This document shows positions 1 through 64,000 of a stretch of DNA of 64,000 nucleotides, piece after piece. The notes under the pieces were generated by a model. That model ran no database searches. It was given only the letters and a program-made list of their open reading frames with translations, and was not told the DNA's origin. The DNA is from Clostridia bacterium (GTDB lineage Bacteria; Bacillota; Clostridia; Christensenellales; Aristaeellaceae). The stretch spans positions 97,980 through 161,979 of the forward strand of contig JAFWEJ010000006.1 of NCBI GenBank assembly GCA_017512985.1. The letters run 5' to 3'. A program made the translations under genes and the position numbers. Positions within the stretch are counted from its first letter, which is position 1, and each line of letters opens with the position of its first letter.

Positions 1-1
1 G

Positions 2-631
2 CTGTCCGGCGTGCTGGCAGTGGTTGGCGGCACCATCGGCGTGAATGCGGTGAAGGATATCATCAACGGTACCGTGCAGGAGGCGCCTGGCTTCCTGGCG
101 CTGATCGCGGCAGCGGTTTCCATTGTGACGAAGGAGACGCTCTTCTGGTATACGCGGGGATACGCGAAACGCTACCGTTCCACAGCGCTGCATGCGGAAG
201 CGTGGCACCAGCGGAGCGACGCGCTTTCTTCCGTCGGCGCGCTGATCGGTATTGCCGGCGCGCGATTGGGCGTACCGGTCATGGAACCGATCGCGAGTTT
301 TATCATCGCGCTGTTTATTCTCCGCGTGGCGGTCCGGATTTTCCGTGACGCTGTCGATCAGATGGTGGACCATTCCGCCAGCGAGGAAGCGGAAACCGCT
401 TTCCGCACGACCGCGCTGGAACAGCCTGGAGTGCAGGGCGTGGAGCTGCTGCGGACGCGGATGTTCGGCAACCGGGTGTATGTCGACCTGGAAATAGCGG
501 CGGACCCGGCCCTGACGCTGGCTGAGGCCCATGAAATCGCGGAACGGGTGCACGACGCGATCGAGCAGACTTATCCCGATGTGAAGCACATTATGGTCCA
601 CGTTAACCCGGTAAAGGGGCAGGCAACATGA
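2..631 (+). CDS. Cation diffusion facilitator (CDF) metal exporter, 5'-truncated by window edge
   Basis: C-terminal about 210 residues of a CDF-family cation/H+ antiporter that exports divalent metals (Zn, Fe, Mn or Co) across the membrane. The frame is open to the window edge, so the true start lies upstream. The sequence shows a transmembrane helix, then H-x-x-x-D in HQRSDALSS (the conserved HxxxD metal site of the penultimate helix), another helix, and a cytoplasmic C-terminal domain ending KHIMVHVNP. The stop overlaps the start of the following Crp/Fnr gene by 4 nt (ATGA), which implies translational coupling. Metal specificity cannot be read because the N-terminal metal-site helix is outside the window. 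Confidence 0.9.
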   Translation: MSGVLAVVGGTIGVNAVKDIINGTVQEAPGFLALIAAAVSIVTKETLFWYTRGYAKRYRSTALHAEAWHQRSDALSSVGALIGIAGARLGVPVMEPIASFIIALFILRVAVRIFRDAVDQMVDHSASEEAETAFRTTALEQPGVQGVELLRTRMFGNRVYVDLEIAADPALTLAEAHEIAERVHDAIEQTYPDVKHIMVHVNPVKGQAT

Positions 632-1299
632 AAAAGAAGCAGCTGAACGAGCAGGACCTGGCTGTGCTGCGGACCAATCCGCTTTTCAAAGGGCTGGAGC
701 AAGACCGGTTTGAACGGCAGCTGCAGGTGATGAAGGCGGAGAAAGCAACCGGTGAAAAGGGAGAGATGCTCCAGGCCATCGGGGAACCCATCCGGCGGTT
801 CGGCATCGTGCTGAGCGGCGCCGTGCAGGTGTGTGTGGACGACATCGAGGGCAACCGGATGATCATGGCCGAGGTGGCGCCCGGCAATTCCTTCGGAGAG
901 TCGCTGTGCTTCCTGCGGACAAAGGAATCCCCGGTCTATATCTTTGCATCCGAGGACTCGGAACTGCTGTGGCTTTCCACGGAAGAACTTTTTGCCGGAT
1001 CCGACGCGTTCTACCGGGAGATCCAGCACCGGTTCACCGCCACGCTGGCCGGGAAAGCCCTGACGATGAATAACCGGATCCAGGTGCTCAGCCGGCTCAG
1101 CCTGCGCGGGAAACTGACCGCGTATTTCACGGAGCTGGCGGCTGCCCAGGGAAACGACGTGATCCGCCTGCCGATGAACCGGGAGGATACCGCGGCGTAT
1201 ATCGGCGCCAACCGCAGCGCCCTGTCCAGGGAACTGGCTAGGATGAGGAATGAGGGCTTGATCGATTACCGGAAAAACGAGATCAGGATATTGAGATAA
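628..1299 (+). CDS. Crp/Fnr family transcriptional regulator
   Basis: 223 residues. An N-terminal cyclic-nucleotide-binding-type beta-roll (about residues 15-120, with GNSFGES at the phosphate-binding-cassette position) is followed by a C-terminal winged HTH (about 170-215, NREDTAAYIGANRSALSREL). No N-terminal cysteine cluster of the Fnr kind is present, so oxygen sensing through Fe-S is unlikely. The ATG overlaps the upstream CDF stop, and a strong terminator follows, so the two genes form the end of one operon. Coupling to a metal exporter suggests it responds to metal or redox stress, but the effector is unknown. Confidence 0.88.
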   Translation: MKKKQLNEQDLAVLRTNPLFKGLEQDRFERQLQVMKAEKATGEKGEMLQAIGEPIRRFGIVLSGAVQVCVDDIEGNRMIMAEVAPGNSFGESLCFLRTKESPVYIFASEDSELLWLSTEELFAGSDAFYREIQHRFTATLAGKALTMNNRIQVLSRLSLRGKLTAYFTELAAAQGNDVIRLPMNREDTAAYIGANRSALSRELARMRNEGLIDYRKNEIRILR

Positions 1300-1313
1300 A
1301 CAGAGAGGTACAG

Positions 1314-1341
1314 AATCCGTTGCAATCGCAACGGATTTTTG
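1314..1341 (+). terminator. Intrinsic terminator of the CDF-Crp operon
   Basis: Perfect 10-bp stem AATCCGTTGC / GCAACGGATT with an AATC loop, followed by TTTTTG. It lies 15 nt after the stop codon of the Crp/Fnr gene. Confidence 0.9.
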
Positions 1342-1397
1342 TTATGCTTTCTGCTATGATGGCGTCGCCGAAACGGCAAGGAAAGGATGATTTGGTT

Positions 1398-2312
1398 ATG
1401 AAAAAGATCATTGCGCTGATGACGGCGCTGGTGCTTGTGATGGGACTGTGCGCTTTTGCGAACGCGGAGGACGCGGATATTTCCGGCCTGACCGTGACTT
1501 CCCCGGGCGGAGCGCCGGCGCTGGCACTGGCCACGATGGCTGTGGAAAACAAGGACAACTATACCTATATTGCCGCCGACACGATCGCTGCGGCGTTTGC
1601 GGGACAGGAAGCCGACTTTATCATTGCTCCGGTGAATGCCGGCGCGAAGCTGTACAAGGCCGGGAAGTCCACCTATAAGCTGGCGGCTGTGGTGAGCTGG
1701 GGCAACCTGTTCATTGCTGCCCAGAAGGCGGACCTGACAGCAGAAGACCTGAACGGCGCAAAAATTACGCTGTTCGGCGAGAACACGATCAACGCCTCCG
1801 TGGTGCTGTATGCCCTTAAAGCAAACGGCATCGAACCTGCGAGCGTGGAATACCTGGCCGGCGCGGCGGAAACCCAGGCGTTGCTGCTGACTGATGCGGA
1901 AGCCATCGTGGTGACGGCGGAACCTGCCCTGACCGCGGCAAAGATGAAGAACGACCAGATCGGCGCCATTGCGGTGAACGGCCTGTTCGGCGAGGAAGGA
2001 TACGCCCAGGCCGGCCTGTTTGTGAAGGCCGGCACGCTGGAAGCGCAGCCGGAAGCGGTGGCAGCTTTCCTGAAGGCCGCTGAGGAAGCCTGCGGCAAGT
2101 GCACAACAGACGTGGCGAACGTGGCGGAAGCGGCTGTGGCCCTGGAAATCCTGCCCAACGCCAAGGTGGCCGCTGCGGCGATCCCGGGATGCGCGATCCG
2201 CTTTGTGACGGCGCAGGACGCGAAGGCGCTGGTAGAGAAGACCGTGCAGATCGATCCGGCGCAGTTCGGCGGCGAAGTACCCGCGGACGATTTCTACTAT
2301 GGAGCGGAATAA
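1398..2312 (+). CDS. ABC transporter substrate-binding protein (NitT/TauT-like)
   Basis: 304 residues starting at the ATG that opens a clear signal peptide (KK, hydrophobic core, then ANA before ED). The reading frame is open further upstream, but that part would overlap the terminator. The mature part resembles periplasmic binding proteins of the nitrate/taurine/thiamine-precursor type (GGAPALALATMAVEN, then a two-lobe alpha/beta fold with DAEAIVVTAEPA in the second lobe). There is no lipobox cysteine, so release by signal peptidase I is predicted, which is unusual for a Gram-positive binding protein. It overlaps the permease gene downstream by 14 nt. Substrate unknown. Confidence 0.82.
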   Translation: MKKIIALMTALVLVMGLCAFANAEDADISGLTVTSPGGAPALALATMAVENKDNYTYIAADTIAAAFAGQEADFIIAPVNAGAKLYKAGKSTYKLAAVVSWGNLFIAAQKADLTAEDLNGAKITLFGENTINASVVLYALKANGIEPASVEYLAGAAETQALLLTDAEAIVVTAEPALTAAKMKNDQIGAIAVNGLFGEEGYAQAGLFVKAGTLEAQPEAVAAFLKAAEEACGKCTTDVANVAEAAVALEILPNAKVAAAAIPGCAIRFVTAQDAKALVEKTVQIDPAQFGGEVPADDFYYGAE

Positions 2313-3066
2313 CAAAAGGAACAATACGCTGGCCTTCTGCCTGGGGATTCTCCTTGTCGGGGTGATGATCCAGGCAGCCGGCTGGCTGAAGAGCGACCGC
2401 CTGGTCTTTCCCGGCGTGGGGGAGATCCTGGCGGCGTTTGTCCGTCTTTTGGGCACGGAAAAAGCCTGGAGGCAGATCGGCACGACGCTGCTTCACCTGG
2501 CGGAGGCGCTGGCGGTCTCTTCCGTGACCGGCATCGCGCTGGGCCTGGCACAGGGACGGAGCCCGTTCTTCCGGACGCTGCTCCGGCCTTTGATGATCCT
2601 CCTTCGTTCGATCCCGATGATCGTGATGACGGTGATCATCATGGTGCTGACAAAGTATGAGAAAGTGCCGCTGATTGCCACGTCCCTGATGCTGGTTCCC
2701 CTGATCAGCGAGGCGACCTGCGAAGGTTTCCTGCGGATCGAACCGGAACTGGTGGACGTATACCGGATGAACAGCGGGTTCACGCCCCGAGTGCTGTTCC
2801 GGGTTTACCTGCCGCTGATGGCGGGGTACCTGAAACAGGCCTATGTGAACGCGGTCGGCATGGGCATCAAGCTCACGGTGACCACGGAATACCTGGTCCA
2901 GGCGCGGGATACGCTGGGCAAGGCGGTCTACTCCAGCAGCTATTTCAACGAGTACGCGGAGATCTACGCCTATGCCATGATCATGATCATCCTGGTAGTG
3001 CTGGTCGGCGCGCTGCCGGGCCGGATCGGGAAATTGGCAGAAGCATACAGAAGGAGCCATCCGTGA
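2299..3066 (+). CDS. ABC transporter permease (NitT/TauT family, BPD_transp_1)
   Basis: 255 residues with about six membrane helices and the cytoplasmic EAA-like loop after SEATCEGFLRIEPELVDVYRMN, which contacts the ATPase. It is the partner of the overlapping upstream binding protein. No ATPase gene follows: the next gene is an unrelated aminotransferase on the other strand. The permease must therefore borrow an ATPase from elsewhere, or the locus is incomplete. The stop codon lies inside a 12-bp hairpin. Confidence 0.87.
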   Translation: MERNNKRNNTLAFCLGILLVGVMIQAAGWLKSDRLVFPGVGEILAAFVRLLGTEKAWRQIGTTLLHLAEALAVSSVTGIALGLAQGRSPFFRTLLRPLMILLRSIPMIVMTVIIMVLTKYEKVPLIATSLMLVPLISEATCEGFLRIEPELVDVYRMNSGFTPRVLFRVYLPLMAGYLKQAYVNAVGMGIKLTVTTEYLVQARDTLGKAVYSSSYFNEYAEIYAYAMIMIILVVLVGALPGRIGKLAEAYRRSHP

Positions 3067-3080
3067 TGACGGATGGCTCC
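3053..3080. terminator. Bidirectional hairpin between convergent genes
   Basis: Perfect 12-bp stem GGAGCCATCCGT / ACGGATGGCTCC with a 4-nt loop. The left arm contains the last codons of the permease, and the stop straddles stem and loop. No strong U-tract follows on either strand, so it may protect mRNA ends or act as a weak terminator for both converging genes. Confidence 0.65.
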
Positions 3081-3095
3081 TGAACTATACTGGGG

Positions 3096-4403
3096 TCATT
3101 TCTTCGCGCCTTTTTCGGCGAGGAGTTTCTTCGCGCTGGCGATGCGAACGCACAGGGTGAAGGTTTCCATGGCGGTCTGCAGCTCATTGAGCGTCGGGTA
3201 GGTCGGCGCGATGCGGATGTTGGAGTCGTTGGGGTCCTTTCCGTAGGGCCAGGTGGCGCCGGCGGGAGTCATGATGACGCCCGCTTTCTTCATCAGGGCG
3301 ACGATCTCCTTCGCGCAGCCGGGCAGGGAATCGAACAGGATAAAGTATCCGCCGCGGGGCTTGGTCCAGGTGCCGATCTCCAGGCCGGCGAGGTGCTTTT
3401 CCAGAGTATCCTCCACCATCTCGAACTTCGGGCGGATGATGGCGGCATGTTTGCGCATATGCTCCACCATGCCGTGGATATCACCGAAGAAACGCACGTG
3501 GCGCAGCTGGTTCACCTTGTCGTGGCCGATGGTCTGGAACTTCAGGGTGTTCACGAAGTCGACCATGTTGTTCGGGCTGGTGGCCACGGCGGCGATGCCG
3601 CTGCCGGGGAAGGTAATCTTGGAGGTGGAGGCAAACTTGTAAACCAGGTCCGGATTGCCGGCGCGCTTGCACTCCGCCAGGATCTCGATCAGGTAGTCCT
3701 GATGGTCGTCATAGAGGTGATGCATGCCGTAGGCGTTGTCCCAGAAGATCCGGAAGTCCGGCGCGGCAGGCTTCAGCCGGGCGAAGCGGCGGACCGTCTC
3801 GTCCGAGTAGGAAATACCCTGGGGGTTGGAGTACTTCGGCACGCACCAGATACCCTTGATCGTCGCGTCTTCGCTGACCAGCTTTTCCACGATATCCATA
3901 TCGGGGCCGGTGGGAGTCATGGGAACGGGGATCATCTTGATGCCGAAATACTGGGTGATCGCGAAATGGCGGTCGTAACCGGGCACGGGGCAGAGGAACT
4001 TGACCTCCGGCTGCTGGCACCAGGGGGTGTTGCCCATGACGCCGTGGGTCCAGACGCGGGAGATGGTATCGAACATGACGTTCAGGGAGGAGTTCCCGTA
4101 GATGATAATATCCTTGGGGTTGTTCTCCATCATGTCGCCCAGCAGCTCGCGCGCTTCCTCGATACCGGTCAGCTGGCCGTAGTTCCGGCAGTCTGTACCG
4201 TCTTCGCAGGTAAGATCGGAAGAAGAATCCAGCACGTCCATCATATGCATGGAAAGATCCAGCTGGTCAATGCAGGGGATGCCCCGGCTCATGTTCAGCT
4301 GCATATCCATGGCCTGAACCTTTTTGTATTCCTTTTTCAGCTCATCCAGTTCCAGGGCGAGTTCTTCAGCGGTCATCTCCACATAAGGCTTCATGACGGA
4401 CAT
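3096..4403 (-). CDS. PLP-dependent aminotransferase, aspartate aminotransferase type Ic-like
   Basis: 435 residues of fold-type I aminotransferase of the MocR-like/Ic AspAT group. The PLP-binding lysine is K262 in the motif FASTSKITFPGSG, and the ring-stacking and phosphate-binding regions (GNSSLN, WDNAYG) are present. It most likely transfers the amino group between aspartate and 2-oxoglutarate in the cytoplasm. The N-terminus (MSVMKPYVEMTAEELALELDELKKEYK) is typical of this group. An ATG at the fourth codon is an alternative start. It is monocistronic, convergent with the ABC permease. Confidence 0.88.
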   Translation of the reverse strand: MSVMKPYVEMTAEELALELDELKKEYKKVQAMDMQLNMSRGIPCIDQLDLSMHMMDVLDSSSDLTCEDGTDCRNYGQLTGIEEARELLGDMMENNPKDIIIYGNSSLNVMFDTISRVWTHGVMGNTPWCQQPEVKFLCPVPGYDRHFAITQYFGIKMIPVPMTPTGPDMDIVEKLVSEDATIKGIWCVPKYSNPQGISYSDETVRRFARLKPAAPDFRIFWDNAYGMHHLYDDHQDYLIEILAECKRAGNPDLVYKFASTSKITFPGSGIAAVATSPNNMVDFVNTLKFQTIGHDKVNQLRHVRFFGDIHGMVEHMRKHAAIIRPKFEMVEDTLEKHLAGLEIGTWTKPRGGYFILFDSLPGCAKEIVALMKKAGVIMTPAGATWPYGKDPNDSNIRIAPTYPTLNELQTAMETFTLCVRIASAKKLLAEKGAKK

Positions 4404-4592
4404 CCTTTCTACTGAAAAAGATTACACATAAAATTATCATAAACCCCTTTTGTTTTCAAGCATCGGGATGTTTTTTGGGTGGTTTGTTTAAAATGTCACC
4501 GGTTATTAACATTCAGGTTTTGATTTGTCAGCCTGCGTTGATTGACACGCAACGGTTTGAGAAATATGATAATTCCGAAAGGTGGGAAATGT

Positions 4593-5009
4593 ATGATCGG
4601 GAAGAACCTTCAGAAACTTCGGAAACAGAAGAGCCTGACCCAGGAAGCGCTGGCAGAGTCGGTCGGCGTTGCCCGCCAGACCATCGCGAAATGGGAGAAC
4701 GAAGAGAGTACGCCGGACCTGGAAATGTCCGGAAGGCTGGCGGAAGCGCTGGCGGTCACGCTGGACGACCTGGTCAACGCGCCGGAGGGCGAGCTGGACA
4801 GCCGCCCCGGCATGCGGGGCAAGCACATGTTCGGCCTGGTCACTGTGGGCGACAAGGGACAGATCGTGATCCCGGTGCGCGCGCGGCGCGTGTTCAACAT
4901 CAAACCCGGGGACCAGCTGATGGTGCTCGGGGACGAGAACAGCGGGATCGCGCTGGTGAACGCCCAATTCTTTATGAGTGTAGCGGAGGGAATAAACAAT
5001 GGTTTCTGA
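4593..5009 (+). CDS. XRE-type HTH regulator with C-terminal AbrB/SpoVT-like domain
   Basis: 138 residues, start chosen at the ATG behind AAGGTGGG (spacing about 8). The N-terminal lambda-repressor-like HTH (about 1-60, LTQEALAESVGVARQTIAKWEN) is joined to a swapped-hairpin AbrB-like domain (about 88-130, VTVGDKGQIVIPVRARRVF). The gene overlaps the following ABC ATPase by 11 nt, and that one overlaps a permease, so it is probably the operon's own regulator. This two-domain arrangement next to small ABC exporters is common in Firmicutes. Confidence 0.88.
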   Translation: MIGKNLQKLRKQKSLTQEALAESVGVARQTIAKWENEESTPDLEMSGRLAEALAVTLDDLVNAPEGELDSRPGMRGKHMFGLVTVGDKGQIVIPVRARRVFNIKPGDQLMVLGDENSGIALVNAQFFMSVAEGINNGF

Positions 5010-5853
5010 GATGAAAAGCCCCCTGGAGGTCCGGGGACTGAGCAAGAATTATCCGGCTTTCCGGCTGCAGGATATATCCTTCAGCCTGGTGCCGGGAAGC
5101 ATTACCGGCTTTATCGGCCGGAACGGCGCAGGCAAGACGACGACGATCAACTCCATGCTGTCCTTTGTGCATCCGGACGGCGGGGAGATTGCCTTCTTCG
5201 GCCTGCCTTTCGCGGAGCATGAGGCGGAGATCAAGGAAAAGATCGGATTTGTGTCCGCCGGCATGACCTACTATACCCGGAAGAAGCTTAAGGCGATCAC
5301 CGCGGTGACAAAAACCTTCTATCCGGGATGGGACGACGCGGCCTACCGGAAGTATATGGACGCGTTCGGCCTGGACGAAAACAAGACGCCGGCGGAGCTT
5401 TCCAACGGCATGAAGATTAAATACGCGCTGGCGCTGGCGCTGAGCCACGGCGCGGAACTGCTGATCCTGGATGAGCCGACGAGCGGACTGGATCCCGTGA
5501 GCCGGGAGGAACTGGTGGAGGTTTTCCTGAACCTGAAGGACGAAGGAAAGACGGTGTTCTTCTCCACTCACATTACCTCCGACCTGGAGAAATGCGCGGA
5601 CCGGATTTTGTTCCTGCAGCAGGGCTGCCTGAAAGCGGACGACACGCTGGACAGTTTCCGGGACGCCTGGCAGATTGCCGAATGCGCGGGAGAAATTCCG
5701 CCGGCGCTTGCGCAGGCGGCGCGCGGGACATGCAGGACACGGGGCGGATATACCGTGCTGGTGCGGGCGGAGGACGCCGAAGGGTTTGAGACCCGGGAAG
5801 CCAGCCTGGAGGAGATCATGATCCACCTGGAAAAGGAGGCGGAGAAAGAATGA
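4999..5853 (+). CDS. ABC transporter ATP-binding protein
   Basis: 284 residues of a cytoplasmic ABC ATPase: Walker A GRNGAGKTT (about residue 40), signature LSNGMK in place of LSGGQ (about 135), Walker B ELLILDEPTSGLD, and the switch histidine in FFSTHITSD. The C-terminal extension of about 80 residues resembles the regulatory tails of ABC-2 exporters of the YtrB/YxlF kind. Start ATG follows GGAGGG. It overlaps the upstream regulator and the downstream permease, so all three are coupled. Confidence 0.9.
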   Translation: MVSEMKSPLEVRGLSKNYPAFRLQDISFSLVPGSITGFIGRNGAGKTTTINSMLSFVHPDGGEIAFFGLPFAEHEAEIKEKIGFVSAGMTYYTRKKLKAITAVTKTFYPGWDDAAYRKYMDAFGLDENKTPAELSNGMKIKYALALALSHGAELLILDEPTSGLDPVSREELVEVFLNLKDEGKTVFFSTHITSDLEKCADRILFLQQGCLKADDTLDSFRDAWQIAECAGEIPPALAQAARGTCRTRGGYTVLVRAEDAEGFETREASLEEIMIHLEKEAEKE

Positions 5854-6500
5854 AAATGCTGATGAAGGAATGGAAACTGTGCATGCACCCCATGGGATAC
5901 ATCATGCTCCTGTGCGCGGCGCTGATCCTGGTGCCGGGTTATCCCTACGGCGTGACCTGTTTCTATATGGGCCTTGCGATCTTCTTTATCTGCCTGGAGG
6001 CGCGGGAGAACCACGACGCCGCCTATACGCTGACGCTTCCGGTTTCCCGCCGGGACGCGGTGAAGGGCAGGATCCTTTTCTGCACCGTACTGGAAGTGAT
6101 TGACCTTCTGCTGATCGCCCTGTTCATCCTGATCAAGCAGCTGATCGGCGGGCCGCGGAACCCTGCCGGCCTGGACGCCGGCGTGGCCCTGATCGGCGAG
6201 GCGCTGATTATCTTCGCAATCTTCAATATGATCTTTTTCCCGGTTTACTACAGCGATATCAACAAGCCCGGAAAGGCATTCGTATTCGCGGCTGCCGCCG
6301 TGTTCCTGTGGATCCTGCTGGAAATCGCCGGAACCTATACGGTTCCGTTCCTGCGGGACGCTCTGGACCAGCCGGATCCCGCCAACATGAGCGACAAGCT
6401 GCTGTTCACGCTTGCCGGGCTGGCGCTGTTCCTGGGCGGAACGGCAAAGAGCGTCCAGATGAGCGCAAAGAAGTTTGAGGCGCTGGACCTGAGCCTGTAA
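5850..6500 (+). CDS. ABC-2 type permease subunit
   Basis: 216 residues, about six hydrophobic helices, with a cytoplasmic loop RENHDAAYTLTLPVSRRDAVKGRI typical of ABC-2 membrane subunits (the PVSR.....K..l motif). It is the membrane partner of the ATPase whose stop it overlaps (ATGA). A strong intrinsic terminator follows, which closes the operon. Exported substrate unknown. Confidence 0.82.
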   Translation: MKMLMKEWKLCMHPMGYIMLLCAALILVPGYPYGVTCFYMGLAIFFICLEARENHDAAYTLTLPVSRRDAVKGRILFCTVLEVIDLLLIALFILIKQLIGGPRNPAGLDAGVALIGEALIIFAIFNMIFFPVYYSDINKPGKAFVFAAAAVFLWILLEIAGTYTVPFLRDALDQPDPANMSDKLLFTLAGLALFLGGTAKSVQMSAKKFEALDLSL

Positions 6501-6517
6501 CCTGATTCCGGAAATGA

Positions 6518-6548
6518 TTGCGGCGTTTGCAAAAACGCCGCAATTTTT
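6518..6548 (+). terminator. Intrinsic terminator of the XRE-AbrB/ABC operon
   Basis: Perfect 11-bp stem TTGCGGCGTTT / AAACGCCGCAA with a GCAA tetraloop and a TTTTT tract. Confidence 0.95.
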
Positions 6549-6675
6549 CATAGATGTACGTAACAAATGAAAAGGTTTGCATTGATACCAATATATGGCA
6601 GGAAGATTCGGATGCAAAAATGTAAAAAACGGATAAAAACAAACCAATCAGAATAAAAACTTAACAAAAAAGATG

Positions 6676-6704
6676 TTGACATTGGTTGAATCATGCGATA
6701 TTAT
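6676..6704 (+). promoter_or_regulatory. Sigma-70/SigA promoter of the LacI-family regulator
   Basis: TTGACA, 17-nt spacer, TATTAT. The surrounding 150 bp is clearly AT-rich compared with the coding DNA. Transcription would begin near 6711, inside the operator that follows. Confidence 0.9.
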
Positions 6705-6708
6705 GCCA

Positions 6709-6724
6709 TTGCAAACGATTACAA
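6709..6724 (+). promoter_or_regulatory. LacI-family (cre-like) operator
   Basis: TTGCAAACGATTACAA is a near-palindrome with a central CG, 12 of 16 positions symmetric. It matches the cre consensus TGWNANCGNTNWCA at all but one position. It covers the expected transcription start, so repression by the LacI-family protein encoded just downstream (autoregulation) or by CcpA is likely. Confidence 0.75.
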
Positions 6725-6753
6725 TATTGCGCAACAAGAGGGGAAAAACCACC

Positions 6754-7758
6754 ATGAGGACAGTCCGGCTGAAAGATATTGCAGATGTTTGCGGTGTTTC
6801 AACCGCAACGGTTAGCCGCGCGCTGAACGGACTGACCCAGGAGAACAACAAGGTAACCTCCATGATCCGACAGAAGGCAGCTGAAATGGGATATGTCCCG
6901 AACGCAGCGGCGCTGACGCTGAAAACGAACCGCTCAAACAATATCGGCGTTCTGTATGAAGACCAGATGGATCATGAATACTTCAGCTCGCTCCTTGACG
7001 CGCTCCGGCGCGAGGCAAGCCGGCGGGGATATGACCTTTCCCTGATCGGGGAAGAGGGTGGAAACGGGATCAATTACCTGGAGCATATCCGCAGGCGTAA
7101 CCTTGACGGTGTAATCGTGATCCAGGCGGATTTCGATTCCGCCGAGGTGATCCGCCTGGCAACCAGTTCCATCCCGTCGGTCGTGATCGACCACCTGTAT
7201 GAAGGATGCAACTGCGTCAGCAGCGACAACCGGGAAAGCATGAAGCAGATTGTCCGCTGTGCCGTGGAGCACGGGCACAGGCGGATTGCCTATATCACCG
7301 GCGAACAGGGAGCTGTCACAAACGAGCGCCTTGCCGGGTTCTACAAAACCTGCGCGGAGATGGGCATCCGCGTGCCGGAGGGCTCCGTGAAGGAGGGCCG
7401 CTTCCATGAACCGGAAGACTGCGTCCGCCTGATCCGGGAGCTGATGGCCGGCCCTGTCAGTGCGACGTGCATCCTCTGCCCGGACGACTACAGCTGCCTG
7501 GGCGCCCTCTGGCAGCTGAAGGAAGCAGGAATTGGTGTTCCGGAGCAGGTGAGCCTGATCGGATACGACGGAATCCGGATGGGGCAGATGATTCCCCCGC
7601 GGCTGACGACGTACCGGCAGGATACCGCCGGGATCGCGGCCGAAGCGCTTACCCTGCTGACGGACACGATTGAGTCGCCGGACTCCCTGCCCGCCAGGCA
7701 GATCGCGGTGGCCGGAAAGATGATTGAAGGGGAAACAGTCTGCGTACCTTCCCGCTGA
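6754..7758 (+). CDS. LacI-family transcriptional regulator
   Basis: 334 residues; start chosen at the ATG immediately before the HTH, which follows GAGGGG. The N-terminal LacI HTH (RLKDIADVCGVSTATVSRALNG, hinge to about residue 60) precedes a periplasmic-binding-protein-like sugar sensor domain (IGVLYEDQMDHEY, then the second lobe with VSLIGYDGIRMGQMIPPRLTTY). It sits directly upstream of the beta-glucan transport and cellulase genes and is the obvious candidate regulator of that locus, probably derepressed by an oligosaccharide. Confidence 0.93.
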   Translation: MRTVRLKDIADVCGVSTATVSRALNGLTQENNKVTSMIRQKAAEMGYVPNAAALTLKTNRSNNIGVLYEDQMDHEYFSSLLDALRREASRRGYDLSLIGEEGGNGINYLEHIRRRNLDGVIVIQADFDSAEVIRLATSSIPSVVIDHLYEGCNCVSSDNRESMKQIVRCAVEHGHRRIAYITGEQGAVTNERLAGFYKTCAEMGIRVPEGSVKEGRFHEPEDCVRLIRELMAGPVSATCILCPDDYSCLGALWQLKEAGIGVPEQVSLIGYDGIRMGQMIPPRLTTYRQDTAGIAAEALTLLTDTIESPDSLPARQIAVAGKMIEGETVCVPSR

Positions 7759-7804
7759 AAGGCGGAAGAGATAAACAGAATCAATTATTTAAGGAGGAGA
7801 ACCC

Positions 7805-10099
7805 ATGAAGAAGGCACTTACCCCCATCCTGGCTGTCGTGGCAGTCATCGCGATCGTTGTTGCGTGCGTTTTCGGCGCGCAGAACGGGAGCAACAAATCC
7901 AAACTGGATGAGACGACCGCCGCGCTGAACGCGGCAAACGACAGCGTCAAGACGCTCGAGGATGAAAAAGCCAAACTGTCCGCCGACCTGGAAGCAGCGA
8001 AAGCGGACCTGGAGGCCAAGGCATCCGAGCTGGAGACCAAAGTATCCGAGCTGACCGCCAAAGCCGGTGAGTTCGACACGGCCAAGGCAGACCTGGAAGC
8101 CAAGGTGGCTGAACTGGAGCAGAAGCTGACAAAAACCGAGCGCGCGCTGACCGCCGCGAAGAGCAACGCCTACATCATGTTCGCCAGCGCGGACTGGTCC
8201 GTTTCCAACTGGGGCACCGCCGACAGCGACGACGACACCGTGAAAGTGACCCCCGCCGCGGTTTCCGGCCCCGGGGACTACACCGTCGGCCTTGAGTTCG
8301 CGCAGCCGGTTTCCGGCCTGGCCTTCACCGCGCTGGGCGTGAAGAACGGCGAGATCGACTTCCCCGGATACTACCTGCGTGTGAACGAGATCCGCATCAA
8401 CGGCGAAAAGATCAGCTGGCTGGAAGACAAAATCGGCTACACCTCTTCCGACGACGGAAAAGAGACCCGCGTCAACATCTACAACGAATGGGTTTCCGAA
8501 CTGCCCGCCGACGCCCGCGTATGGAACGGCGACAAGGCCCATGCCGCGCCTGTGTTCGTGGACAAGGCCGCCTTTGACGCGGTGAAGACCTACGAAGTGG
8601 ATTTCACCGTGTTTGACGGTCCCACCGATTACGCCTACATCATGTATGCCAACGCTGACTGGACCGCCTCCAACTGGGGCATCACGGACAGCGAGGACGG
8701 CAATGTGAAAGTAACGGCTCCCGAAATCCGGGGCGCCGGGGACTACACCACCAGCATTGAATTCGCGACGCCGGCCGCCGGCCTGGCCTTCACCGCCCTG
8801 GGCGTTGTGAACGGCGAAATTTCCTTCCCCGGCTGGTACCTGACCATCAGGGAAATCCGCGTCAACGGCGAGAAGATCGATTTCCTGGCCGACAAGAAAG
8901 GCTACACCTCTTCTGACGAAGGCATCACCACCCGCGTAAACCTGTACAACGAATGGGTGAGCGAAGTGCCCGGCGACGCCCGAAGCCTGGACGGCGACCT
9001 CGCGAACGCTTCCCCGATCGTTGTGGACAAGGCCGCGTTCGAATCCGTAAGCAAGTTCGAGATCGACTTCAATTACAGCCCGATCTCCGCCTACATCATG
9101 TACGCCAACGCCGACTGGTCCGTCTCCAACTGGGGCTACACCAGCACGGACGCCGTGAAGGTCGCGCCCGCGACCCTGCTGGGCGAAGGCAGCTACACCA
9201 CCTCCCTTGAGTTTGCCGAACCCGCGGAAGGCCTGGCCTTCACCGCCCTGGGCATCAAGAACGGCGAGCAGGTGCTGCCCGGCTGGATCATCCGGATTGA
9301 CAGCATCAGGCTGAACGACAGCGAAGAGAACATCCTCAAGGGTATTCCCTACACCTCCTCCGACGATGAGAAGGAAACCCGCTCCAACATCTACAACGAA
9401 TGGGTCACTGACCTCCCGAAGGACGCCCGGACCGAATCCGGCAACCTGGACAACGCTTCCCCTGTGGTGGTTGACAAGGCCCTGTTCACCGGCGTCAAAA
9501 AGATGACCGTGGACTTCACACTGATCAAGGGCAGGGAAGTTGCCGCTGCCGCCGCCGACGAGAACGCGCTGACCCGTGAAAAGTGGGACGAGCTGAAGGC
9601 CAACGGCTTCAATGCCTACATCGGTGTGCAGAGCACGAGCTACATCTTCCGGAACACCTGGGACGAGGCGAAGTACGGCCGTGATTCCCAGGACAACCCC
9701 GAATGCTTCGGACAGCTGACCGGCTGGGATGCAGACAACAATAAGGTCAACTATGGCGGCACCTTTGCGGACACGAAGGTGACGGACAAGGGTGAATACA
9801 CCGTGTCCCTGACCACCGGCGAAATGGGTTTCGGCTCGGACGAGACCTTCCGGATGCTGTTCGTTTCCACGGAGATTCCCTCGGCCGCGATTACCCAGGG
9901 TTACACGAAGATCGACAACGTGCGGGTCAAGATCGGCAATGCCGCAACCCAGACCTATACGGATGTGGATACCTCCGGAGACTACGCGCGGATCATCCTG
10001 ATCGATGAGTACAACCGCGGCGAGGCGCCTTTCGGTTATACCGTTCCCGGAGCTGACAGCACCATTACCGTCAACTTCGAAGTGACTGAATGGCAGTAA
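7805..10099 (+). CDS. Membrane-anchored coiled-coil protein with repeated carbohydrate-binding-like modules
   Basis: 764 residues behind GGAGGAG. Residues 7-25 are a hydrophobic anchor; 35-118 form a heptad-rich coiled coil (repeats of LEAKxxELExK). Three close repeats of about 153 residues begin at residues 122, 277 and 429, each opening AYIM(F/Y)A(S/N)ADW and containing GDYT, LAFTALG.KNGE, YTSSD and YNEWV. A fourth, diverged copy covers about 604-764. A related module forms the C-terminus of the GH5 endoglucanase in the same locus. The layout suggests a surface-exposed beta-sandwich array held away from the membrane by a stalk, capturing beta-glucan for the neighbouring transporter. Binding is inferred and the module family was not identified. 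Confidence 0.8.
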   Translation: MKKALTPILAVVAVIAIVVACVFGAQNGSNKSKLDETTAALNAANDSVKTLEDEKAKLSADLEAAKADLEAKASELETKVSELTAKAGEFDTAKADLEAKVAELEQKLTKTERALTAAKSNAYIMFASADWSVSNWGTADSDDDTVKVTPAAVSGPGDYTVGLEFAQPVSGLAFTALGVKNGEIDFPGYYLRVNEIRINGEKISWLEDKIGYTSSDDGKETRVNIYNEWVSELPADARVWNGDKAHAAPVFVDKAAFDAVKTYEVDFTVFDGPTDYAYIMYANADWTASNWGITDSEDGNVKVTAPEIRGAGDYTTSIEFATPAAGLAFTALGVVNGEISFPGWYLTIREIRVNGEKIDFLADKKGYTSSDEGITTRVNLYNEWVSEVPGDARSLDGDLANASPIVVDKAAFESVSKFEIDFNYSPISAYIMYANADWSVSNWGYTSTDAVKVAPATLLGEGSYTTSLEFAEPAEGLAFTALGIKNGEQVLPGWIIRIDSIRLNDSEENILKGIPYTSSDDEKETRSNIYNEWVTDLPKDARTESGNLDNASPVVVDKALFTGVKKMTVDFTLIKGREVAAAAADENALTREKWDELKANGFNAYIGVQSTSYIFRNTWDEAKYGRDSQDNPECFGQLTGWDADNNKVNYGGTFADTKVTDKGEYTVSLTTGEMGFGSDETFRMLFVSTEIPSAAITQGYTKIDNVRVKIGNAATQTYTDVDTSGDYARIILIDEYNRGEAPFGYTVPGADSTITVNFEVTEWQ
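8168..9550 (+). repeat. Three tandem intragenic repeats of about 460 bp
   Basis: Repeat units begin at 8168, 8633 and 9089, encoding modules of 155, 152 and about 155 residues. Conserved stretches include the ADW opening, LAFTALG and YNEWV. A fourth, much diverged unit starts near 9614. Confidence 0.85.
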
Positions 10100-10111
10100 T
10101 TTTCCTCCTTC

Positions 10112-10140
10112 GGCGGCGCCGATCCCGGACCGGCGCCGCC
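10112..10140 (+). terminator. GC-rich hairpin between module protein and permease genes
   Basis: 10-bp stem GGCGGCGCCG / CGGCGCCGCC with a 9-nt loop, followed by CCTTTA, not by a U-tract. It is better read as an mRNA-stabilising or partial-termination hairpin that sets different expression levels for the abundant surface protein and the permeases. Confidence 0.5.
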
Positions 10141-10169
10141 CCTTTATCTGACTGAAATGAGGCAGACCT

Positions 10170-11696
10170 ATGACTGAAAAAAGCACCCGGAAACGCCTGG
10201 CTCCGGCCGACCAGACCGGGCCGGAACGCGTGTCCCTCTGGTGCCTGCGCACCACCGCGATCCTGGTGTTGCTGATGATTTTCTTCCCGCCGTTCAATCC
10301 GGGAAGGATCTCCACGCAGATCAGCGGCAACCTGACCCTGCTGACGTCCGCCACCTCTTTTTCCACGGTGACGACCAAGCTCAGCGCCTATATGACCAGC
10401 GGCAACCGGTTTGCCCTGCGCGCTTCCGACATGGCTCAGTCCATGGCGGGCTGCGCCATGATCCTGGCCGGTGCGGTGCTGGCCGGCGCCGGCGCCTGTG
10501 TCAGCCTCGGCAACCGGAAGATGCGCCGCATCGCGGTGTTCTTTCCGCTGGCGGGCGGCGCCCTGATCCTGGGCGGTCTGGGAGTGAACCGCGCGGCGTA
10601 CCGGCAGATTGCTGATTTTGTGAACAGTATGGACCTGCCTGCTTCCCATATTGAGGAACACCTGCGGAACCTGTCCCTGCAGTGGCCGGAATTCGCGAAC
10701 ACGGCCTGGGCTGCCGGCGGTGTGCTGCTGCTGGCGGGCGGACTGGCTGCCGCCGTGTTTGCCTGGAAGAAGAAATGCCCGGAAGCGCGGCCCGAGATGG
10801 AAGAGAAATACAAGCTCTTCATCATGTTCCTGCCGGTACTGATCCTGTCCTTTGTGTTTGCCTACCTGCCTATTTACGGATGGCGGTACGCGTTTTATGA
10901 CGCGAAGGCCGGGGACGAACTGACAAAGGAAATCTTTGTCGGGTTCAGCAACTTCTCCATGCTGATCAACGATCCGGGCTTCTCCGCGAAAATCCTGCAG
11001 GTGCTGCGCAACACCCTGATCATGAGCGGCCTGGGCATTGCCACAAGCTGGCTGCCCATCGCGTTCGCGATCCTGCTGGCAGAGATCAGGTCCTCGAAAT
11101 TCCAGCGCACGGTTCAGACGCTGACCACCATTCCCAACTTCCTGAGCTGGGTGCTGGTCTATGCCGTCGCGCTTTCTATCTTTGCCGCGGACGGCTTGGT
11201 CAATAACCTGACCAGCCTGATCAGCGGGGTCGGGTTTACCCGAGTGGACTACCTGGCCAGCGCGGACGCGACCTGGATCAAGATGCTGCTGTGGGGTACC
11301 TGGAAGGGCCTGGGCTGGAGCGCCATCATCTATGTGGCCGGCATTGCGGGCATCGACCAGCAGCTCTATGAGGCGGCCCGGGTGGACGGGGCAAACCGCT
11401 TCCGCTGCATCTGGCACATTACCGTGCCGGGCCTGATGCCAACCTATATGGTCATGCTGCTTATGAGCGTAGCCGGTATCCTGAGCAACGGAATGGAACA
11501 ATACCTGGTTTTCTCCAATCCGTACAACGGGGATTTTATCCAGGTGCTTGACCTGTATGTCTATAACCTGGGCATCGGAAACAGCCAGCTTTCGGTGTCC
11601 ACGGTGATCGGTATTCTCAAGTCGGTCATCGCGGTGATCCTGCTCTTTGGCGCGAACGGCATCTCCAAGGCCGTGCGCGGCGAGAGCATCATATAA
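10170..11696 (+). CDS. Sugar ABC transporter permease (LplB type) with N-terminal membrane extension
   Basis: 508 residues. From about residue 210 it is a normal LplB/UgpA-type permease: FLPVLILSFVFAYLPIYGW start, EAA loop EAARVDGANRFRCIWHITVPGL, and C-terminal SNPYNGDFIQVLDLYVY. The first 209 residues are extra and contain about four hydrophobic segments (near 25-40, 90-110, 120-136, 178-196) with a 50-residue extracytoplasmic stretch after the first. Family members are normally about 300 residues. It pairs with the next permease and the downstream binding protein as a CUT1-type oligosaccharide importer. No ATPase is encoded here, so a shared MsmK-like ATPase is likely. Confidence 0.9.
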   Translation: MTEKSTRKRLAPADQTGPERVSLWCLRTTAILVLLMIFFPPFNPGRISTQISGNLTLLTSATSFSTVTTKLSAYMTSGNRFALRASDMAQSMAGCAMILAGAVLAGAGACVSLGNRKMRRIAVFFPLAGGALILGGLGVNRAAYRQIADFVNSMDLPASHIEEHLRNLSLQWPEFANTAWAAGGVLLLAGGLAAAVFAWKKKCPEARPEMEEKYKLFIMFLPVLILSFVFAYLPIYGWRYAFYDAKAGDELTKEIFVGFSNFSMLINDPGFSAKILQVLRNTLIMSGLGIATSWLPIAFAILLAEIRSSKFQRTVQTLTTIPNFLSWVLVYAVALSIFAADGLVNNLTSLISGVGFTRVDYLASADATWIKMLLWGTWKGLGWSAIIYVAGIAGIDQQLYEAARVDGANRFRCIWHITVPGLMPTYMVMLLMSVAGILSNGMEQYLVFSNPYNGDFIQVLDLYVYNLGIGNSQLSVSTVIGILKSVIAVILLFGANGISKAVRGESII

Positions 11697-11708
11697 GGGG
11701 GTGCGCCT

Positions 11709-13562
11709 GTGGAAGAGAGAAAAGGATTCCTGTCCAAGCGCATCCGCCTGAAGCTGTGGCAGAAGCTGCTGCTGATCGCGGGCTGCACCGCGCTGTGCGC
11801 CCTGCTTGCCTTGGTTTACTGTGAAAAGATCGCGGCGCCTGTTTATTCCAGTACCGTCCGGACCCAGCTGCGGATTGCGGATACGGATTCGTTGACCGCC
11901 TCCGGGGATCCTTCCCTGACGGTGGAGGCGCTGGATATTCCGGCCGGACTTCGGGACGAGCTGGCGGCGGTCGGCAGCAAGAACAAGGGGCTGTTCTACC
12001 GGAACATCACCGACGAGATCCAGCAGGCTACGGGTGAACTGATCAAGCCCAAGGACCTGAAAAACATGATCAGCGTCTCGGCGGATGAGACGGATGAAAG
12101 CCGCCGCACCGTGCTGATCACCGTCAAAAACAGCGACACGGACAAGGCTGCCCTGATCAGCGCGGCGGCCGCGAACCAGTTCGGAACGCTGGTGTTCGGC
12201 GCGCCCGCGCAGCCAGACCAGGCGGAGATCACGGACGAGGCGCGGGACGGGAACGTCCGCACGGTCACCTTCCGGGTCACGGAGACAGCCGCCGCACTCC
12301 TGCCGGAGAAATTCCTGGGCAGGACGCTGGACCTGGTGACGCCGGTCCGGAACCTGCTGGCGGACGACGTGTTCTGCGCGAAGATTGCGGAGCGGGCAGG
12401 CGTCCGGGCGTCCGGCAGCGAGGTGCGCAAGTCTGTGGGCATGGCCACAACCGCGGATCCGTTCGTCATGACGCTGACGGCGGTGTGGAAGGATGAGGAA
12501 GAAGCCCGGAAGCTGGCCACCGCCGAGGGTGAACAGATTGCGGCCGAACTTTTCGGCGGCAGCTTCGAACCCTGGCAGGCGGAGGTGGATGAACCGACCG
12601 CTGTCAGCGAGAACGTGAAGACCTGGCCGAATACGGCACTGATCACTGCGTTCGTTGCACTGGCCGCTTTGGCCGTCAGTTTCGCCCTGTTTTCCCAACA
12701 GCCGCTGTTTGACACCTGCGTCGTGATCTTCTTTGTCCTGTTCACATTCATCTGCGTGTTCCCGTTCTATTACCTGTTTATCAACACGATTTCAGACAAC
12801 AACCTGGTCGCCGGCGGCCAGATCAACTTCCTGCCGCAGGGTATCCATTTCAAAAACTATGAACGGATCCTGGGGCAGGAGGAACTGAAGGACGCGCTGA
12901 TCGTGACGGTCAGCCGCACGGTCCTGGGCACGGCGCTGATGGTGCTGACATCCGCCTGGGCGGGTTACCTGGTCACCAAGCGCAAGATGTGGCACCGGAG
13001 CTTCTGGTACCGGGCATTGGTCGTGACCATGTATTTCAACGCCGGCCTGATTCCCTGGTACACCAATATGCTGATGCTGGGACTGACCGGGAATTTCCTG
13101 GCCTATATTATCCCGGGCATGGTGGCGCCTTACAACATCATCCTGGTCAAGACCTATATCGAGTCCATTCCCGGATCGCTGGAGGAAAGCGCGATCATTG
13201 ACGGCGCGTCCACCTTCAAGGTCTTCCTGAAGATCATCCTGCCGCTGTCGATCCCGATCCTGGCGACCATCTCGATCTTTGGCGCCGTGGGAAACTGGAA
13301 TTCCTTCCAGGATTCGCTGCTGCTGATGAGCTCCACCCCAAAGCTTTATACCCTGCAGCACCGGCTGTATATCTACCTGAACCAGACCACCAGCATCAAT
13401 ACCGAGCAGATTTCCGAGCAGATGGCCCAGAACCTGCTGAACAACGGGGTCACGACGAAGTACACAATCGCCATGATCACAATTATCCCGATCCTGCTGG
13501 TATATCCTTTCATGCAGCGGTACTTCGTCAAAGGGATCATGTTAGGAGCAGTTAAAGGATAA
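11709..13562 (+). CDS. Sugar ABC transporter permease (YtcP/AraQ type) with N-terminal Wzz-like extension
   Basis: 617 residues from a GTG start behind GGGGGTG. From about residue 330 it is a standard CUT1 permease (PFYYLFINTISDNN, EAA loop EESAIIDGASTFKVFLKIILPLSIPI, C-terminal PFMQRYFVKGIMLGAVKG). The N-terminal third has a helix at 17-41, an extracytoplasmic domain of about 265 residues and a second helix at about 308-328. This TM-domain-TM topology recalls Wzz/YveK polysaccharide co-polymerases (the start VYCEKIAAPVYSSTVRTQLRI fits), but the similarity is by eye only. Normal family length is about 290, so this is a fusion. Confidence 0.9.
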   Translation: MEERKGFLSKRIRLKLWQKLLLIAGCTALCALLALVYCEKIAAPVYSSTVRTQLRIADTDSLTASGDPSLTVEALDIPAGLRDELAAVGSKNKGLFYRNITDEIQQATGELIKPKDLKNMISVSADETDESRRTVLITVKNSDTDKAALISAAAANQFGTLVFGAPAQPDQAEITDEARDGNVRTVTFRVTETAAALLPEKFLGRTLDLVTPVRNLLADDVFCAKIAERAGVRASGSEVRKSVGMATTADPFVMTLTAVWKDEEEARKLATAEGEQIAAELFGGSFEPWQAEVDEPTAVSENVKTWPNTALITAFVALAALAVSFALFSQQPLFDTCVVIFFVLFTFICVFPFYYLFINTISDNNLVAGGQINFLPQGIHFKNYERILGQEELKDALIVTVSRTVLGTALMVLTSAWAGYLVTKRKMWHRSFWYRALVVTMYFNAGLIPWYTNMLMLGLTGNFLAYIIPGMVAPYNIILVKTYIESIPGSLEESAIIDGASTFKVFLKIILPLSIPILATISIFGAVGNWNSFQDSLLLMSSTPKLYTLQHRLYIYLNQTTSINTEQISEQMAQNLLNNGVTTKYTIAMITIIPILLVYPFMQRYFVKGIMLGAVKG

Positions 13563-13596
13563 TCAATTCATAATTCATAATTGGGAGGAAGAAAAC

Positions 13597-15339
13597 ATGA
13601 AGAAACTGATCGCGATGATGATGTGCCTGGTTATGCTGCTGGCAGCGATGCCGGGCCTGGCGGAAGAAGCGGCGGCGGAACCGGAAGAAGGCATCATCCG
13701 GCTGGACGTTTACAGCCAGCTTGCCAACTTCTCCGGTATCCAGCAAGGCTGGGGCGCTACGCTGCTGAAGGACAAGTTCGGTGTGGAGATCAACATCATC
13801 CCGGAACAGGACGGCACCTACGCCACCCGGATGGAGGCAGGCAATCTGGGCGATATCGTCGTCTGGGGAGCCAACGGCGACGACTACAAAAACGCGGTTG
13901 CCAAGGGCATGCTGCTGGACTGGGAACAGTTTGACCTGGGGAAGACCTATGCGCCATATATCATGGAGCATTATACCGACGCACTGGAGAGCAACCGGAA
14001 GATCAGCGGCGATGACAAGATCCACGGCTTCGGTTTCAATGTCGCTTTCAGCGCGGATAGCCACCAGTCTTTCTTCTATACCTGGGACGTGCGCTGGGAC
14101 CTGTATAAGGAACTGGGTTATCCGGAAGTGAATTCCCTGGACGACCTGCTGGACCTGTTTGTACAGATGAAGGAGATCTGTCCGAAGGACGAGGTCGGCA
14201 ATGAGACTTACGCCCTGAGTTCCTGGCCGGACTGGGACGTGAACATGGTCATGTATGTGAAGGCACTGGGAACGGCTTTCTACGGCTATGACGAGCTGGG
14301 TTTCGGACATTACAACCCGGAGAACGGCGAGTTCCTGTCCTGCCTGGACGACGACGGCGTCTATATGGAATGCCTGCGGTTCTTCAACAAGCTCTACCGC
14401 GCAGGCCTGCTGGATCCCAACTCCTCCAGCAACACCTACGACAAGATGAGTGAAAAGCTTAAAAACGCCGGCACATTCTGGTCCATTTTCAACTATGCGG
14501 GATCCATGGCCTTCAATACCGACAAGCACCTGTCCGAGGGTAAATATATGTATACCCTGGTACCGGGGGACGCGACGCCCATAGTATACGGCCTGGGTTC
14601 CACCGGCGGTATCCGGGTCTGGTCCATCGGCAATTACACCAAGTATCCGGAAAAGTGCCTGGAGATCCTGGACTGGCTGGCCTCCCCGGAAGGCTCCATG
14701 ACCGCCTGGTACGGACCGAAGGGCCTGACCTGGGACTATGACGAGAACAAGGGGATGTATTTCACGGAGCTGGGGAAGCAGACCTCCGCGGACAGCACCT
14801 TCAATATGGCGGGCATCGAGTGGACGTCCCCCTATACCGGGAAGACCTATACCCTCAGCGGTACCTATAACGACGGCAGCATCCAGATCAACAACACTAC
14901 CCTGTGCAAGGACATGATCAACCCGGACGGCAACGGACTCGAGACCTTCAACAAGGATACATGGGCATCCGTGGCAACAGCGGTAACATACCCGATCCAG
15001 GAGGACTGGCGGGAGAAAAACAACGCAGTGCTGGCGGACGACTATATGGAGAACCGTGTGGATGAATACGGCGACCAGAAATATGTCGTGATGCCGGACA
15101 TCCCGTATTCCGCGACGCCCCAGTCCTCTGAACTGGCACTGAAGTGGAAGAACTGCGCCAAAACAATCCGGGATTATTCCTGGCGGGCGATTTACGCCAA
15201 GGCGGACGCGGAATTTGATTTCCACGTCAGAGAGATGAAAAAACTCTGTGACCAGTACGGTTACGCGGAGTGCGTGGAATGGTGCAAAGGGGAGGCTGCC
15301 CAGATGTGGGAGCTGACGCAGCAGCTGAAGGGTGAATAA
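13597..15339 (+). CDS. Extracellular solute-binding protein (LplA-like, family 1)
   Basis: 580 residues after GGAGG. The signal peptide ends GLAEE with no lipobox cysteine. The mature protein has the two-lobed fold of large LplA-type oligosaccharide-binding proteins (LLKDKFGVEINIIPEQDG, GDIVVWGANGDDYKNAV, and LEILDWLASPEGSMTAWYGPKGLTW). It would deliver oligosaccharides to the two preceding permeases. Without a lipid anchor, retention may depend on the permease extracytoplasmic domains, which is speculation. A terminator separates it from the GH5 gene. Confidence 0.9.
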   Translation: MKKLIAMMMCLVMLLAAMPGLAEEAAAEPEEGIIRLDVYSQLANFSGIQQGWGATLLKDKFGVEINIIPEQDGTYATRMEAGNLGDIVVWGANGDDYKNAVAKGMLLDWEQFDLGKTYAPYIMEHYTDALESNRKISGDDKIHGFGFNVAFSADSHQSFFYTWDVRWDLYKELGYPEVNSLDDLLDLFVQMKEICPKDEVGNETYALSSWPDWDVNMVMYVKALGTAFYGYDELGFGHYNPENGEFLSCLDDDGVYMECLRFFNKLYRAGLLDPNSSSNTYDKMSEKLKNAGTFWSIFNYAGSMAFNTDKHLSEGKYMYTLVPGDATPIVYGLGSTGGIRVWSIGNYTKYPEKCLEILDWLASPEGSMTAWYGPKGLTWDYDENKGMYFTELGKQTSADSTFNMAGIEWTSPYTGKTYTLSGTYNDGSIQINNTTLCKDMINPDGNGLETFNKDTWASVATAVTYPIQEDWREKNNAVLADDYMENRVDEYGDQKYVVMPDIPYSATPQSSELALKWKNCAKTIRDYSWRAIYAKADAEFDFHVREMKKLCDQYGYAECVEWCKGEAAQMWELTQQLKGE

Positions 15340-15361
15340 GCGAATCACTGAATATCAGGAA

Positions 15362-15398
15362 ACGGCGTGTCCCGGGTTTGCCGGAGCACGCCGTTTTT
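15362..15398 (+). terminator. Intrinsic terminator between binding protein and endoglucanase
   Basis: 8-bp stem ACGGCGTG / CACGCCGT, with an additional CCGG/CCGG pairing inside the loop, then TTTTT. It lies 15 nt before the GH5 start, so the endoglucanase is probably expressed by read-through at a lower level. Confidence 0.85.
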
Positions 15399-15412
15399 CA
15401 GAAGGAGAAGCA

Positions 15413-17185
15413 ATGAAAAGAATCATCATGATCATGCTGGTGCTGCTGGCCGCGGCGCTGTGCGGTGCCGCGTCGGCCGAGGAAGCGCCGGCGGACGCCC
15501 TGGAGATGAGCCGGCGTATGGGGAACGGCATCAACCTGGGCAATACCATGGAAGCCTGCAATAACGGCAAACTGGGCGGCAATACGACGGACAATCCGAA
15601 GTTTTATGAAACCTTCTGGGGCCAGCCGGTGACTACACCGGAGATGCTGCGGGCTATGAAGGACTGCGGTTTTGACACAATCCGGATCCCGGTCGCCTGG
15701 ATGACCAACGCGACGCACCTGGACAAGGGGGATTTTACGATCTCCGAAGCGTACATGGAACGGGTGGAAGAGATCGTGAATTACGCATTGGACGCCGGCA
15801 TGATCGTGATCATCAACGACCACTGGGACGGCGGATGGTGGGGCATGTTCGGATCGGACACCGAGGCGACCCGGAACCTGGCCATGGAAGCCTATACCGG
15901 CATGTGGAAGCAGCTGGCGGAACGGTTCGGCAAGTATGGCTGGCAGCTGGTTTTTGAGAGCGCCAACGAGGAGCTCGGCACCGGGTTTGACGAAAACAGC
16001 CCGCTTTATTGCGACGATTCGCTTGCGCACACGATGCCGGAGAGTGAGCGCTATGCCCTGGCCAACCGGATCAACCAGGTGTTTGTGGACACCGTGCGGG
16101 CGTCCGGCGGGAACAACGCGGACCGGTTCCTGCTGATTGCGGGATACAGAACGGATATCAGCAAAACCTGCGATATGCGCTTCGAAATGCCGAAGGATCC
16201 CGCGGCAGGCAGGCTCCTGGTCTCCGTGCACTATTACAGTCCCTGGAGCTACTGCGGGGCAAGTACTGCGAAGAGTGCGACCCTGTGGGGAAAGCAGGCT
16301 GATTATGAGGCGATGTATGCCGACCTGGGCCGGCTGAAACGGTTTACCGCCGCCGGATACGGCGTGGTAATCGGCGAATACGGCGCGCTGCCCGGCAGCG
16401 ACGGCGTGATGAAAAAGAATGCGCCGGCCTATCACGAAGCCTTCCTGAACTGCTGCGACGCGCTGGACCTGGGAAACTGCCTGTGGGACTGCAGCGGATT
16501 CTTTGTCCGGAAACAGCTGATAATCGTTGAAGAAGAGATGGCGGCAGTCTATGCGGGACGGAACGCGGCTTCCGAATCGGGCCGTGATTACGCGGAGATC
16601 GCGGCAGCCGGGAAGGCTGCCCTGGACGCGATGACCGCCGCGGCGCCGGAATCCCTGGTGGAAAACGCGCTGAACGCGGACGCGGACAGCTGCGTTGCCT
16701 GGATCATGTTCAGCGGCGGGGACTGGACGATGAGCTACAGCGTGGGCGATGTCTATACACCGGATTCCATGACGCCCGGGATCGTGCCGACCGACGCGGA
16801 GATCACCGGCGCCGGGACCTATACCGTGGCGCTGGACTTTACCGGCACCGAAACGGGATACGCGTCCAACACGGCTTTCAGCGCGATCGGGATCTCCAAC
16901 GGGGAACAGAAATATCCGGGCTACTGTATTTTCTTCACGGAAGTGATCATCAACGGGGAACCCGTGAGGCTGAAGGGCCGGAATTACACCTGCTCGGACG
17001 ACGGAAAGTGCACAAGGAGCAACCTGTATAACGAATGGGTGGATATAAAAACCGCCCGCAGCGGGGCACGGGTGCTGGTCGGCGACCTGACCGGGATCTC
17101 GGCAACAATCCTGGACCGCGGCCTGGAAGCCATGCAGAAGATCCGCACCATTGAGATTACCTTCCGGTATGAGCCCAGGAAATAA
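15413..17185 (+). CDS. GH5 endoglucanase with C-terminal carbohydrate-binding-like module
   Basis: 590 residues; start chosen at the ATG behind AGAAGGAG that opens a signal peptide (cleavage after ASA). Residues about 25-385 are a GH5 (subfamily 4-like) catalytic barrel: MGNGINLGNTMEA at the start, general acid/base E186 in ESANEE and nucleophile E322 in IGEYGALPG. It should cleave internal beta-1,4-glucan or xyloglucan bonds outside the cell. Residues about 425-590 (WIMFSGGDW, GTYTVALDF, YTCSDDGK, YNEWV) match the repeated module of the anchored protein at 7805-10099. It is the last gene of the locus. Confidence 0.93.
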   Translation: MKRIIMIMLVLLAAALCGAASAEEAPADALEMSRRMGNGINLGNTMEACNNGKLGGNTTDNPKFYETFWGQPVTTPEMLRAMKDCGFDTIRIPVAWMTNATHLDKGDFTISEAYMERVEEIVNYALDAGMIVIINDHWDGGWWGMFGSDTEATRNLAMEAYTGMWKQLAERFGKYGWQLVFESANEELGTGFDENSPLYCDDSLAHTMPESERYALANRINQVFVDTVRASGGNNADRFLLIAGYRTDISKTCDMRFEMPKDPAAGRLLVSVHYYSPWSYCGASTAKSATLWGKQADYEAMYADLGRLKRFTAAGYGVVIGEYGALPGSDGVMKKNAPAYHEAFLNCCDALDLGNCLWDCSGFFVRKQLIIVEEEMAAVYAGRNAASESGRDYAEIAAAGKAALDAMTAAAPESLVENALNADADSCVAWIMFSGGDWTMSYSVGDVYTPDSMTPGIVPTDAEITGAGTYTVALDFTGTETGYASNTAFSAIGISNGEQKYPGYCIFFTEVIINGEPVRLKGRNYTCSDDGKCTRSNLYNEWVDIKTARSGARVLVGDLTGISATILDRGLEAMQKIRTIEITFRYEPRK

Positions 17186-17220
17186 CTGATCCGGCTGCCG
17201 GGATACGGACCTGTAAGCAC

Positions 17221-17249
17221 TTGCGCCGGAAGCTTTTGTCGGTTATGAT
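17221..17249 (+). promoter_or_regulatory. Promoter of the SH3-domain secreted protein gene
   Basis: TTGCGC, 17-nt spacer, TATGAT. Predicted start is about 50 nt before the ATG at 17308. Confidence 0.6.
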
Positions 17250-17307
17250 ACGTTATATGGAAGAAGGGAAAAAACATTCGGGACATAACCGCAGGGAGGC
17301 GTGATTC

Positions 17308-18375
17308 ATGAAGAAGATCCGGACGGCGCTTGCGATACTGGCAGCCCTGTGCCTGCTGCTGGCCGCGGCCGGCAGCGGCGCGGAAACGTATCTCGACTCG
17401 AACGGGGAGATTCCGGACCGGACCGTATACCACGGGGACTGGCAGAGCGTTTATCTCCGGGTTCTGGAGGAACACTCCCGGGAAATCCACGCGTATCAGG
17501 CGGTTCCGTTTGAATGGGACGGGGAGGATTCCCGGCTGCTCCCCTGTTTTCCGGTGAGCCTGAAGGACCTGAATGACGACGGGATCCCGGAACTGTTTTT
17601 CCTGGAAGCCGACGGAAACAGGGTGGATATGTATATTTACAGCGGAAACGGAAGCACCGGGAAGTGCGCGCTGTATGTGCCGGGGATCAGGCGCCTGGAT
17701 TACGACGCGGCGCTGGGCTTTGAGATTTACCTGCTGCCGGGGCATCTGCTGACGATTCAGCACTACCGGTACGAAGACGAGTATCTTCTTCAGTTTTATG
17801 CGGGCGGGCAAGGCCCGTATGGCCTGCTTGATTCCGCATACAACCGGGTGGACGCATCCGGGGAGGGAGACGGCTGGTATTACCTGAACGGAAGAGAGAT
17901 TTCCCATGACGCGTATTACCGCATCCGGGACATCTGGAACGCAGACGGGGAATGCATTTCCAAATACTTCGCGAAAAACGAAATGAGCTACGGACTGGAC
18001 TATACCTATGAAACGGCGGTGTCCGTGCTCGGCGGGACAACACGGCAGACCGCGGCGCCGACCATGGCGCCGACCATGGCGCCGACCATGGCGCCGACCG
18101 CAGCGCCGGCTGCCAGGACAGGGGTTTACGGATATACGATCGATAAGCTTGCGACCCGCAAAGGACCCGGCACCCAGTACGAGGAAGGCGGCACATATTT
18201 CGTAAAAAACCAGTGGATCAAGGTGCTGGCCAAGGCGTACGACAGGCGGAACAAGATCTGGTGGGTTAAATGCGAGATCCCGTACAAAAACGAAATCCGG
18301 ACCCTGTGGACCGGATATCAGCGGTTTGACAATACGATACTGAACCTGGATGACCTGCCGGAGGAAATCTGGTAA
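17308..18375 (+). CDS. Secreted protein with C-terminal SH3-like domain
   Basis: 355 residues with a signal peptide (cleavage after GSGAE region, no lipobox). Residues about 25-245 are an unrecognised domain containing SLKDLNDDGIPELFFLEADG, a DxDxDG-like calcium-loop pattern seen in VCBS/FG-GAP-type proteins. A Thr/Pro/Ala/Met-rich linker (about 248-268) follows. The C-terminal about 85 residues look like a bacterial SH3 domain (LATRKGPGTQYEEGGTYFV), which usually binds cell-wall peptides. Function unknown. Its stop codon directly abuts the stop of the opposing aldo/keto reductase gene. Confidence 0.8.
   Translation: MKKIRTALAILAALCLLLAAAGSGAETYLDSNGEIPDRTVYHGDWQSVYLRVLEEHSREIHAYQAVPFEWDGEDSRLLPCFPVSLKDLNDDGIPELFFLEADGNRVDMYIYSGNGSTGKCALYVPGIRRLDYDAALGFEIYLLPGHLLTIQHYRYEDEYLLQFYAGGQGPYGLLDSAYNRVDASGEGDGWYYLNGREISHDAYYRIRDIWNADGECISKYFAKNEMSYGLDYTYETAVSVLGGTTRQTAAPTMAPTMAPTMAPTAAPAARTGVYGYTIDKLATRKGPGTQYEEGGTYFVKNQWIKVLAKAYDRRNKIWWVKCEIPYKNEIRTLWTGYQRFDNTILNLDDLPEEIW
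18049..18108 (+). repeat. 12-bp tandem repeat encoding the T-M-A-P linker
   Basis: Five consecutive 12-bp units. The middle three are identical (ACCATGGCGCCG) and the outer two differ by A/T-to-G/C changes (ACCGCGGCGCCG, ACCGCAGCGCCG). The unit length keeps the frame, so copy-number change would lengthen or shorten the linker only. Confidence 0.9.
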
Positions 18376-19512
18376 TCAGGTTCCGGTCAGGTCGCTCCAG
18401 GCGGAGACAAGGCTTTCAATAATGTTCAGATGCTGGGGGCAGGCAGCCTCACACGCGGCGCAGGACACGCAGTTGTCCGCGCCGTTGTTTTTCTCCAGGA
18501 TCATGCGGAACATCCAGTCTTCCTTTGGGTCGGTGCCGTAGAGGGACCAGTTGTTCCAGGCGGAGAAGATGCCGGGAATGTTCACGCCGTTGGGACAGGG
18601 CATGCAGTAACGGCAGCCGGTGCAGCCGATCTTTGTGCGGCTGATATAGGCTTCGCGCACTTCGTCGATGAGCTTCAGTTCTTCTTCGCTCATGATGCCC
18701 GTGTCCACGGTATCGAAGATGCGCAGGTTCTCGTCAATCTGCTCCGCTTCGTTGCAGCCGGAGAGCACCACGGAGACCTCCGGATGGTTGCACAGCCAGC
18801 GGAACGCCCATTCCACCGCGGAGCGTTTCACCGGGAAGGCGTCATAGAGCGCCTGCACATTGTCCGGCGCGTTGGCCAGGCGTCCGCCGAGCAGGCCTTC
18901 CATGATCACGACCGGAATCCCCCTGCTGCCGGCCAGCTCCAGGCCCTTCGTGCCGGCCTGGTTGCCGATGTCCATAAAGTTGTACTGGATCTGGCACATA
19001 TCCCAGTCCCAGTCGTTGAGGATATATTCGAACTCTTCATACGGGCCGTGGAAGGAGAAACACTTGTAACGGATCTTTCCCTCCCGTTTCATGTCGTCAA
19101 AGAATTCCGGGGCGCCGATGGCCTTCATATGCTCCCACTTCTGCTTGTTCATGGCGTGCATGAGATAAAAGTCAATATGGTCTGTCTGCAGCTTTTTCAG
19201 TTCTTCGGCGAGGATTTTTTCCATGTCTGCGCGGCTGTTGACCATATCCGGCGGCACCTTGGTGGCGATGGTCACCTTCTCCCGGTAACCGTCCAGCAGT
19301 GCCTTGCCGAGCACGATTTCGGAGGTTTTGTCCAGATAGATGTAGGCGGTATCGATATAGGTGACGCCGCCGTCAATGGCCCGGCGGATCAGGGAGACGG
19401 CTTTCTGCTCGTCAATGACGCTGTCCCCGGAAGCGGCGCCGTTAAAGCGCATGCAGCCCAGGCCGAAAGCGGAAGCGCAGACGCCGAGTTTGCCCATGGT
19501 GCGGTATTTCAT
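18376..19512 (-). CDS. Aldo/keto reductase with C-terminal 2x[4Fe-4S] ferredoxin domain
   Basis: 378 residues. Residues 1-285 form the aldo/keto reductase barrel with tetrad D54, Y59, K85 and H119. The C-terminal part holds two CxxCxxCxxxCP motifs (GCTGCRYCMPCP and NCVSCAACEAACP) that would bind two 4Fe-4S clusters, so the enzyme can couple carbonyl or aldehyde reduction to ferredoxin-type electron flow. ATG preceded by AGGAGG. It is transcribed from a MerR-type promoter (19570-19600). No gap separates its stop from that of the SH3 protein gene. Confidence 0.93.
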   Translation of the reverse strand: MKYRTMGKLGVCASAFGLGCMRFNGAASGDSVIDEQKAVSLIRRAIDGGVTYIDTAYIYLDKTSEIVLGKALLDGYREKVTIATKVPPDMVNSRADMEKILAEELKKLQTDHIDFYLMHAMNKQKWEHMKAIGAPEFFDDMKREGKIRYKCFSFHGPYEEFEYILNDWDWDMCQIQYNFMDIGNQAGTKGLELAGSRGIPVVIMEGLLGGRLANAPDNVQALYDAFPVKRSAVEWAFRWLCNHPEVSVVLSGCNEAEQIDENLRIFDTVDTGIMSEEELKLIDEVREAYISRTKIGCTGCRYCMPCPNGVNIPGIFSAWNNWSLYGTDPKEDWMFRMILEKNNGADNCVSCAACEAACPQHLNIIESLVSAWSDLTGT

Positions 19513-19569
19513 ACAGATCCTCCTTCATGCGGCGGCAGGCCGGATATGTGTTTTCCTGTTTCTGAAAAG

Positions 19570-19600
19570 AATGTACTCCTTAGAGTTTACTCTAAGTCAA
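19570..19600 (-). promoter_or_regulatory. MerR-type promoter with 19-bp spacer and palindromic operator
   Basis: Reading the minus strand: TTGACT (19595-19600), a 19-nt spacer, TACATT (19570-19575). Within and overlapping the spacer lies CTTAGAGT-AA-ACTCTAAG (19579-19596), 8-bp arms with perfect symmetry. The overlong spacer filled by a palindrome is the diagnostic geometry of MerR-family activated promoters (SoxR, NmlR, AdhR). The cognate regulator is not in the window. Confidence 0.9.
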
Positions 19601-19621
19601 CCGGAAAAAGAAAATGCCGGA

Positions 19622-22219
19622 TTATTCCGGCATGAATTCGATGACGCCGTCGTTCTCCGCCGGTGTCACGGCGTCTTCCGTACAGGTGGAGAGGATCGCG
19701 TCCGCGGTGCGGTTGTAGAGGGAAAGCAGCTGGGCGTGTTCCTGCTGGATTGGTTCCGGGTCGTCCCGGCGGGCGGCGTGCTCCAGGCGCGCGGCCATCT
19801 CCGACAGACGCGCGGCGCCAATGGTACCGGAGGTGCTTTTGAGGGCGTGGACGACAATGGCGTAGTTCTTCCAGTCGGCCGACGCGTAATACAGCTGCAG
19901 GCGCTCCGATTTTTCAGCGGCGGCGCTGCCGTATTCCCACAGGACGGAGCGGTACAGCGCTTCATCGTTCTGGCAGAAGGCCAACCCCTGCGCGACGTCG
20001 ATCTCCGCGGCGCGGAGTGTCGGGAACAGGTTTTCCGCGGCAGGGGAGGCTCCTTCCTCCGCGGGTGCCTCCACGGGAATCACCTTCTCCGGCGGCAGGC
20101 AGGCCATCAGGATCCGGATCAGCGACTGGCTGTCGATCGGCTTGGCCAGGTAGTCCGTGAAGCCCTCGGCAAGATAGCGCTCCCGCGCACCGGCGATCGC
20201 GTCGGCGGTCAGGCAGATGACCGGCGTCTGCCGGTTGCGGCCGTCCTCCTGCTCCCGGATCAGGTGCATGGCCTCGGTGCCGTCCATCTCCTGCATGCGC
20301 TGGTCCATGAGGATCAGGTCATAGGGGACAGACTGCGTCAGGCGCAGCGCTTCCGCGCCGGAAAGGGCGGTGTCGGCCCGGATCTGCGTGTCTTTGATCA
20401 GTCCTTCCGCCACGGTCAGATTCATGCGGGTGTCGTCCACGATGAGGATATGCGCGTCCGGCGCATGGAAGAACAACCCGGAGGGTTTCCCGTTTTCCGC
20501 GCTGGCCTCAAACCGCTCACGGAAATCGCCGATCGGTTCGGCGGAAACAGCCTTTTGCGGAATGGTGACCGAGAAGACGGATTCTTCGCCGTAGGTGCTG
20601 TCCACATCGATGGTGCCGCCCATCATGTCCAGCAGGCTCTTCACGATGGCCAGGCCCAGGCCGGTGCCTTCCACATTTTCGAACTCCGCCGGGCGGATCC
20701 GTTCAAACTTTTCAAAAAGCCGGTCCAGGTCCTCCTTCCGGATGCCGATGCCCGTATCCCGGACGGAGAAGGCCAGGCGGAAGGTTCCGTCGTCTTTGGT
20801 TTCACCGGAAACGGACAGGGAAACCTCACCCCGGACGGTGTATTTGACGGCGTTGTTCAGGATGTTGAGCATGATCTGGCGGATCCGGATCTCATCCCCG
20901 TACAGGCGGTCCGGCACCTGTTCGTCCACGTCCACCAGGAAGGACAGGTTCCGGGACTGGGCCCGGAAACGGATCAGGTTGCAGACGTCGTTCAGCACGG
21001 AGCTCAGGCGGTATTCGCCTTCCCGGATCTCCAGCTTGCCCGCCTCGATCCGGGAGATGTCGAGAATGTCGCTGATGATGGCCAGCAGGTTCCGGCCGGC
21101 GGTGTTGATGATTCCGGCATAGCCGCTGATATCGGAGAAGACCCCGCGGACTTTTTCACTGTCATCCGGCAGGCGGTCCCGGGCCTGCATGCTCTCCCGC
21201 AGGATGATCTCGTTCATGCCCATGACCGCGTTGATCGGCGTGCGGATTTCGTGGCTGATGTTCGCCAGGAATTCGCTCTTGGCGGCATTGGACTGCTCCG
21301 CGATGCGCCTTGCCTCGCGCAGGGCATTGTTCTCGGACGCTTTCTGGCCGAAATAGACGATGAAGACAATCGCGATGGTGAAGATGACCAGGATCAGGGA
21401 GATCACAAAGAGCATCACCGGGATCACGTCGTAGACGCTGGAGGCCGCGGCGGGATCGACGTTTTCCGTCATGATGTTCCGCATCCAGACGCCGAGCATC
21501 ATGCCGCCGACGGAGCCCGGCAGCAGGATGCCGAGATAGGACAGCTTCAGGATACGCTGGTATTTCCGGTCAAAGGTGGTGGAGGCGGGCAGCTGCTGTT
21601 CCGAGTAGGAACGGCGGATCGCCCAGGCGAGGAACAGGTAATCGATGCTGTTGAGGATGGAGAAGAAATAATACAGATTAAACCAGGGCTCATACAGGCA
21701 GGAGAAGGTCCACATGCCGAACTCGGTTGTGATGAAGACCAGGATGGCGAGGCAGCCGTACGGCATTGCCGTGCCCTTTTCCCGGTTTTTGCAGTACCAG
21801 AGGATGCCCTGCAGGCTGAAGCAGGCGATCAGCGTGCCGATCAGGACCTGGTAGATGTTGTTCAGCAGGTCGCCGTAGGGCAGGTAAAGGATCAGCTGCA
21901 GGACGTTCAGCGGGAGCGGGAGCAGCATCAGGGGATGGAAGAAGGACCGTTCCTCCGGGGTTTTCATATGCATGAGCAGCAGGAACAGGACCAGGAAGGA
22001 GGCGTTCCATCCGGAATAGGTCAGCCAGTCAAGACTCCTGGGCGAGTCTCCCATGATGACCAGGTAGGTGGTCCAGTAGTAGCTGCTCAGCAGGCTGCAC
22101 AGGAAGAAAACGATGGCGTAGAACCAGCCCCTGCGCTTGTTGGAGATATAGTAAAACAGGCACAGCAAAAGCGCGATGAGGTTCGCCGACAACTGAACGA
22201 TATTCTCCGCGTATTCCAC
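19622..22219 (-). CDS. Hybrid sensor histidine kinase with receiver and HPt domains
   Basis: 865 residues. About seven or eight membrane helices occupy residues 1-290, with no recognised ligand domain. HisKA follows with H323 (NISHEIRTPINAVMG), then HATPase (NNAVKYT, DTGIGI, GTGLGLAIVK; about 430-555), a receiver domain with D639 (LILMDQRMQEMDG, K in LAKPID), and a C-terminal HPt domain with H791 (VVHALKSTSGTIGA). All residues of an intramolecular His-Asp-His phosphorelay are present. No separate response regulator is nearby, so the output partner is elsewhere. Monocistronic. Confidence 0.94.
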   Translation of the reverse strand: MEYAENIVQLSANLIALLLCLFYYISNKRRGWFYAIVFFLCSLLSSYYWTTYLVIMGDSPRSLDWLTYSGWNASFLVLFLLLMHMKTPEERSFFHPLMLLPLPLNVLQLILYLPYGDLLNNIYQVLIGTLIACFSLQGILWYCKNREKGTAMPYGCLAILVFITTEFGMWTFSCLYEPWFNLYYFFSILNSIDYLFLAWAIRRSYSEQQLPASTTFDRKYQRILKLSYLGILLPGSVGGMMLGVWMRNIMTENVDPAAASSVYDVIPVMLFVISLILVIFTIAIVFIVYFGQKASENNALREARRIAEQSNAAKSEFLANISHEIRTPINAVMGMNEIILRESMQARDRLPDDSEKVRGVFSDISGYAGIINTAGRNLLAIISDILDISRIEAGKLEIREGEYRLSSVLNDVCNLIRFRAQSRNLSFLVDVDEQVPDRLYGDEIRIRQIMLNILNNAVKYTVRGEVSLSVSGETKDDGTFRLAFSVRDTGIGIRKEDLDRLFEKFERIRPAEFENVEGTGLGLAIVKSLLDMMGGTIDVDSTYGEESVFSVTIPQKAVSAEPIGDFRERFEASAENGKPSGLFFHAPDAHILIVDDTRMNLTVAEGLIKDTQIRADTALSGAEALRLTQSVPYDLILMDQRMQEMDGTEAMHLIREQEDGRNRQTPVICLTADAIAGARERYLAEGFTDYLAKPIDSQSLIRILMACLPPEKVIPVEAPAEEGASPAAENLFPTLRAAEIDVAQGLAFCQNDEALYRSVLWEYGSAAAEKSERLQLYYASADWKNYAIVVHALKSTSGTIGAARLSEMAARLEHAARRDDPEPIQQEHAQLLSLYNRTADAILSTCTEDAVTPAENDGVIEFMPE

Positions 22220-22309
22220 CTGTCCGGATCTCCTTATATGTAATTGAATCTGATATCATTATACGCGGGACAGGGAGAAAACACAATGAGCGGATGAAGG
22301 AATTATTCC

Positions 22310-22338
22310 TTCTCAAACCGTTTTTCCGGGCGTATAAT
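22310..22338 (+). promoter_or_regulatory. Promoter of the YitT-family gene
   Basis: TTCTCA, 17-nt spacer, perfect TATAAT; predicted start near 22345, about 30 nt before the ATG. Confidence 0.65.
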
Positions 22339-22375
22339 GATCGCAGTGAAAACACAGCGGAGGAGCAGGGAAAAG

Positions 22376-23236
22376 ATGAAAAAAGGACAGAAGAACGCCG
22401 TCCGGGAATGGTTGTACATCACAGCCGGTATCCTGATCATGTCGGCGGGTATTTATTTTTTCAAATTCCCGAACCATTTCTCCACAGGCGGTGTGACCGG
22501 CATCGCAATCGTGCTGGGACACTATATTCCGTCCATTACGCCCGGCACCCTGGTGACAATCATCAATGTCCTGCTGCTGCTCGTCGGGTTCGCGGTGCTC
22601 GGAAAATCCTTCGGTATCCGGACAGTATACGCGTCCCTGCTGATGTCCGGCACCCTGCAGCTGCTGGAGGCCGTCTGCCCGATGGACGCGCCGATGACGA
22701 CCCAGCCGCTGGTTGAACTGATGTTCGCTGTCGGCCTGCCGGCAGTGGGCTCCGCCATCCTGTTCAACCTGGACGCATCCTCCGGCGGAACGGACATCCT
22801 GGCAATGATCCTGCGGAAGTATACCGCGCTGAACATCGGCGTCGCGCTGCTGTGCAGCGATATCGTCATTACGGTGTCCGCCTGCTTTGCCTTCGGCATG
22901 GAGACGGGATTGTTCTCCATACTGGGGCTGATTATCAAATCGCTGTTCATGGACCTGGTCCTGGACAACCTCATGACCCGGAAGTGCTTCCAGATCATCA
23001 CCTCCGACCCGGACCCGATTGAGGCGTTCATTATGGAAACGCTTCACCGCGGCGCGACCCGCCTGCACGGGGAAGGGGTCTATACGCACGAGGGGAAAAC
23101 GGTGCTTCTGGCTGTGGTGTCCCGGCATGAAGCGGTGCTTTTGCGCAACTTCATCCGCAAGCAGGATCCCGCGGCGTTCATGATCATCACCTCCAGTACG
23201 GAAATCATCGGCAAAGGTTTCCGCGGAGTAAACTGA
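22376..23236 (+). CDS. YitT family membrane protein (DUF161 + DUF2179)
   Basis: 286 residues; the ATG with GGAGGAG upstream was chosen over an ATG that overlaps the -10 box. Five membrane helices make up the YitT/DUF161 part (FKFPNHFSTGGVTGIAIVLG, LDASSGGTDILAMIL), followed by a soluble DUF2179 domain (about 205-286, GATRLHGEGVYTHEGKTVLLAVV). Such proteins are widespread in Firmicutes, and transport or membrane roles are proposed but unproven. Confidence 0.92.
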   Translation: MKKGQKNAVREWLYITAGILIMSAGIYFFKFPNHFSTGGVTGIAIVLGHYIPSITPGTLVTIINVLLLLVGFAVLGKSFGIRTVYASLLMSGTLQLLEAVCPMDAPMTTQPLVELMFAVGLPAVGSAILFNLDASSGGTDILAMILRKYTALNIGVALLCSDIVITVSACFAFGMETGLFSILGLIIKSLFMDLVLDNLMTRKCFQIITSDPDPIEAFIMETLHRGATRLHGEGVYTHEGKTVLLAVVSRHEAVLLRNFIRKQDPAAFMIITSSTEIIGKGFRGVN

Positions 23237-23250
23237 TTTCCGCGGAGATG

Positions 23251-23283
23251 AAAAAGCCCTCCGGCCTGGAAAGGCCGGAGGGC
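23251..23283 (-). terminator. Intrinsic terminator of the small minus-strand gene
   Basis: Minus strand: 11-bp stem GCCCTCCGGCC / GGCCGGAGGGC, loop TTTCCA, then TTTTT. It sits 18 nt beyond the stop of the 82-residue ORF and also lies just behind the YitT stop. Confidence 0.9.
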
Positions 23284-23301
23284 CTGTGTATGAACTGAAG
23301 C

Positions 23302-23550
23302 TTACGCGCTTTTCTTTTCAATGGTATTGAAGTAATCAAAGAACGCCATTTCGTCTTTGGCGCAGGAGGTGAACAGCTCCGGTTCTTCATAACCGCTCTT
23401 GCTGAGCAGCTCCGCGATACCCAGGTAACGCTGGGCGGGATCGGTCAGGTCATATTGTTCACCCTGCTGCGTCACGAGCAGGACGGAAGCATCGCAGCGG
23501 TCAAGCGTCTCTTCAAACAGTTTCAGTTCTTCATTGTTTCTGATCTTCAT
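23302..23550 (-). CDS. Small acidic protein of unknown function
   Basis: 82 residues. Start chosen at the ATG 9 nt behind AAAGGAG rather than an in-frame ATG 57 nt upstream. Acidic, no signal peptide or membrane segment (KLFEETLDRCDASVLLVTQQGEQYDL, ending in KKSA). It has its own ribosome-binding site and a strong terminator, so it is a real monocistronic gene. I do not recognise the family. Confidence 0.7.
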   Translation of the reverse strand: MKIRNNEELKLFEETLDRCDASVLLVTQQGEQYDLTDPAQRYLGIAELLSKSGYEEPELFTSCAKDEMAFFDYFNTIEKKSA

Positions 23551-23750
23551 CTGTATCCACTCCTTTACGACCAGAATGCGGGGAAGGCACACTGTCTTCG
23601 TCCGCATTCAATGATACAACTTTCCGCCGCCGACACAATCGACGAACAGGCGATTTCACGGACAAAATGTACAGCTTTGGCAATACATGTCGTATCCGGC
23701 CAAAAAGAGACAGGGTGGATATTTTACTGCTGAAAACCGATCTTCTGTTC

Positions 23751-24668
23751 TCAGTTGCCGAGGATCCGCAGGAAGTTGAACAGGCCCAGGTACCAGATGT
23801 CAAAATTGTGGTCGCCGGGGCATTCCTGCCAGAGCCAGTTTTCCTCTGTGAAGCGGTCGGAATACTGCGGCAGGTTTTTCGCGGCTCCGGAGGCGGACGC
23901 GTAGGCGATCGAGTCCTGCAGGCCGCAGACGCTGTAGAAGAACCGGACGGGATAACCCTCAAACGGCTTTACTTTACCGGCAATCTGGGCGGACGAATAA
24001 CTGGTCGGCGCGGCGGAAAAGGCGCCGAAGGCGCTGAACAGGTCCAGGCATTCGCACAGGCCGATGTTGATCGTCTGCATACCGCCCATGGACAGGCCGG
24101 CCATATATCGGTGATCCCGGGCGGCGGAGAGGTCGTCCGGCGTCAGGGAGCCGTAGGTGGAATAATGTGAATCAATATACGGCAGCAGGTCGTTGCGGAT
24201 CTCCTGCCCGAAAGTGTAGAAAGACGCCATGTTGTTGAAGCTGATGTCGCTGAAGTTGGCTGTGGAACGGCCGTTGGGCATGACGATGATCAGGGGTTTG
24301 ATCTCGCCGCCGGCGATCAGGCGGTCCACGGCGGATCTTCCGTCGCAGCCCGGGTTCAGGAATCCCCATTCGTATTCGGTCCCGCCGATGCCGTGGCACA
24401 GGACGAGCAGGTCATACTGCTTGTCTTCGGAATAGCCGGCGGGCAGGTAGACCAGCGCGTTCTTGGTTACTTCCGCTCCGTCGCCGGTGTAATCTCTGGA
24501 AGGATACTGGATTTTCTGAACCGTTCCCGCACCTTCCTCCAGGGGGACTTTGTATTCAGCCGGGAGCTGTTCCGGCAGATCAGGCAGTTCGGCGGATTCT
24601 TCCGCCAGGGAAGCCGCGGCGCAGCAGAGCAGGCAGACAAGCATAAGGATCAACAGGAACAGTTTCAT
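23751..24668 (-). CDS. Secreted carbohydrate esterase (CE1/feruloyl esterase-like)
   Basis: 305 residues; the start with GGAGG 9 nt upstream opens a signal peptide with CLLCCAAASLAEE. The alpha/beta-hydrolase fold of the esterase-D/CE1 group has nucleophile S193 in GLSMGG, a likely acid in CGLQDS, and His in GDHNFDIW. The oxyanion region HGIGGTEYEW is typical of xylan acetyl/feruloyl esterases. It probably removes ferulate or acetate from plant xylan outside the cell, together with the GH43 and GH5 enzymes nearby. Confidence 0.88.
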   Translation of the reverse strand: MKLFLLILMLVCLLCCAAASLAEESAELPDLPEQLPAEYKVPLEEGAGTVQKIQYPSRDYTGDGAEVTKNALVYLPAGYSEDKQYDLLVLCHGIGGTEYEWGFLNPGCDGRSAVDRLIAGGEIKPLIIVMPNGRSTANFSDISFNNMASFYTFGQEIRNDLLPYIDSHYSTYGSLTPDDLSAARDHRYMAGLSMGGMQTINIGLCECLDLFSAFGAFSAAPTSYSSAQIAGKVKPFEGYPVRFFYSVCGLQDSIAYASASGAAKNLPQYSDRFTEENWLWQECPGDHNFDIWYLGLFNFLRILGN

Positions 24669-24836
24669 GGAAAACGCCTCCTTCGGGCAATTCGTTTCAG
24701 TATGATTACTATATGCCCTCCGCGGGTGAAAGACAAGCAAAAACACATACAGACAGAGACAATCCACGGCAGGAAAACACGGCAGGCAAAGCGAAAAAAT
24801 GAAATGATCTTCTGAATTCAAAGGGGAATCGAGACC

Positions 24837-26003
24837 ATGAAACATAAAGCTGCCGGGTGGAAATTCCTGGTACCGCTGATCCTGGGAATCCTGATCATGT
24901 CCGTGGCGTTCGTCCTGATCAGTTATCATACCTTCCGGGATGTTGAAATTCAGGACTATGCTGACTACGCCAAAGGCCTGACCGGCCTCATTGCCAAAGA
25001 CATCATCAGAGTCGACGATATTGACGGATACCTGGAGCAGGGGCGGGACTATCCGTGCTACGGCGAGATGGAACGCAAACTGAGCAACCTGCGGGAAGCC
25101 TATCCGGACGTTGTATACCTGTATGTGTACCAGTTCCGGGAGGACGGAGCCCATGTGGTATTTGACCTGGACACGGCGGAATACAAGGGATCCGAGCCCG
25201 GATCGGTGGAGCGGTTTTTCCCCGCGTTCGAGAGCCTGATTCCGGACCTGCTGGCCGGAAAACCGGTGCCTCCGGTGGAATCCCATGAGCAGTACGGGTA
25301 CGTGCTGAGCGTGCTGACGCCCCTGTATGACGAAACCGGTGTATGCAAGGCATATGTCGGCGCGGACTGCTCCATGGACCGGCTGACGGATTATGTATGG
25401 AATATCATCCGGCAGATCGCCTGTGTCTTCCTGGTTGTGCTGGGGCTCGCCCTGATCGCGAGCGTCGTGATGACGAATATCGGCGTGAAGCGGATGAAGG
25501 GCCTGGAAAACCGGGCGTATATCGATACCCTGACCGGCCTGCAGAACAGGACTGCCTACTATGACTACAACAACGAACTGAACAAAAAGCTGGATGAGGG
25601 GCGGGCGGACTTCTCAATCCTCATGATTGATATCAACTGGCTGAAGAAAATGAACGATACCTACGGCCATGAACAGGGGAACCTCTACCTGCAGGGCGCC
25701 GCGAACCTGATCCGGAGCGTCTTCGGGGACGACCATCTGTACCGGATCGGCGGGGACGAGTTTGTGATCATCCTGGAGGGAAAGGCGCAGGAAGGCACAG
25801 AAGACCGGATCAGGAAATTCAAGGAAGAAATCGCGCGCCTGCAGGCGGATGAATCCCTGAAACCGTGGGAGAAAATCTCCGCGGCGGTGGGACTTGCCAG
25901 ATATGAAAAAGGCGTATACCGCGAGACGGAGGAAGTGCTCCGGAAGGCGGACGAGGTCATGTACGCGGACAAGATGGCCATGAAGGCGGTCCGCACGGAC
26001 TGA
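24837..26003 (+). CDS. Membrane sensor diguanylate cyclase (GGDEF)
   Basis: 388 residues. Two membrane helices (about 8-28 and 197-217) flank an extracytoplasmic sensor domain of the single-Cache kind (YVLSVLTPLYDETGVCKAYVGADCSMD). The C-terminal GGDEF domain has the intact catalytic motif GGDEF at 305-309 and DxLTGLxNR at its start. No RxxD inhibitory site is seen five residues upstream of GGDEF, so product feedback may be absent. It would make cyclic-di-GMP in response to an external ligand. A phosphodiesterase gene follows 25 nt downstream. Confidence 0.93.
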   Translation: MKHKAAGWKFLVPLILGILIMSVAFVLISYHTFRDVEIQDYADYAKGLTGLIAKDIIRVDDIDGYLEQGRDYPCYGEMERKLSNLREAYPDVVYLYVYQFREDGAHVVFDLDTAEYKGSEPGSVERFFPAFESLIPDLLAGKPVPPVESHEQYGYVLSVLTPLYDETGVCKAYVGADCSMDRLTDYVWNIIRQIACVFLVVLGLALIASVVMTNIGVKRMKGLENRAYIDTLTGLQNRTAYYDYNNELNKKLDEGRADFSILMIDINWLKKMNDTYGHEQGNLYLQGAANLIRSVFGDDHLYRIGGDEFVIILEGKAQEGTEDRIRKFKEEIARLQADESLKPWEKISAAVGLARYEKGVYRETEEVLRKADEVMYADKMAMKAVRTD

Positions 26004-26028
26004 AAACAGGAAGAATGGAGAAATCCGC

Positions 26029-26577
26029 ATGAAGATCCTGATCGCGTCGGATATCCACGGCTCGGCAAAGTACTGCCGGGCATTGCTGGACCGCTATGAA
26101 AAGGAAAAAGCCGGCAGGCTCCTGCTGCTGGGCGACCTGCTGTATCACGGGCCGCGGAACGACCTGCCGGAGGAATACGCGCCGAAGCAGGTTATCGGAA
26201 TGCTCAACGGACTGAAGGATGAGATCCTCTGCGTACGGGGCAACTGTGAAGCCGAAGTGGACCAGATGGTGCTTTCCTTTCCTGTGATGGCAGACTACGC
26301 CCTGATGCCCCTGGGGGAGCGGATGATCTATATTACCCACGGACATGTGTACAACAAAGAAAACCTCCCGCCGATGAAGGCGGGAGATATCCTCCTGCAC
26401 GGGCATACGCATGTGCCTGCCTGTGAGGAGTTCGGCGGATATGTGTATATGAATCCCGGCTCCGTTTCCATTCCCAAGAACGGGACGCCCCGCGGCTATA
26501 TGACGCTGGAAGGGACGGACTTCACCTGGAAGACGCTGGAGGGAGAGGTGTTCAATCGGTATCCTGCCGGTAAGTGA
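26029..26577 (+). CDS. yfcE: YfcE-type metallophosphodiesterase
   Basis: 182 residues, the full length of the MJ0936/YfcE family of Mn-dependent phosphodiesterases. Motifs in order: ASDIHG, LLGDLLYHGPR, VRGNCE, YITHGH, LLHGHTH. These enzymes hydrolyse model phosphodiesters; the physiological substrate is not known. ATG follows GGAG. The last 26 bp overlap the 3' end of the convergent GH43 gene. Confidence 0.9.
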   Translation: MKILIASDIHGSAKYCRALLDRYEKEKAGRLLLLGDLLYHGPRNDLPEEYAPKQVIGMLNGLKDEILCVRGNCEAEVDQMVLSFPVMADYALMPLGERMIYITHGHVYNKENLPPMKAGDILLHGHTHVPACEEFGGYVYMNPGSVSIPKNGTPRGYMTLEGTDFTWKTLEGEVFNRYPAGK

Positions 26578-28039
26578 AACCGGAAAAGGAGGCTGAGCCG
26601 CCCGTTTCTTCCGTTGCGTACAGGAACAGGCCGAAGCGGCAGCCCGTGAAATGGTCCAGCGCGAAGGCCATGGTATGGACGGGTCCCAGGGGTTTCCATG
26701 CTTCACCTTCCAGGTATTCAAACTGCACTATGCCTTCATGCCCGGCAAAGCGGACGGACGCCCGCAGCCGGGCTTCCTTTTTGTCCCACGGAATCCGGGC
26801 GTATTCCTGTTCCTCCTGCTCCCGGGGTTTCCTCGCTTTCATGACCAGTGCATACCCTTCCTTTTCCCGGGTGACGCCGATCAGGCCGTAACTGCCGATG
26901 AGCAGGCACAGGCCGGCCACGTCGCCCGGGCGGACAGACGACGCGTCTAAGGTCACTTCCGCTGTGCAGCCGGGGAGTACGGTGCGCTGGGTGAGGGTAT
27001 TACGGGCGAACTCCAGCGTGCGGCTGACCTTGTCCGTGCGGATCACATAGGCGCCGTTTCCGGTTTCCCAGCAGCCGGCGCGGGGCTCGTGATTGAACTG
27101 CCAGACGTTCTTCAGCGCCGGGGAGGTAAAATCATCCCCGGCGAAAAGCGGCTGCGGGGTCCAGTCCGGCCGGGTGCAGGCGTTGGAAACTTCTTTGGCA
27201 ACTTCACCGAAGACCGGAAAACCGTATTGGTTCCATGTAACCGGAACGAGCACCGGGATACGCCCGACGGCGCCGCGATCCTGGAACAGCACGGCAAACC
27301 AGCGGCCGTCCGGCGTATCGACGATCCCACCCTGGGCGGCGCCGCTGTGCAGGCCGTCCAGGTCCGAATAAAGCACGTCACCGCCGGCCCAGACGCCTTC
27401 CAGGTCGTCCGTGATGAAGCAGGCTTCGGTCCGGAACCATTCCCGCAGGCGGGAGTGGATCAGGAAGAGGACATATTTCCCGTTGATTTTATAGAGGTGG
27501 GAACCTTCATACCCCAGAGGGCCGCCCGGCGCGTCCCGGAGAATGATCCGGTCGACGCCGCCCGGCTTCGGACCGGAAATGTCCTCCTTCAGCTCTGTCA
27601 GGCGGATATCCCGGTTGCCGTAGACGATATAGATCCGCCCGTCGTCATCAAAGAGCAGGGACGGATCGTGATAAATTCCATCAATATATTGCTTTGTCCA
27701 GGGGCCCTCGATGTTTTCCGCCGTGAAAAGAAAGGTCTTCGGCCACTCGTGGGCGATGAAGATGACATAAAACCGGCCGGCGCGGTACCGGAGAGAAGCG
27801 GCCCACATGCCGTGGCCGTAGGCCGTCTGTTCCCCCTCCAGCGTTTCGCCCGGGGTATGCTCCAGCGCTTCGTAGAGATAGGAGCAGATCTCCCAGCGGA
27901 TCAGGTCGTGGGACCTGAGGATGACGGCGCCGGGGAAAAAGTGCATGGTGGTGCTGATCATGTAGTATGTGTCTCCGACGCGGATGACGTCCGGATCCGG
28001 ATAGTCCATCCCGGTCAGGGGATTGAAGCCTTCTGCCAT
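26552..28039 (-). CDS. GH43 family glycoside hydrolase (beta-xylosidase/arabinofuranosidase-like)
   Basis: 495 residues without a signal peptide, so cytoplasmic. The five-bladed propeller has the GH43 triad: general base in YPDPDV (D15), pKa modulator in YHDPSLL, and general acid in LGYEGSHLYK. A C-terminal beta-sandwich (about 325-495, FTSPALKNVWQFNHEP) is of the kind found in xylosidases that act on imported xylo-oligosaccharides. It probably completes degradation of arabinoxylan fragments. Its 3' end overlaps the yfcE gene. Confidence 0.92.
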   Translation of the reverse strand: MAEGFNPLTGMDYPDPDVIRVGDTYYMISTTMHFFPGAVILRSHDLIRWEICSYLYEALEHTPGETLEGEQTAYGHGMWAASLRYRAGRFYVIFIAHEWPKTFLFTAENIEGPWTKQYIDGIYHDPSLLFDDDGRIYIVYGNRDIRLTELKEDISGPKPGGVDRIILRDAPGGPLGYEGSHLYKINGKYVLFLIHSRLREWFRTEACFITDDLEGVWAGGDVLYSDLDGLHSGAAQGGIVDTPDGRWFAVLFQDRGAVGRIPVLVPVTWNQYGFPVFGEVAKEVSNACTRPDWTPQPLFAGDDFTSPALKNVWQFNHEPRAGCWETGNGAYVIRTDKVSRTLEFARNTLTQRTVLPGCTAEVTLDASSVRPGDVAGLCLLIGSYGLIGVTREKEGYALVMKARKPREQEEQEYARIPWDKKEARLRASVRFAGHEGIVQFEYLEGEAWKPLGPVHTMAFALDHFTGCRFGLFLYATEETGGSASFSGFTYRQDTD

Positions 28040-28345
28040 TGTGACCGCCTCCGTCTGGCTGTTCCTGTTTTATGGGATCATAATGCTTCCTTTTCCGCGC
28101 ATTGTCAATGGGAAAGAGTTCTGAGGGATTACCCTGCCGCAGGCGGCAGTAAAGCAGATTCACCCCGGAAGTGAACGAATGACGCTCCGGCAGAGGTACC
28201 TGCCGTGGATTTGTGTCAAAATTCGCAAAAATTGATTAAAAACATCCATCGTTGTCCCAAAAGTGATGAATAACAACAAAACAGTTATTTACTTGCAATA
28301 TTCAAGTTGTTACAATGTAACGGTACAAGGAGGGCTCTGTACTCA
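28040..28345 (+). promoter_or_regulatory. AT-rich intergenic region with promoter and three inverted repeats, upstream of the radical SAM gene
   Basis: The last 80 bp are AT-rich. A likely promoter is TTTACT (28288-28293), 17 nt, TACAAT (28311-28316). Three inverted repeats lie next to one another: AATAAC-N9-GTTATT (28269-28289), ACTTG-N7-CAAGT (28291-28307) and GTTAC-AAT-GTAAC (28309-28321). The last overlaps the -10 box. They suggest dense regulation of the downstream RiPP pair. Nothing coding is seen here. Confidence 0.65.
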
Positions 28346-29491
28346 ATGGCTGAACCGATGAAGGGGCATGAATTCCTGGTCCGCTTAAAGGAGCAGGGAG
28401 ACAAACGGTATGAGTCTTTCGATACGCTCTTTCATTTTATGGACCAGAAAGCCAGGGAGAAGGGAATTCCCCTCAACGGCCAGTTTGAACTGACGCCGCT
28501 GTGCAACCTGGACTGCAGGATGTGTTATACGCACCTGACAAAGGAGCAGATGCACGGCGTGCCGCTGCTGACGGTGGATCAGTGGAAACAGCTGATGCAT
28601 GAGGCCTGGGAGGCCGGGATGGTCCGTGTGAACCTGACCGGCGGGGAATGCCTCAGTTATCCCGGATTCAAGGAACTGTACCTGTACCTGCACAGCCTCG
28701 GATGCGAGATCCGCGTCCTGACCAACGGGGTATTGCTGGATGACGGATGGATTGCCTTTTTCAAAGCGCATCCTCCCATCCATATCCAGATTTCCCTTTA
28801 CGGCGGAGATGAGGACACCTATGAGCGGGTTACCGGCCACCGGAAGTTTTCCGTGGTATCGGCCAATATCCGCAGGCTGATCGAAGCGGATCTGCCGGTG
28901 ACGCTTTCGATCACTCCATGCAAATACATGAAGGAAGGCATGGAGAACACAATCCGGGCCGCTCACGCGTTCGGCATTCCGTATTATATCAATCCGAACC
29001 TGATTGATCCGAAAGAGGAAACCGGCAGGGCGGGCGAAGACCACGACCTGGATGTGGATGATTACGTGAAGCTGTACCGGCTCCGGAATGAACTGCAGGG
29101 TGCGGAAAATATGTCCATTGATCCGGACCAGCTGCCGCCGCCGGGCGGGCCGGAACACGAATGCAGGGTTTTCGGGCTTAACTGCGGAGGCGGACTGTCC
29201 TGCTTCGATATTGACTGGAACGGCGCGATGTATCTCTGCAACTCATACCGTTCGGCCCTGTATTATCCGCTGGAGGAAGGATTCCTGCCCGCATGGGAAA
29301 AACTCCACCGGATCGCGGCGGAATGGCCCAGGGTGCAGGAATGCATCGGGTGCCCCTATGAAGAGGTCTGCACGAACTGCGAGGTCAGGAAAGCAGAGTT
29401 CGGCGAACCCGGAAAGCAACCGCTTGAATTATGCGAGCGAACCAGATACCTGGTCCGGCACGGCGTATTTTCAATAAATGAATGCATCTGA
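28346..29491 (+). CDS. Radical SAM/SPASM enzyme, probable RiPP maturase
   Basis: 381 residues from the ATG behind AAGGAGGG. The SAM-cluster motif is C53-x3-C57-x2-C60 (CNLDCRMC), followed by the GGE-like NLTGGECL. The C-terminal SPASM region carries further Cys for auxiliary 4Fe-4S clusters (C in HECRVF, NCGGGLSCFDIDWNG, LCNSYR, then CIGCPYEEVCTNCEVRK). No PqqD-like leader-binding domain is obvious at the N-terminus. A Cys-rich peptide gene begins 30 bp downstream in the same transcript, and this pairing is the hallmark of thioether-forming (sacti-/ranthipeptide-like) or other radical RiPP systems. No exporter or protease gene is adjacent. Confidence 0.9.
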   Translation: MAEPMKGHEFLVRLKEQGDKRYESFDTLFHFMDQKAREKGIPLNGQFELTPLCNLDCRMCYTHLTKEQMHGVPLLTVDQWKQLMHEAWEAGMVRVNLTGGECLSYPGFKELYLYLHSLGCEIRVLTNGVLLDDGWIAFFKAHPPIHIQISLYGGDEDTYERVTGHRKFSVVSANIRRLIEADLPVTLSITPCKYMKEGMENTIRAAHAFGIPYYINPNLIDPKEETGRAGEDHDLDVDDYVKLYRLRNELQGAENMSIDPDQLPPPGGPEHECRVFGLNCGGGLSCFDIDWNGAMYLCNSYRSALYYPLEEGFLPAWEKLHRIAAEWPRVQECIGCPYEEVCTNCEVRKAEFGEPGKQPLELCERTRYLVRHGVFSINECI

Positions 29492-29521
29492 AATGAAAGA
29501 ACAACCAAGGAGGAAACTGAA

Positions 29522-29716
29522 ATGGCAAAGAAAACTTATGAGACTCCGGTGGCGGATCTGCTTACCTTTGATTATACCGCACAGGTAACGGCAAACTCCG
29601 GCGGCGGAGACGCCAGCCACTGCACCGGCGGAAGGAACCCCGGCGGCTGCATGGGAAAGGGCTACGGGAATTGCGGCGGCTATACCAGCAACCCCGGCGG
29701 CTGCAACAACAACTGA
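29522..29716 (+). CDS. Candidate RiPP precursor peptide, Gly/Asn/Cys-rich core
   Basis: 64 residues behind AAGGAGGAAA. Residues 1-25 look like a leader (KKTYETPVADLLTFDY, then TAQVTA). From N25 on, the peptide is almost entirely Gly, Asn, Ser/Thr, Pro and Cys, with four cysteines (C34, C43, C51, C61). A motif N-P-G-G-C occurs twice (39-43, 57-61), and the end is C-N-N-N. It follows the radical SAM/SPASM gene by 30 bp and is closed by a strong terminator, so the two genes are one small operon. I infer that the Cys residues are cross-linked by the upstream enzyme; the product and its activity are unknown. Confidence 0.8.
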   Translation: MAKKTYETPVADLLTFDYTAQVTANSGGGDASHCTGGRNPGGCMGKGYGNCGGYTSNPGGCNNN

Positions 29717-29740
29717 CGCTTCATCTTTCCGCAAGGATCA

Positions 29741-29776
29741 AAATCCCGGCGCATGCTGCGCCGGGATTTGTTTATT
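29741..29776 (+). terminator. Intrinsic terminator of the RiPP operon (bidirectional)
   Basis: 13-bp perfect stem AAATCCCGGCGCA / TGCGCCGGGATTT with a 3-nt loop, then TTTGTTTATT. The reverse strand also has a short T-tract and may serve the opposing DUF4003 gene. Confidence 0.93.
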
Positions 29777-29783
29777 GTCCTGT

Positions 29784-30887
29784 TTATTTTTCCGGCTGCC
29801 GGCCGGCATCTGTTTCCGCCGGGCCGGCGTCTGTGCCTCCCGGAGCGGTTTCGGTTTCTTCCTGCTTGCTGTCCGCTGCTTTATCTTCCGCCTTATCCTT
29901 TGAACCGACGGCGTACTGGAGGAGCGTCTGGATGACCTGGACCGCGAAGGAGAAGCGGGAAGCCTGCTGTTTGGCAAACAGCATGTCCAGGGTGTTGGTC
30001 ATCACGGTAATGTTCACCCGGTCCGTGTCTGCGTACAGGTCGGACACGATCATAAGGGCATGCATGGCCCGTTCTGTTTTTTCCTTATCCCCGGATTTCC
30101 AGAGCTTCTGTTCCTCCAGGAATTCGTCCGCCGCTTTGACATCCTCCGCCAGCGCCGCGGCGGGAGCGTCCGCCAGGGAAAGGGCTGCGAGGGGAGCCAG
30201 TTCATCGGACCTGCCGTATTTAACCTCCGCTTCTTCCAGGGCGTTGAAAAGATCGATCACACGCTGCGCCTTTTCTTCAGGCGTACCGGCTGCCGCGGAG
30301 AGGACCTGGGCTGCTGTCTGGACGCCGCTGCCGCCGGAGAACTTTGCTTTCAGCGCGTCATAACACGCGTCCATATCTTCCAGCAGTTCATCGTCCGTCT
30401 TATCGGAATAGGCCATCAGCATGGCGAACACGCTGTCTGTTTTGTTGGTGAGCAGGCGGTGCTTTTTGTTCATCCGGCGGTAAATATCTTTTCCGCGGGC
30501 TGCTTTTTCCTCCGTCAGGGACCGGTCCGCCAGGTCGGTGAGCAGGAACGCGGCCAGCACCAGGTATTCAGATTTTTTGAAATTCCGCTTCAGCAGGCGG
30601 AAATAATCGTTGGCCAGGGCCATCCGTTCCTCCGGGCTGTCCCCGACGGCCAGCATGCAGGTCAGGAAGGGGCGGACTTTTCCCCGGAACTTTGAGAAGG
30701 GCCTCGTATACTTTTTGAGAATCTTACGGCAGTCTTTCAGGCGCTCCGCGTCCGCTGTATGCCCGCAGGCGCAGAAGAGGTTTGCGCATACGGACCAGAT
30801 GGCTGCGTCGTTGAACCGGAACGCCTTTTTTACCGTATCCCGGTTGGCGATATAGTCCGCGCAGATTTTTTCAAGCTCCGGTTTCAT
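29784..30887 (-). CDS. DUF4003 family protein
   Basis: 367 residues; start chosen at MKPELEK rather than the longer frame, giving the normal family start. All-alpha protein with the family block RPFSKFRGKVRPFLTCMLAV, PEERMALANDYFRLLKRNFKKSEYLVLAAFLL. A charged, low-complexity C-terminal tail of about 45 residues (Glu/Lys/Thr/Pro/Gly) is not part of the conserved domain. Function of the family is unknown. It is convergent with the RiPP operon and has its own promoter at 30970-30997. Confidence 0.8.
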   Translation of the reverse strand: MKPELEKICADYIANRDTVKKAFRFNDAAIWSVCANLFCACGHTADAERLKDCRKILKKYTRPFSKFRGKVRPFLTCMLAVGDSPEERMALANDYFRLLKRNFKKSEYLVLAAFLLTDLADRSLTEEKAARGKDIYRRMNKKHRLLTNKTDSVFAMLMAYSDKTDDELLEDMDACYDALKAKFSGGSGVQTAAQVLSAAAGTPEEKAQRVIDLFNALEEAEVKYGRSDELAPLAALSLADAPAAALAEDVKAADEFLEEQKLWKSGDKEKTERAMHALMIVSDLYADTDRVNITVMTNTLDMLFAKQQASRFSFAVQVIQTLLQYAVGSKDKAEDKAADSKQEETETAPGGTDAGPAETDAGRQPEK

Positions 30888-30969
30888 ATCGTTCTTCCTC
30901 TCTTTTTCCGGGCAGCGGGAGCCGCTCCGGCAGAACCTTCGGACGCCCGCAAAACAAAGCATCTCCGCG

Positions 30970-30997
30970 ATTATACCATTCCATGGGCACCCGTCAA
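30970..30997 (-). promoter_or_regulatory. Promoter of the DUF4003 gene
   Basis: Minus strand: TTGACG (30992-30997), 16-nt spacer, TATAAT (30970-30975). Confidence 0.8.
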
Positions 30998-31099
30998 GAA
31001 AACCGGCTGCATTTTTATTGGTTCTGATGTTGGGAGAGAAGCGATCCGGGAGCTGCGGGAATGAACAGGGTCAGGATATTCCTTATCGCTCAGGCAGCG

Positions 31100-32059
31100 T
31101 CAGTTCGCCTGCTTTTTCTTCTGTTTTTCCAGCTTTTCCAGCTGCCGGGTGCGGTAGGGCTCCGGCAGGTTTTCCGGATCCGAGTCCTCAAAAGGTTCAT
31201 ATTTCTTGGTGGTGTACATCCGCTTGAGTATCCTGTAGTGCGAGTGGTGCCGCCATCCGCCGCCGATGGATTTGGATACCGCATCGATATGGCAGTCCGG
31301 CAGCGCTTCCTGCAGCATGGCCAGGGTTGCGGCGTCAGGGGTTTCCTCCACATCCATGTTGCACTCGTGCAGCCACAGCCGCTTCAGGCTTTTCATTTCC
31401 GTCAGGGGCGTCAGGTCCGCGATTTTGTTCCGGACGAGGTTCAGGTCCATCAGGTGGTCCAGGGAGGTCAGGCAGGAAATATCCGTGATATTGTTCCTGA
31501 ACAGTTCCAGGTATTCCAGATGCTTCAGGGACGCGATCGGCGTGATGTCCGTCACGTCGCACACGGCAGCGATCAGGATTCGCAGTTCGGGAAGGTCATA
31601 GAGGAAATCCAGGTTTTCCACCGGGCTGTAGCCGATGTCCAGCACCAGCAGGTTTTTGCAGTACCGGACCTGGGAGACCTCGTCGTAACCGAACATTTTG
31701 TCATATTCATGATGCAGGGTGGAAAAAATGATTGAGTCCGTGCGGAGCTTGTGCTTGCCGAAGCGGATGGTCATGATGAAATCAATGTTCGGGAAACGCC
31801 GGTGGATCTCATGGACATTTTCCGTTTTCGGATAGCTGTTGAGCATCTTGACCTTTTTGAGGTTCGGCAGTTTTTCCAGGAATTCATAGAAGGATTCCCA
31901 GTTGCCCACAGTCACTTTTGCCTTGTCCAGGTTCAGCTCTGTGATTTCAGAATCCACTTTCAGTTTGCCCCAGGTCACGGTTTCCGCTCCGGCACAGGCG
32001 CAGGCGGAAAGCAGAATCAGAGCCAGGAGCAGGGCTGTCAGCCGGTGAAGGAATTTCAC
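31100..32059 (-). CDS. Secreted leucine-rich-repeat protein
   Basis: 319 residues with a signal peptide ending CAGAE. Residues about 120-250 hold five to six internalin-like LRRs of 22-23 residues (LRILIAAVCDVTDITPIASLKHLEYLELF...NNITDIS). The C-terminal about 50 residues are charged (HSHYRILKRMYTTKKYEPFED). The LRR block is a close paralogue of that in the LRR-glycosidase fusion at 33605-35473, including the phrases DITPIASLK and NKIADL. A surface recognition role is likely, but the ligand is unknown. Confidence 0.88.
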   Translation of the reverse strand: MKFLHRLTALLLALILLSACACAGAETVTWGKLKVDSEITELNLDKAKVTVGNWESFYEFLEKLPNLKKVKMLNSYPKTENVHEIHRRFPNIDFIMTIRFGKHKLRTDSIIFSTLHHEYDKMFGYDEVSQVRYCKNLLVLDIGYSPVENLDFLYDLPELRILIAAVCDVTDITPIASLKHLEYLELFRNNITDISCLTSLDHLMDLNLVRNKIADLTPLTEMKSLKRLWLHECNMDVEETPDAATLAMLQEALPDCHIDAVSKSIGGGWRHHSHYRILKRMYTTKKYEPFEDSDPENLPEPYRTRQLEKLEKQKKKQAN

Positions 32060-32461
32060 AATAAACGCCTCCCTCGATATATGATCATCCGGGAATATCC
32101 GCGCATATCTCCCTCAGATATATTATGATCATCAACTGTAAAATCATAGCATAAAACCGGCGTTTGTGCAAAAAAAGCAGGATTCTGTTCCGGCCTTTCA
32201 TGCGGCGTGATCCGGCAAAAGCGGAACAGTACGGTAAAGGAAAACGGAAGGACCCGGGGGAGACGGAGCATGCCGCCGCGCCGTGCTCCCGGATGAAGGA
32301 AACAACCCCCTGAACGGTTGAACACAAGGCGTTCCGGGACGCCGGTTCCGTTGACATCCCCCGGGAGTTCCTCTATAATATAACAGTTATATTCGTAGGG
32401 ATTTTCCTGATGGAAGCCCTATATTGCCGGCTGTCCGGCCGGCACAACGGGGGTTGATTCC
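32060..32461 (+). other. 402-bp intergenic region between divergent LRR and CapA genes, with leader ORF
   Basis: AT-rich near the LRR gene. The CapA-side leader holds a 15-codon ORF (ATG 32410 to TGA 32457) that stops 4 nt before the CapA GTG. Its codons form the hairpin TGCCGGC / GCCGGCA (32425-32444). The middle part (32160-32350) shows nothing recognisable. Confidence 0.5.
32351..32379 (+). promoter_or_regulatory. Consensus promoter of the CapA gene
   Basis: Exact TTGACA, 17-nt spacer, exact TATAAT. Predicted transcription start near 32386 leaves a 75-nt leader. Confidence 0.95.
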
Positions 32462-33577
32462 GTGCGTTTGATCAGAAGGCTGGCGACAGCTGCCTGTTTC
32501 GCCGCACTCTGTCTGGCGGCGCTGACAGTTACGGGCTCCGGAGCCCGGGCGGAAACCGTTGTTACGTTCACCTTCGCAGGAGACTGCACGATCGGCAGCA
32601 TGGAGATGACGCGGGGCAGCGCGGATTCCTTTGATTCCGTGGTTGCCCGGGAAGGATACGCATATCCATTTGCCCGCGTGCTTCCGCTGTTTGAATCGGA
32701 TGACTGGACGGTCGTCAATCTTGAAGGAGTGCTGTCCGACAACCGCGCCGGCGAGAATAAGGGTAAGACATACCGGTTCCGCGGACCGACGGATTTTGCG
32801 GAGATTCTCCGGATCAGCTCTGTTGAGGCGGTCAGCCTGGCGAACAATCATGTGGCGGATTACGGGCCGCGCGGACTGACGGATACGCAGAAGGCCCTGG
32901 ACGCGCACGGAATCGGGTGGTTCCGGTGTAAAGACGTCTGTTTCATGGAAAAGGACGGGATCCGGATCGCGTTCCTGGCAATTGACACCACCACCGTCCG
33001 CGACTGGCTGAATAAGACGCGGCAGGAAGTCAGCCGCCTCCGCCAGTCCGGAGAAGCGCAGGCGGTCGTCGTCTGTTTTCACTGCGGCAACGAATACGAC
33101 GCCCATCACAACGAAGCCCAGGAACATGTCGGAACATCGTTTGTGGAATGCGGGGCGGACCTGGTGATCATACACCACGCGCATGTGGTGCAGGGGATGA
33201 AGATCACCGGAAACCGGACCATCCTGTATTCCCTGGGAAATTTTGTCTTTGGCGGGAACAGCGAGATCCGGACGGAACGCTGCGGGGCCCTGGAAGTGAC
33301 ATCCCTGTATACGCTCATTGTGCGGGCGGAGCTGCATTTTTCGGATGAGGGCACGTATCTGGGACAGCAGCTGGTTCTGTATCCGGCCCTGACCAGCAGC
33401 GACGCGCCCCGGAACAACTACCAGCCGTTCCCGGCTGACAGGGAGCAGGCGGAACGCATCCGCAGCGCGGTGCAGACGGATACCGCGTTTACGCTTCCGG
33501 AGATCACGGAGGAAAACGGTTACAGTGTGATCCGGATGCCTTATCTTCCGGCGGACCGGTCCGCCGGTGAAAACTGA
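32462..33577 (+). CDS. CapA family secreted protein (poly-gamma-glutamate capsule-type metallophosphatase fold)
   Basis: 371 residues from a GTG start behind CGGGGGTTG. Signal peptide, then the CapA/PGA_cap domain (FAGDCTIGSMEM, VNLEGVLSDN, SLANNHVADYG, VVCFHCGNEY, IIHHAHVVQG, YSLGNFVFGG). The D, N, H and GNH-like residues match the metal-binding set of the calcineurin-like fold. CapA proteins act in capsule poly-glutamate synthesis or wall modification. No capBC genes are here, so a PGA role is doubtful. It runs into the LRR-glycosidase gene 27 nt downstream, suggesting one transcript. Confidence 0.9.
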   Translation: MRLIRRLATAACFAALCLAALTVTGSGARAETVVTFTFAGDCTIGSMEMTRGSADSFDSVVAREGYAYPFARVLPLFESDDWTVVNLEGVLSDNRAGENKGKTYRFRGPTDFAEILRISSVEAVSLANNHVADYGPRGLTDTQKALDAHGIGWFRCKDVCFMEKDGIRIAFLAIDTTTVRDWLNKTRQEVSRLRQSGEAQAVVVCFHCGNEYDAHHNEAQEHVGTSFVECGADLVIIHHAHVVQGMKITGNRTILYSLGNFVFGGNSEIRTERCGALEVTSLYTLIVRAELHFSDEGTYLGQQLVLYPALTSSDAPRNNYQPFPADREQAERIRSAVQTDTAFTLPEITEENGYSVIRMPYLPADRSAGEN

Positions 33578-33604
33578 AACCACGAAAAGAGAGGAACACC
33601 GAAA

Positions 33605-35473
33605 TTGAAGATCAGATGGTTGTGGATCGGGTTGCTGCTTCTGCTGCTCTGCCCGCTGTTTGCGCAGGCGGACGTCGTTTATGAGGGAAAGACGTACGCT
33701 GAGGACGCGGAATATATCGATCTCGGGGATTATGTCGTCAAGGATTTTGACGCGCTGACGGCTTTCCTGGATCAGATGCCGAATCTGAAACAGGTGGATA
33801 TGTGGGCGAATAAAATGACGGCGGACCAGTGCGACATGCTGGCGACCCGTTATCCCGGTATCCGCTGGGGATGGACGATGGTCATCAAATCATGGGGTGA
33901 CGAGCACCTGGTGCGGACGGACTATACCTCCTGGTCAACGCTGCATAACAACCAGAGCACCAAGCACCGCAGCGAGGATTTCGCTGTGCTGAAGTACTGC
34001 TGGAACCTGATGGCGCTGGACGTGGGGCACAATTATGTGACCAGCCTGGATTTCCTGTACGACCTGCCCAACCTGCGCGTGCTGATTCTTGCCTGCAACG
34101 CGGTGACGGACATCACGCCCATCGCGTCCCTGAAGGATCTGGAATACCTGGAGATCTTCAACAATACGATCACGGACATTTCCCCGCTGGCGGAACTGCC
34201 GCATCTGATGGATCTGAATATCTGTTTCAACAAGATCGCAGACCTGAGCCCGCTGAAGAACATTAAGACCCTGCAGCGGCTCTGGATGTATTCCTGCCAG
34301 AAGCGGAATACCGTGCCGAAAGGCGACGCGGTCAACGAAATCATGGAAGCGCTTCCGAACACGAAAATCGACACGACCCATTATTCCACGCTCGGTGAAT
34401 GGCGCTTTACCGACGGCAAACAGACCAAGAGGCATCCCCATTACGATGTGATCGTCCGGAACTTCGGCGAGGATCACCTGCATCCGAGGACCCAGTATGT
34501 TCCGTTTGAGGACAGCTGGCCGCTGGACGGTTCGGAGAAGAAAGAGGACCTGTCCCAGGCGCAGCAGCCTGAGCAGATTGAACTGGTCGAACAGGTTGAG
34601 CAGATGGAGATGCTGACGCCGCAGGACTTTTCCGATAAAGGATACCTGCTGCCTGTCGATTTTTCCGGCGGCAGTGAGCCGAATCCGGACGGATACAAGG
34701 ATGAAAACACCTATGAGGATTCCACCATCTCGGTCGCTGTTCATCAGGGGAATACGGGAACCTGCCTGTACTGGTACGCGGACATCCGGCTGAAGGACGC
34801 CTCCCAGCTTCGGACAATGGCAGCGACGGCGGACGGTTCCTTCGATACCAATGCCGAGATGAACGGCATTACGATGGCGGACAACGCGGACGCCGTGGTT
34901 GCCATCAACGGCGATTTCTATAAAAGCGCGGAGAAAAAAGGACTCGGGTATATTATCCGGCAGGGTATCCTGTACAACAACAGCCTGTCTGACAGCAGCG
35001 CGCCGGACAGCCGCCTGATGGACGTGCTCCTGATTGATGAAGACGGCGATCTGATCGGGCTGAAAAAGCCGCTGAACGGAACGATTCCTGAGAAGTTCAA
35101 CGGGAAGCGGATCCTGAACGCGTTTTCTTTCGGGCCGATCCTTGTGGATAACGGCGCGGTGGTCCAGGATTACAAAGACGCGGACCGGTGGCTGGATATG
35201 GCCCGGGACGCCATGCGCCAGCGCATGTGCATCTGCCAGGTGGACCATCTGCACTATCTGGTGCTTTGCTGCGCCGGTCCTTACCGGGGGAACACCGGCA
35301 TGACGCTGCGGGAATTCGCGGACCTGGCGGCATCCCTGGGCGTAAGGATCGCCTATAACCTGGACGGCGGGGATTCCACGCTGCTGTACTTCGACGGAAG
35401 GCGCATCAACGAGTTCGGGAGCACATCCAGCCGCAGGCTGCAGGATATCATTTACTTCGCTTCCGCGGAATAA
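33605..35473 (+). CDS. Secreted LRR protein fused to phosphodiester glycosidase (NAGPA) domain
   Basis: 622 residues from a TTG start after GAGAGGAACACC, with a signal peptide (ends FAQAD). Residues about 100-240 are LRRs closely similar to the protein at 31100-32059. A Gln/Glu-rich linker follows (about 315-335). Residues about 345-620 are a phosphodiester glycosidase domain (VVAINGDFY, NAFSFGPILVDNG, YNLDGGDSTLLYFDG), a family that cleaves phosphodiester-linked sugars such as those of teichoic-type polymers. The fusion implies LRR-directed processing of a surface glycopolymer. It lies between CapA and an Lgt-like membrane protein in one probable operon. Confidence 0.9.
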   Translation: MKIRWLWIGLLLLLLCPLFAQADVVYEGKTYAEDAEYIDLGDYVVKDFDALTAFLDQMPNLKQVDMWANKMTADQCDMLATRYPGIRWGWTMVIKSWGDEHLVRTDYTSWSTLHNNQSTKHRSEDFAVLKYCWNLMALDVGHNYVTSLDFLYDLPNLRVLILACNAVTDITPIASLKDLEYLEIFNNTITDISPLAELPHLMDLNICFNKIADLSPLKNIKTLQRLWMYSCQKRNTVPKGDAVNEIMEALPNTKIDTTHYSTLGEWRFTDGKQTKRHPHYDVIVRNFGEDHLHPRTQYVPFEDSWPLDGSEKKEDLSQAQQPEQIELVEQVEQMEMLTPQDFSDKGYLLPVDFSGGSEPNPDGYKDENTYEDSTISVAVHQGNTGTCLYWYADIRLKDASQLRTMAATADGSFDTNAEMNGITMADNADAVVAINGDFYKSAEKKGLGYIIRQGILYNNSLSDSSAPDSRLMDVLLIDEDGDLIGLKKPLNGTIPEKFNGKRILNAFSFGPILVDNGAVVQDYKDADRWLDMARDAMRQRMCICQVDHLHYLVLCCAGPYRGNTGMTLREFADLAASLGVRIAYNLDGGDSTLLYFDGRRINEFGSTSSRRLQDIIYFASAE

Positions 35474-35493
35474 AAAAGGGGATCAGGTGACTT

Positions 35494-36597
35494 ATGGACC
35501 CGGAGATCATTGCGTACTGGGTGATCCTGGCGGCAGGCATTCTGCTGTCCGGCATATTGTTTGTCCTGAGCGCGCGGAAGAACGGGTATTCCGCGGTCCG
35601 GGCGCTGGCCGGGTATCTGCCGGGCATCCTGCTGGCTGCTTTTTTCGCAAAAGCACTGTATGTTCTTCTGTTCTATCCGTCCCTTGAACAATACGGCATC
35701 GAAAAATGGATCCGGATCATTCCGGACGAGTTCTATTTTGTGGCCGGCTGCGCGGGTTTCTGCCTGGGAACGGAACTGGTCTGGCTGTCCCGCAAAAACC
35801 GGAAGAGTATTCCCGGGCTGATGGATCAGCTGGCGCTGCCCGGATGTATCCTTGCGGCTGCACTCCGTTTCGGCGAAGGGCTGCTGGGACTGGCCAAGGT
35901 CAGCAATATCGGGCTGACAGAGCTGTTCATGATCCGAAAGGGAACAACCGCGATTGAGTTTTTCCCGCTGACCGTTCCATACGGCAAGAAATACCTGCTC
36001 TTCTGTGTGTCCACGCCGGCGGCGCTGATTATCCTGCTTATCGCCGTGTATATCTTTTTTCTGCGGCGAAAGGCACGCAGGCCTTTCAGCGGGATCGGGG
36101 AAGGCATGGTCTTTGAATGCTGCGCGTTCTGCCTGTGCGCGGAACGGCTCTTCCTGGAAGTGGCCACGATGAAAACCCGCTTCTATTTTGTTTTTGTGGA
36201 CCAGGCGCTCTGCGGGCTGATTATCGTCGCTCTGATGATCAGGATGGGATCCCGGCTGAAAAAAGCAACCGGACGGCACCCCACCCCGCTGTATGTATTC
36301 ATGGTGCTGTGCATTGCGGTGAACGGTATTACCCAGTTCCTGATGGACAAGCCGGGCAAGCTGGAACGCCTGCTGACGGAAGACGCATATATGTGGTTCA
36401 ATGAAAACGTGAAGGCGATCGGCTTCGCGGTCATGCTGGCCACAGTGATCGGCCTCGCGGTCATTTACGGGTATCTGTTCCGGAAGGTCGTCCGCACACG
36501 GCGCGCAGAGCAACAGAGCGGGGCCTGCGCTGCGGCGGAATCCTGTCAAATCCCAATTCCGCCCGCAGACAAAACGGTTTCAGTAAATAAACGCTGA
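35494..36597 (+). CDS. Polytopic membrane protein, Lgt-like
   Basis: 367 residues with seven to eight predicted helices. The spacing of helices and the pattern LMDQLALPGCILAAALRFGEGLLGLA loosely resemble prolipoprotein diacylglyceryl transferase (where an arginine in GRxGNFxNxE is essential), and VPYGKKYLLF recalls the region after it. The hallmark NF/NxE residues are absent, so true Lgt activity is doubtful. It starts 20 nt after the LRR-glycosidase and ends inside a strong terminator, so it is the last gene of the CapA operon. It could be a modified enzyme acting on a lipid-linked substrate. Confidence 0.5.
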   Translation: MDPEIIAYWVILAAGILLSGILFVLSARKNGYSAVRALAGYLPGILLAAFFAKALYVLLFYPSLEQYGIEKWIRIIPDEFYFVAGCAGFCLGTELVWLSRKNRKSIPGLMDQLALPGCILAAALRFGEGLLGLAKVSNIGLTELFMIRKGTTAIEFFPLTVPYGKKYLLFCVSTPAALIILLIAVYIFFLRRKARRPFSGIGEGMVFECCAFCLCAERLFLEVATMKTRFYFVFVDQALCGLIIVALMIRMGSRLKKATGRHPTPLYVFMVLCIAVNGITQFLMDKPGKLERLLTEDAYMWFNENVKAIGFAVMLATVIGLAVIYGYLFRKVVRTRRAEQQSGACAAAESCQIPIPPADKTVSVNKR

Positions 36598-36608
36598 AAC
36601 CGTTTTTT
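36571..36608 (+). terminator. Intrinsic terminator of the CapA-LRR operon, overlapping the last codons
   Basis: 13-bp stem AAAACGGTTTCAG / CTGAAACCGTTTT with a 10-nt loop and a T6 tract. The stop codon lies in the right arm. The reverse strand also ends in TTTT, so it may act in both directions. Confidence 0.93.
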
Positions 36609-36668
36609 GATGCGCCGGGCATATATCAACGGAAGGGATCCGGGCTGTTTCCGTTTTTCTCCCGCCGG

Positions 36669-38870
36669 TTATGGATTGAGGTACCAGCCGCGGTCTCCGG
36701 CGGGGACGGCGGTGAAAACCAGGGCCAGCAGGCCTTCTTCTTCCCGCACGTTATCCAGGGTGACCCGGTAGGGAATACAGGCGTATTCAAGATCGCCCTG
36801 AAGTGGAAGGGAATCGAATGACGCAGGCGCGGAACCGGCGGTAAGGCAGTTGTTATACACCGTGCTGGCCAGGTAATCCGTCAGCATGACCAGACCGGTG
36901 GTCGGGCCGGCGGTCCACCGGACGGATCGGTTATCCGATACAAAGAGATACTGGATTTCGATATTCTGTGTATATTCAGTCGCGGCGTCCGGGGACACGT
37001 TCTGCAGATCGGCGGCATAGTCTTCCGCCGTGTATCCTGCCTCCTGCAGGGCCTGTTCAATGTTTGCCCGGCCGGCCGCATTCAGATCACGCTTCAGGAT
37101 ATAGAGCGTCCGGCTGCCGACGGAAGGATACTTTGCCAGCAGTTCGTCCCGGTCTTCGCGCTTTTCCAGATTTTCCGGCGTGACCTTCGTGTAAAAATTC
37201 TGGAATTTCTTCCGGACCTTGGGAGACATCCTTTCCCGGAGCTCCGCGTAGCGTTCCTCCGTGACAGCGTCCGGGATCAGCAGGGGAGCCGCCGTTTCAA
37301 ACGTGAGGGTGATCCGGTATCTGTCTTCCAGCACTTCCACCGTGTTCAGCAGGGAAACGTCGGAGAGGGAATAACGGGCGAGTATTTCCATGGACCGGGC
37401 GCTGACATCGGTAACATATGTGTTGAGCGACAGGAAGGCGTCCAGGCGGTCGGACCGTTCCAACTCCAGGCGGTCCAGCGCGGAAAGCACCGGATCCGCG
37501 GCGGGCTTCGCGTCCGGGTTCAGCCGCAGCGCATGCCCGCCGACCAGCAGCGTATCCCCGTAAACCGCCGTATCGGCATGCAGCAGCATCGTGTTCCGCA
37601 GGTCCTCATAGGTCCATATACGGTCATACTGCAGCGGCCGGGCTTCCAGCGTTTCCGTGTTCAGCAGGACCCATTGCGCGTTGGCCCGGGTAACGGTATA
37701 CCAGTTTTCGATGAAAATATTGTCTGTCACCAGGAGCAGAATATACGGCGTGTTCCGCACCGGTACCGCCCGCAGGAACGGGCGGTAGCCGTCCAGACTG
37801 CCGCCGGAGCGCAGCAGTTCGGTGAGTTCTTCCGCTGTCATTGTCCTGAAGGGGCCGGAAACGTCCGCGTCCACGGGCATCAGCAGCCATTCGTTGGACC
37901 AGGCCGGTTCGTTACGGAGTACGGACAGGGCAATACGGTATGCTTTACTGCCATCGGGAGAGAGCAGCGCGGCCGCGGGACCGCTCATCCCGTTGAGGAT
38001 ACGCAGGCTGAACAGCCCGGAATCCGGCCAGTCAGATGTCTGCGCGGCGCCGGATTCGTCCAGGAAAATAATCCGGGCCGGAGACGAGGCCGCCAGGAAA
38101 CGGCCTTCTCCGATTTCGTCAAACTGATGGGCTTCTCCCGTAAATCCGCAGTTGACGACTGTACCGGATTCCAGTTCGTACCGGGCGAATGCGCTCCGGC
38201 CTTCGGAACGGACTGCACCGTCCTCCTCCGATTGGAAAACGACGCACATCATCAGGTCCAGATACCGCCCGTCCGGGGAGAAATGGGCGCATTCGGAAAA
38301 GGAATACGCGGCGCCTTCCTCCTGCAGGTAAACTCCCGGCCCGTCATGGCCGTAAACGAGGAAGACTTCGCCGGTCTGCGCGTCCATCAGACAAGGAAAC
38401 CAGTTCGGTGCTCCGCCGGGCTGGAAGAGAACGTAGCGGCCGTCCGGGGACCATTCGGGGCTGTCAAACCGGCCGTCCGCGACCCAGGACAGGCAGACGG
38501 ACAGCGACTCCTGAATTTTTCCGTCCGGATCCGGCGTGCCGCGGTCCGGGGCCGGGACAAGGAACACGATTTCATGATCCCGCTGGACAAAGAATGCCGG
38601 CGTCTCCCCGCCGGAGAACCACAGCACGGCGCCGTCCGGGCCAAGGGAGACCGGAACCGCGTCCCGGAACAGGTCCTGCGCCTGTTCTTCTGTGAGCGCC
38701 TCGCCCGCGCTGAATCCTTCATAGCTTTCCGGCAGCAGGGAAACCTGCTCCAGCCGGCCGTTCCCGCTTTCAAATGCCGTGTCCCAGGTGTCCGCCGCCG
38801 CGGCGGAGGCGACGCAGGCTGCCGCCAGTGCTGTCAGCAGGATCAGCAGGGATCTGATCCGTCTGTTCAT
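36669..38870 (-). CDS. Large secreted protein with beta-propeller-like repeats
   Basis: 733 residues with a signal peptide ending AAAAD. Residues about 100-320 show repeated SPDGRY / SPDGSK motifs (SPEWSPDGRYVLFQPG, HFSPDGRYLDLMMC, LLSPDGSKAYRIAL) of the TolB/PD40-type propeller. The C-terminal half has no recognisable domain. Ribosome-binding site GAGGAGGATG. Monocistronic and convergent with the CapA operon. Function unknown. Confidence 0.72.
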   Translation of the reverse strand: MNRRIRSLLILLTALAAACVASAAAADTWDTAFESGNGRLEQVSLLPESYEGFSAGEALTEEQAQDLFRDAVPVSLGPDGAVLWFSGGETPAFFVQRDHEIVFLVPAPDRGTPDPDGKIQESLSVCLSWVADGRFDSPEWSPDGRYVLFQPGGAPNWFPCLMDAQTGEVFLVYGHDGPGVYLQEEGAAYSFSECAHFSPDGRYLDLMMCVVFQSEEDGAVRSEGRSAFARYELESGTVVNCGFTGEAHQFDEIGEGRFLAASSPARIIFLDESGAAQTSDWPDSGLFSLRILNGMSGPAAALLSPDGSKAYRIALSVLRNEPAWSNEWLLMPVDADVSGPFRTMTAEELTELLRSGGSLDGYRPFLRAVPVRNTPYILLLVTDNIFIENWYTVTRANAQWVLLNTETLEARPLQYDRIWTYEDLRNTMLLHADTAVYGDTLLVGGHALRLNPDAKPAADPVLSALDRLELERSDRLDAFLSLNTYVTDVSARSMEILARYSLSDVSLLNTVEVLEDRYRITLTFETAAPLLIPDAVTEERYAELRERMSPKVRKKFQNFYTKVTPENLEKREDRDELLAKYPSVGSRTLYILKRDLNAAGRANIEQALQEAGYTAEDYAADLQNVSPDAATEYTQNIEIQYLFVSDNRSVRWTAGPTTGLVMLTDYLASTVYNNCLTAGSAPASFDSLPLQGDLEYACIPYRVTLDNVREEEGLLALVFTAVPAGDRGWYLNP

Positions 38871-39309
38871 GGGATCATCCTCCTCATTTCGTCCGTTTTA
38901 CGCGTATTGGGCCGTGTTGTATCGGGAGAACCTGTTTTAAAGAGATTCAGGAATGAAAGCAGGGCGCTGAATACTGATTATTCCGTCCGTTCCATTTTTG
39001 CCACCCGCTTTTGTATATTCTATCATGTACGGCTGAAGATTGAAAGCGAAAAGACATATACCGGATTCAGACACCGGAAACAGTGCAGATATCAGATATT
39101 TGCACGCAACTCACCAAACTATTATAATACAGAATGGAACGATGCAAAAATACTTCTCTCCGGCAGATGCCCGGCAGGGAGGCGCTTTACCGGACATTTG
39201 CCGGACATGGTTTGATATCATTTATCTGTAAAAACTGACAGGCAGCCTGTCCTGACCGGAATAAAGACGGAGATATGGCCGCATGATTCACGGAGGAGAC
39301 CGGAATACA
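38871..39309 (+). other. 439-bp divergent intergenic region
   Basis: Contains the strong plus-strand promoter described separately and a 175-nt leader before the DUF218 fusion gene. No clear riboswitch fold or conserved RNA was recognised, and short open frames here lack ribosome-binding sites. Confidence 0.4.
39100..39128 (+). promoter_or_regulatory. Promoter of the DUF218/solute-binding fusion gene
   Basis: TTGCAC, 17-nt spacer, exact TATAAT. The leader to the ATG at 39310 is about 175 nt. Confidence 0.8.
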
Positions 39310-40956
39310 ATGGAAACCAGCAAAGGAAACCGTATTATTCTTTCGCTTATCGCATGGGCAGTAACGCTGACACTGCTGATCTGCGGCGCGGCAGCTGAAA
39401 CAGCTGCTGCGGGAAACCGGCGTACAAGCCAGGCGATCATTGAAGAACTGGCGGTATACTATGGAACCTACGGCAATGAGGCAGACGGAAAGACAGCGGA
39501 ACTTCTGGATGAACTGGCCGCTGCTGATCCGGTGCAGGGCGCAAAGTGGAAAAGCATTATGCGGCTCTGGAAAACAGTGAATACGGAGCCTGAAATAAAT
39601 GAAAACATCCTTCCGGACGGATTGCCGGAAACAGACGAGCTGTGCCTGATCGTGCTCGGCTTCCAGCTGAATCCGGACGGCGGCATGAAGGATGAACTGA
39701 TCGAAAGGCTGAAGGTGGCCAGGGCCTGCGCCGAAAGGTATCCGAATGCCCTCATCGTCTGCACCGGGGGCGGAACCGCGGCAGAAAACCCGGACGCGAC
39801 GGAAGCCGGGGAAATGGCGAAATGGCTGGTCGCAAACGGCGTGGATACACAGCGCGTGATCGTGGAGGACCGGTCGCTGACCACCGCGCAGAATGCCATT
39901 TATACCTGGCAGATCCTTACAGAGCAGTATCCGCAGGTCAGGCAGCTGGCGATCATTTCCAGTGATTATCACATCGCGACAGGCACCCTGCTCTTCGGGG
40001 CAGAGGCAACCCTGCAGGCAGAGGAAGCCGGAAAGGAAACCATGACGGTGGTTTCCAACGCTGCCTGGCACGCGCCGTCCGGCACGCTCTCCGCAATGTT
40101 TCAGGCCGGCGCGCTGATCGAGCTTTCCGGCGATACTGAAACAGCTTTTGATATCTATTATGAAACCTATGACATCCACGAGCTGCCCGCGCTGAACACG
40201 GTTCCGGACGGAAAGGCCCTGGACCGGATTCGTGAAAAGGGCATACTCAGGGTCGGAACCGCCGGCGATTATAAACCCATGTCTTTCCTGGATCCGGAAA
40301 CCGGAACCTACTGGGGATTTGACACGGAACTGGCGGAGGACCTGGCGGCGTCCCTGGGGGTGGAAATCGAGTATGTTCCGACTTCCTGGCCGACCCTGAC
40401 AGAGGATACGCTGGCGGGAAAATTTGACCTGGCCGTCTGCGGGATCACCGTAACGGACGCCCGGAAAGAACAGGCCCTGATGTCCGAGGGCTACCTGGGA
40501 AACGGCAAAACCGTCCTCTGCAGGGCGGAAGACGCGGAGAAGTATGTTTCGCTGGAAGCCATCAACCGGCCTGAGGTCCGGGTTATGGAAAATCCGGGAG
40601 GGCTGAACGAGAAGTTCGCGCGGGAAAACCTGCCGGACGCCACCCTGATCATTCATGAAATCAACCAGGAAATTCCGGGACTTGTTGCTTCCGGAGAAGC
40701 GGATGTCATGATCACAGAAGTCATGGAGGCAGGGTATTACACCGGACAGGACAGCCGCCTTGCCGCGCCGCTGATCTATGAACCCTTTACCAACGGACAA
40801 CTGGGCATCCTGATGCCGAAGGGATCGGAGGACCTGCTGGAGTATGTGAACGGATTCCTGGAAAAAGAAAAGATAAACGGCAGGCTGGACGAACTGGCGG
40901 AGAAATATATCTACCGCTATATTACAACAGAGGAAGAACAGCAGCCTGCCGCATAA
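39310..40956 (+). CDS. DUF218 (YdcF/SanA-like) domain fused to an amino-acid-type solute-binding domain
   Basis: 548 residues; the ATG behind GGAGGAG was preferred to one nine codons upstream. Signal sequence, then a DUF218 domain (about 100-260: LIVLGFQLNPDGG, VCTGGGT, TTAQNAIYTWQI, ISSDYHIATGTLLF), a fold found in envelope proteins of unclear enzymology. Residues about 305-540 are a family-3 solute-binding domain (GILRVGTAGDYKPMSFLDPETG, FDLAVCGITVTDARK), similar in style to PheC-type cyclohexadienyl dehydratases. Both domains would be extracytoplasmic. No ABC permease is adjacent. Confidence 0.85.
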   Translation: METSKGNRIILSLIAWAVTLTLLICGAAAETAAAGNRRTSQAIIEELAVYYGTYGNEADGKTAELLDELAAADPVQGAKWKSIMRLWKTVNTEPEINENILPDGLPETDELCLIVLGFQLNPDGGMKDELIERLKVARACAERYPNALIVCTGGGTAAENPDATEAGEMAKWLVANGVDTQRVIVEDRSLTTAQNAIYTWQILTEQYPQVRQLAIISSDYHIATGTLLFGAEATLQAEEAGKETMTVVSNAAWHAPSGTLSAMFQAGALIELSGDTETAFDIYYETYDIHELPALNTVPDGKALDRIREKGILRVGTAGDYKPMSFLDPETGTYWGFDTELAEDLAASLGVEIEYVPTSWPTLTEDTLAGKFDLAVCGITVTDARKEQALMSEGYLGNGKTVLCRAEDAEKYVSLEAINRPEVRVMENPGGLNEKFARENLPDATLIIHEINQEIPGLVASGEADVMITEVMEAGYYTGQDSRLAAPLIYEPFTNGQLGILMPKGSEDLLEYVNGFLEKEKINGRLDELAEKYIYRYITTEEEQQPAA

Positions 40957-41047
40957 TCAAGCCGGAAACGAGGCATATGACCGCGCAATAAAGGACGCGG
41001 TCAGGCAGGAAACGAGGAAGAAGACAAGAGTATGGGGGAAAGATTGA

Positions 41048-42742
41048 ATGAGCGCAATCATCCGGCTGATTGATCAGGTTCTGATTCACAAAGGGAAAAA
41101 AGAGCCTGAAGGAAATGCTTGGCAACTGTGCCAGGGCAAATGACCTGAGCCGGGAACTGCTGATGCAGATTGTCCGGGACAACAAGGACACAGAGTATGG
41201 CAGGCTGTACCATTTTGACCGGATCCGGTCCATTGACGACTACAAGAGACTGGTCCCCTTCAGCACCTATGACAACTACGCGCCTTATATTGAACGGATG
41301 GTGGACAAGGGAGAGAAGAACCTGATCACTGTTTATCCGATCGTTCAGTATGCGGAAACGTCCGGATCCATCGGCGTGCCGAAAAAGATCCCCGTCTCAA
41401 AGCGGACAATGGAAATCTACACCAAGTACACCATTACCCGTGTGACCGCGCTGGCGGACAGGTGGCAGCGTGATCACAACCACCATAAGCTTCCCGTCGG
41501 ACGCGGCTTTAACCAGCTGGAGATCGTTGACCGGACGCTGCCGGACGGTACGCCGCTGGGCAACATTTCCGGTTCCGCCGCCAAATCCTACAAGAAACTG
41601 TTCCCGTATTACCTGACCTCCCCGATCCCTGTTCTGTATCCCAAAGGCTATATTCCCATGATGTACCTGAAGGTTCGTTATGCGCTGGCCGACCGGGACA
41701 CCTCCTTTATGTTCAGCGTGTTCATGACGAATCTGGTTGACATGATGAACTACATTAAAAACAACTGGGAATGGCTGGTGGAAGATGTCCGGACAGGTAC
41801 TTTCAACAAGGAAGTTAAGATTGATGAAGAAACAAAGGCTGAACTGATGAAAGTCACAAAGCCCCTGCCGGAACGGGCCGACGAACTGGAACGCGAGTTC
41901 AGGAAGGGCTTTGATGATCCCGTTATTCCCCGTATCTGGCCAAAGATGTCCTTTATTTCCACGATCGGCACAGGCGGTTTCGCGGCCTATACCCGCGCGA
42001 TGCGCTCCTTCTCCAGCAGCGTCCCGATCGATTTCCAGGTCTACGGCGCGTCCGAATCCATGATGGCGACCTGCACGCTCATTGAGGAACCGGAATTCGC
42101 GCTGCTGTGCGACAGCTGCTTCTTCGAGTTCCTGCCGGCCGACGCCCCCGAAGGCTGTACCGAAACGCTGAATATTGACCAGCTGGAGGTCGGTAAGGAA
42201 TACGAGATTATCATCACAAACCTGTCCGGTTTTTACCGTTACCGGATCAAGGACGTGATCAGGGCCCTCGGCTACGAAGGCGGGAGCCCGAAGATTACTT
42301 TCTCCTACCGGAAGAGCCAGCTGCTGGACCTGGCGGGCGACAAGATCACCGAAAGCATGATGGATGAGGCGATCCGCCGCACCGGTGAAGAGCTGGGCGT
42401 CAACATCATCGATTACTGCGTTTACCCCAACCGTGACGACAGCCCTTCCCATTATGAGTTCCTGATTGAGCCGGAACAGCCCCTGGATCCGTCCCCTGAA
42501 AAGTGCGCGGAGTACCTGCGGATTCTTGAGAAGCATCTGGGAGAGGTCAACCCGGTTTACAAGGAATGTGTCGATACAAACGAGATAACCCATGCCGTGC
42601 TTTATGTCCAGCAGATGCAGACCCACGCCCTCTGGCGCGACATCAAGGTACACAAGGGAACGTCCCTGAACCAGGTCAAGCCATCCGCGTGCTGGACACC
42701 CCGATGAAAAAGGAGTTTTTCTATAAGCTGCGCGAGGAATGA
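41048..42742 (+). pseudogene. GH3-type acyl-amide synthetase, reading frame broken twice
   Basis: The continuous frame runs only from 41115 to 42707 (530 residues: AETSGSIGVPKKIPVS, YGASESMMA, YRYRIKDVI, characteristic of the GH3/auxin-responsive adenylating enzyme family). The natural start is ATG 41048, but the A6 run at 41096-41101 holds one base too many. Dropping one A joins it to the main frame (K-G-K-K-S-L-K-E-M). At the 3' end one base is missing near 42680; restoring it gives V-K-P-I-R-V-L-D-T-P-M-K-K-E-F-F-Y and a stop at 42742. The two shifts cancel. It is either a recent pseudogene or a pair of sequencing indels. Intact, it would be about 564 residues and would ligate an amino acid to a carboxylate using ATP. 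Confidence 0.75.
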
Positions 42743-42834
42743 CAACAGCAGCCTGACGGTTATCTGCCCGGATCAGGACGCTGCCATAATCCGCATGGAT
42801 GCTTCCGAAGAAAAACGGAAAAGAGCGTGAAAAA

Positions 42835-43299
42835 ATGACACGGACAAAACTGTTTCTGATCGTCCAGGCCGTTCTGTGCACGGTGATCGCCGTCCTTCTG
42901 GCAGCCGGAGCGCTGAGCCTGTATCTGGACGGAGCGGCGAAGCAGGCGGAAGGCGACCTGTTCTATTATATGTTTACCCGGGAGAGGGCCGGAGCCAGAC
43001 TGCTTCCCGTTCTGCCGCTGCTGTTCTGCGCGCTCGGGCTCACCGTTGCCGGGGTGATCCTGGGGATCAAAGACGAAAACGCGGAAAAACCCGCACGGGA
43101 TGAGAAACTGCTGCGGGATCTGGGCAGCATCCGGGAAAGGGCGGTACACCAGCAGGCGGATCAGAAAACGCGAATCCTGCGGACGGCGGTGCTGGTGATC
43201 GCGCTGATCCTGATCGTCATCGGAATGCTGAACGGCGGCCTGGAGGACGTACTGGCTAAAGGCGCCGCGATCTGTACGGAGTGTGTTGGCCTTGGATAA
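42835..43299 (+). CDS. CXXC motif membrane protein (CD1871A-like)
   Basis: 154 residues; a second possible start is ATG 42799. Three membrane helices (about 7-27, 53-75, 108-128). The C-terminus reads LAKGAAICTECVGLG, where ICxECxGxG is the signature of a small CXXC family that occurs next to membrane 4Fe-4S/thioredoxin proteins. The gene is followed 5 nt later by exactly such a protein. A thiol or cluster relay role across the membrane is inferred. Confidence 0.72.
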   Translation: MTRTKLFLIVQAVLCTVIAVLLAAGALSLYLDGAAKQAEGDLFYYMFTRERAGARLLPVLPLLFCALGLTVAGVILGIKDENAEKPARDEKLLRDLGSIRERAVHQQADQKTRILRTAVLVIALILIVIGMLNGGLEDVLAKGAAICTECVGLG

Positions 43300-43303
43300 G
43301 ACG

Positions 43304-45280
43304 ATGAAAAATAAAAAGGAAAACATCCGCCGTCCGGGAACCCGCCGCCTGGTACAGCTGTATGCCGCGCTGCTGTATAACGCCAACCTCAAAGGCTTTA
43401 TTGACGGCCATATCTATACAGGAAGCCTGAAAGCGGTCTGTGTGCCCGGATTCAACTGCTATTCCTGCCCCGGCGCGGTTGCCAGCTGCCCCCTGGGCTC
43501 CCTGCAGAACGCGCTGAACGCCGCCGGGCATACCGCGCCCTGGTATGTGCTGGGCATCCTGGCCCTGTTCGGCGTGATCCTCGGCCGGACGATCTGCGGC
43601 TGGATCTGCCCGCTGGGCCTGATCCAGGAACTGCTGCACAGGGTCCCGACGCCGAAGATCCGGAAAAGCCATATTACCCGGAAACTTTCGTACCTGAAGT
43701 ACGTTTTCCTTATGGTATTCGTTATTGCCATTCCGCTCGTTTACGGCGTCGGCAAAGGCCTGATCCTGCCGGGCTTCTGCAAGTATATCTGCCCGGCGGG
43801 CACCCTGGAAGGCGCGGTGGGTCTGCTGCAGAATCCTGCCAACGCGACGTCCTTTTACCAGCTGGGCGCGCTTTTTACCAACAAGTGGGTGATTATGGCC
43901 GTGATCGGCCTGGCTTGCGTGTTCTGCTACCGGAGCTTCTGCCGGTTCATCTGCCCGCTTGGAGCAATCTATGGCTTTTTCAACCGCTTCGCCCTGACCG
44001 GCGTGAAAGTGAATCCGGACCGCTGCAACGGCTGCGGGCTGTGCGTGATGAAGTGCGGGATGGATGTAAAACATGTGGGAGATCATGAATGCATTTCCTG
44101 CGGCAAGTGTATTGATACCTGCGCCCAGGGCGCAATTTCCCTGAAGTGCGGGAAGATCACGCTGAAAGGACCGGAAACCGGGAAAAACGCGGATCCGGAA
44201 CCGGAGATCCGGAAACGGAAAAAGGCCGGACGCGTCGCCTGGGGCATCGCGATGGCCGTGCTGGTGTTCGCGGTGGCCTGGTTCAATTTCATTGAACCGG
44301 CGATGGACCGGGCAAGCGTTCCGACCGCGGTTGTGACGACAGAACAGCCGGCAGGGACTGAAACCGTAACCGGAACGGAAGCGCCCGCGGAAGCAGAAAC
44401 CGCCGCCCCGGAAACGGAAAACGCCGCGGAGGGGAAAACCGGACCGGCTGCCACGGACGCGCCCGTCGGAACAGAGGTGGGAAATCTCCTGCCTGACTTT
44501 TCCACGGACCTGCTGAGCGGGGAAACCTTCCGGCTGTCGGATTACCGGGGCCGTGTGGTGATCATCAACTTCTGGGGTACGACCTGCGCGCCGTGCGTTG
44601 AGGAACTGCCCTACTATGAACAGCTGAAGACGGCGTATCCTGACGTGGAAATCCTGGCTATCCATAACCGTGCCGGCGCGAAAAAGGCGAAGGACTTCCT
44701 GGCAGACAAGGGCTGGGATCATCTGGACTTTGCCCTGGACAGCAAGGAAAAAGGCCTGCTGCCGCTGCTGAACGCGGCAGACGCCATGCCCCAGACCATC
44801 ATTGTGAACAGACAGGGCATCGTGACCTACAACGCCCAGGCGCCGCTGACCTACGAGAAGCTGGAAGCGCTGTACCGGAAAGCAAATGAATACAGGCAGA
44901 TCGCGATGCCCCTGGACATCAACGGGGAAACCGTCAATGAAACGGCGGAAGAAGCGGACGCAGAGGGACAGGGGAATCACGCCTGGGAATACGCGGATAC
45001 AGGCAAAAAGACGGGGAACAGCCCGGAGGCTTATATCATGCATGTGGCGGACCAGGACGGCAACCCCGTCGAAGGCGTGGCGGTCAGTTTCTGTTTGGAC
45101 ACGGCCTGCACCCTGAGAAAATCGGATGAGGACGGCCTGATTACCTTTACCGGCACGCCGGACGCCTATCATGTGACAATCGTTGACGCTCCGGACGGAT
45201 ACAGCTGGGACGGGGATTTTGAAATGTATACTGACCGCGAATACGGCGAATGGGTTCTGCGCGTCCGGAAAGAAAAATAA
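43304..45280 (+). CDS. NapH-like 4Fe-4S membrane protein fused to a TlpA thioredoxin and a C-terminal Ig-like domain
   Basis: 658 residues from the ATG 5 nt after the CXXC gene (a GTG at 43283 is possible). The membrane part (about 1-230) has CX3CP motifs of NapH/NosR proteins (GWICPLGLIQE, KYICPAGT, RFICPLGAIYG). Two ferredoxin clusters follow (CNGCGLCVMKC, CISCGKCIDTC). After another helix and a Thr/Glu/Ala linker comes an extracytoplasmic TlpA domain with active site CAPC (WGTTCAPCVEELPYYEQL), then a Cna-B-like domain at the C-terminus. It would carry electrons from the cytoplasm to an external thiol or metal. It lies next to the FTR1 iron system, whose relatives in Campylobacter are linked to thioredoxin-like proteins. 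Confidence 0.88.
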   Translation: MKNKKENIRRPGTRRLVQLYAALLYNANLKGFIDGHIYTGSLKAVCVPGFNCYSCPGAVASCPLGSLQNALNAAGHTAPWYVLGILALFGVILGRTICGWICPLGLIQELLHRVPTPKIRKSHITRKLSYLKYVFLMVFVIAIPLVYGVGKGLILPGFCKYICPAGTLEGAVGLLQNPANATSFYQLGALFTNKWVIMAVIGLACVFCYRSFCRFICPLGAIYGFFNRFALTGVKVNPDRCNGCGLCVMKCGMDVKHVGDHECISCGKCIDTCAQGAISLKCGKITLKGPETGKNADPEPEIRKRKKAGRVAWGIAMAVLVFAVAWFNFIEPAMDRASVPTAVVTTEQPAGTETVTGTEAPAEAETAAPETENAAEGKTGPAATDAPVGTEVGNLLPDFSTDLLSGETFRLSDYRGRVVIINFWGTTCAPCVEELPYYEQLKTAYPDVEILAIHNRAGAKKAKDFLADKGWDHLDFALDSKEKGLLPLLNAADAMPQTIIVNRQGIVTYNAQAPLTYEKLEALYRKANEYRQIAMPLDINGETVNETAEEADAEGQGNHAWEYADTGKKTGNSPEAYIMHVADQDGNPVEGVAVSFCLDTACTLRKSDEDGLITFTGTPDAYHVTIVDAPDGYSWDGDFEMYTDREYGEWVLRVRKEK

Positions 45281-45321
45281 AAAATCGCGGCTGATTTCCT
45301 CTGCAGGCAAACAGGCATATG

Positions 45322-45362
45322 AAAGGGCCATCCGGGTTTCAGAAAACCGGATGGCCCTTTTG
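45322..45362 (+). terminator. Intrinsic terminator of the CXXC/NapH-TlpA operon
   Basis: 14-bp stem AAAGGGCCATCCGG / CCGGATGGCCCTTT, loop of 11 nt, T4 tract at 45358-45361. The region from here to 45525 shows nothing else. Confidence 0.9.
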
Positions 45363-45525
45363 CCGTTATTCCGCGGAGTTCAATCAGTATGATCAGATGT
45401 TCCAAAGTCAAGCTATTATTTCCTGCGGGCAGACAGATAAACGGACGCTTATGTTGATGTTTCGGTTGAAGGGGCAGGCGAGGGATGGTAATGATGGCTG
45501 ACACAGAAGTGAATAGTGTATAAAC

Positions 45526-46215
45526 TCATGTATTGGAAACAGGGAAAGAGATCCGGCCGTTATCCATGCTCAGAACGCGATCCGCATAGGGAAGGACGTC
45601 GCTTTCATGGGTCACGATGAAAACGAGCCTGTTTTTTTCATGCGCGATGGAATGGAAAGCCTCCAGAACGATCCGGGTGTTTTCATCATCCAGATCACCG
45701 GTCGGTTCATCCGCCATAATCACTTCCGGATCGGCAGCCAGGACTCTTGCAATCGCGAGCCGGCGGAGTTCACCCCCGGAAAGCTCTGCGGGCATTGCGT
45801 CCCGAAGCTCTGCAATTCCCAGTTTATTCATCCATTCTTCCGCCTTTGCAGTCCTGTCCTCTCCTTTTCCGTATAATAATCCCGGCAACAGGATGTTTTC
45901 ATACACTGTCAGCGTATCCACGGCGCTGCGGCCCTGGGGGATCATACCGATCTTTTCATTCCGCAGGCGGGAGAGCGACACATCGCTTTGTGCATACAGG
46001 TCTGTTCCGTCCAGCAGCACTTTTCCTTCATAAGGATTCAAAAGACCGGCAAGTATGTGGGTCAGCGTCGTTTTCCCGGAGCCGCTCTTTCCTTTCAGGA
46101 CTGTCATTTCTCCGCTTTTCAGCGTCAGCGACACCGGACAGACTGCTTCAAAGAAATTGGCTTCTCCGCGCTTCCTGAAGAAGCGCATGGAAACATTTTC
46201 CGCTCTTAATTCCAT
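45526..46215 (-). CDS. ABC transporter ATP-binding protein (MacB/LolD type), distal pair
   Basis: 229 residues: Walker A KGKSGSGKTT, signature LSGGELRR, Walker B VIMADEPTGDLDD, switch His in IVTHESD. It starts 1 nt after the FtsX-type permease gene and is the last gene of the nine-gene iron operon. It would energise the third FtsX permease. Most related FTR1-P19 loci carry only one ATPase, so this pair is an extension. Confidence 0.9.
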   Translation of the reverse strand: MELRAENVSMRFFRKRGEANFFEAVCPVSLTLKSGEMTVLKGKSGSGKTTLTHILAGLLNPYEGKVLLDGTDLYAQSDVSLSRLRNEKIGMIPQGRSAVDTLTVYENILLPGLLYGKGEDRTAKAEEWMNKLGIAELRDAMPAELSGGELRRLAIARVLAADPEVIMADEPTGDLDDENTRIVLEAFHSIAHEKNRLVFIVTHESDVLPYADRVLSMDNGRISFPVSNT

Positions 46216-46216
46216 A

Positions 46217-47419
46217 TCATGCGCCCTCCCTCAGCGTTGTGCCAGGATCTACCCGGCTCAGTTTCCGCGCCGTCCGCATGCTGGCAGCGGAACCGGAGAT
46301 CACGGTTACGGCCAGCGCCAGAACAGCGCACAGCAGGATCGTGCCGGCGGCCGGCGTCAGATAAGGCAGTTTCAGGCTGTGTTCAATCAGCGTCGTGAAG
46401 GGAAAGACCAGCGCCGCACCCAGGACCACGCCGCACAGGGCACCGGCCAGACTGCACAGGAGCGCTTCTTTCAGGATCATGGAAGAGAGCATTTTCCGGC
46501 TCATTCCCAGGAGACGGTATACTGCCAGTTCACGCCGCCGCTCATTGACCATCATGGCAAAGACGATGAACAGGATGACCAGAGCAAGGATCCACAGGGC
46601 GGCGATCAGCCAGGTGATCGTGCCGGAAGCCGCTTTCAGGCTGTCTGAGACGCCGGTCAGCATTCCTTTGGTGCTGACCGCTTCCACCTTACGGATATGG
46701 ACGTTGATATCGTCCGCCACTTTCTGCGGATCAACGCCGTCCCGAACTTTGATATAGATTGCCGAAACGACGTCTTCGCTGCTTCCGGAGATCTTCAGGT
46801 CATGGCCGAGATCCCGGGCCGCGTCCAGCAGCATCTGCAGGGTTTCCTGACTGCAGTATACCGCTGTGTCCAACCCTGTGCCGGTTTCCGCCAGCCTTGC
46901 GACCACCGGGCAGTTCACTCCGTAGATCCGGATGCTTTCCCCGACATCGGCGCTGACCCTGCAGCCTACCGCCAGTTCCTTATCCGCCAGGGTCCTGCTG
47001 CAGCTTTCCGCAACCCAGGGCCGGATCGTGAAATCCGTTTCCTGGTCAAAACCGATGACCTGAACCGGCACAGAACAGCAGGACGCCCGCAGCGAAGCGA
47101 GAAACAGCTGGGGACTCGCTTTCTCTACGCCGGCCGTATTCCGGACCTTGTCCAGTTTTTCCCGGTTCATGTAGAAATATCCGGTTGTTCCCTGCAACAG
47201 CATCTGTTCCAGGTTCGTTTTGGATTTCGCCGTGGAGGGAACGACAATCACGTCGGCCCCCAACCGGTTTTCCAGGCTGTTCAGTCCGCCCCGGAGACTG
47301 AGAATAACGATGGAACCGCTGAAAACCGACAGCGCAAGCAACGCTGTCAGCAGGACCAGTGCGACAGTTCTGCCGGGCTTCCGGATCAGGTTCCTTGTCA
47401 CCGGTGAAAAACGCTTCAT
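46217..47419 (-). CDS. FtsX-type ABC permease, distal pair
   Basis: 400 residues with one N-terminal helix, an extracytoplasmic MacB-PCD-like domain, and three C-terminal helices (ALWILALVILFIVFAMMVNERRRELAVYRLLGMSRKML is the typical FtsX first loop). It overlaps the upstream DUF4418 gene by 4 nt and runs into its ATPase. Probably a mechanotransmission-type transporter working with the iron permease system. Confidence 0.88.
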   Translation of the reverse strand: MKRFSPVTRNLIRKPGRTVALVLLTALLALSVFSGSIVILSLRGGLNSLENRLGADVIVVPSTAKSKTNLEQMLLQGTTGYFYMNREKLDKVRNTAGVEKASPQLFLASLRASCCSVPVQVIGFDQETDFTIRPWVAESCSRTLADKELAVGCRVSADVGESIRIYGVNCPVVARLAETGTGLDTAVYCSQETLQMLLDAARDLGHDLKISGSSEDVVSAIYIKVRDGVDPQKVADDINVHIRKVEAVSTKGMLTGVSDSLKAASGTITWLIAALWILALVILFIVFAMMVNERRRELAVYRLLGMSRKMLSSMILKEALLCSLAGALCGVVLGAALVFPFTTLIEHSLKLPYLTPAAGTILLCAVLALAVTVISGSAASMRTARKLSRVDPGTTLREGA

Positions 47420-47817
47420 GATTTCCGGCTCCTGACTTTTTCGGAGACGAGACCTGCGATACTGATCAGTCCCGCGACGCCGAAAAGAGCGATCATCGCC
47501 GGCTGCATAACCATCCGGCAGTGCATGACGTCCATCTTACAGACCGGGAACAGCGTTCCGGGAAGCAGAATGCCGATAACGGCGGCACACAGCGCGATCA
47601 CAAACAATACAGAGCGGACGGCAGGTTTCCGGAAAGAAAACAGCAGCACGGCCAGCGCTGCCAGCACGCAGCCGTCAATCAGGACAGCCCTGCCGGCTTT
47701 GGCGCAGGCGGCTTCGCTTCCGTCCTCATGAACGCAGGGGCCGAGAAAAGTAACCGCTCCGACGGCGATGACCGCGGCAAGTATCAGCAGGATTACAGGT
47801 AAAACATTTTTCCTCAT
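47416..47817 (-). CDS. DUF4418 family membrane protein
   Basis: 133 residues; start chosen at the ATG behind GGAAAGGA. Four hydrophobic segments, with two Cys-bearing motifs between them (FLGPCVHEDG, FPVCKMDVMHCRMVMQP). The C-x-M-x-x-M-x-C-x-x-x-M arrangement with His looks like a thioether/Cys-rich metal site. The family appears beside FtsX-type ABC genes. It sits inside the iron operon between the two ABC sets, so a role in metal handling is inferred. Confidence 0.7.
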   Translation of the reverse strand: MRKNVLPVILLILAAVIAVGAVTFLGPCVHEDGSEAACAKAGRAVLIDGCVLAALAVLLFSFRKPAVRSVLFVIALCAAVIGILLPGTLFPVCKMDVMHCRMVMQPAMIALFGVAGLISIAGLVSEKVRSRKS

Positions 47818-47834
47818 GGAATGATTCCTTTCCG

Positions 47835-48542
47835 TCAGCCTTTCAGCCGGGCCAGCCATTCTTTCTGCTGGGCCTCAAAGTTTTCATTGATGACTTCCCG
47901 GGCAACCTTACCGTGTTCCAGGACGATGGTGCGCTGGGCAGCATCGGCTACTTCCGGGTCATGGGTGACTACGATCAGGGTGGTTCCCTCGGCGTGCAGC
48001 TGTGCGAACAGGTCCAGAACGATGTTTTCATTTGCTTCATCCAGGTTGCCGGTCGGTTCGTCCGCCAGGATCAGTTCCGGATGATTGATCAGCGCCCGGG
48101 CTACGCAGACCCGCTGCTGTTCGCCGCCGGAAAGCTGGCTGGGCAGGTGATGGGCCCGCTCCCGCAGACCGACCCGGCCCAGGGCGTCCAGGGCTTCTTT
48201 TTCATCCGGCATGGAATGGTAATATTGACTGACCATAACGTTTTCCACCGCGGTCAGGTAATTCACCATATGGAACTGCTGGAAGATCAGGCCGATCTTG
48301 TCCCGGCGGATATCCGTCAGTTTTTTGCTGCTTTCCTTGGCGATATCCACGCCGTCGAGCAGCACTTCGCCCAGGGTCGGTTTGTCCATGCAGCCGATGA
48401 TGTTCATCATTGTGCTCTTGCCGGAACCGGAGGGGCCCATGATGGCGACCCATTCGCCCTGGTCCACGTGGATGTTTACATTATCCAGGGCTTTCAGTTC
48501 CCCGTAGATCTTTGAGATGTTTTTCAGTTCAAGCAGGCTCAT
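47835..48542 (-). CDS. ABC transporter ATP-binding protein (MacB type) of the FTR1-P19 system
   Basis: 235 residues: Walker A MGPSGSGKSTMMN, signature LSGGEQQRV, Walker B LILADEPTGNLDE, switch His in VTHDPEV. It corresponds to the ATPase of Campylobacter cFtr1-P19 loci by position, following two FtsX permeases (6-nt gap). It probably powers their work on P19-bound iron. Confidence 0.92.
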   Translation of the reverse strand: MSLLELKNISKIYGELKALDNVNIHVDQGEWVAIMGPSGSGKSTMMNIIGCMDKPTLGEVLLDGVDIAKESSKKLTDIRRDKIGLIFQQFHMVNYLTAVENVMVSQYYHSMPDEKEALDALGRVGLRERAHHLPSQLSGGEQQRVCVARALINHPELILADEPTGNLDEANENIVLDLFAQLHAEGTTLIVVTHDPEVADAAQRTIVLEHGKVAREVINENFEAQQKEWLARLKG

Positions 48543-48548
48543 GATCTC

Positions 48549-50003
48549 TTATTCTCCTTTCAATACCAGGGCCGGGTCGATCGCCACGGCGCGTTTGATC
48601 GGCAGCAGGCAGCTGAGGGCTGCGATCGCCATGGATACAATAATGGCAACCGGCAGCAGCAGCGGCTGAAGCTGAATGGAACTGCCGAACACGTTGACAC
48701 TGACGATCTGCGCGAATCCGAAACCGAGCAGGCCGCCCAGCAGGCCGCCCAGCAGGCCGAGGAACATACCCTCGCCCAGGAATTCCGTGCGGATACTGCT
48801 GTCCGAAGCGCCCAGCGCTTTCCGGAGACCGATCTCTTTCCGTCGCTCTGTGACGACAGCCATCATGGTGGTGGACACGCAGATCATCGTCAGCACGAGG
48901 ACGACCGCCGTAACCAGGAATACGAGGCTCTGCAGTTTGGAGAGCACAGCGGTTTCCGAATTGGTGATGCGCTTGACCAGCCGGGCTGTGACGTCTTTCT
49001 GATTTCCGTTGATCGCGTCGATATACTCCGCCAGTTCATCGGAGGAAGCAGATACGCTCAATTCCATCACGTCGATCTGATCCTGTTCGCCTGTCAGGGC
49101 GGTCAGATCCTCCTGGCTCATGAAGATATAGCTTTCCTCTTTGCCGCCGGTGTCCAGAATGCCGGCCACGGTCATGTTCAGGCTGCTGCCCGCCGCTGCC
49201 GGAGTTTCCGCAGCGCCGGAATGGTTTATTGCGTCTGTAACAGCCTGGGAGGTCATGGTCGCGCCGGTGACGGCGTCCACGTCCTCATTCAGCGTCACAG
49301 GAATCTGCTTTCCGATGAAGCGCTGGGTAAAGAACGGCTCGGCGCACTGGCCGCCGTATTCCGGCGTCTGGGTATCGGCGTTGACCGTCAGTTCTGTGAT
49401 CCTGAGGTCTTCATCCACCCTGAGGGTCACGTAGACCGGGTTGTTGTTGAAACCGACGGCGCTGCCGGTCAGCAGTACGCCCGGAATGATCTCACTGCCC
49501 GCAGAGGCTGTTTCGGCCGGACGGTAGGAGAGCTCGATCACGCTGTTGACTTTCGCACCGATGGTTTCCGCCACTTCCTTGCCCAGCAGGATCTGCCGGC
49601 TTCCGGAAGGATAAGCTCCCTCCACAACAAAATACGGACTGGTCAGCTGAACCTGGGAAAAATCCGTACCGGCTGTGACAAAGGAGAGTTGATTGCGGGT
49701 CATCTGAACCGTCACATACCGATACGGGGTCGCGCCCAGGATCTTGTCTTCCGGGATGGATTCCAGCGCGGCCTGTGCGGCAGCCATGCGCATCCGCTCC
49801 TCTCCGGAGGAGGCGAGGAGCATGTTCGCACCGTAATTACGGAACTGGGCACCCATCTGCCGGGGCACGTCATAATAAATTGTGACCAGTCCGGAAAGGA
49901 TGGCGGCACCGATCGCGATGGAAAGCAGAGCCACCAGCATCCTTGAACGCCGTCTCAGCAGGGAGGCGGTGATCATCCGAAGGAACATTTTTCGTTTTGT
50001 CAT
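48549..50003 (-). CDS. FtsX-type permease with an inserted FMN-binding-like segment
   Basis: 484 residues. Normal FtsX frame: N-terminal helix, extracytoplasmic domain, three C-terminal helices (LVFLVTAVVLVLTMICVSTTMMAVVTERRKEIGLRKALG). The extracytoplasmic domain contains the motif D243-A-V-T-G-A-T249 followed by MTSxAVTDAI, the DxxTGAT signature of FMN_bind domains that ApbE flavinylates on the last Thr. This would give an external covalent flavin on an iron-system permease. The remainder of the domain was not compared. Confidence 0.85.
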   Translation of the reverse strand: MTKRKMFLRMITASLLRRRSRMLVALLSIAIGAAILSGLVTIYYDVPRQMGAQFRNYGANMLLASSGEERMRMAAAQAALESIPEDKILGATPYRYVTVQMTRNQLSFVTAGTDFSQVQLTSPYFVVEGAYPSGSRQILLGKEVAETIGAKVNSVIELSYRPAETASAGSEIIPGVLLTGSAVGFNNNPVYVTLRVDEDLRITELTVNADTQTPEYGGQCAEPFFTQRFIGKQIPVTLNEDVDAVTGATMTSQAVTDAINHSGAAETPAAAGSSLNMTVAGILDTGGKEESYIFMSQEDLTALTGEQDQIDVMELSVSASSDELAEYIDAINGNQKDVTARLVKRITNSETAVLSKLQSLVFLVTAVVLVLTMICVSTTMMAVVTERRKEIGLRKALGASDSSIRTEFLGEGMFLGLLGGLLGGLLGFGFAQIVSVNVFGSSIQLQPLLLPVAIIVSMAIAALSCLLPIKRAVAIDPALVLKGE

Positions 50004-50024
50004 CTTCTTATATCCCTCCGATCA

Positions 50025-51326
50025 TCAGGCCTTGCTCCCATGGAGCACTTCAGCCGGATCCAGCCGCAGGACCATCCGGATCGCCGGCATGCTGCCCGCG
50101 ATGGTAACCAGCGCGATCAGCACCGCTACAATGGGGATGACCAGCGGTTTCATCTCAATGGCAGAGGAGAAAACGCCCTGACCGATCAGCTGAGCGAAAC
50201 CGAAGCCCATAAAATATCCGGCGACGCCGCCCACCAGCGCCGTAATCAGGATCTCTGCCATGAATGCTCCGGTGATCGCCCGGTCATGAGCACCGATTGC
50301 TTTCAGCAGGCCGATTTCCTGGCTGCGTTCCATGACGCTGGCGGTAACCAGGTTTGAAATACCAAGCGCGGAACCGATCAGGCTCAGTACGGTGATCAGG
50401 ATCATCAGCAGCTGTGTTTTATCAAGGATCGCGCCTTCGCTGTCAGCTACCTGCCGAACCGCGGAGGCTACCGAACCGGGGATCACTTCCGTGATCTGAT
50501 AACAGATGGCACTGACGTACGCCGTGCAATACCAGGTATCGTAATCACGCTGGGAAAGCGACTTGGGATTCTGGGCGGCACGCCTTGCCAGATCGTTATC
50601 CGGCGTTGTCAGCGCAGAAACTTCTATCGAAGCCACTTTTCCCTCCCGGCCCGTGAGCGCCTGCACCAGGCCCAGCGGAGCATAGATCTGACTGTCTTCA
50701 TCACCGCCGGCGTCATAGATGCCTGCCACAGTCACTTCACGATCGCCGGTTGTACCGGAAAGCTTCAGCATATCTCCGGCTTTCAGGTTTTCCCGGGTTG
50801 CGAGTTCCGTACCGACCATGACGCTGTTTTCCGCGCCCGGTGTCTGTTCATCGATCCAGGCGCCGTCGGTCACATCCCACCAGGACCGCATCCCGGCTAC
50901 ACCGGCGTCCACCGACTCACCGGTAGGCAGATCCAGGTGATGGTTGAACCAGGTTCCCTGGACCGTTGCCGTCGCACCGGAAGGCAGCGTTACCGTCGTG
51001 TCCAGGAAGGGGGCAAAATCCACAATGTTGTAGGTCCAGAAGATCGTTTTGATCCGGCCGACTTCTTCCTCCGGCAGATAGGCTGCCGACAGGGTACCGT
51101 TTTCATCCTCCACGTCGTACAGATCCGCCATCAGGGACGCGTCCCGGGGTTTGACCACGATATTGGCACCGTAGGTTTTCAGTTCCTGGCTCACCTTGTC
51201 CCCGACGTCCAGCATGACGTTGATCATACTGGTGGCCAGTGAGGCACCCAGCGCGATCGTGAAAGCGATCAGCAGCATTTTGCTCCATTGGCGGATCAGC
51301 ACGCCTTTGATCATTCGAAACAGCAT
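50025..51326 (-). CDS. FtsX-type ABC permease of the FTR1-P19 system
   Basis: 433 residues: N-terminal helix (about 17-37), large extracytoplasmic domain, and three C-terminal helices with the FtsX motif ASVMERSQEIGLLKAIGAHD. It pairs with the FMN-motif permease 21 nt downstream as in C. jejuni loci with two adjacent FtsX genes. Presumably it assists transfer or reduction of iron from P19 to FTR1. Confidence 0.9.
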   Translation of the reverse strand: MLFRMIKGVLIRQWSKMLLIAFTIALGASLATSMINVMLDVGDKVSQELKTYGANIVVKPRDASLMADLYDVEDENGTLSAAYLPEEEVGRIKTIFWTYNIVDFAPFLDTTVTLPSGATATVQGTWFNHHLDLPTGESVDAGVAGMRSWWDVTDGAWIDEQTPGAENSVMVGTELATRENLKAGDMLKLSGTTGDREVTVAGIYDAGGDEDSQIYAPLGLVQALTGREGKVASIEVSALTTPDNDLARRAAQNPKSLSQRDYDTWYCTAYVSAICYQITEVIPGSVASAVRQVADSEGAILDKTQLLMILITVLSLIGSALGISNLVTASVMERSQEIGLLKAIGAHDRAITGAFMAEILITALVGGVAGYFMGFGFAQLIGQGVFSSAIEMKPLVIPIVAVLIALVTIAGSMPAIRMVLRLDPAEVLHGSKA

Positions 51327-51342
51327 TTCCGCGCGCCTCCTA

Positions 51343-52674
51343 TCACTTAAACTCTTTTTCCGACGCGATGATGTCGGACATTTTGAAGATGATATATCCG
51401 CCGTCGATCCGGAATGCCAGGGGGATCGGATTGCACCCGCCCTTAAAGCCGATGGTGTTGATGTTCATAACCACATCGCAGCGCTTACAGACCACCTGAT
51501 CGCCCCGCTGATAATACCCGGCTGTTCCGCAGACGTCACAGGCATCCAGGCCGACACCAAAGGATCCGCCGCCTGGCTTTTTTACGATAATCCAGCGGAC
51601 CTCCACCTTGTTGTCTGTCACATATTCAAACCGGTGCAGGTTGCCGTCGTTCACCTGATCGGTGGAAATATAAATCTCGGCGTTTTCACCTTCTCCCCGA
51701 ATTTCATAGTTCTCCGGCGGAGAAAGCTCTACTTTCTGATTGTTCAGCCCATGAACGACAGTCAGATTCAACACACACAGAGCCAGGAAGAAAACCGCCG
51801 CAACGGCAATCCGGCGGTTATGGCGGCACTCCGCCTTCAGCTTCCTGTGCTGGGCAACATTGCTGTAAGCTGAGCGGATCTTCAGGTTTCTGAAGAACAG
51901 GATGGCCGGAATGATCAGACTCAGGCCGACGATCAACAGGATAAAGAACAGCGTGTTGTTCGAAGTGAACTTCGCAATGGGAAAAGCCCAGGGATATTGC
52001 CTGGAATTATAATCCGGAAGCCATTTCAGCCAGCGAGAATGGGCTGTCCACTTGCTGACCGCCAAACCGAAACACCGGACCGCGTTTGCCAGCAGTGCCA
52101 GATTCATCACCCAAAGCACGACGCGGGTGGAGTCAAGCTTCAGCGCGCATTTGTAGATCAGGCAGACATAGATCCAGATCAGCAGGAGCGCCAGCAGATA
52201 TCCCGCCAGCCGGGTGAAATATTCCGCACTGAGGACGCCTTTCCCGGCTGTTTCAAAGATAAAGGGATAAGACAGGAGATCCGGCAGTTCATAGAACAGC
52301 AGGAGGAAAGTCAGCACCGCTCCGGTGACACCTACCAGCCAGCCGCCTGTACCGATCCCTGCGTCCGTATCACTGCCGTAATAGGTAAGCTGGCGGTGAC
52401 GCCGGCCGAAGATGACTGAAAAAAAGGAGAACAGCAGTGTCGCGGCGATGGTGGAAAGGAAGATGTAGAAATTCCACTGATTGGTCGCGATAAGTTTCGT
52501 GGTGTTCTTCAACCAGGCCATGACGCCGGAAGCGACGACTCCCAGGATCATGCCCGCCAGAATGAACCGGTCTCCCTTCCGGCCGAAGGCCAGACGGCAT
52601 AAAGACCAGAACAGACAGATCAGCACCGCTGTCATCAGCAGGTCTTCCGTAACTTTCTCGAGATATTTGAGCAA
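51343..52674 (-). CDS. DUF2318 Fe-S/Cys membrane protein of the iron uptake operon
   Basis: 443 residues; start is TTG behind GGGAGG (8 nt). Six to eight helices, then a C-terminal extracytoplasmic DUF2318 domain (about 330-443) with CDVCGTAGYYQRGDQVVCKR and CDVVMNINTIGFKGGCNPIP, the conserved five-cysteine pattern of the family. DUF2318 proteins are constant partners of P19 and FTR1, probably as a redox or metal relay. Position in operon: third, after FTR1 and P19. Confidence 0.9.
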   Translation of the reverse strand: MLKYLEKVTEDLLMTAVLICLFWSLCRLAFGRKGDRFILAGMILGVVASGVMAWLKNTTKLIATNQWNFYIFLSTIAATLLFSFFSVIFGRRHRQLTYYGSDTDAGIGTGGWLVGVTGAVLTFLLLFYELPDLLSYPFIFETAGKGVLSAEYFTRLAGYLLALLLIWIYVCLIYKCALKLDSTRVVLWVMNLALLANAVRCFGLAVSKWTAHSRWLKWLPDYNSRQYPWAFPIAKFTSNNTLFFILLIVGLSLIIPAILFFRNLKIRSAYSNVAQHRKLKAECRHNRRIAVAAVFFLALCVLNLTVVHGLNNQKVELSPPENYEIRGEGENAEIYISTDQVNDGNLHRFEYVTDNKVEVRWIIVKKPGGGSFGVGLDACDVCGTAGYYQRGDQVVCKRCDVVMNINTIGFKGGCNPIPLAFRIDGGYIIFKMSDIIASEKEFK

Positions 52675-52800
52675 TGAAAACGCCTCCCGCTTCGGGTTGG
52701 ATTCAGGCAAGAACAAACCGCAGAACGGCAATCCCCCGCGGATCACCGCTCTGCGGTCTACGCGCCGGTTTATTCCGCCGGCGCGCCCGGAATCAGGGGA

Positions 52801-53382
52801 TTACCACTCCTGAACGGTGTACTCCCAGTGTACGAATTCAACGGTGATCGGATCGGTCCAGAAACGGCCCTTGACGCCGGTCTCATCGTCCACGTGCAGC
52901 AGGTAGCCATTTTCCACGGGGCTGTGGATGGTGAAAGTCAGGGTGTACGTATCAGCCTTGTCCAGCTTGATGTTGGCGCCATAGTGCGCACCGTCATCAG
53001 CGTTCATGACCATGAAAGTTCCTTCGGCAGCCACTTCACCGGTCGCTTCGGAAACGATCTTGTAGTCCACGGTGGAATAGGAGAGCCAGTCGCCGGCGCC
53101 GAACCCCAGGTCGTTTTCATTCCAGTGGATATCTGCTTCCAGATGGATGTTGGATTCTTCGACGGTCAGGCCGGCCTGATCGGCGGGCTCCATCTGTACG
53201 GGCTGGAAATAAACAGCAGCGACATGCAGGGGCGCTTCGGTCAGATCGACTTCTTCTGCGGATTCGGGATTGGAACCGTCCAGCTTGATGGGGGTTTCTT
53301 CAAAGCCGGCTTCCTCGGCAACAGCCGCGGTCAGGCTCAGCAGCATCGCAACAGAAAGAACCAGGGCAAGAATCTTTTTCAT
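52801..53382 (-). CDS. fetP: P19/Tpd-type periplasmic iron-binding protein
   Basis: 193 residues with signal peptide (cleavage before EEAGFEE), no lipobox. The Tpd domain has LHVAAVYFQPVQMEPA, HLEADIHWNENDLGFGAGDWL, HYGANIKLDKADTYTLTFTIHSP and a final VHWEYTVQ. The conserved Met, Glu and His residues of the copper/iron site are visible. In FetMP/cFtr1-P19 systems this protein binds ferrous iron outside the membrane and hands it to FTR1. It is encoded directly after FTR1 here, as expected. Confidence 0.9.
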   Translation of the reverse strand: MKKILALVLSVAMLLSLTAAVAEEAGFEETPIKLDGSNPESAEEVDLTEAPLHVAAVYFQPVQMEPADQAGLTVEESNIHLEADIHWNENDLGFGAGDWLSYSTVDYKIVSEATGEVAAEGTFMVMNADDGAHYGANIKLDKADTYTLTFTIHSPVENGYLLHVDDETGVKGRFWTDPITVEFVHWEYTVQEW

Positions 53383-53475
53383 GGGAAATGTTCCTCCTTA
53401 TTCAATCATTTGTTTACCATATCTACCCAACGGCCGTTCGCGGTGCGGGGTTCGCTGTCCGGCCGAGGTATTCCT

Positions 53476-55233
53476 TTATTTTGCAGGCTCCGCAGCTTTG
53501 GCTTCATATTCCGCCCGGATCGCCGCGATCTTTCCGCGGTAGTGGGCGATCATGAAGGTGACCAAAAGGATAATACTCAGAATCAGCTGAGGAACCAGTG
53601 TCTCCAGGTACGGATAGATGCCAAAGATCTGTACCACGTCGTTTTCCGGAATGCCGGTCACATACATTGTGACGTCAAATACATTGCCTTCCGCCAGCTC
53701 CTTGATACCGCTGCCCAGGAAGGAAACGCACATGACGGCCATCAGGATCGACGTGGCTGTGAAGAATATCTTGATCGGAAGCTTAATGGACAGTTTCGTA
53801 ATCGCCAGATAGACAAACACCAGGATCACAACACCGGCACCGAATCCGGCCCAGACCATACCGGCGTTTCCCTCCTGCAGCATCGGCTGGTAGAACAGCA
53901 CGACCTCAGCGCCTTCACGGAACACGGAAAGGAATGCGGTAAAGGCCAGCGCGAAAGCGGAATTCCGTTCCACGCCGCTCTGCACCCGGCTGTCAATATA
54001 CCGGGTCCAGGAGGCGGCTTCCGCCTTGGAGATCATCCAGTTACTGACATAGAACAGGACGCAGACCGCGATGAGCGCGGTGATTCCTTCAATAACCTCC
54101 TGGGCCATGCCGGCGCCGGCAACAGCCTGCTTGGCGAAATAGAGCACCGCGGCGGCAACAAAGCTCGCGACAATACCCAGAATTGCGCCGATGTAGACAT
54201 TCTTCAGGTTCTTTGCATTGCCGCTCTTAACCAGGTAAGCGATGATCGCTGCGATGACCAGGATCGCTTCCAGACCCTCCCGGACGATGATGCCGAAGGC
54301 ACCGAGGAAGGTCAGCCAGCGGGGATCGCTCTGCTTTTCCTCAACAGCGGTTTCTTCGGAAGCTTCCGCTGCCGCTTCTGCAGCCTTCGCTTCTTCATTC
54401 TTCGCATCGATTACCTGTGCTTTGCCGTTGAGCAGCGTTTTCAGTGCCTTGGTCTCCCGTTTGAATTTCTTGGATTCAAACTTTTCGGAGCCGCGTTCAG
54501 CCATGGTTTTGACTGTGGTGAACTGCTCATCCACCGCTTCGCGTTCCGTCAGTCCAAGGACGTTGTAGATCTCCTGGGAGAAACCGGAAGCTTCATATAC
54601 TGTATAGAAGGCGGTGTTTACATTGTCCGCCGCCGCCTCAAAATCCCGGCCGTTATAGCCGGTGCTGGCGGTGTTCAGCAATTCTTCCATTGCTTCTGCT
54701 GCAGCGGACCAGCTGGCATAATGGGCTTTCGCGTTCGGATCGCCCGCCAGTTCCGGCCAGGGCTCGCTTTCCAGCTGCTCCCCGTGGAGCCAGTAGGTCA
54801 TTTCACTGTTCGGCTCACCGTCCTTGGCGGCCAGCTTGTTGGCGTCTGTCCGGATCATGGTTTTGAGCTTGACCAGTTCCGTGCGGACTTCTTTCTGTAT
54901 CTCAATATCTTCATTGGATTTCCGGACCGCGGCTTTGCATGTCGAAAACTGCAGTTCCACCGCGTTCTTTCTCGGTCCGGAAATATAGGTCAGGGTCTGG
55001 CGCTCAAAGCCGGTGATCTCATAAATCTGAAAATAAGCGTCGCTGACGTTTTGATAAGCGCCGGTCATGTTGCCTTCCAGATAGTATTCAAAAGCCTGGT
55101 CGGCCAGTTTATCGATCTCGGTAGCCGCGTTTGCCCACCGGGTTCCCGCTTCCTCACCCAGCGCCGACAGACACTGCGCTGCCAGCAGCATGATCAGTAG
55201 CAGGCACAGTACCGGACGTTTGATTTTTCTCAC
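53476..55233 (-). CDS. fetM: FTR1-family iron permease with long N-terminal extracytoplasmic domain
   Basis: 585 residues from a GTG start behind AAAGGATGATG (an upstream ATG at 55275 falls within a regulatory repeat and lacks a ribosome-binding site). Signal peptide, then a helical extracytoplasmic domain of about 290 residues with two repeats resembling imelysin/EfeO-like regions (QAFEYYLEGNMTGAYQNVSDAYFQIYEITGFE twice). The FTR1 membrane domain carries both iron motifs REGLE and REGAE. It is the first gene of a nine-gene operon with two operator-like repeats upstream. Confidence 0.92.
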   Translation of the reverse strand: MRKIKRPVLCLLLIMLLAAQCLSALGEEAGTRWANAATEIDKLADQAFEYYLEGNMTGAYQNVSDAYFQIYEITGFERQTLTYISGPRKNAVELQFSTCKAAVRKSNEDIEIQKEVRTELVKLKTMIRTDANKLAAKDGEPNSEMTYWLHGEQLESEPWPELAGDPNAKAHYASWSAAAEAMEELLNTASTGYNGRDFEAAADNVNTAFYTVYEASGFSQEIYNVLGLTEREAVDEQFTTVKTMAERGSEKFESKKFKRETKALKTLLNGKAQVIDAKNEEAKAAEAAAEASEETAVEEKQSDPRWLTFLGAFGIIVREGLEAILVIAAIIAYLVKSGNAKNLKNVYIGAILGIVASFVAAAVLYFAKQAVAGAGMAQEVIEGITALIAVCVLFYVSNWMISKAEAASWTRYIDSRVQSGVERNSAFALAFTAFLSVFREGAEVVLFYQPMLQEGNAGMVWAGFGAGVVILVFVYLAITKLSIKLPIKIFFTATSILMAVMCVSFLGSGIKELAEGNVFDVTMYVTGIPENDVVQIFGIYPYLETLVPQLILSIILLVTFMIAHYRGKIAAIRAEYEAKAAEPAK

Positions 55234-55264
55234 GATGCAGTCATCATCCTTTCCTGCTTTTGCC

Positions 55265-55280
55265 GTTAGAAACATCTAAC
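55265..55280 (-). promoter_or_regulatory. DtxR-type operator (1), upstream of FTR1
   Basis: GTTAG-N6-CTAAC (AAACAT centre), perfectly symmetric 5-bp arms, 32 bp before the FTR1 start. TTAG-N6-CTAA is the half-site spacing contained in the DtxR/IdeR consensus TTAGGTTAGSCTAACCTAA. Confidence 0.7.
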
Positions 55281-55292
55281 CAGCGGAGATAT

Positions 55293-55308
55293 ATTAGCAC
55301 AAACTAAC
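55293..55308 (-). promoter_or_regulatory. DtxR-type operator (2), upstream of FTR1
   Basis: ATTAG-N6-CTAAC; 13 of 19 positions match the DtxR/IdeR consensus when extended. It is separated from operator 1 by 12 bp, so two dimers could bind on the FTR1 promoter side. Confidence 0.65.
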
Positions 55309-55379
55309 CAAACGCGCTTGCCTGATATTGACCAAAATAGAAGATAATACACCGATAACAATTTCGGCTCAAAATGGGA

Positions 55380-55408
55380 TTGATTTGAAAGTTAGTTAGT
55401 GCTAATAT
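55380..55408 (+). promoter_or_regulatory. AraC-gene promoter overlapped by DtxR-type operator (3)
   Basis: TTGATT (55380-55385), 17-nt spacer, TAATAT (55403-55408). The operator GTTAG-N6-CTAAT (55391-55406) covers the spacer and -10 box, a clear repressor position. Confidence 0.75.
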
Positions 55409-55443
55409 AAATGAGCTTTAATAGCAAAAGGAGGCAATGCAGA

Positions 55444-55818
55444 ATGACAGATACGCCGAGGATCACCGCCGGTAAACGTCTTGCCCGCCAGGCAGGGTAT
55501 TTCATTCGGGAACACAGCGAACAGAAGTTTTCGCTGGAAGAGATCGCCGGCGCGCTCTTTGTGAACGGGAATTATCTCTCCCGGGTCTTCAAGCGGGAGA
55601 CCGGGCACACCCTGCTGTGGTACCACAACACAGTCCGCTGTGAAAAAGCCAAGAAGCTGCTTTCCGAATCAGATCTGTCCGTTTCGGAGATCAGCGAAGC
55701 CGTAGGGTTCGTTTCCCCGGCGCATTTTTCCCACATTTTCCGAAAGATGACAGGCACTGCGCCAAGCACATGGCGCGAACATCCGGGAGACTATTTAAAG
55801 GAAACTGATCCGAAATAA
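55444..55818 (+). CDS. AraC-family transcriptional regulator, DNA-binding domain only
   Basis: 124 residues from the ATG behind AGGAGG. It consists of an AraC-type double HTH (FSLEEIAGALFVNGNYLSRVFKRETGHT and LSVSEISEAVGFVSPAHFSHIFRKMTG) with a short N-terminal helix and no ligand domain. It lies divergent to FTR1 and is preceded by operator 3, so it is probably iron-controlled and may activate genes of the same island. A terminator follows directly. Confidence 0.9.
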   Translation: MTDTPRITAGKRLARQAGYFIREHSEQKFSLEEIAGALFVNGNYLSRVFKRETGHTLLWYHNTVRCEKAKKLLSESDLSVSEISEAVGFVSPAHFSHIFRKMTGTAPSTWREHPGDYLKETDPK

Positions 55819-55839
55819 ACTGCATACCGAACAGCCTGT

Positions 55840-55867
55840 GCTGATCCGTACCGGATCAGCTTTTTTT
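55840..55867 (+). terminator. Intrinsic terminator of the AraC gene
   Basis: 9-bp stem GCTGATCCG / CGGATCAGC, 3-nt loop, T7 tract. Confidence 0.94.
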
Positions 55868-55933
55868 GATTGTACGGTTATTCGAAGCCATGCGAAAAAG
55901 CTTGCCTGATATTGGCCTGTTTCAAAAAAATGG

Positions 55934-55963
55934 TTGACAAGCGATATCCAGACATGGTATCTT
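55934..55963 (+). promoter_or_regulatory. Promoter of the DUF3793 / ZinT-like operon
   Basis: TTGACA, 18-nt spacer, TATCTT. Transcription would start at about 55970, at the edge of operator 4. Confidence 0.85.
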
Positions 55964-55970
55964 TCCAGAC

Positions 55971-55986
55971 GTTAGCTACAACTAAC
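55971..55986 (+). promoter_or_regulatory. DtxR-type operator (4), at the transcription start
   Basis: GTTAG-CTACAA-CTAAC, perfect arms. It lies immediately downstream of the -10 box, blocking the start site when occupied. Confidence 0.75.
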
Positions 55987-56046
55987 ACAAATCCGCGCTT
56001 TATACATTATTATTATGAACGATGCGGATTTTATTATGAATCATGG

Positions 56047-56062
56047 GTTAGATAAAACTAAT
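56047..56062 (+). promoter_or_regulatory. DtxR-type operator (5), in the leader of the DUF3793 gene
   Basis: GTTAG-ATAAAA-CTAAT, 16 bp before the GTG start. The first 15 nt are identical to operator 7 at 58941. Confidence 0.65.
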
Positions 56063-56077
56063 TAAAAGGAGAACCGC

Positions 56078-56626
56078 GTGTCCAACGAATTGCTGATCCG
56101 CTGCTGCGCGCCGACGATGGCCAGCCTGAAGACGGGCAATATGTTCAACTGTCCTTTTGACAGCAGGGAAGAGATGACTGCCGATCTGCGCAGGCTGAAC
56201 CGGACACTGAGCAGAAAGGGTCTACGCATTATTCCCCTGAGATGGAGCGATGACTGTGCGCTGCTTTACCTGTACCGGCCCAAGATGCTGGAAAAAGATC
56301 TGCGGAACGATCTGGCCGCACAGCTTCTGGCGGAATGCGGCTACTCCTGTGGCAATCCGAACGGCTGCATCGCACAATTGATTACCCGCCTTCGCGGTTG
56401 CCGGGATTTTCCGCATGAGGTGGGCCTGTTCCTGGGATATCCGCCTGCGGATGTGGACGGATTCATGCACCGGAAGCAGGCCTGCAAACTATCCGGGATC
56501 TGGAAGGTGTATGACGACGTGGAAGCCGCGGAAAAGAGCTTCGCCCGGTGCAGGCGCTGCACGGAGGTATACCTTCGCCGCTTCGCGGAAGGATTTCCGC
56601 TCGAACGGCTGGCTGTGGCGCAGTAA
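56078..56626 (+). CDS. DUF3793 family protein
   Basis: 182 residues from a GTG start behind AAAAGGAG. The conserved start CCAPTMASLKTGNMFNC is diagnostic of DUF3793, followed by LRIIPLRWSDDCALLYLYRP and HEVGLFLGYPPADVDGF. A later segment, CRRCTEVYLRR, keeps a CxxC. The family is typically iron-regulated in Clostridia and found near ferrous iron or flavodoxin genes; its biochemical role is unknown. It is controlled by operators 4 and 5 here. Confidence 0.85.
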   Translation: MSNELLIRCCAPTMASLKTGNMFNCPFDSREEMTADLRRLNRTLSRKGLRIIPLRWSDDCALLYLYRPKMLEKDLRNDLAAQLLAECGYSCGNPNGCIAQLITRLRGCRDFPHEVGLFLGYPPADVDGFMHRKQACKLSGIWKVYDDVEAAEKSFARCRRCTEVYLRRFAEGFPLERLAVAQ

Positions 56627-56688
56627 ACTGCTGTTCATGTTTCCGGAAGGAAATGGAATAGACCAAAAATGAAAGGATGGTTCCCCAA

Positions 56689-57417
56689 ATGAAAACGATC
56701 ACAAAGAAACTGGTTCCCTTAATGCTTGTTCTGGCCCTGCTGGTTTCCTGCAGTGCATTCGGAATGGCGGAAGCAACAGATGAAGCTGCAGAAGCCGCGG
56801 CGCTGCTGGAAAATATCAAAGGTACCTATGAACCCCTGTTCCCGGTTATCACCAAACCGGAATACGACCAGATCTGGCTGGATCCCTGCAATGCCGCGAT
56901 GGGCGAGGAAGCCGGCCCGGCGGCTGCGGAGATGCTGAAAGCTGCATGCAACGGCACGATTTACGGACAGGATGCGATCGACGCCTACGGAGACGGTTCC
57001 AATGGCGTACAGTTTGACTGCCTGTTCATCAACGGCGTTTCCAAGATTACATTTGACGGCACAGTCATCAGCGGCGCTGACGAGAACGGAAACCAGGTTT
57101 TCAACCATGAATATACGTATGTCAGCAAGCTGCTTCTGGCCGGAATGATGGAAGGATATCTCTATGAAACGGCTGACGAGGACGCAGGCGAATTCAAGTA
57201 CTTTTATATGATGCCTGATACGCCCGCCACCACCTACCATCTGGAATTCCGCTACGGCAGCAATGTGGACGACCTGGCCAAATATAACGAAGGCCCCTAT
57301 GCTTACTGGCTGGCGGCCGCTTTCCCGGTGGACGCCGACGAAGAAATGATCAAAAACGTGATCACACTCTTCTGCGAGGAAAACCTGGCGGAAGAACAGG
57401 CGGAAGACGCCGCTTAA
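56689..57417 (+). CDS. ZinT-like metal-binding lipoprotein (candidate)
   Basis: 242 residues; the second of two near ATGs gives correct spacing from AAAGGATG. The signal peptide contains the lipobox L-V-S-C (C21), unlike the other binding proteins in the window. The mature part has EYTYVSKLLLAGMMEGYLYE, FKYFYMMPDTPATTYHLEFRYGSNVDDL and GPYAYWLAAAFPVDADEEMIKNVI, which resembles the C-terminal half of ZinT/YodA (HFHIFMGNDS...YPYQLSSEEVVEEM). ZinT proteins buffer zinc or cadmium outside the membrane. The resemblance was made by eye, so metal and family are tentative. It is co-transcribed with DUF3793 and followed by a terminator-like hairpin. Confidence 0.6.
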   Translation: MKTITKKLVPLMLVLALLVSCSAFGMAEATDEAAEAAALLENIKGTYEPLFPVITKPEYDQIWLDPCNAAMGEEAGPAAAEMLKAACNGTIYGQDAIDAYGDGSNGVQFDCLFINGVSKITFDGTVISGADENGNQVFNHEYTYVSKLLLAGMMEGYLYETADEDAGEFKYFYMMPDTPATTYHLEFRYGSNVDDLAKYNEGPYAYWLAAAFPVDADEEMIKNVITLFCEENLAEEQAEDAA

Positions 57418-57493
57418 TGACGATATCAGCCGGGTCGGGCAGCCCGGATGATATACCAGAGGACTGACCTCCTATGGACTTACCTCCAAAGGG

Positions 57494-57528
57494 GCGGGAT
57501 GCCGAAGCGTACCGGCATCCCGCTTTCT
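57494..57528 (+). terminator. Terminator-like hairpin between the ZinT-like gene and the dtxR-like gene
   Basis: 11-bp stem GCGGGATGCCG / CGGCATCCCGC, loop of 8 nt, then TTTCT. The weak T-tract may allow read-through into the repressor gene 42 nt later. Confidence 0.7.
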
Positions 57529-57569
57529 GCAGAACGATACGCGTTTCCCTGCCGGCAAGGAGGCTCATG

Positions 57570-57944
57570 ATGACGATCCATGAATCAGCTGAAAACTATC
57601 TGAAGCAGATCCTGATCCTGCTGGAGAGAAAAGGCTATGCCCGGTCTGTCGATATCGCGGCAGGACTGAATGTGACCAAGGGTTCCGTCAGTATTGCCAT
57701 GCAGAAGCTCCGAAAGAACGGCTATATCAACATGGGTTCGGACAACCTGATCTCCCTGACGGACAAAGGATACGTGATCGCAAAGAAGATCCATGACCGC
57801 CATCGGACACTGACCAGGTTCCTGATCCGGCTGGGCGTTCCGGAAAAGATTGCCGGGGAGGACGCCTGCAAGATCGAACACGATCTGTCAGATGAGTCCT
57901 ATACAGCTATCTGCAGACAGATTAAGGAAGACGGAGGACTGTGA
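57570..57944 (+). CDS. DtxR/MntR-family metal-dependent repressor
   Basis: 124 residues; of two adjacent ATGs the second has correct spacing from AAGGAGG. N-terminal winged HTH (ARSVDIAAGLNVTKGSVSIAMQKLRKNGYI) and dimerisation/metal domain. Likely metal ligands: H78 and C100-x2-E103-H104 (ACKIEHDLS). This matches the Cys-containing ancillary/primary site of iron-sensing DtxR/IdeR (C102, E105, H106) and differs from MntR, which has Glu there. The residue equivalent to DtxR M10 / MntR D8 is N9. It lacks the C-terminal SH3 domain, so it has MntR-like length with an IdeR-like site. Candidate reader of the GTTAG-N6-CTAAC sites. Confidence 0.9.
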   Translation: MTIHESAENYLKQILILLERKGYARSVDIAAGLNVTKGSVSIAMQKLRKNGYINMGSDNLISLTDKGYVIAKKIHDRHRTLTRFLIRLGVPEKIAGEDACKIEHDLSDESYTAICRQIKEDGGL

Positions 57945-57947
57945 CAA

Positions 57948-58574
57948 ATGGGACTGTTAAATAATTTTGTCAGTCAGACCCGAAAACCGGAAGGCTTTCT
58001 GGGAAAGATGATGCTGAAGGGAATGAATTCCGGGCATGCGCAAATGGCGGACTGGGGGCTTTCCCATCTGCCGGTCATTCATCCGGAAGAGATCACGGAT
58101 CTTGGATGCGGCGGCGGACGGAACGCCGGACAACTTCTGGACAGGTATTCCGGTGCGAATGTCACAGCTGTCGATTATTCTGAGTTATCGGTAGAGAAGG
58201 CCAAGGAGTTCAATCAAAAGGCAATATCTTCCGGACGGTGTACAGTACAGCAGGGCGACGTTTCAGCACTGGATCTTCCATCCGGGCAATACGATCTTGC
58301 TACGGCTTACGAAACGATCTATTTCTGGCCGGGACTGGAAAAGTGTTTCGCGCAGGTATACAGGGTCTTGAAACCGGGTGGGTACTTCCTCATCTGCAAC
58401 GAGTCTGACGGAACGGATAAAACAGGCCTGAAATTCGAGAACATCATAGACGGAATGAAGGTGTATACGGCCGATCAGATCGGAAAGGCGCTGAAAACAG
58501 CAGGTTTTTCCGATATCGTGACAGATCATCATGCTTCAAAGCCCTGGATTGCGGTACTGGCGAAGAAACCGTAA
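57948..58574 (+). CDS. Class I SAM-dependent methyltransferase
   Basis: 208 residues starting 3 nt after the repressor stop, so co-transcribed with it. Rossmann-type motifs: ITDLGCGGGRNAGQLL (SAM-binding motif I), AVDYSELSVEKAKEF (acidic loop), GDVSALDLPSGQYDL, and VLKPGGYFLI. Substrate not predictable. An intrinsic terminator follows. Confidence 0.9.
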   Translation: MGLLNNFVSQTRKPEGFLGKMMLKGMNSGHAQMADWGLSHLPVIHPEEITDLGCGGGRNAGQLLDRYSGANVTAVDYSELSVEKAKEFNQKAISSGRCTVQQGDVSALDLPSGQYDLATAYETIYFWPGLEKCFAQVYRVLKPGGYFLICNESDGTDKTGLKFENIIDGMKVYTADQIGKALKTAGFSDIVTDHHASKPWIAVLAKKP

Positions 58575-58601
58575 GGAAAATGCGGATTCCGGGATATAAA
58601 G

Positions 58602-58625
58602 ACTGCCGTGACTGCGGCAGTTTTT
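58602..58625 (+). terminator. Intrinsic terminator after the methyltransferase gene
   Basis: 7-bp stem ACTGCCG / CGGCAGT, 6-nt loop, T5 tract. Confidence 0.88.
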
Positions 58626-58654
58626 GTCTGCTATTGACTACAGAAAAAGAAAGC

Positions 58655-58682
58655 TTGCGTTCTGCGCATATTGGAATATAAT
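58655..58682 (+). promoter_or_regulatory. Promoter of the excisionase-like HTH gene
   Basis: TTGCGT, 16-nt spacer, exact TATAAT, with the next palindrome at the expected transcription start. Confidence 0.75.
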
Positions 58683-58689
58683 ACAGTAG

Positions 58690-58707
58690 TAAGTTATAGC
58701 TAACTTA
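58690..58707 (+). promoter_or_regulatory. DtxR-type operator variant (6)
   Basis: TAAGTTA-TAGC-TAACTTA, a perfect 7-bp inverted repeat. It keeps the GTTA/TAAC arms but with a 4-nt instead of 8-nt gap between them, so it is a variant rather than an exact copy of the other sites. Located at the expected +1. Confidence 0.55.
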
Positions 58708-58725
58708 TGGATCGGAGGCGGGAAA

Positions 58726-58920
58726 ATGAAGGGTTATCTGTCCGTGAAGGAAGTCGCCCGGAAATGGAAAGTATCCGGACGCTGGGTCAATCAGTACATC
58801 CAGGAAGGAAGGGTGCCGGGAGCAGAACGTTTCGGGAGATCCTGGGCGATCCCGGAAGGTGTTGAAAAACCGGAAAGGCAAAGGCCCGGCGCGAAAAAGA
58901 GGATTCAGGCGGACGGATAG
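58726..58920 (+). CDS. Small HTH (excisionase/MerR-like helix-turn-helix) protein
   Basis: 64 residues behind GGAGGCGGG. A single winged-helix HTH_17-type domain (YLSVKEVARKWKVSGRWVNQYIQEGRVPGAERFGRSWAIP) with a basic tail. Such small proteins act as DNA-binding accessory factors. No integrase or phage gene is nearby, so excision is unlikely here. Preceded by operator variant 6, so possibly a second-tier regulator of the iron island. Confidence 0.85.
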   Translation: MKGYLSVKEVARKWKVSGRWVNQYIQEGRVPGAERFGRSWAIPEGVEKPERQRPGAKKRIQADG

Positions 58921-58940
58921 GCCTTCTTTTTTAAACAGAG

Positions 58941-58956
58941 GTTAGATAAAACTAAC
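58941..58956 (+). promoter_or_regulatory. DtxR-type operator (7), upstream of the ATC-hydrolase-like gene
   Basis: GTTAG-ATAAAA-CTAAC, perfect arms, 18 bp before the ATG; the first 15 nt are identical to operator 5. Confidence 0.7.
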
Positions 58957-58973
58957 ATAGAAAGGAAACAGCA

Positions 58974-59609
58974 ATGAAATCCTATACGCCCGAGAAACTG
59001 GTCGCGATCAGCCGATATCGGAACTATTTTCCAACGCTGCCGGCGGAGATCCGTCAGGATGTTTATCGACGGATGAGGCAGCTGCTGCTGGAAGAACAGC
59101 AGTACTGCGATAAAGGGAATTACAAGCATATTGCCCAGATCCTGACATCCATCGCGCTGTACCGGTCGCTGCAGGCCCATGGCAGAACGGAGGAAGAAGT
59201 CTATGAGACCGTTTCCACGGAGATGTGGAAAGCCCTGACGCCGGATACCTATCAGAAGCTGGCCCGGAAGTCCTGGTTCCTCCCGGCGATGAAAAAGATC
59301 CTGCCTTTCGGGTTCCGCCACGGATCCGGTGCGGGATGGAAATACGAATGGCATCTGGACGAAGATCCCAAAGACCGGTTCCATTTTGAATGCCGGGAAT
59401 GCGTTTACTGGCATATTTTCAAAGAACAGGGGCTGATGAAACTGGGGGCGATGTTCTGCCATTCGGATATCATTAATTTCGGGAACCTGCCTTATACGGA
59501 TTTCAGGCGCAGCAAGACGCTGTGCCAGGGCGGGGACTGCTGCGATTTTGATTTTGTCAGACACAGTACAGACGCAGGCGACGGATGGGAACGAACCAAA
59601 AGCATATAG
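58974..59609 (+). CDS. L-2-amino-thiazoline-4-carboxylate hydrolase-like protein (1)
   Basis: 211 residues behind AGAAAGGAAA. Helical N-terminal half and a C-terminal region (RFHFECRECVYWHIFKEQGLMKLGAMFCHSDIINFGNL, then CQGGDCCDFDF) characteristic of the ATC-hydrolase family, whose founding members open a thiazoline ring to form S-carbamoyl-cysteine or cysteine precursors. Cys-rich end with GDxCxD motif conserved in the second copy at 62893. True substrate of this copy is unknown. It heads a run of five or more closely spaced genes. Confidence 0.78.
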   Translation: MKSYTPEKLVAISRYRNYFPTLPAEIRQDVYRRMRQLLLEEQQYCDKGNYKHIAQILTSIALYRSLQAHGRTEEEVYETVSTEMWKALTPDTYQKLARKSWFLPAMKKILPFGFRHGSGAGWKYEWHLDEDPKDRFHFECRECVYWHIFKEQGLMKLGAMFCHSDIINFGNLPYTDFRRSKTLCQGGDCCDFDFVRHSTDAGDGWERTKSI

Positions 59610-59626
59610 GAAACGAGGCGGTAACA

Positions 59627-60487
59627 ATGTCCAGGAAAGACACGGAACACCAGCGGAAATCCATGAGCAGGATTTACCGGGGAACACAAATTTTCAAGCC
59701 ACTGAATACGGGCCGGATTGACGAACATGTCAGCTGCGTGCGGGAATGGGTCGCCAATATCTTCTTTTACACAAAAGATGATGTGACGATCATGATCGAC
59801 GCAGGCTACAACTATGGGCGCCTGAAGGAGAAGATGGGCTGGCTCGATATTGATCCGGATGATATTCATCACATCCTGATTACCCACCAGGATACTGATC
59901 ATGTCGGAGCCCTGGAACCGGACAGCGAACAGTTGTTCAAAGACGCCACGGTCTACCTCAGTGAGATCGAGAACAGATACATTACGGGCGAGAAACGCCG
60001 GAAGGTGATCCACAGCCTGTACAAGCTGCCCGTGGTCAAAATGAACAATGAACGCAGGCTGCTGAAAGACGGGCAGATCCTGGATATCGAGGGAATCAAG
60101 GTTGAATGCATCCTGGTTCCGGGACATACCTGGGGCCATATGGTCTATCTGATCGACGACCGATATCTTTTTACCGGGGATACGATCTGGTTCGGCGCGG
60201 ACGGAGGCTACAGCTTTATCGCTATGCTGGCGGAAAGCAACAAACTGTCTGTCCAAAGCCTGGAGAAGCTGGAAGCGAACCTGCGGGCAAGGAAGCGGAA
60301 AATTGCCGTGATCACAGGCCATACCGGCTGGTCGGACAACCTGGATTTTGTGTTCGCCCACAGGGACAAACTTTGCTCACGGCTGCACAAACGCATTCCG
60401 GATCCGGACGCGCCGTACGACGGATATGATGAAACGGATGATACGGAAGAGAAAGCCCGGACAGTATTGCTGAAAAAGAAAAAGTGA
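59627..60487 (+). CDS. MBL-fold metallohydrolase with flavodiiron-like metal motif
   Basis: 286 residues; start chosen at the ATG behind ACGAGG. The metallo-beta-lactamase fold shows T-H87-Q-D89-T-D91-H92 (the usual HxHxDH motif has Asp instead of the second His), then GHTWGH, FTGDT and GHTGWSD. An acidic residue at this point is known from di-iron flavodiiron-type centres (HxExDH). No flavodoxin domain is attached. A Zn- or Fe-dependent hydrolase or oxidoreductase is possible. It follows ATC-hydrolase copy 1 by 17 nt. Confidence 0.85.
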   Translation: MSRKDTEHQRKSMSRIYRGTQIFKPLNTGRIDEHVSCVREWVANIFFYTKDDVTIMIDAGYNYGRLKEKMGWLDIDPDDIHHILITHQDTDHVGALEPDSEQLFKDATVYLSEIENRYITGEKRRKVIHSLYKLPVVKMNNERRLLKDGQILDIEGIKVECILVPGHTWGHMVYLIDDRYLFTGDTIWFGADGGYSFIAMLAESNKLSVQSLEKLEANLRARKRKIAVITGHTGWSDNLDFVFAHRDKLCSRLHKRIPDPDAPYDGYDETDDTEEKARTVLLKKKK

Positions 60488-60499
60488 GGAGATTTGACC

Positions 60500-61282
60500 A
60501 TGAAACCTGATTATAAGAACTGGATGCCCAAGGGGATGATTTACGCTTTTCTTGCCGCCTTCCTCGGCTGCGCGGCACTGCTTGTGGTTTTCGCCCTGGC
60601 GCTGGCGGACGGCACGGTGAAAACGATTCTTATGATCGCTTTTGCCGTGCTGACACTGGTTTTCTGCGAAGTGACGATATGGGCGGCGCTGATGCACCGG
60701 GCCTTCGACTATAACGGGAAGCGCCGAATGGCCAGTCAGATCATTGAAGGAACGGCGGCATATGTGAATCTTCCCAACGGCGGCAAATGCCTGGATGTGG
60801 GCTGCGGAAGCGGCGCGCTGGCCATTGCGGTAGCCAAACGGAATCCGAAGGCGGAGGTCATCGGGGTCGACCGCTGGGGAAAGGAGTACGCCTCTTTCAG
60901 CAAATCCCTGTGCGAGAGCAACGCGAAGGCGGAAGGCGTCAGCCATGTTTATTTCTCACAGGGTGACGCGACGAAACTGAGATTCCCCGATGAAATCTTT
61001 GACGCGGTGACCAGTAATTATGTCTACCACAACATTCCCGGCGACAGACAGGCATATCTGCTGGAAACGCTGCGGACGCTGAAAAAAGGCGGGACGTTTG
61101 CAATCCATGACATCATGTCCCGGTCGAGATACGGAGATATGCAGGCATTTGTGAAGAAACTGAAGGATATGGGATACGAAAAAGCGGAGCTGATCGACAC
61201 CACGTACGGCAAGTTCATGAAAAAATGGGAAGCAACCTGGATGGCGCTGTCCGGATCCGCTTTGCTGGTCGGGAAAAAGTAA
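60500..61282 (+). CDS. Membrane-anchored SAM-dependent methyltransferase
   Basis: 260 residues; start chosen at the ATG 9 nt behind GAGGAG. Two N-terminal helices (about 14-35 and 42-65), then a methyltransferase domain with CLDVGCGSGALAIAVAKRNP, VIGVDRWG, GDATKLRFPDEIFDAVTSNYVYHN and TLKKGGTFAIHD. The anchor suggests a membrane-embedded or lipid substrate. In the operon with the ATC-hydrolase-like and ZIP genes. Confidence 0.88.
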   Translation: MKPDYKNWMPKGMIYAFLAAFLGCAALLVVFALALADGTVKTILMIAFAVLTLVFCEVTIWAALMHRAFDYNGKRRMASQIIEGTAAYVNLPNGGKCLDVGCGSGALAIAVAKRNPKAEVIGVDRWGKEYASFSKSLCESNAKAEGVSHVYFSQGDATKLRFPDEIFDAVTSNYVYHNIPGDRQAYLLETLRTLKKGGTFAIHDIMSRSRYGDMQAFVKKLKDMGYEKAELIDTTYGKFMKKWEATWMALSGSALLVGKK

Positions 61283-61294
61283 GAGGCGAAACTG

Positions 61295-62074
61295 ATGAAC
61301 ATACAGTTTGCGGAGGGAATCTTGATACCGTTTCTGGGTACCGGCCTGGGAGCGGCGATGGTCTTCTTCCTGAAGAAACAGATTTCAGGAAAAGTCCAGA
61401 AAGCGCTGACCGGTTTCGCGGCCGGCGTGATGGTTGCTGCTTCATTCTGGAGCCTGCTGCAGCCGGCGCTGGAAGGAAGCTCGGAGATGGGGACGATGGC
61501 GTTTCTGCCGGCGGCCGTCGGGTTTCTGGTCGGCGTCGGTTTTCTGCTGGGCCTGGATGTGCTCACGCCCCATATGCATATGGATAAGCAGTACGAGGGT
61601 CCGCGAAGCGGATACAAGAAGACGACGAAACTGATTCTTGCCGTTACGATTCACAATGTTCCGGAAGGCATGGCGGTCGGCGTGGTATACGCCGGCCTGC
61701 GGAGCGGATCGGCGGGAATCACCGCGGCCGGGGCGCTGACGCTGGCGCTGGGCATCGCGATCCAGAACATTCCGGAAGGCGCGATTGTTTCCATGCCGCT
61801 GCTGGCGGAGGGAATGCCCAGACGGAAAACGTTCTGGCTGGGTGTGCTTTCCGGCGCGGTGGAGCCCGTTGCCGCTGTGATTACGATGCTGGCGGCCGGG
61901 CTGGTCACGCCGGTGATGCCCTATTTCCTGGCTTTCGCGGCGGGCGCCATGATGTATGTGGTCGTGGAGGAACTGATCCCTGAGATGTCGGAGGGAAAAC
62001 ATTCCAATATCGGAACGATCGCTTTCTCGCTCGGTTTTGTGCTGATGATGATCCTGGACGTGGCGCTTGGATGA
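61295..62074 (+). CDS. ZIP-family metal transporter
   Basis: 259 residues with eight predicted helices. Helix 4 has the metal motif TIHNVPEGMAVG and helix 5 has AIQNIPEGA; the His-rich loop is short (HMHMD). ZupT-type ZIP proteins import Zn, Fe or Mn with broad specificity. It starts 12 nt after the methyltransferase. Within an iron-controlled island, iron or manganese import is the best guess. Confidence 0.92.
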   Translation: MNIQFAEGILIPFLGTGLGAAMVFFLKKQISGKVQKALTGFAAGVMVAASFWSLLQPALEGSSEMGTMAFLPAAVGFLVGVGFLLGLDVLTPHMHMDKQYEGPRSGYKKTTKLILAVTIHNVPEGMAVGVVYAGLRSGSAGITAAGALTLALGIAIQNIPEGAIVSMPLLAEGMPRRKTFWLGVLSGAVEPVAAVITMLAAGLVTPVMPYFLAFAAGAMMYVVVEELIPEMSEGKHSNIGTIAFSLGFVLMMILDVALG

Positions 62075-62089
62075 AAGGAACGGAACGAA

Positions 62090-62866
62090 ATGAAGTTTGA
62101 AGAAATGGGACTTAAAGAGGGAAAAACACTGCTTTTGCTTCCCGGAACCGCCTGCACCTGGCAGATCAATTTTTCCATGGTGATCGACGACCTGAAGGAA
62201 CGGTACCATCTGATCTGCGTCAATTATGATGGTTTTGACGGAGATAACAGCAAACCGTTTACAGACATGATTACCGTGACCGGAAAGATCGAGGAATATA
62301 TCCTGCGGCATCACGGCGGCCGCGTGGACGGGACTTACGGATCTTCCCTGGGCGGGAGCTTTGTCGGGCTGCTTGTACAGCGGAAGAAGATCCATATTGA
62401 TCACGCGATCCTGGGCGGTTCCGACCTGGATCAGGGAGGGAAAGCCGTAGCGAAAATGGCGGCAGGGCTGATCAGCCATTTTATGAACGGTGCTGCCAAG
62501 AGCCCAAAGAAGAAAGCCAAACTGATGGATTTGCTGAAGAAGGGACTGGGAATTGAAATGACCGACGAAACCGCCGCCTTCATGGATCAGTTCTCGGACA
62601 GCATCGCTTCCCTGCATCCCAAAACCGTATCCAGGGAATACTATTCGGACTATATCACGCCCCTGGAGGACGACATCCATGTGGACGGAACGACGGTCCA
62701 TATCATTTATGCCCAAAAGATGGGCGAGAAGTACCTGAAACGGTATGAGCAGCATTTCCGCAACCCGGACATCATTCCCTTTGATATGCCCCATGAAGCC
62801 TGGCTGTTCAGCAATACATGGAAGCAGCCGGTTCTGGACGCGATAGACGCTCTGATGCAGCCTTAA
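62090..62866 (+). CDS. Alpha/beta hydrolase
   Basis: 258 residues, cytoplasmic. TLLLLPGTACTWQINFSMVIDDL is the oxyanion strand region, the nucleophile elbow is G-S-S-L-G-G (YGSSLGGSFVGLL), and the likely catalytic His is in MPHEAWLF. It begins 15 nt after the ZIP gene. An esterase or lactonase acting on an imported compound is possible; substrate unknown. Confidence 0.85.
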   Translation: MKFEEMGLKEGKTLLLLPGTACTWQINFSMVIDDLKERYHLICVNYDGFDGDNSKPFTDMITVTGKIEEYILRHHGGRVDGTYGSSLGGSFVGLLVQRKKIHIDHAILGGSDLDQGGKAVAKMAAGLISHFMNGAAKSPKKKAKLMDLLKKGLGIEMTDETAAFMDQFSDSIASLHPKTVSREYYSDYITPLEDDIHVDGTTVHIIYAQKMGEKYLKRYEQHFRNPDIIPFDMPHEAWLFSNTWKQPVLDAIDALMQP

Positions 62867-62892
62867 CAAACCACTGAAACAGGAGGGATTCC

Positions 62893-63513
62893 GTGGATAC
62901 GGAGAAATTGGTCAGAAGCAACATTAAGATCTACAGGAAGATCATGGCCGGCGGGGACTTCGGCGATATCGACCGGAATACGGCCGCATATGAAAGTAGG
63001 CTGAGAGAAATGTATTCCTCCCCGGACTTTCAGAAATACAGTATCTATCCGACAACGAACACGGCGCATGTTTATGCGGTAATCGCCATGTGCCTGGAAC
63101 TGAAGAAATTCGGACTGTCTGACAGCGAAATTACAGACGCGGTCAACAGGGGATTTGCCGGGCGCAGGGATTTCTTCAGACGGCTGATCAGCCTGGTTAA
63201 TATGCTTCCGAACAGCTTTGAGATCGCCAGAAAATGGAATATATCCGATCATGAAAAACGGGTGGCTGACGGAAGCATCACCTACGACTATTTCAATGTG
63301 AGCAGGGATAAGATTGAATATTCTGTTTCCGGATGCAGGTATGTGGAGATGTTTGAAACCTACGGGATCCGCGGATTGTGCAAAATCTTCTGCATGACGG
63401 ATACGACGGCGTATGAAGGCCTGACCAGGCATGTGACGTTTATCCGGCACTCCGATCTGTCAGACGGAGACGCATGCCATGACGAGATTATCCGGAAACA
63501 GAAGAAAGCCTGA
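62893..63513 (+). CDS. L-2-amino-thiazoline-4-carboxylate hydrolase-like protein (2)
   Basis: 206 residues from a GTG start behind AGGAGG. The same family as copy 1, by the C-terminal pattern: CKIFCMTDTTAYEGL, then HSDLSDGDACHDEII corresponding to the FCHSDIINFGNL and GGDCCDFDF of copy 1. The two copies are otherwise diverged. Two paralogues in one run with a hydrolase and a transporter suggest a shared ring-opening or amide-hydrolysing pathway. Confidence 0.75.
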   Translation: MDTEKLVRSNIKIYRKIMAGGDFGDIDRNTAAYESRLREMYSSPDFQKYSIYPTTNTAHVYAVIAMCLELKKFGLSDSEITDAVNRGFAGRRDFFRRLISLVNMLPNSFEIARKWNISDHEKRVADGSITYDYFNVSRDKIEYSVSGCRYVEMFETYGIRGLCKIFCMTDTTAYEGLTRHVTFIRHSDLSDGDACHDEIIRKQKKA

Positions 63514-63531
63514 TCAGGAGGAGACTTTTTT

Positions 63532-64000
63532 ATGGCAGCCTATAACGATATCGGAATTGATCATACACTGGACTGGAAACGGATCAGAAAACTGCTGCTA
63601 ATCGGCGTGTTTGCCGGCTGCATGGTGATGGTTGGGGATATGCTGCTGGGCTGGGGCGTGCACGATCCGGAAAAAACAGGGCTGGAAGGCTTCCTGTCCT
63701 CCTACCTGACGCTTTCGGACAGCCGGATTTTCTGGTCGGCGTTTCTGGGTCTGATCGGCATTCCGCTGGAAGGCCTTTGCTATTTTGCCATTTACCGCCT
63801 GATTGCTTTCCGGTCCATGCATTATGCGCATTTGTACCGGACCGGTATCTTCGGCTATATGATCTTCGGTGCGTGCGGCGTACATGTGCCTTGCCTGGCC
63901 TGTGTGTTTGTTTACCGGCATCTTTCGGAGGTCAGCCCGGAAAACGCGCTGGATCTTTCGTACCGCTTCGGCCTTTATTTCCTGCTTCCGGCAACCGTTC
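63532..64000 (+). CDS. Membrane protein, DUF6796-like, cut by window end
   Basis: First 156 residues from the ATG behind AGGAGGAG; no stop within the window. It opens with MAAYNDIGIDHTLDWKRIRK followed by helices (LLLIGVFAGCMVMVGDMLLGWG, SAFLGLIGIPLEGLCYFAIYRLIA, GYMIFGACGVHVPCLACVFVYR). This sequence style matches a Firmicutes membrane family of unknown function. It starts 18 nt after the second ATC-hydrolase-like gene, in the same operon. Confidence 0.6.
   Translation, partial: MAAYNDIGIDHTLDWKRIRKLLLIGVFAGCMVMVGDMLLGWGVHDPEKTGLEGFLSSYLTLSDSRIFWSAFLGLIGIPLEGLCYFAIYRLIAFRSMHYAHLYRTGIFGYMIFGACGVHVPCLACVFVYRHLSEVSPENALDLSYRFGLYFLLPATV

Follow-up and report, generated by a model that had tools for sequence, protein, structure and literature searches.

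A radical SAM/SPASM enzyme and its adjacent Cys-bearing peptide in a Clostridia bacterium: a candidate RiPP cassette related to the LPP systems

Introduction

Linear polyphosphorylated peptides (LPP), as presented in the main text of Popov et al. (2026, PMC13381572), arise from precursors whose YxxP leaders are conserved and whose C-termini vary. According to that text, the gene set comprises an SpI-like peptidase, a discrete RRE, an HprK-like kinase, an NTP transferase and an MsbA-like exporter. The leader given there reads YxxPxVLxHQxIxFETxxS and is cleaved after +15, the RRE-binding motif is [Y/W]xxPx[L/V/I/F/A], and N33 and D70 of LppB contact the YxxP leader. The same main text makes no mention of radical SAM, rSAM, SPASM or thioether.

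Here we describe a gene pair for a radical SAM/SPASM enzyme and a small Cys-bearing peptide; in gut bacteria, related pairs often adjoin genes of this recently described peptide-phosphorylating pathway. This combination is not described in the literature searched, which includes parts of PMC13289728, PMC4289311, PMC8326336 and PMC7533575 and covers subscription papers thinly.

Results

Organization of the locus

The window, that is, the whole stretch of 64,000 nucleotides that was analysed, contains the following features of the pair.

28288..28316, plus strand: promoter-like site TTTACT-17-TACAAT with TG before the second hexamer (weak)
28327..28334, plus strand: RBS of the enzyme gene, aaggaggg, read in the sequence
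28346..29491, plus strand: predicted radical SAM/SPASM peptide maturase, 381 aa from ATG (P0001)
28502..28525, plus strand: CxxxCxxC codons (C53, C57, C60), predicted radical SAM cluster ligands
29183..29434, plus strand: SPASM region, C280 to C363, with seven invariant Cys
29507..29513, plus strand: RBS of the precursor gene, aaggagg, read in the sequence
29522..29716, plus strand: predicted RiPP precursor, 64 aa (P0002)
29522..29599, plus strand: predicted leader, residues 1-26, with the YxxP motif at residues 6-9; the exact leader/core border is a prediction
29600..29713, plus strand: predicted core, residues 27-64, with Cys 34, 43, 51 and 61
29741..29769, plus strand: terminator stem-loop of 13 pairs

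The first-pass annotation had reported a radical SAM/SPASM enzyme with C53, C57, C60 and a Cys-rich C-terminus, followed 30 bp on by a 64-residue ORF with its own RBS and then by a terminator with a 13-bp stem; in the peptide it had pointed to C34, C43, C51, C61, two NPGGC motifs and a C-N-N-N end. All of these were recovered at the positions listed: the enzyme ORF is complete and has seven Cys in the SPASM pattern, the gap between the genes is 30 bp, and every peptide motif is present. The stem-loop has a fold z of −3.5 and was equalled in 1 of 200 shuffles; the T run on its 3' side is moderate only. The promoter-like site is no better than chance, with two such sites found against 1.3 expected in shuffles. 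Both flanking ORFs lie on the opposite strand: 26552-28039 (minus), whose product has the look of a glycoside hydrolase, and 29784-30962 (minus), an uncharacterised ORF of 392 aa.

The maturase falls outside the named family models

The seven C-terminal Cys that follow the SPASM pattern (C280, C298, C333, C336, C342, C345 and C363) are invariant in 20/20 and 34/34 aligned relatives, and all ten cluster Cys are kept in 34/34. Pfam recognised Radical_SAM alone. The best NCBIfam score was 63.2 bits, for PqqE, against a cut-off of 381; the sactisynthase models AlbA (46.8/850 bits) and SkfB (58.3/300 bits) did not reach their cut-offs, and the scores for PapB and WgkB were 33.7/340 and 38.3/650 bits. 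Among their 25 best families, the 34 relatives matched general models only (best E 2.6e-22); 19 of the 34 weakly matched PapB, and the family also resembles the PqqE, ScmE/F and WgkB models. Among solved structures, the sactisynthase SkfB is closest in sequence (E 4.6e-24); as for other PDB entries, we take 5v1q to be SuiB and 5wgg to be CteB. About 45 residues stand ahead of the radical SAM core, leaving no room for an N-terminal RRE. Comparison with the enzyme of locus L051 gave pN 0.18 and pS 0.57, which indicates purifying selection. We conclude that the predicted maturase is a complete radical SAM/SPASM protein outside the named family models. The possibility raised earlier, that it might be an anaerobic sulfatase maturase or belong to another non-RiPP clade, gained no support, as no named non-RiPP function was reached (63.2 bits vs 381): the sulfatase_rSAM model was absent among the best 25 of the 67 NCBIfam models matched, and the anSME structure matched the enzyme profile at 1.5e-7 only.

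The pair within its own genome and among relatives

The assembly that carries the window has 2.63 Mb in 17 contigs and is 89.67% complete. It encodes exactly two enzymes of the maturase type (E ≤ 1e-5), 51% identical to each other, and a 33-row leader profile retrieved two clear peptides, one per enzyme (E 3e-14 and 3e-12; next 0.25 and 1.14). Among 2190 ORFs from 110 kb (the window and ten other loci), only the window precursor (44.2 bits) and its paralogue (54.9 bits), both of which are also seeds of the leader HMM, scored above 10 bits, the next ORF reaching 6.0. The leader-like N-terminus noted at first is one that relatives have in common. Because the HMM singles out these two precursors and similar peptides adjoin related enzymes elsewhere, the pairing is not a matter of chance.

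Related maturases (E ≤ 1e-30) were present in 13/45 genomes of the genus and in 50/300 of the family, spread over 19/50 genera with up to four copies each. An order-wide scan found relatives at 1e-90 in at least 3/396 genomes, a lower bound because four candidates were scored per genome. A single-protein scan of genome contigs yielded no relative; the alignment-based scan did find relatives, encoded by 165/174 candidate stretches of named genome contigs, and 80 loci were kept. The record titles of these 80 name a ruminant host in 38 cases, horse faeces in two and Coriobacteriia in one. L109 comes from an isolate, Blautia sp. MSJ-9, and its locus has every hub part described below. Phage-type contigs gave one weak relative (L131, 28%).

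Using the leader HMM (≥10 bits), which was seeded with peptides from L005-L049, a precursor was detected at 72/80 loci on either strand and at 69/80 on the strand of the enzyme. The same-strand precursors lie downstream in 59 cases and upstream in 10, at a median gap of 71 bp by model ends; none was found by this HMM in 11/80 loci. These counts are not of independent events, since the genome set (L005-L050) and the named contigs (L051-L130) overlap and several loci share one assembly; G019 and the record of L051, L059 and L074, for instance, have the same coordinates. A precursor with leader and core thus adjoins a dedicated maturase in a conserved pair, and we conclude that the predicted enzyme and precursor are a pair by descent. 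The first-pass proposal of a RiPP maturase–precursor pair outside the named families, to which a lack of homologous peptides beside related enzymes would have been fatal, is borne out by their presence on the same strand at these 69 loci.

Distant enzymes at L114, L116, L120, L124 and L126 have PqqD and HprK-like neighbours and no same-strand peptide by the leader HMM; their precursors may have another leader type.

A shared leader precedes hypervariable Cys-bearing cores

Leader columns were read from 82 distinct peptides anchored on Y/F-x-x-P, the Tyr and Pro being the anchor itself. Of the 103 distinct peptides, seven did not divide into leader and core and are not part of the core statistics, and two lack the anchor. 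The shared pattern is YxxP..F.Y...VxAS. Counted from the Tyr, the positions kept are K-3, K-2, E+6, K+7, F+10 (72/82), Y+12 (aromatic in 71/82), acidic +14, V/I+16 (76/82), A+18 and S+19. Residue +5 is A, V, I or L in 79/82 peptides, which fits the published RRE-binding motif. Ser occupies +19 in 55/82; the window precursor has Asn there and Ser at +20. Conservation reaches +19 and is gone by about +23, and the entropy then climbs to about 4 bits. No match at E 0.001 was obtained for 47 precursors against NCBIfam and Pfam (best 0.0059, a flagellar protein), and antibiotic-type names for them were dropped on this ground. Against PDB chains, the 26-residue leader gave nothing and the leader profile three unrelated matches (0.26-0.42).

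Beyond the leader the cores are hypervariable, and the Gly/Asn-rich core of the window is one among many unrelated cores that share it. Cys occurs in 81/82 distinct parsed cores, at least twice in 73: one Cys in eight, two in 50, three in 16, four in six and five in one, with one core having none. Cys makes up 185/2813 residues in cores vs 8/2042 in leaders, and neighbouring core Cys are mostly 8 to 17 residues apart. Neither an acceptor residue nor a fixed Cys spacing emerged from about 190 classes and offsets, which gave seven mild enrichments where about two were expected by chance; a fixed acceptor motif near Cys, such as CX3D or C-x3-aromatic, found no support in this test.

The core type GNGDVGRGRGRGGGCDG... 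was found in 11 DNA versions with mean pN 0.13 vs pS 0.70, which argues that its product is conserved by selection. The near-identical core, GNGDVGRGRGRGGGCDGVPYHRNxRTFSSGRNSGC, stands on differing leaders with a strong synonymous excess (L009, L012, L030, L031, L033, L035, L039, L041, L053, L082 and L083), a conservation unusual for this hypervariable family. All 11 enzymes labelled with the GGGCD-type core fall within one supported clade of 14 rows, and another supported clade unites the enzymes of the window, L051 and L052, each of which is paired with a four-Cys core; both are given as clade memberships with no p-value. From this we conclude that the putative enzymes and cores diversify together. 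Beside a Cys-type precursor, L049:700-894 (minus) and L104:6345-6551 encode leader-bearing peptides with Trp-rich cores and no or a single Cys.

Hub genes of the related loci

The recurrent neighbours of the relatives are an HprK-like P-loop protein, free PqqD-like proteins, an S26-type peptidase, an ABC exporter and PF14907. Among the 38 loci that have 4.9 kb or more of flanking sequence on each side, PqqD was found in 31, the HprK-like protein in 27, the signal peptidase in 25, all three in 23 and none of the three in six; ABC matches were seen in 24 and PF14907-like ones in 15. A C-terminal PqqD domain is present in 34/60 HprK-like ORFs (PF05402 in 10/10 aligned fusions), and the strict GxxGxGK[ST] motif in only 36/60. 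The PqqD parts match TbiB1, TfuB1, LppB and PbaB1 in the PDB (E 1e-8 to 2e-5) and keep the equivalents of LppB N33 in 62/75 and D70 in 71/75, as read by eye from the alignment and residue numbers. The peptidase motifs SMxP and HR[VI]..GD[NHY] occur in 42/46, and a profile search with the peptidase hit eukaryotic SEC11 chains. The invariant Ser45 and His85 of the peptidase are spaced almost like S29 and H68, the catalytic residues that the main text of PMC13381572 gives for LppS. We conclude that the predicted hub peptidase is of the archaeal-type signal peptidase lineage. A single open frame spans an HprK-like part and the radical SAM enzyme in four loci (L084:4245-6128, L085:4266-6128, L086:674-2557 and L091:4260-6122); the L084 and L086 enzymes are identical.

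Hubs, bare pairs and the window genome

Counting only full-length matches (E < 1e-100), because partial HprK-like matches (1e-20 to 1e-28) appear in 8/32 enzyme-negative genomes of the genus, the HprK-PqqD fusion was found in 5/45 genus genomes, one copy each, all enzyme-positive, and in 0/32 enzyme-negative ones. The hub peptidase was found in 7/13 enzyme-positive genus genomes, again one copy each, and not in G000. Genome G020 (97% complete) has a single hub, which contains one enzyme and two precursors; another pair follows after 3 kb, and further pairs lie about 0.1 and 0.67 Mb away. The G020 peptidase was considered as a pseudogene and this was rejected, the in-frame TAA being its terminal stop. 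Of the window's relatives, the closest (L051, 69%) is a bare pair that shares its contig with hub L074, some 154 kb away; the next closest (L052) is part of a hub operon that contains three further precursors.

The window pair and its own-genome paralogue are both bare pairs. Within the 64-kb window there is no peptidase, RRE or kinase of the hub type, and the assembly yielded no HprK-PqqD fusion, signal peptidase or dedicated exporter in a search that covered the hub parts other than PF14907. Scored with the profile of one and the same alignment, the best exporter match in this assembly reached 234 bits, whereas the hub exporters reached 918-988 bits. The single PqqD match in the assembly falls on the RRE of a SCIFF maturase. 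A true SCIFF ranthipeptide pair lies on contig C14 of this genome, L143:1091-1255 (TIGR03973, 82 bits) and L143:1471-2850 (TIGR03974, 748 bits). We conclude that the predicted pair of the window is a bare 'satellite' with no hub in its assembly: the hub may be in the 10% that is missing, other proteins may take its place, or the product may remain unprocessed. The earlier suggestion that maturation may use genes elsewhere stands in part, being consistent with the hub-and-satellite layout of relatives; for this genome itself no such hub was found.

Discussion

We consider it probable that the window carries a RiPP cassette in which a leader-guided SPASM enzyme makes a radical modification at the core Cys, most likely thioethers, in a family that uses the LPP toolkit and in which bare pairs are possibly served in trans. 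The enzyme would recognise the 64-residue peptide by its conserved leader and join the Cys to varied partner residues. In relatives, the PqqD-type RRE, often fused to the HprK-like kinase, would hold the YxxP leader, and the kinase may phosphorylate the conserved Ser at +19. The archaeal-type signal peptidase would then remove the leader, either at the LPP site (after +15) or after +19. V-x-S or V-x-A at +19 would suit a signal peptidase. The ABC exporter would export the peptide, and the hub kinase, peptidase and exporter could serve in trans the bare pairs located elsewhere in the same genome. In our best explanation, the family would have added Cys-bearing cores and a radical SAM/SPASM maturase to the LPP toolkit. 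A bolder extension, possible in our judgement and still on the doubtful side, is a modular RiPP factory: one LPP-like hub would serve scattered cassettes, each SPASM enzyme would be matched to its own hypervariable Cys-bearing core, the peptides would be both radically cross-linked and polyphosphorylated, and some genomes would hold cassettes with no hub.

A different chemistry on the same RiPP pair, such as a C-C or ether cross-link, epimerisation or a Cys rearrangement, with the Cys forming disulfides or binding metal after export, seems to us unlikely. The lack of a conserved acceptor or spacing around the Cys would agree with it, as would the core with no Cys, the eight with one and the likeness of the enzymes to PqqE, ScmE/F and WgkB models; however, Cys is the sole recurring core residue (81/82), and the closest solved relative is SkfB.

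That the window pair is a stranded remnant, its genome having lost the hub and its modified peptide being neither trimmed nor exported, is more improbable still. The idea draws on an assembly with no hub gene in a genus where the peptidase profile matches 7/13 enzyme-positive genomes, but both genes are undamaged and have RBS and terminator, comparison with L051 shows purifying selection on the enzyme, a second intact pair is kept in the same genome, and 10% of that genome may be unassembled. Hardly credible is a chance neighbourhood of a non-RiPP radical SAM enzyme and a spurious ORF. The peptide is indeed recognised by no NCBIfam or Pfam model; against this stand the conserved leader, the co-location at many loci, by which chance is already contradicted, and the synonymous excess in the recurrent core across its 11 DNA versions. 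A cassette whose enzyme probably forms thioethers remains our preferred reading.

If correct, it would join radical SAM/SPASM cross-linking with the YxxP leaders, discrete RREs and HprK kinases on which the LPP and lasso logic is built; the two are unlinked in the literature examined. One enzyme family paired with tens of unrelated cores behind one leader would make the leader rules and the choice of Cys partner learnable by comparison, and the layout suggests a testable idea, that gut bacteria serve peptide cassettes in trans.

Among the known systems, the sactipeptides (subtilosin A/AlbA, SKF/SkfB) share a radical SAM enzyme with an auxiliary-cluster domain and Cys-bearing cores. Unlike SkfB-like sactisynthases, which carry their own RRE, the window maturase has no N-terminal RRE and reaches no named model, and leader and core are unrelated. 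With the ranthipeptides (SCIFF and PapB types) the pair shares a SPASM enzyme and a Cys-bearing peptide; the window core, however, has four Cys instead of the six in 45 residues of SCIFF, shows no CX3D pattern, and the SCIFF models, including the TIGR03974 maturase, were unmatched. Tryglysin (WgkA/WgkB) likewise has a SPASM maturase, and its precursor model was touched by 8/33 leaders (best E 0.0015), but the window core has no WGK motif. Lasso peptides of the paeninodin type, as far as the sources consulted cover them, share a YxxP-type leader, a PqqD-type RRE and HprK and NTP-transferase partners, and the lasso_cyano model (NCBIfam) was touched by 10/33 leaders (best E 0.037); a macrolactam cyclase and a B2 peptidase were not noticed on inspecting the recurrent neighbours. 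The leader of the window family shares YxxP with LPP and continues as x[AV]EK.xF.Y...VxAS rather than xVLxHQxIxFETxxS, and RRE and kinase are often one protein (34/60 HprK-like ORFs), whereas LPP has a discrete RRE. The window locus itself does not hold the LPP gene set; among relatives, kinase, RRE and peptidase stand together in 23/38 full-flank loci. Compared with the main text of PMC13381572, the loci of the relatives have essentially the published gene set plus a radical SAM/SPASM enzyme.
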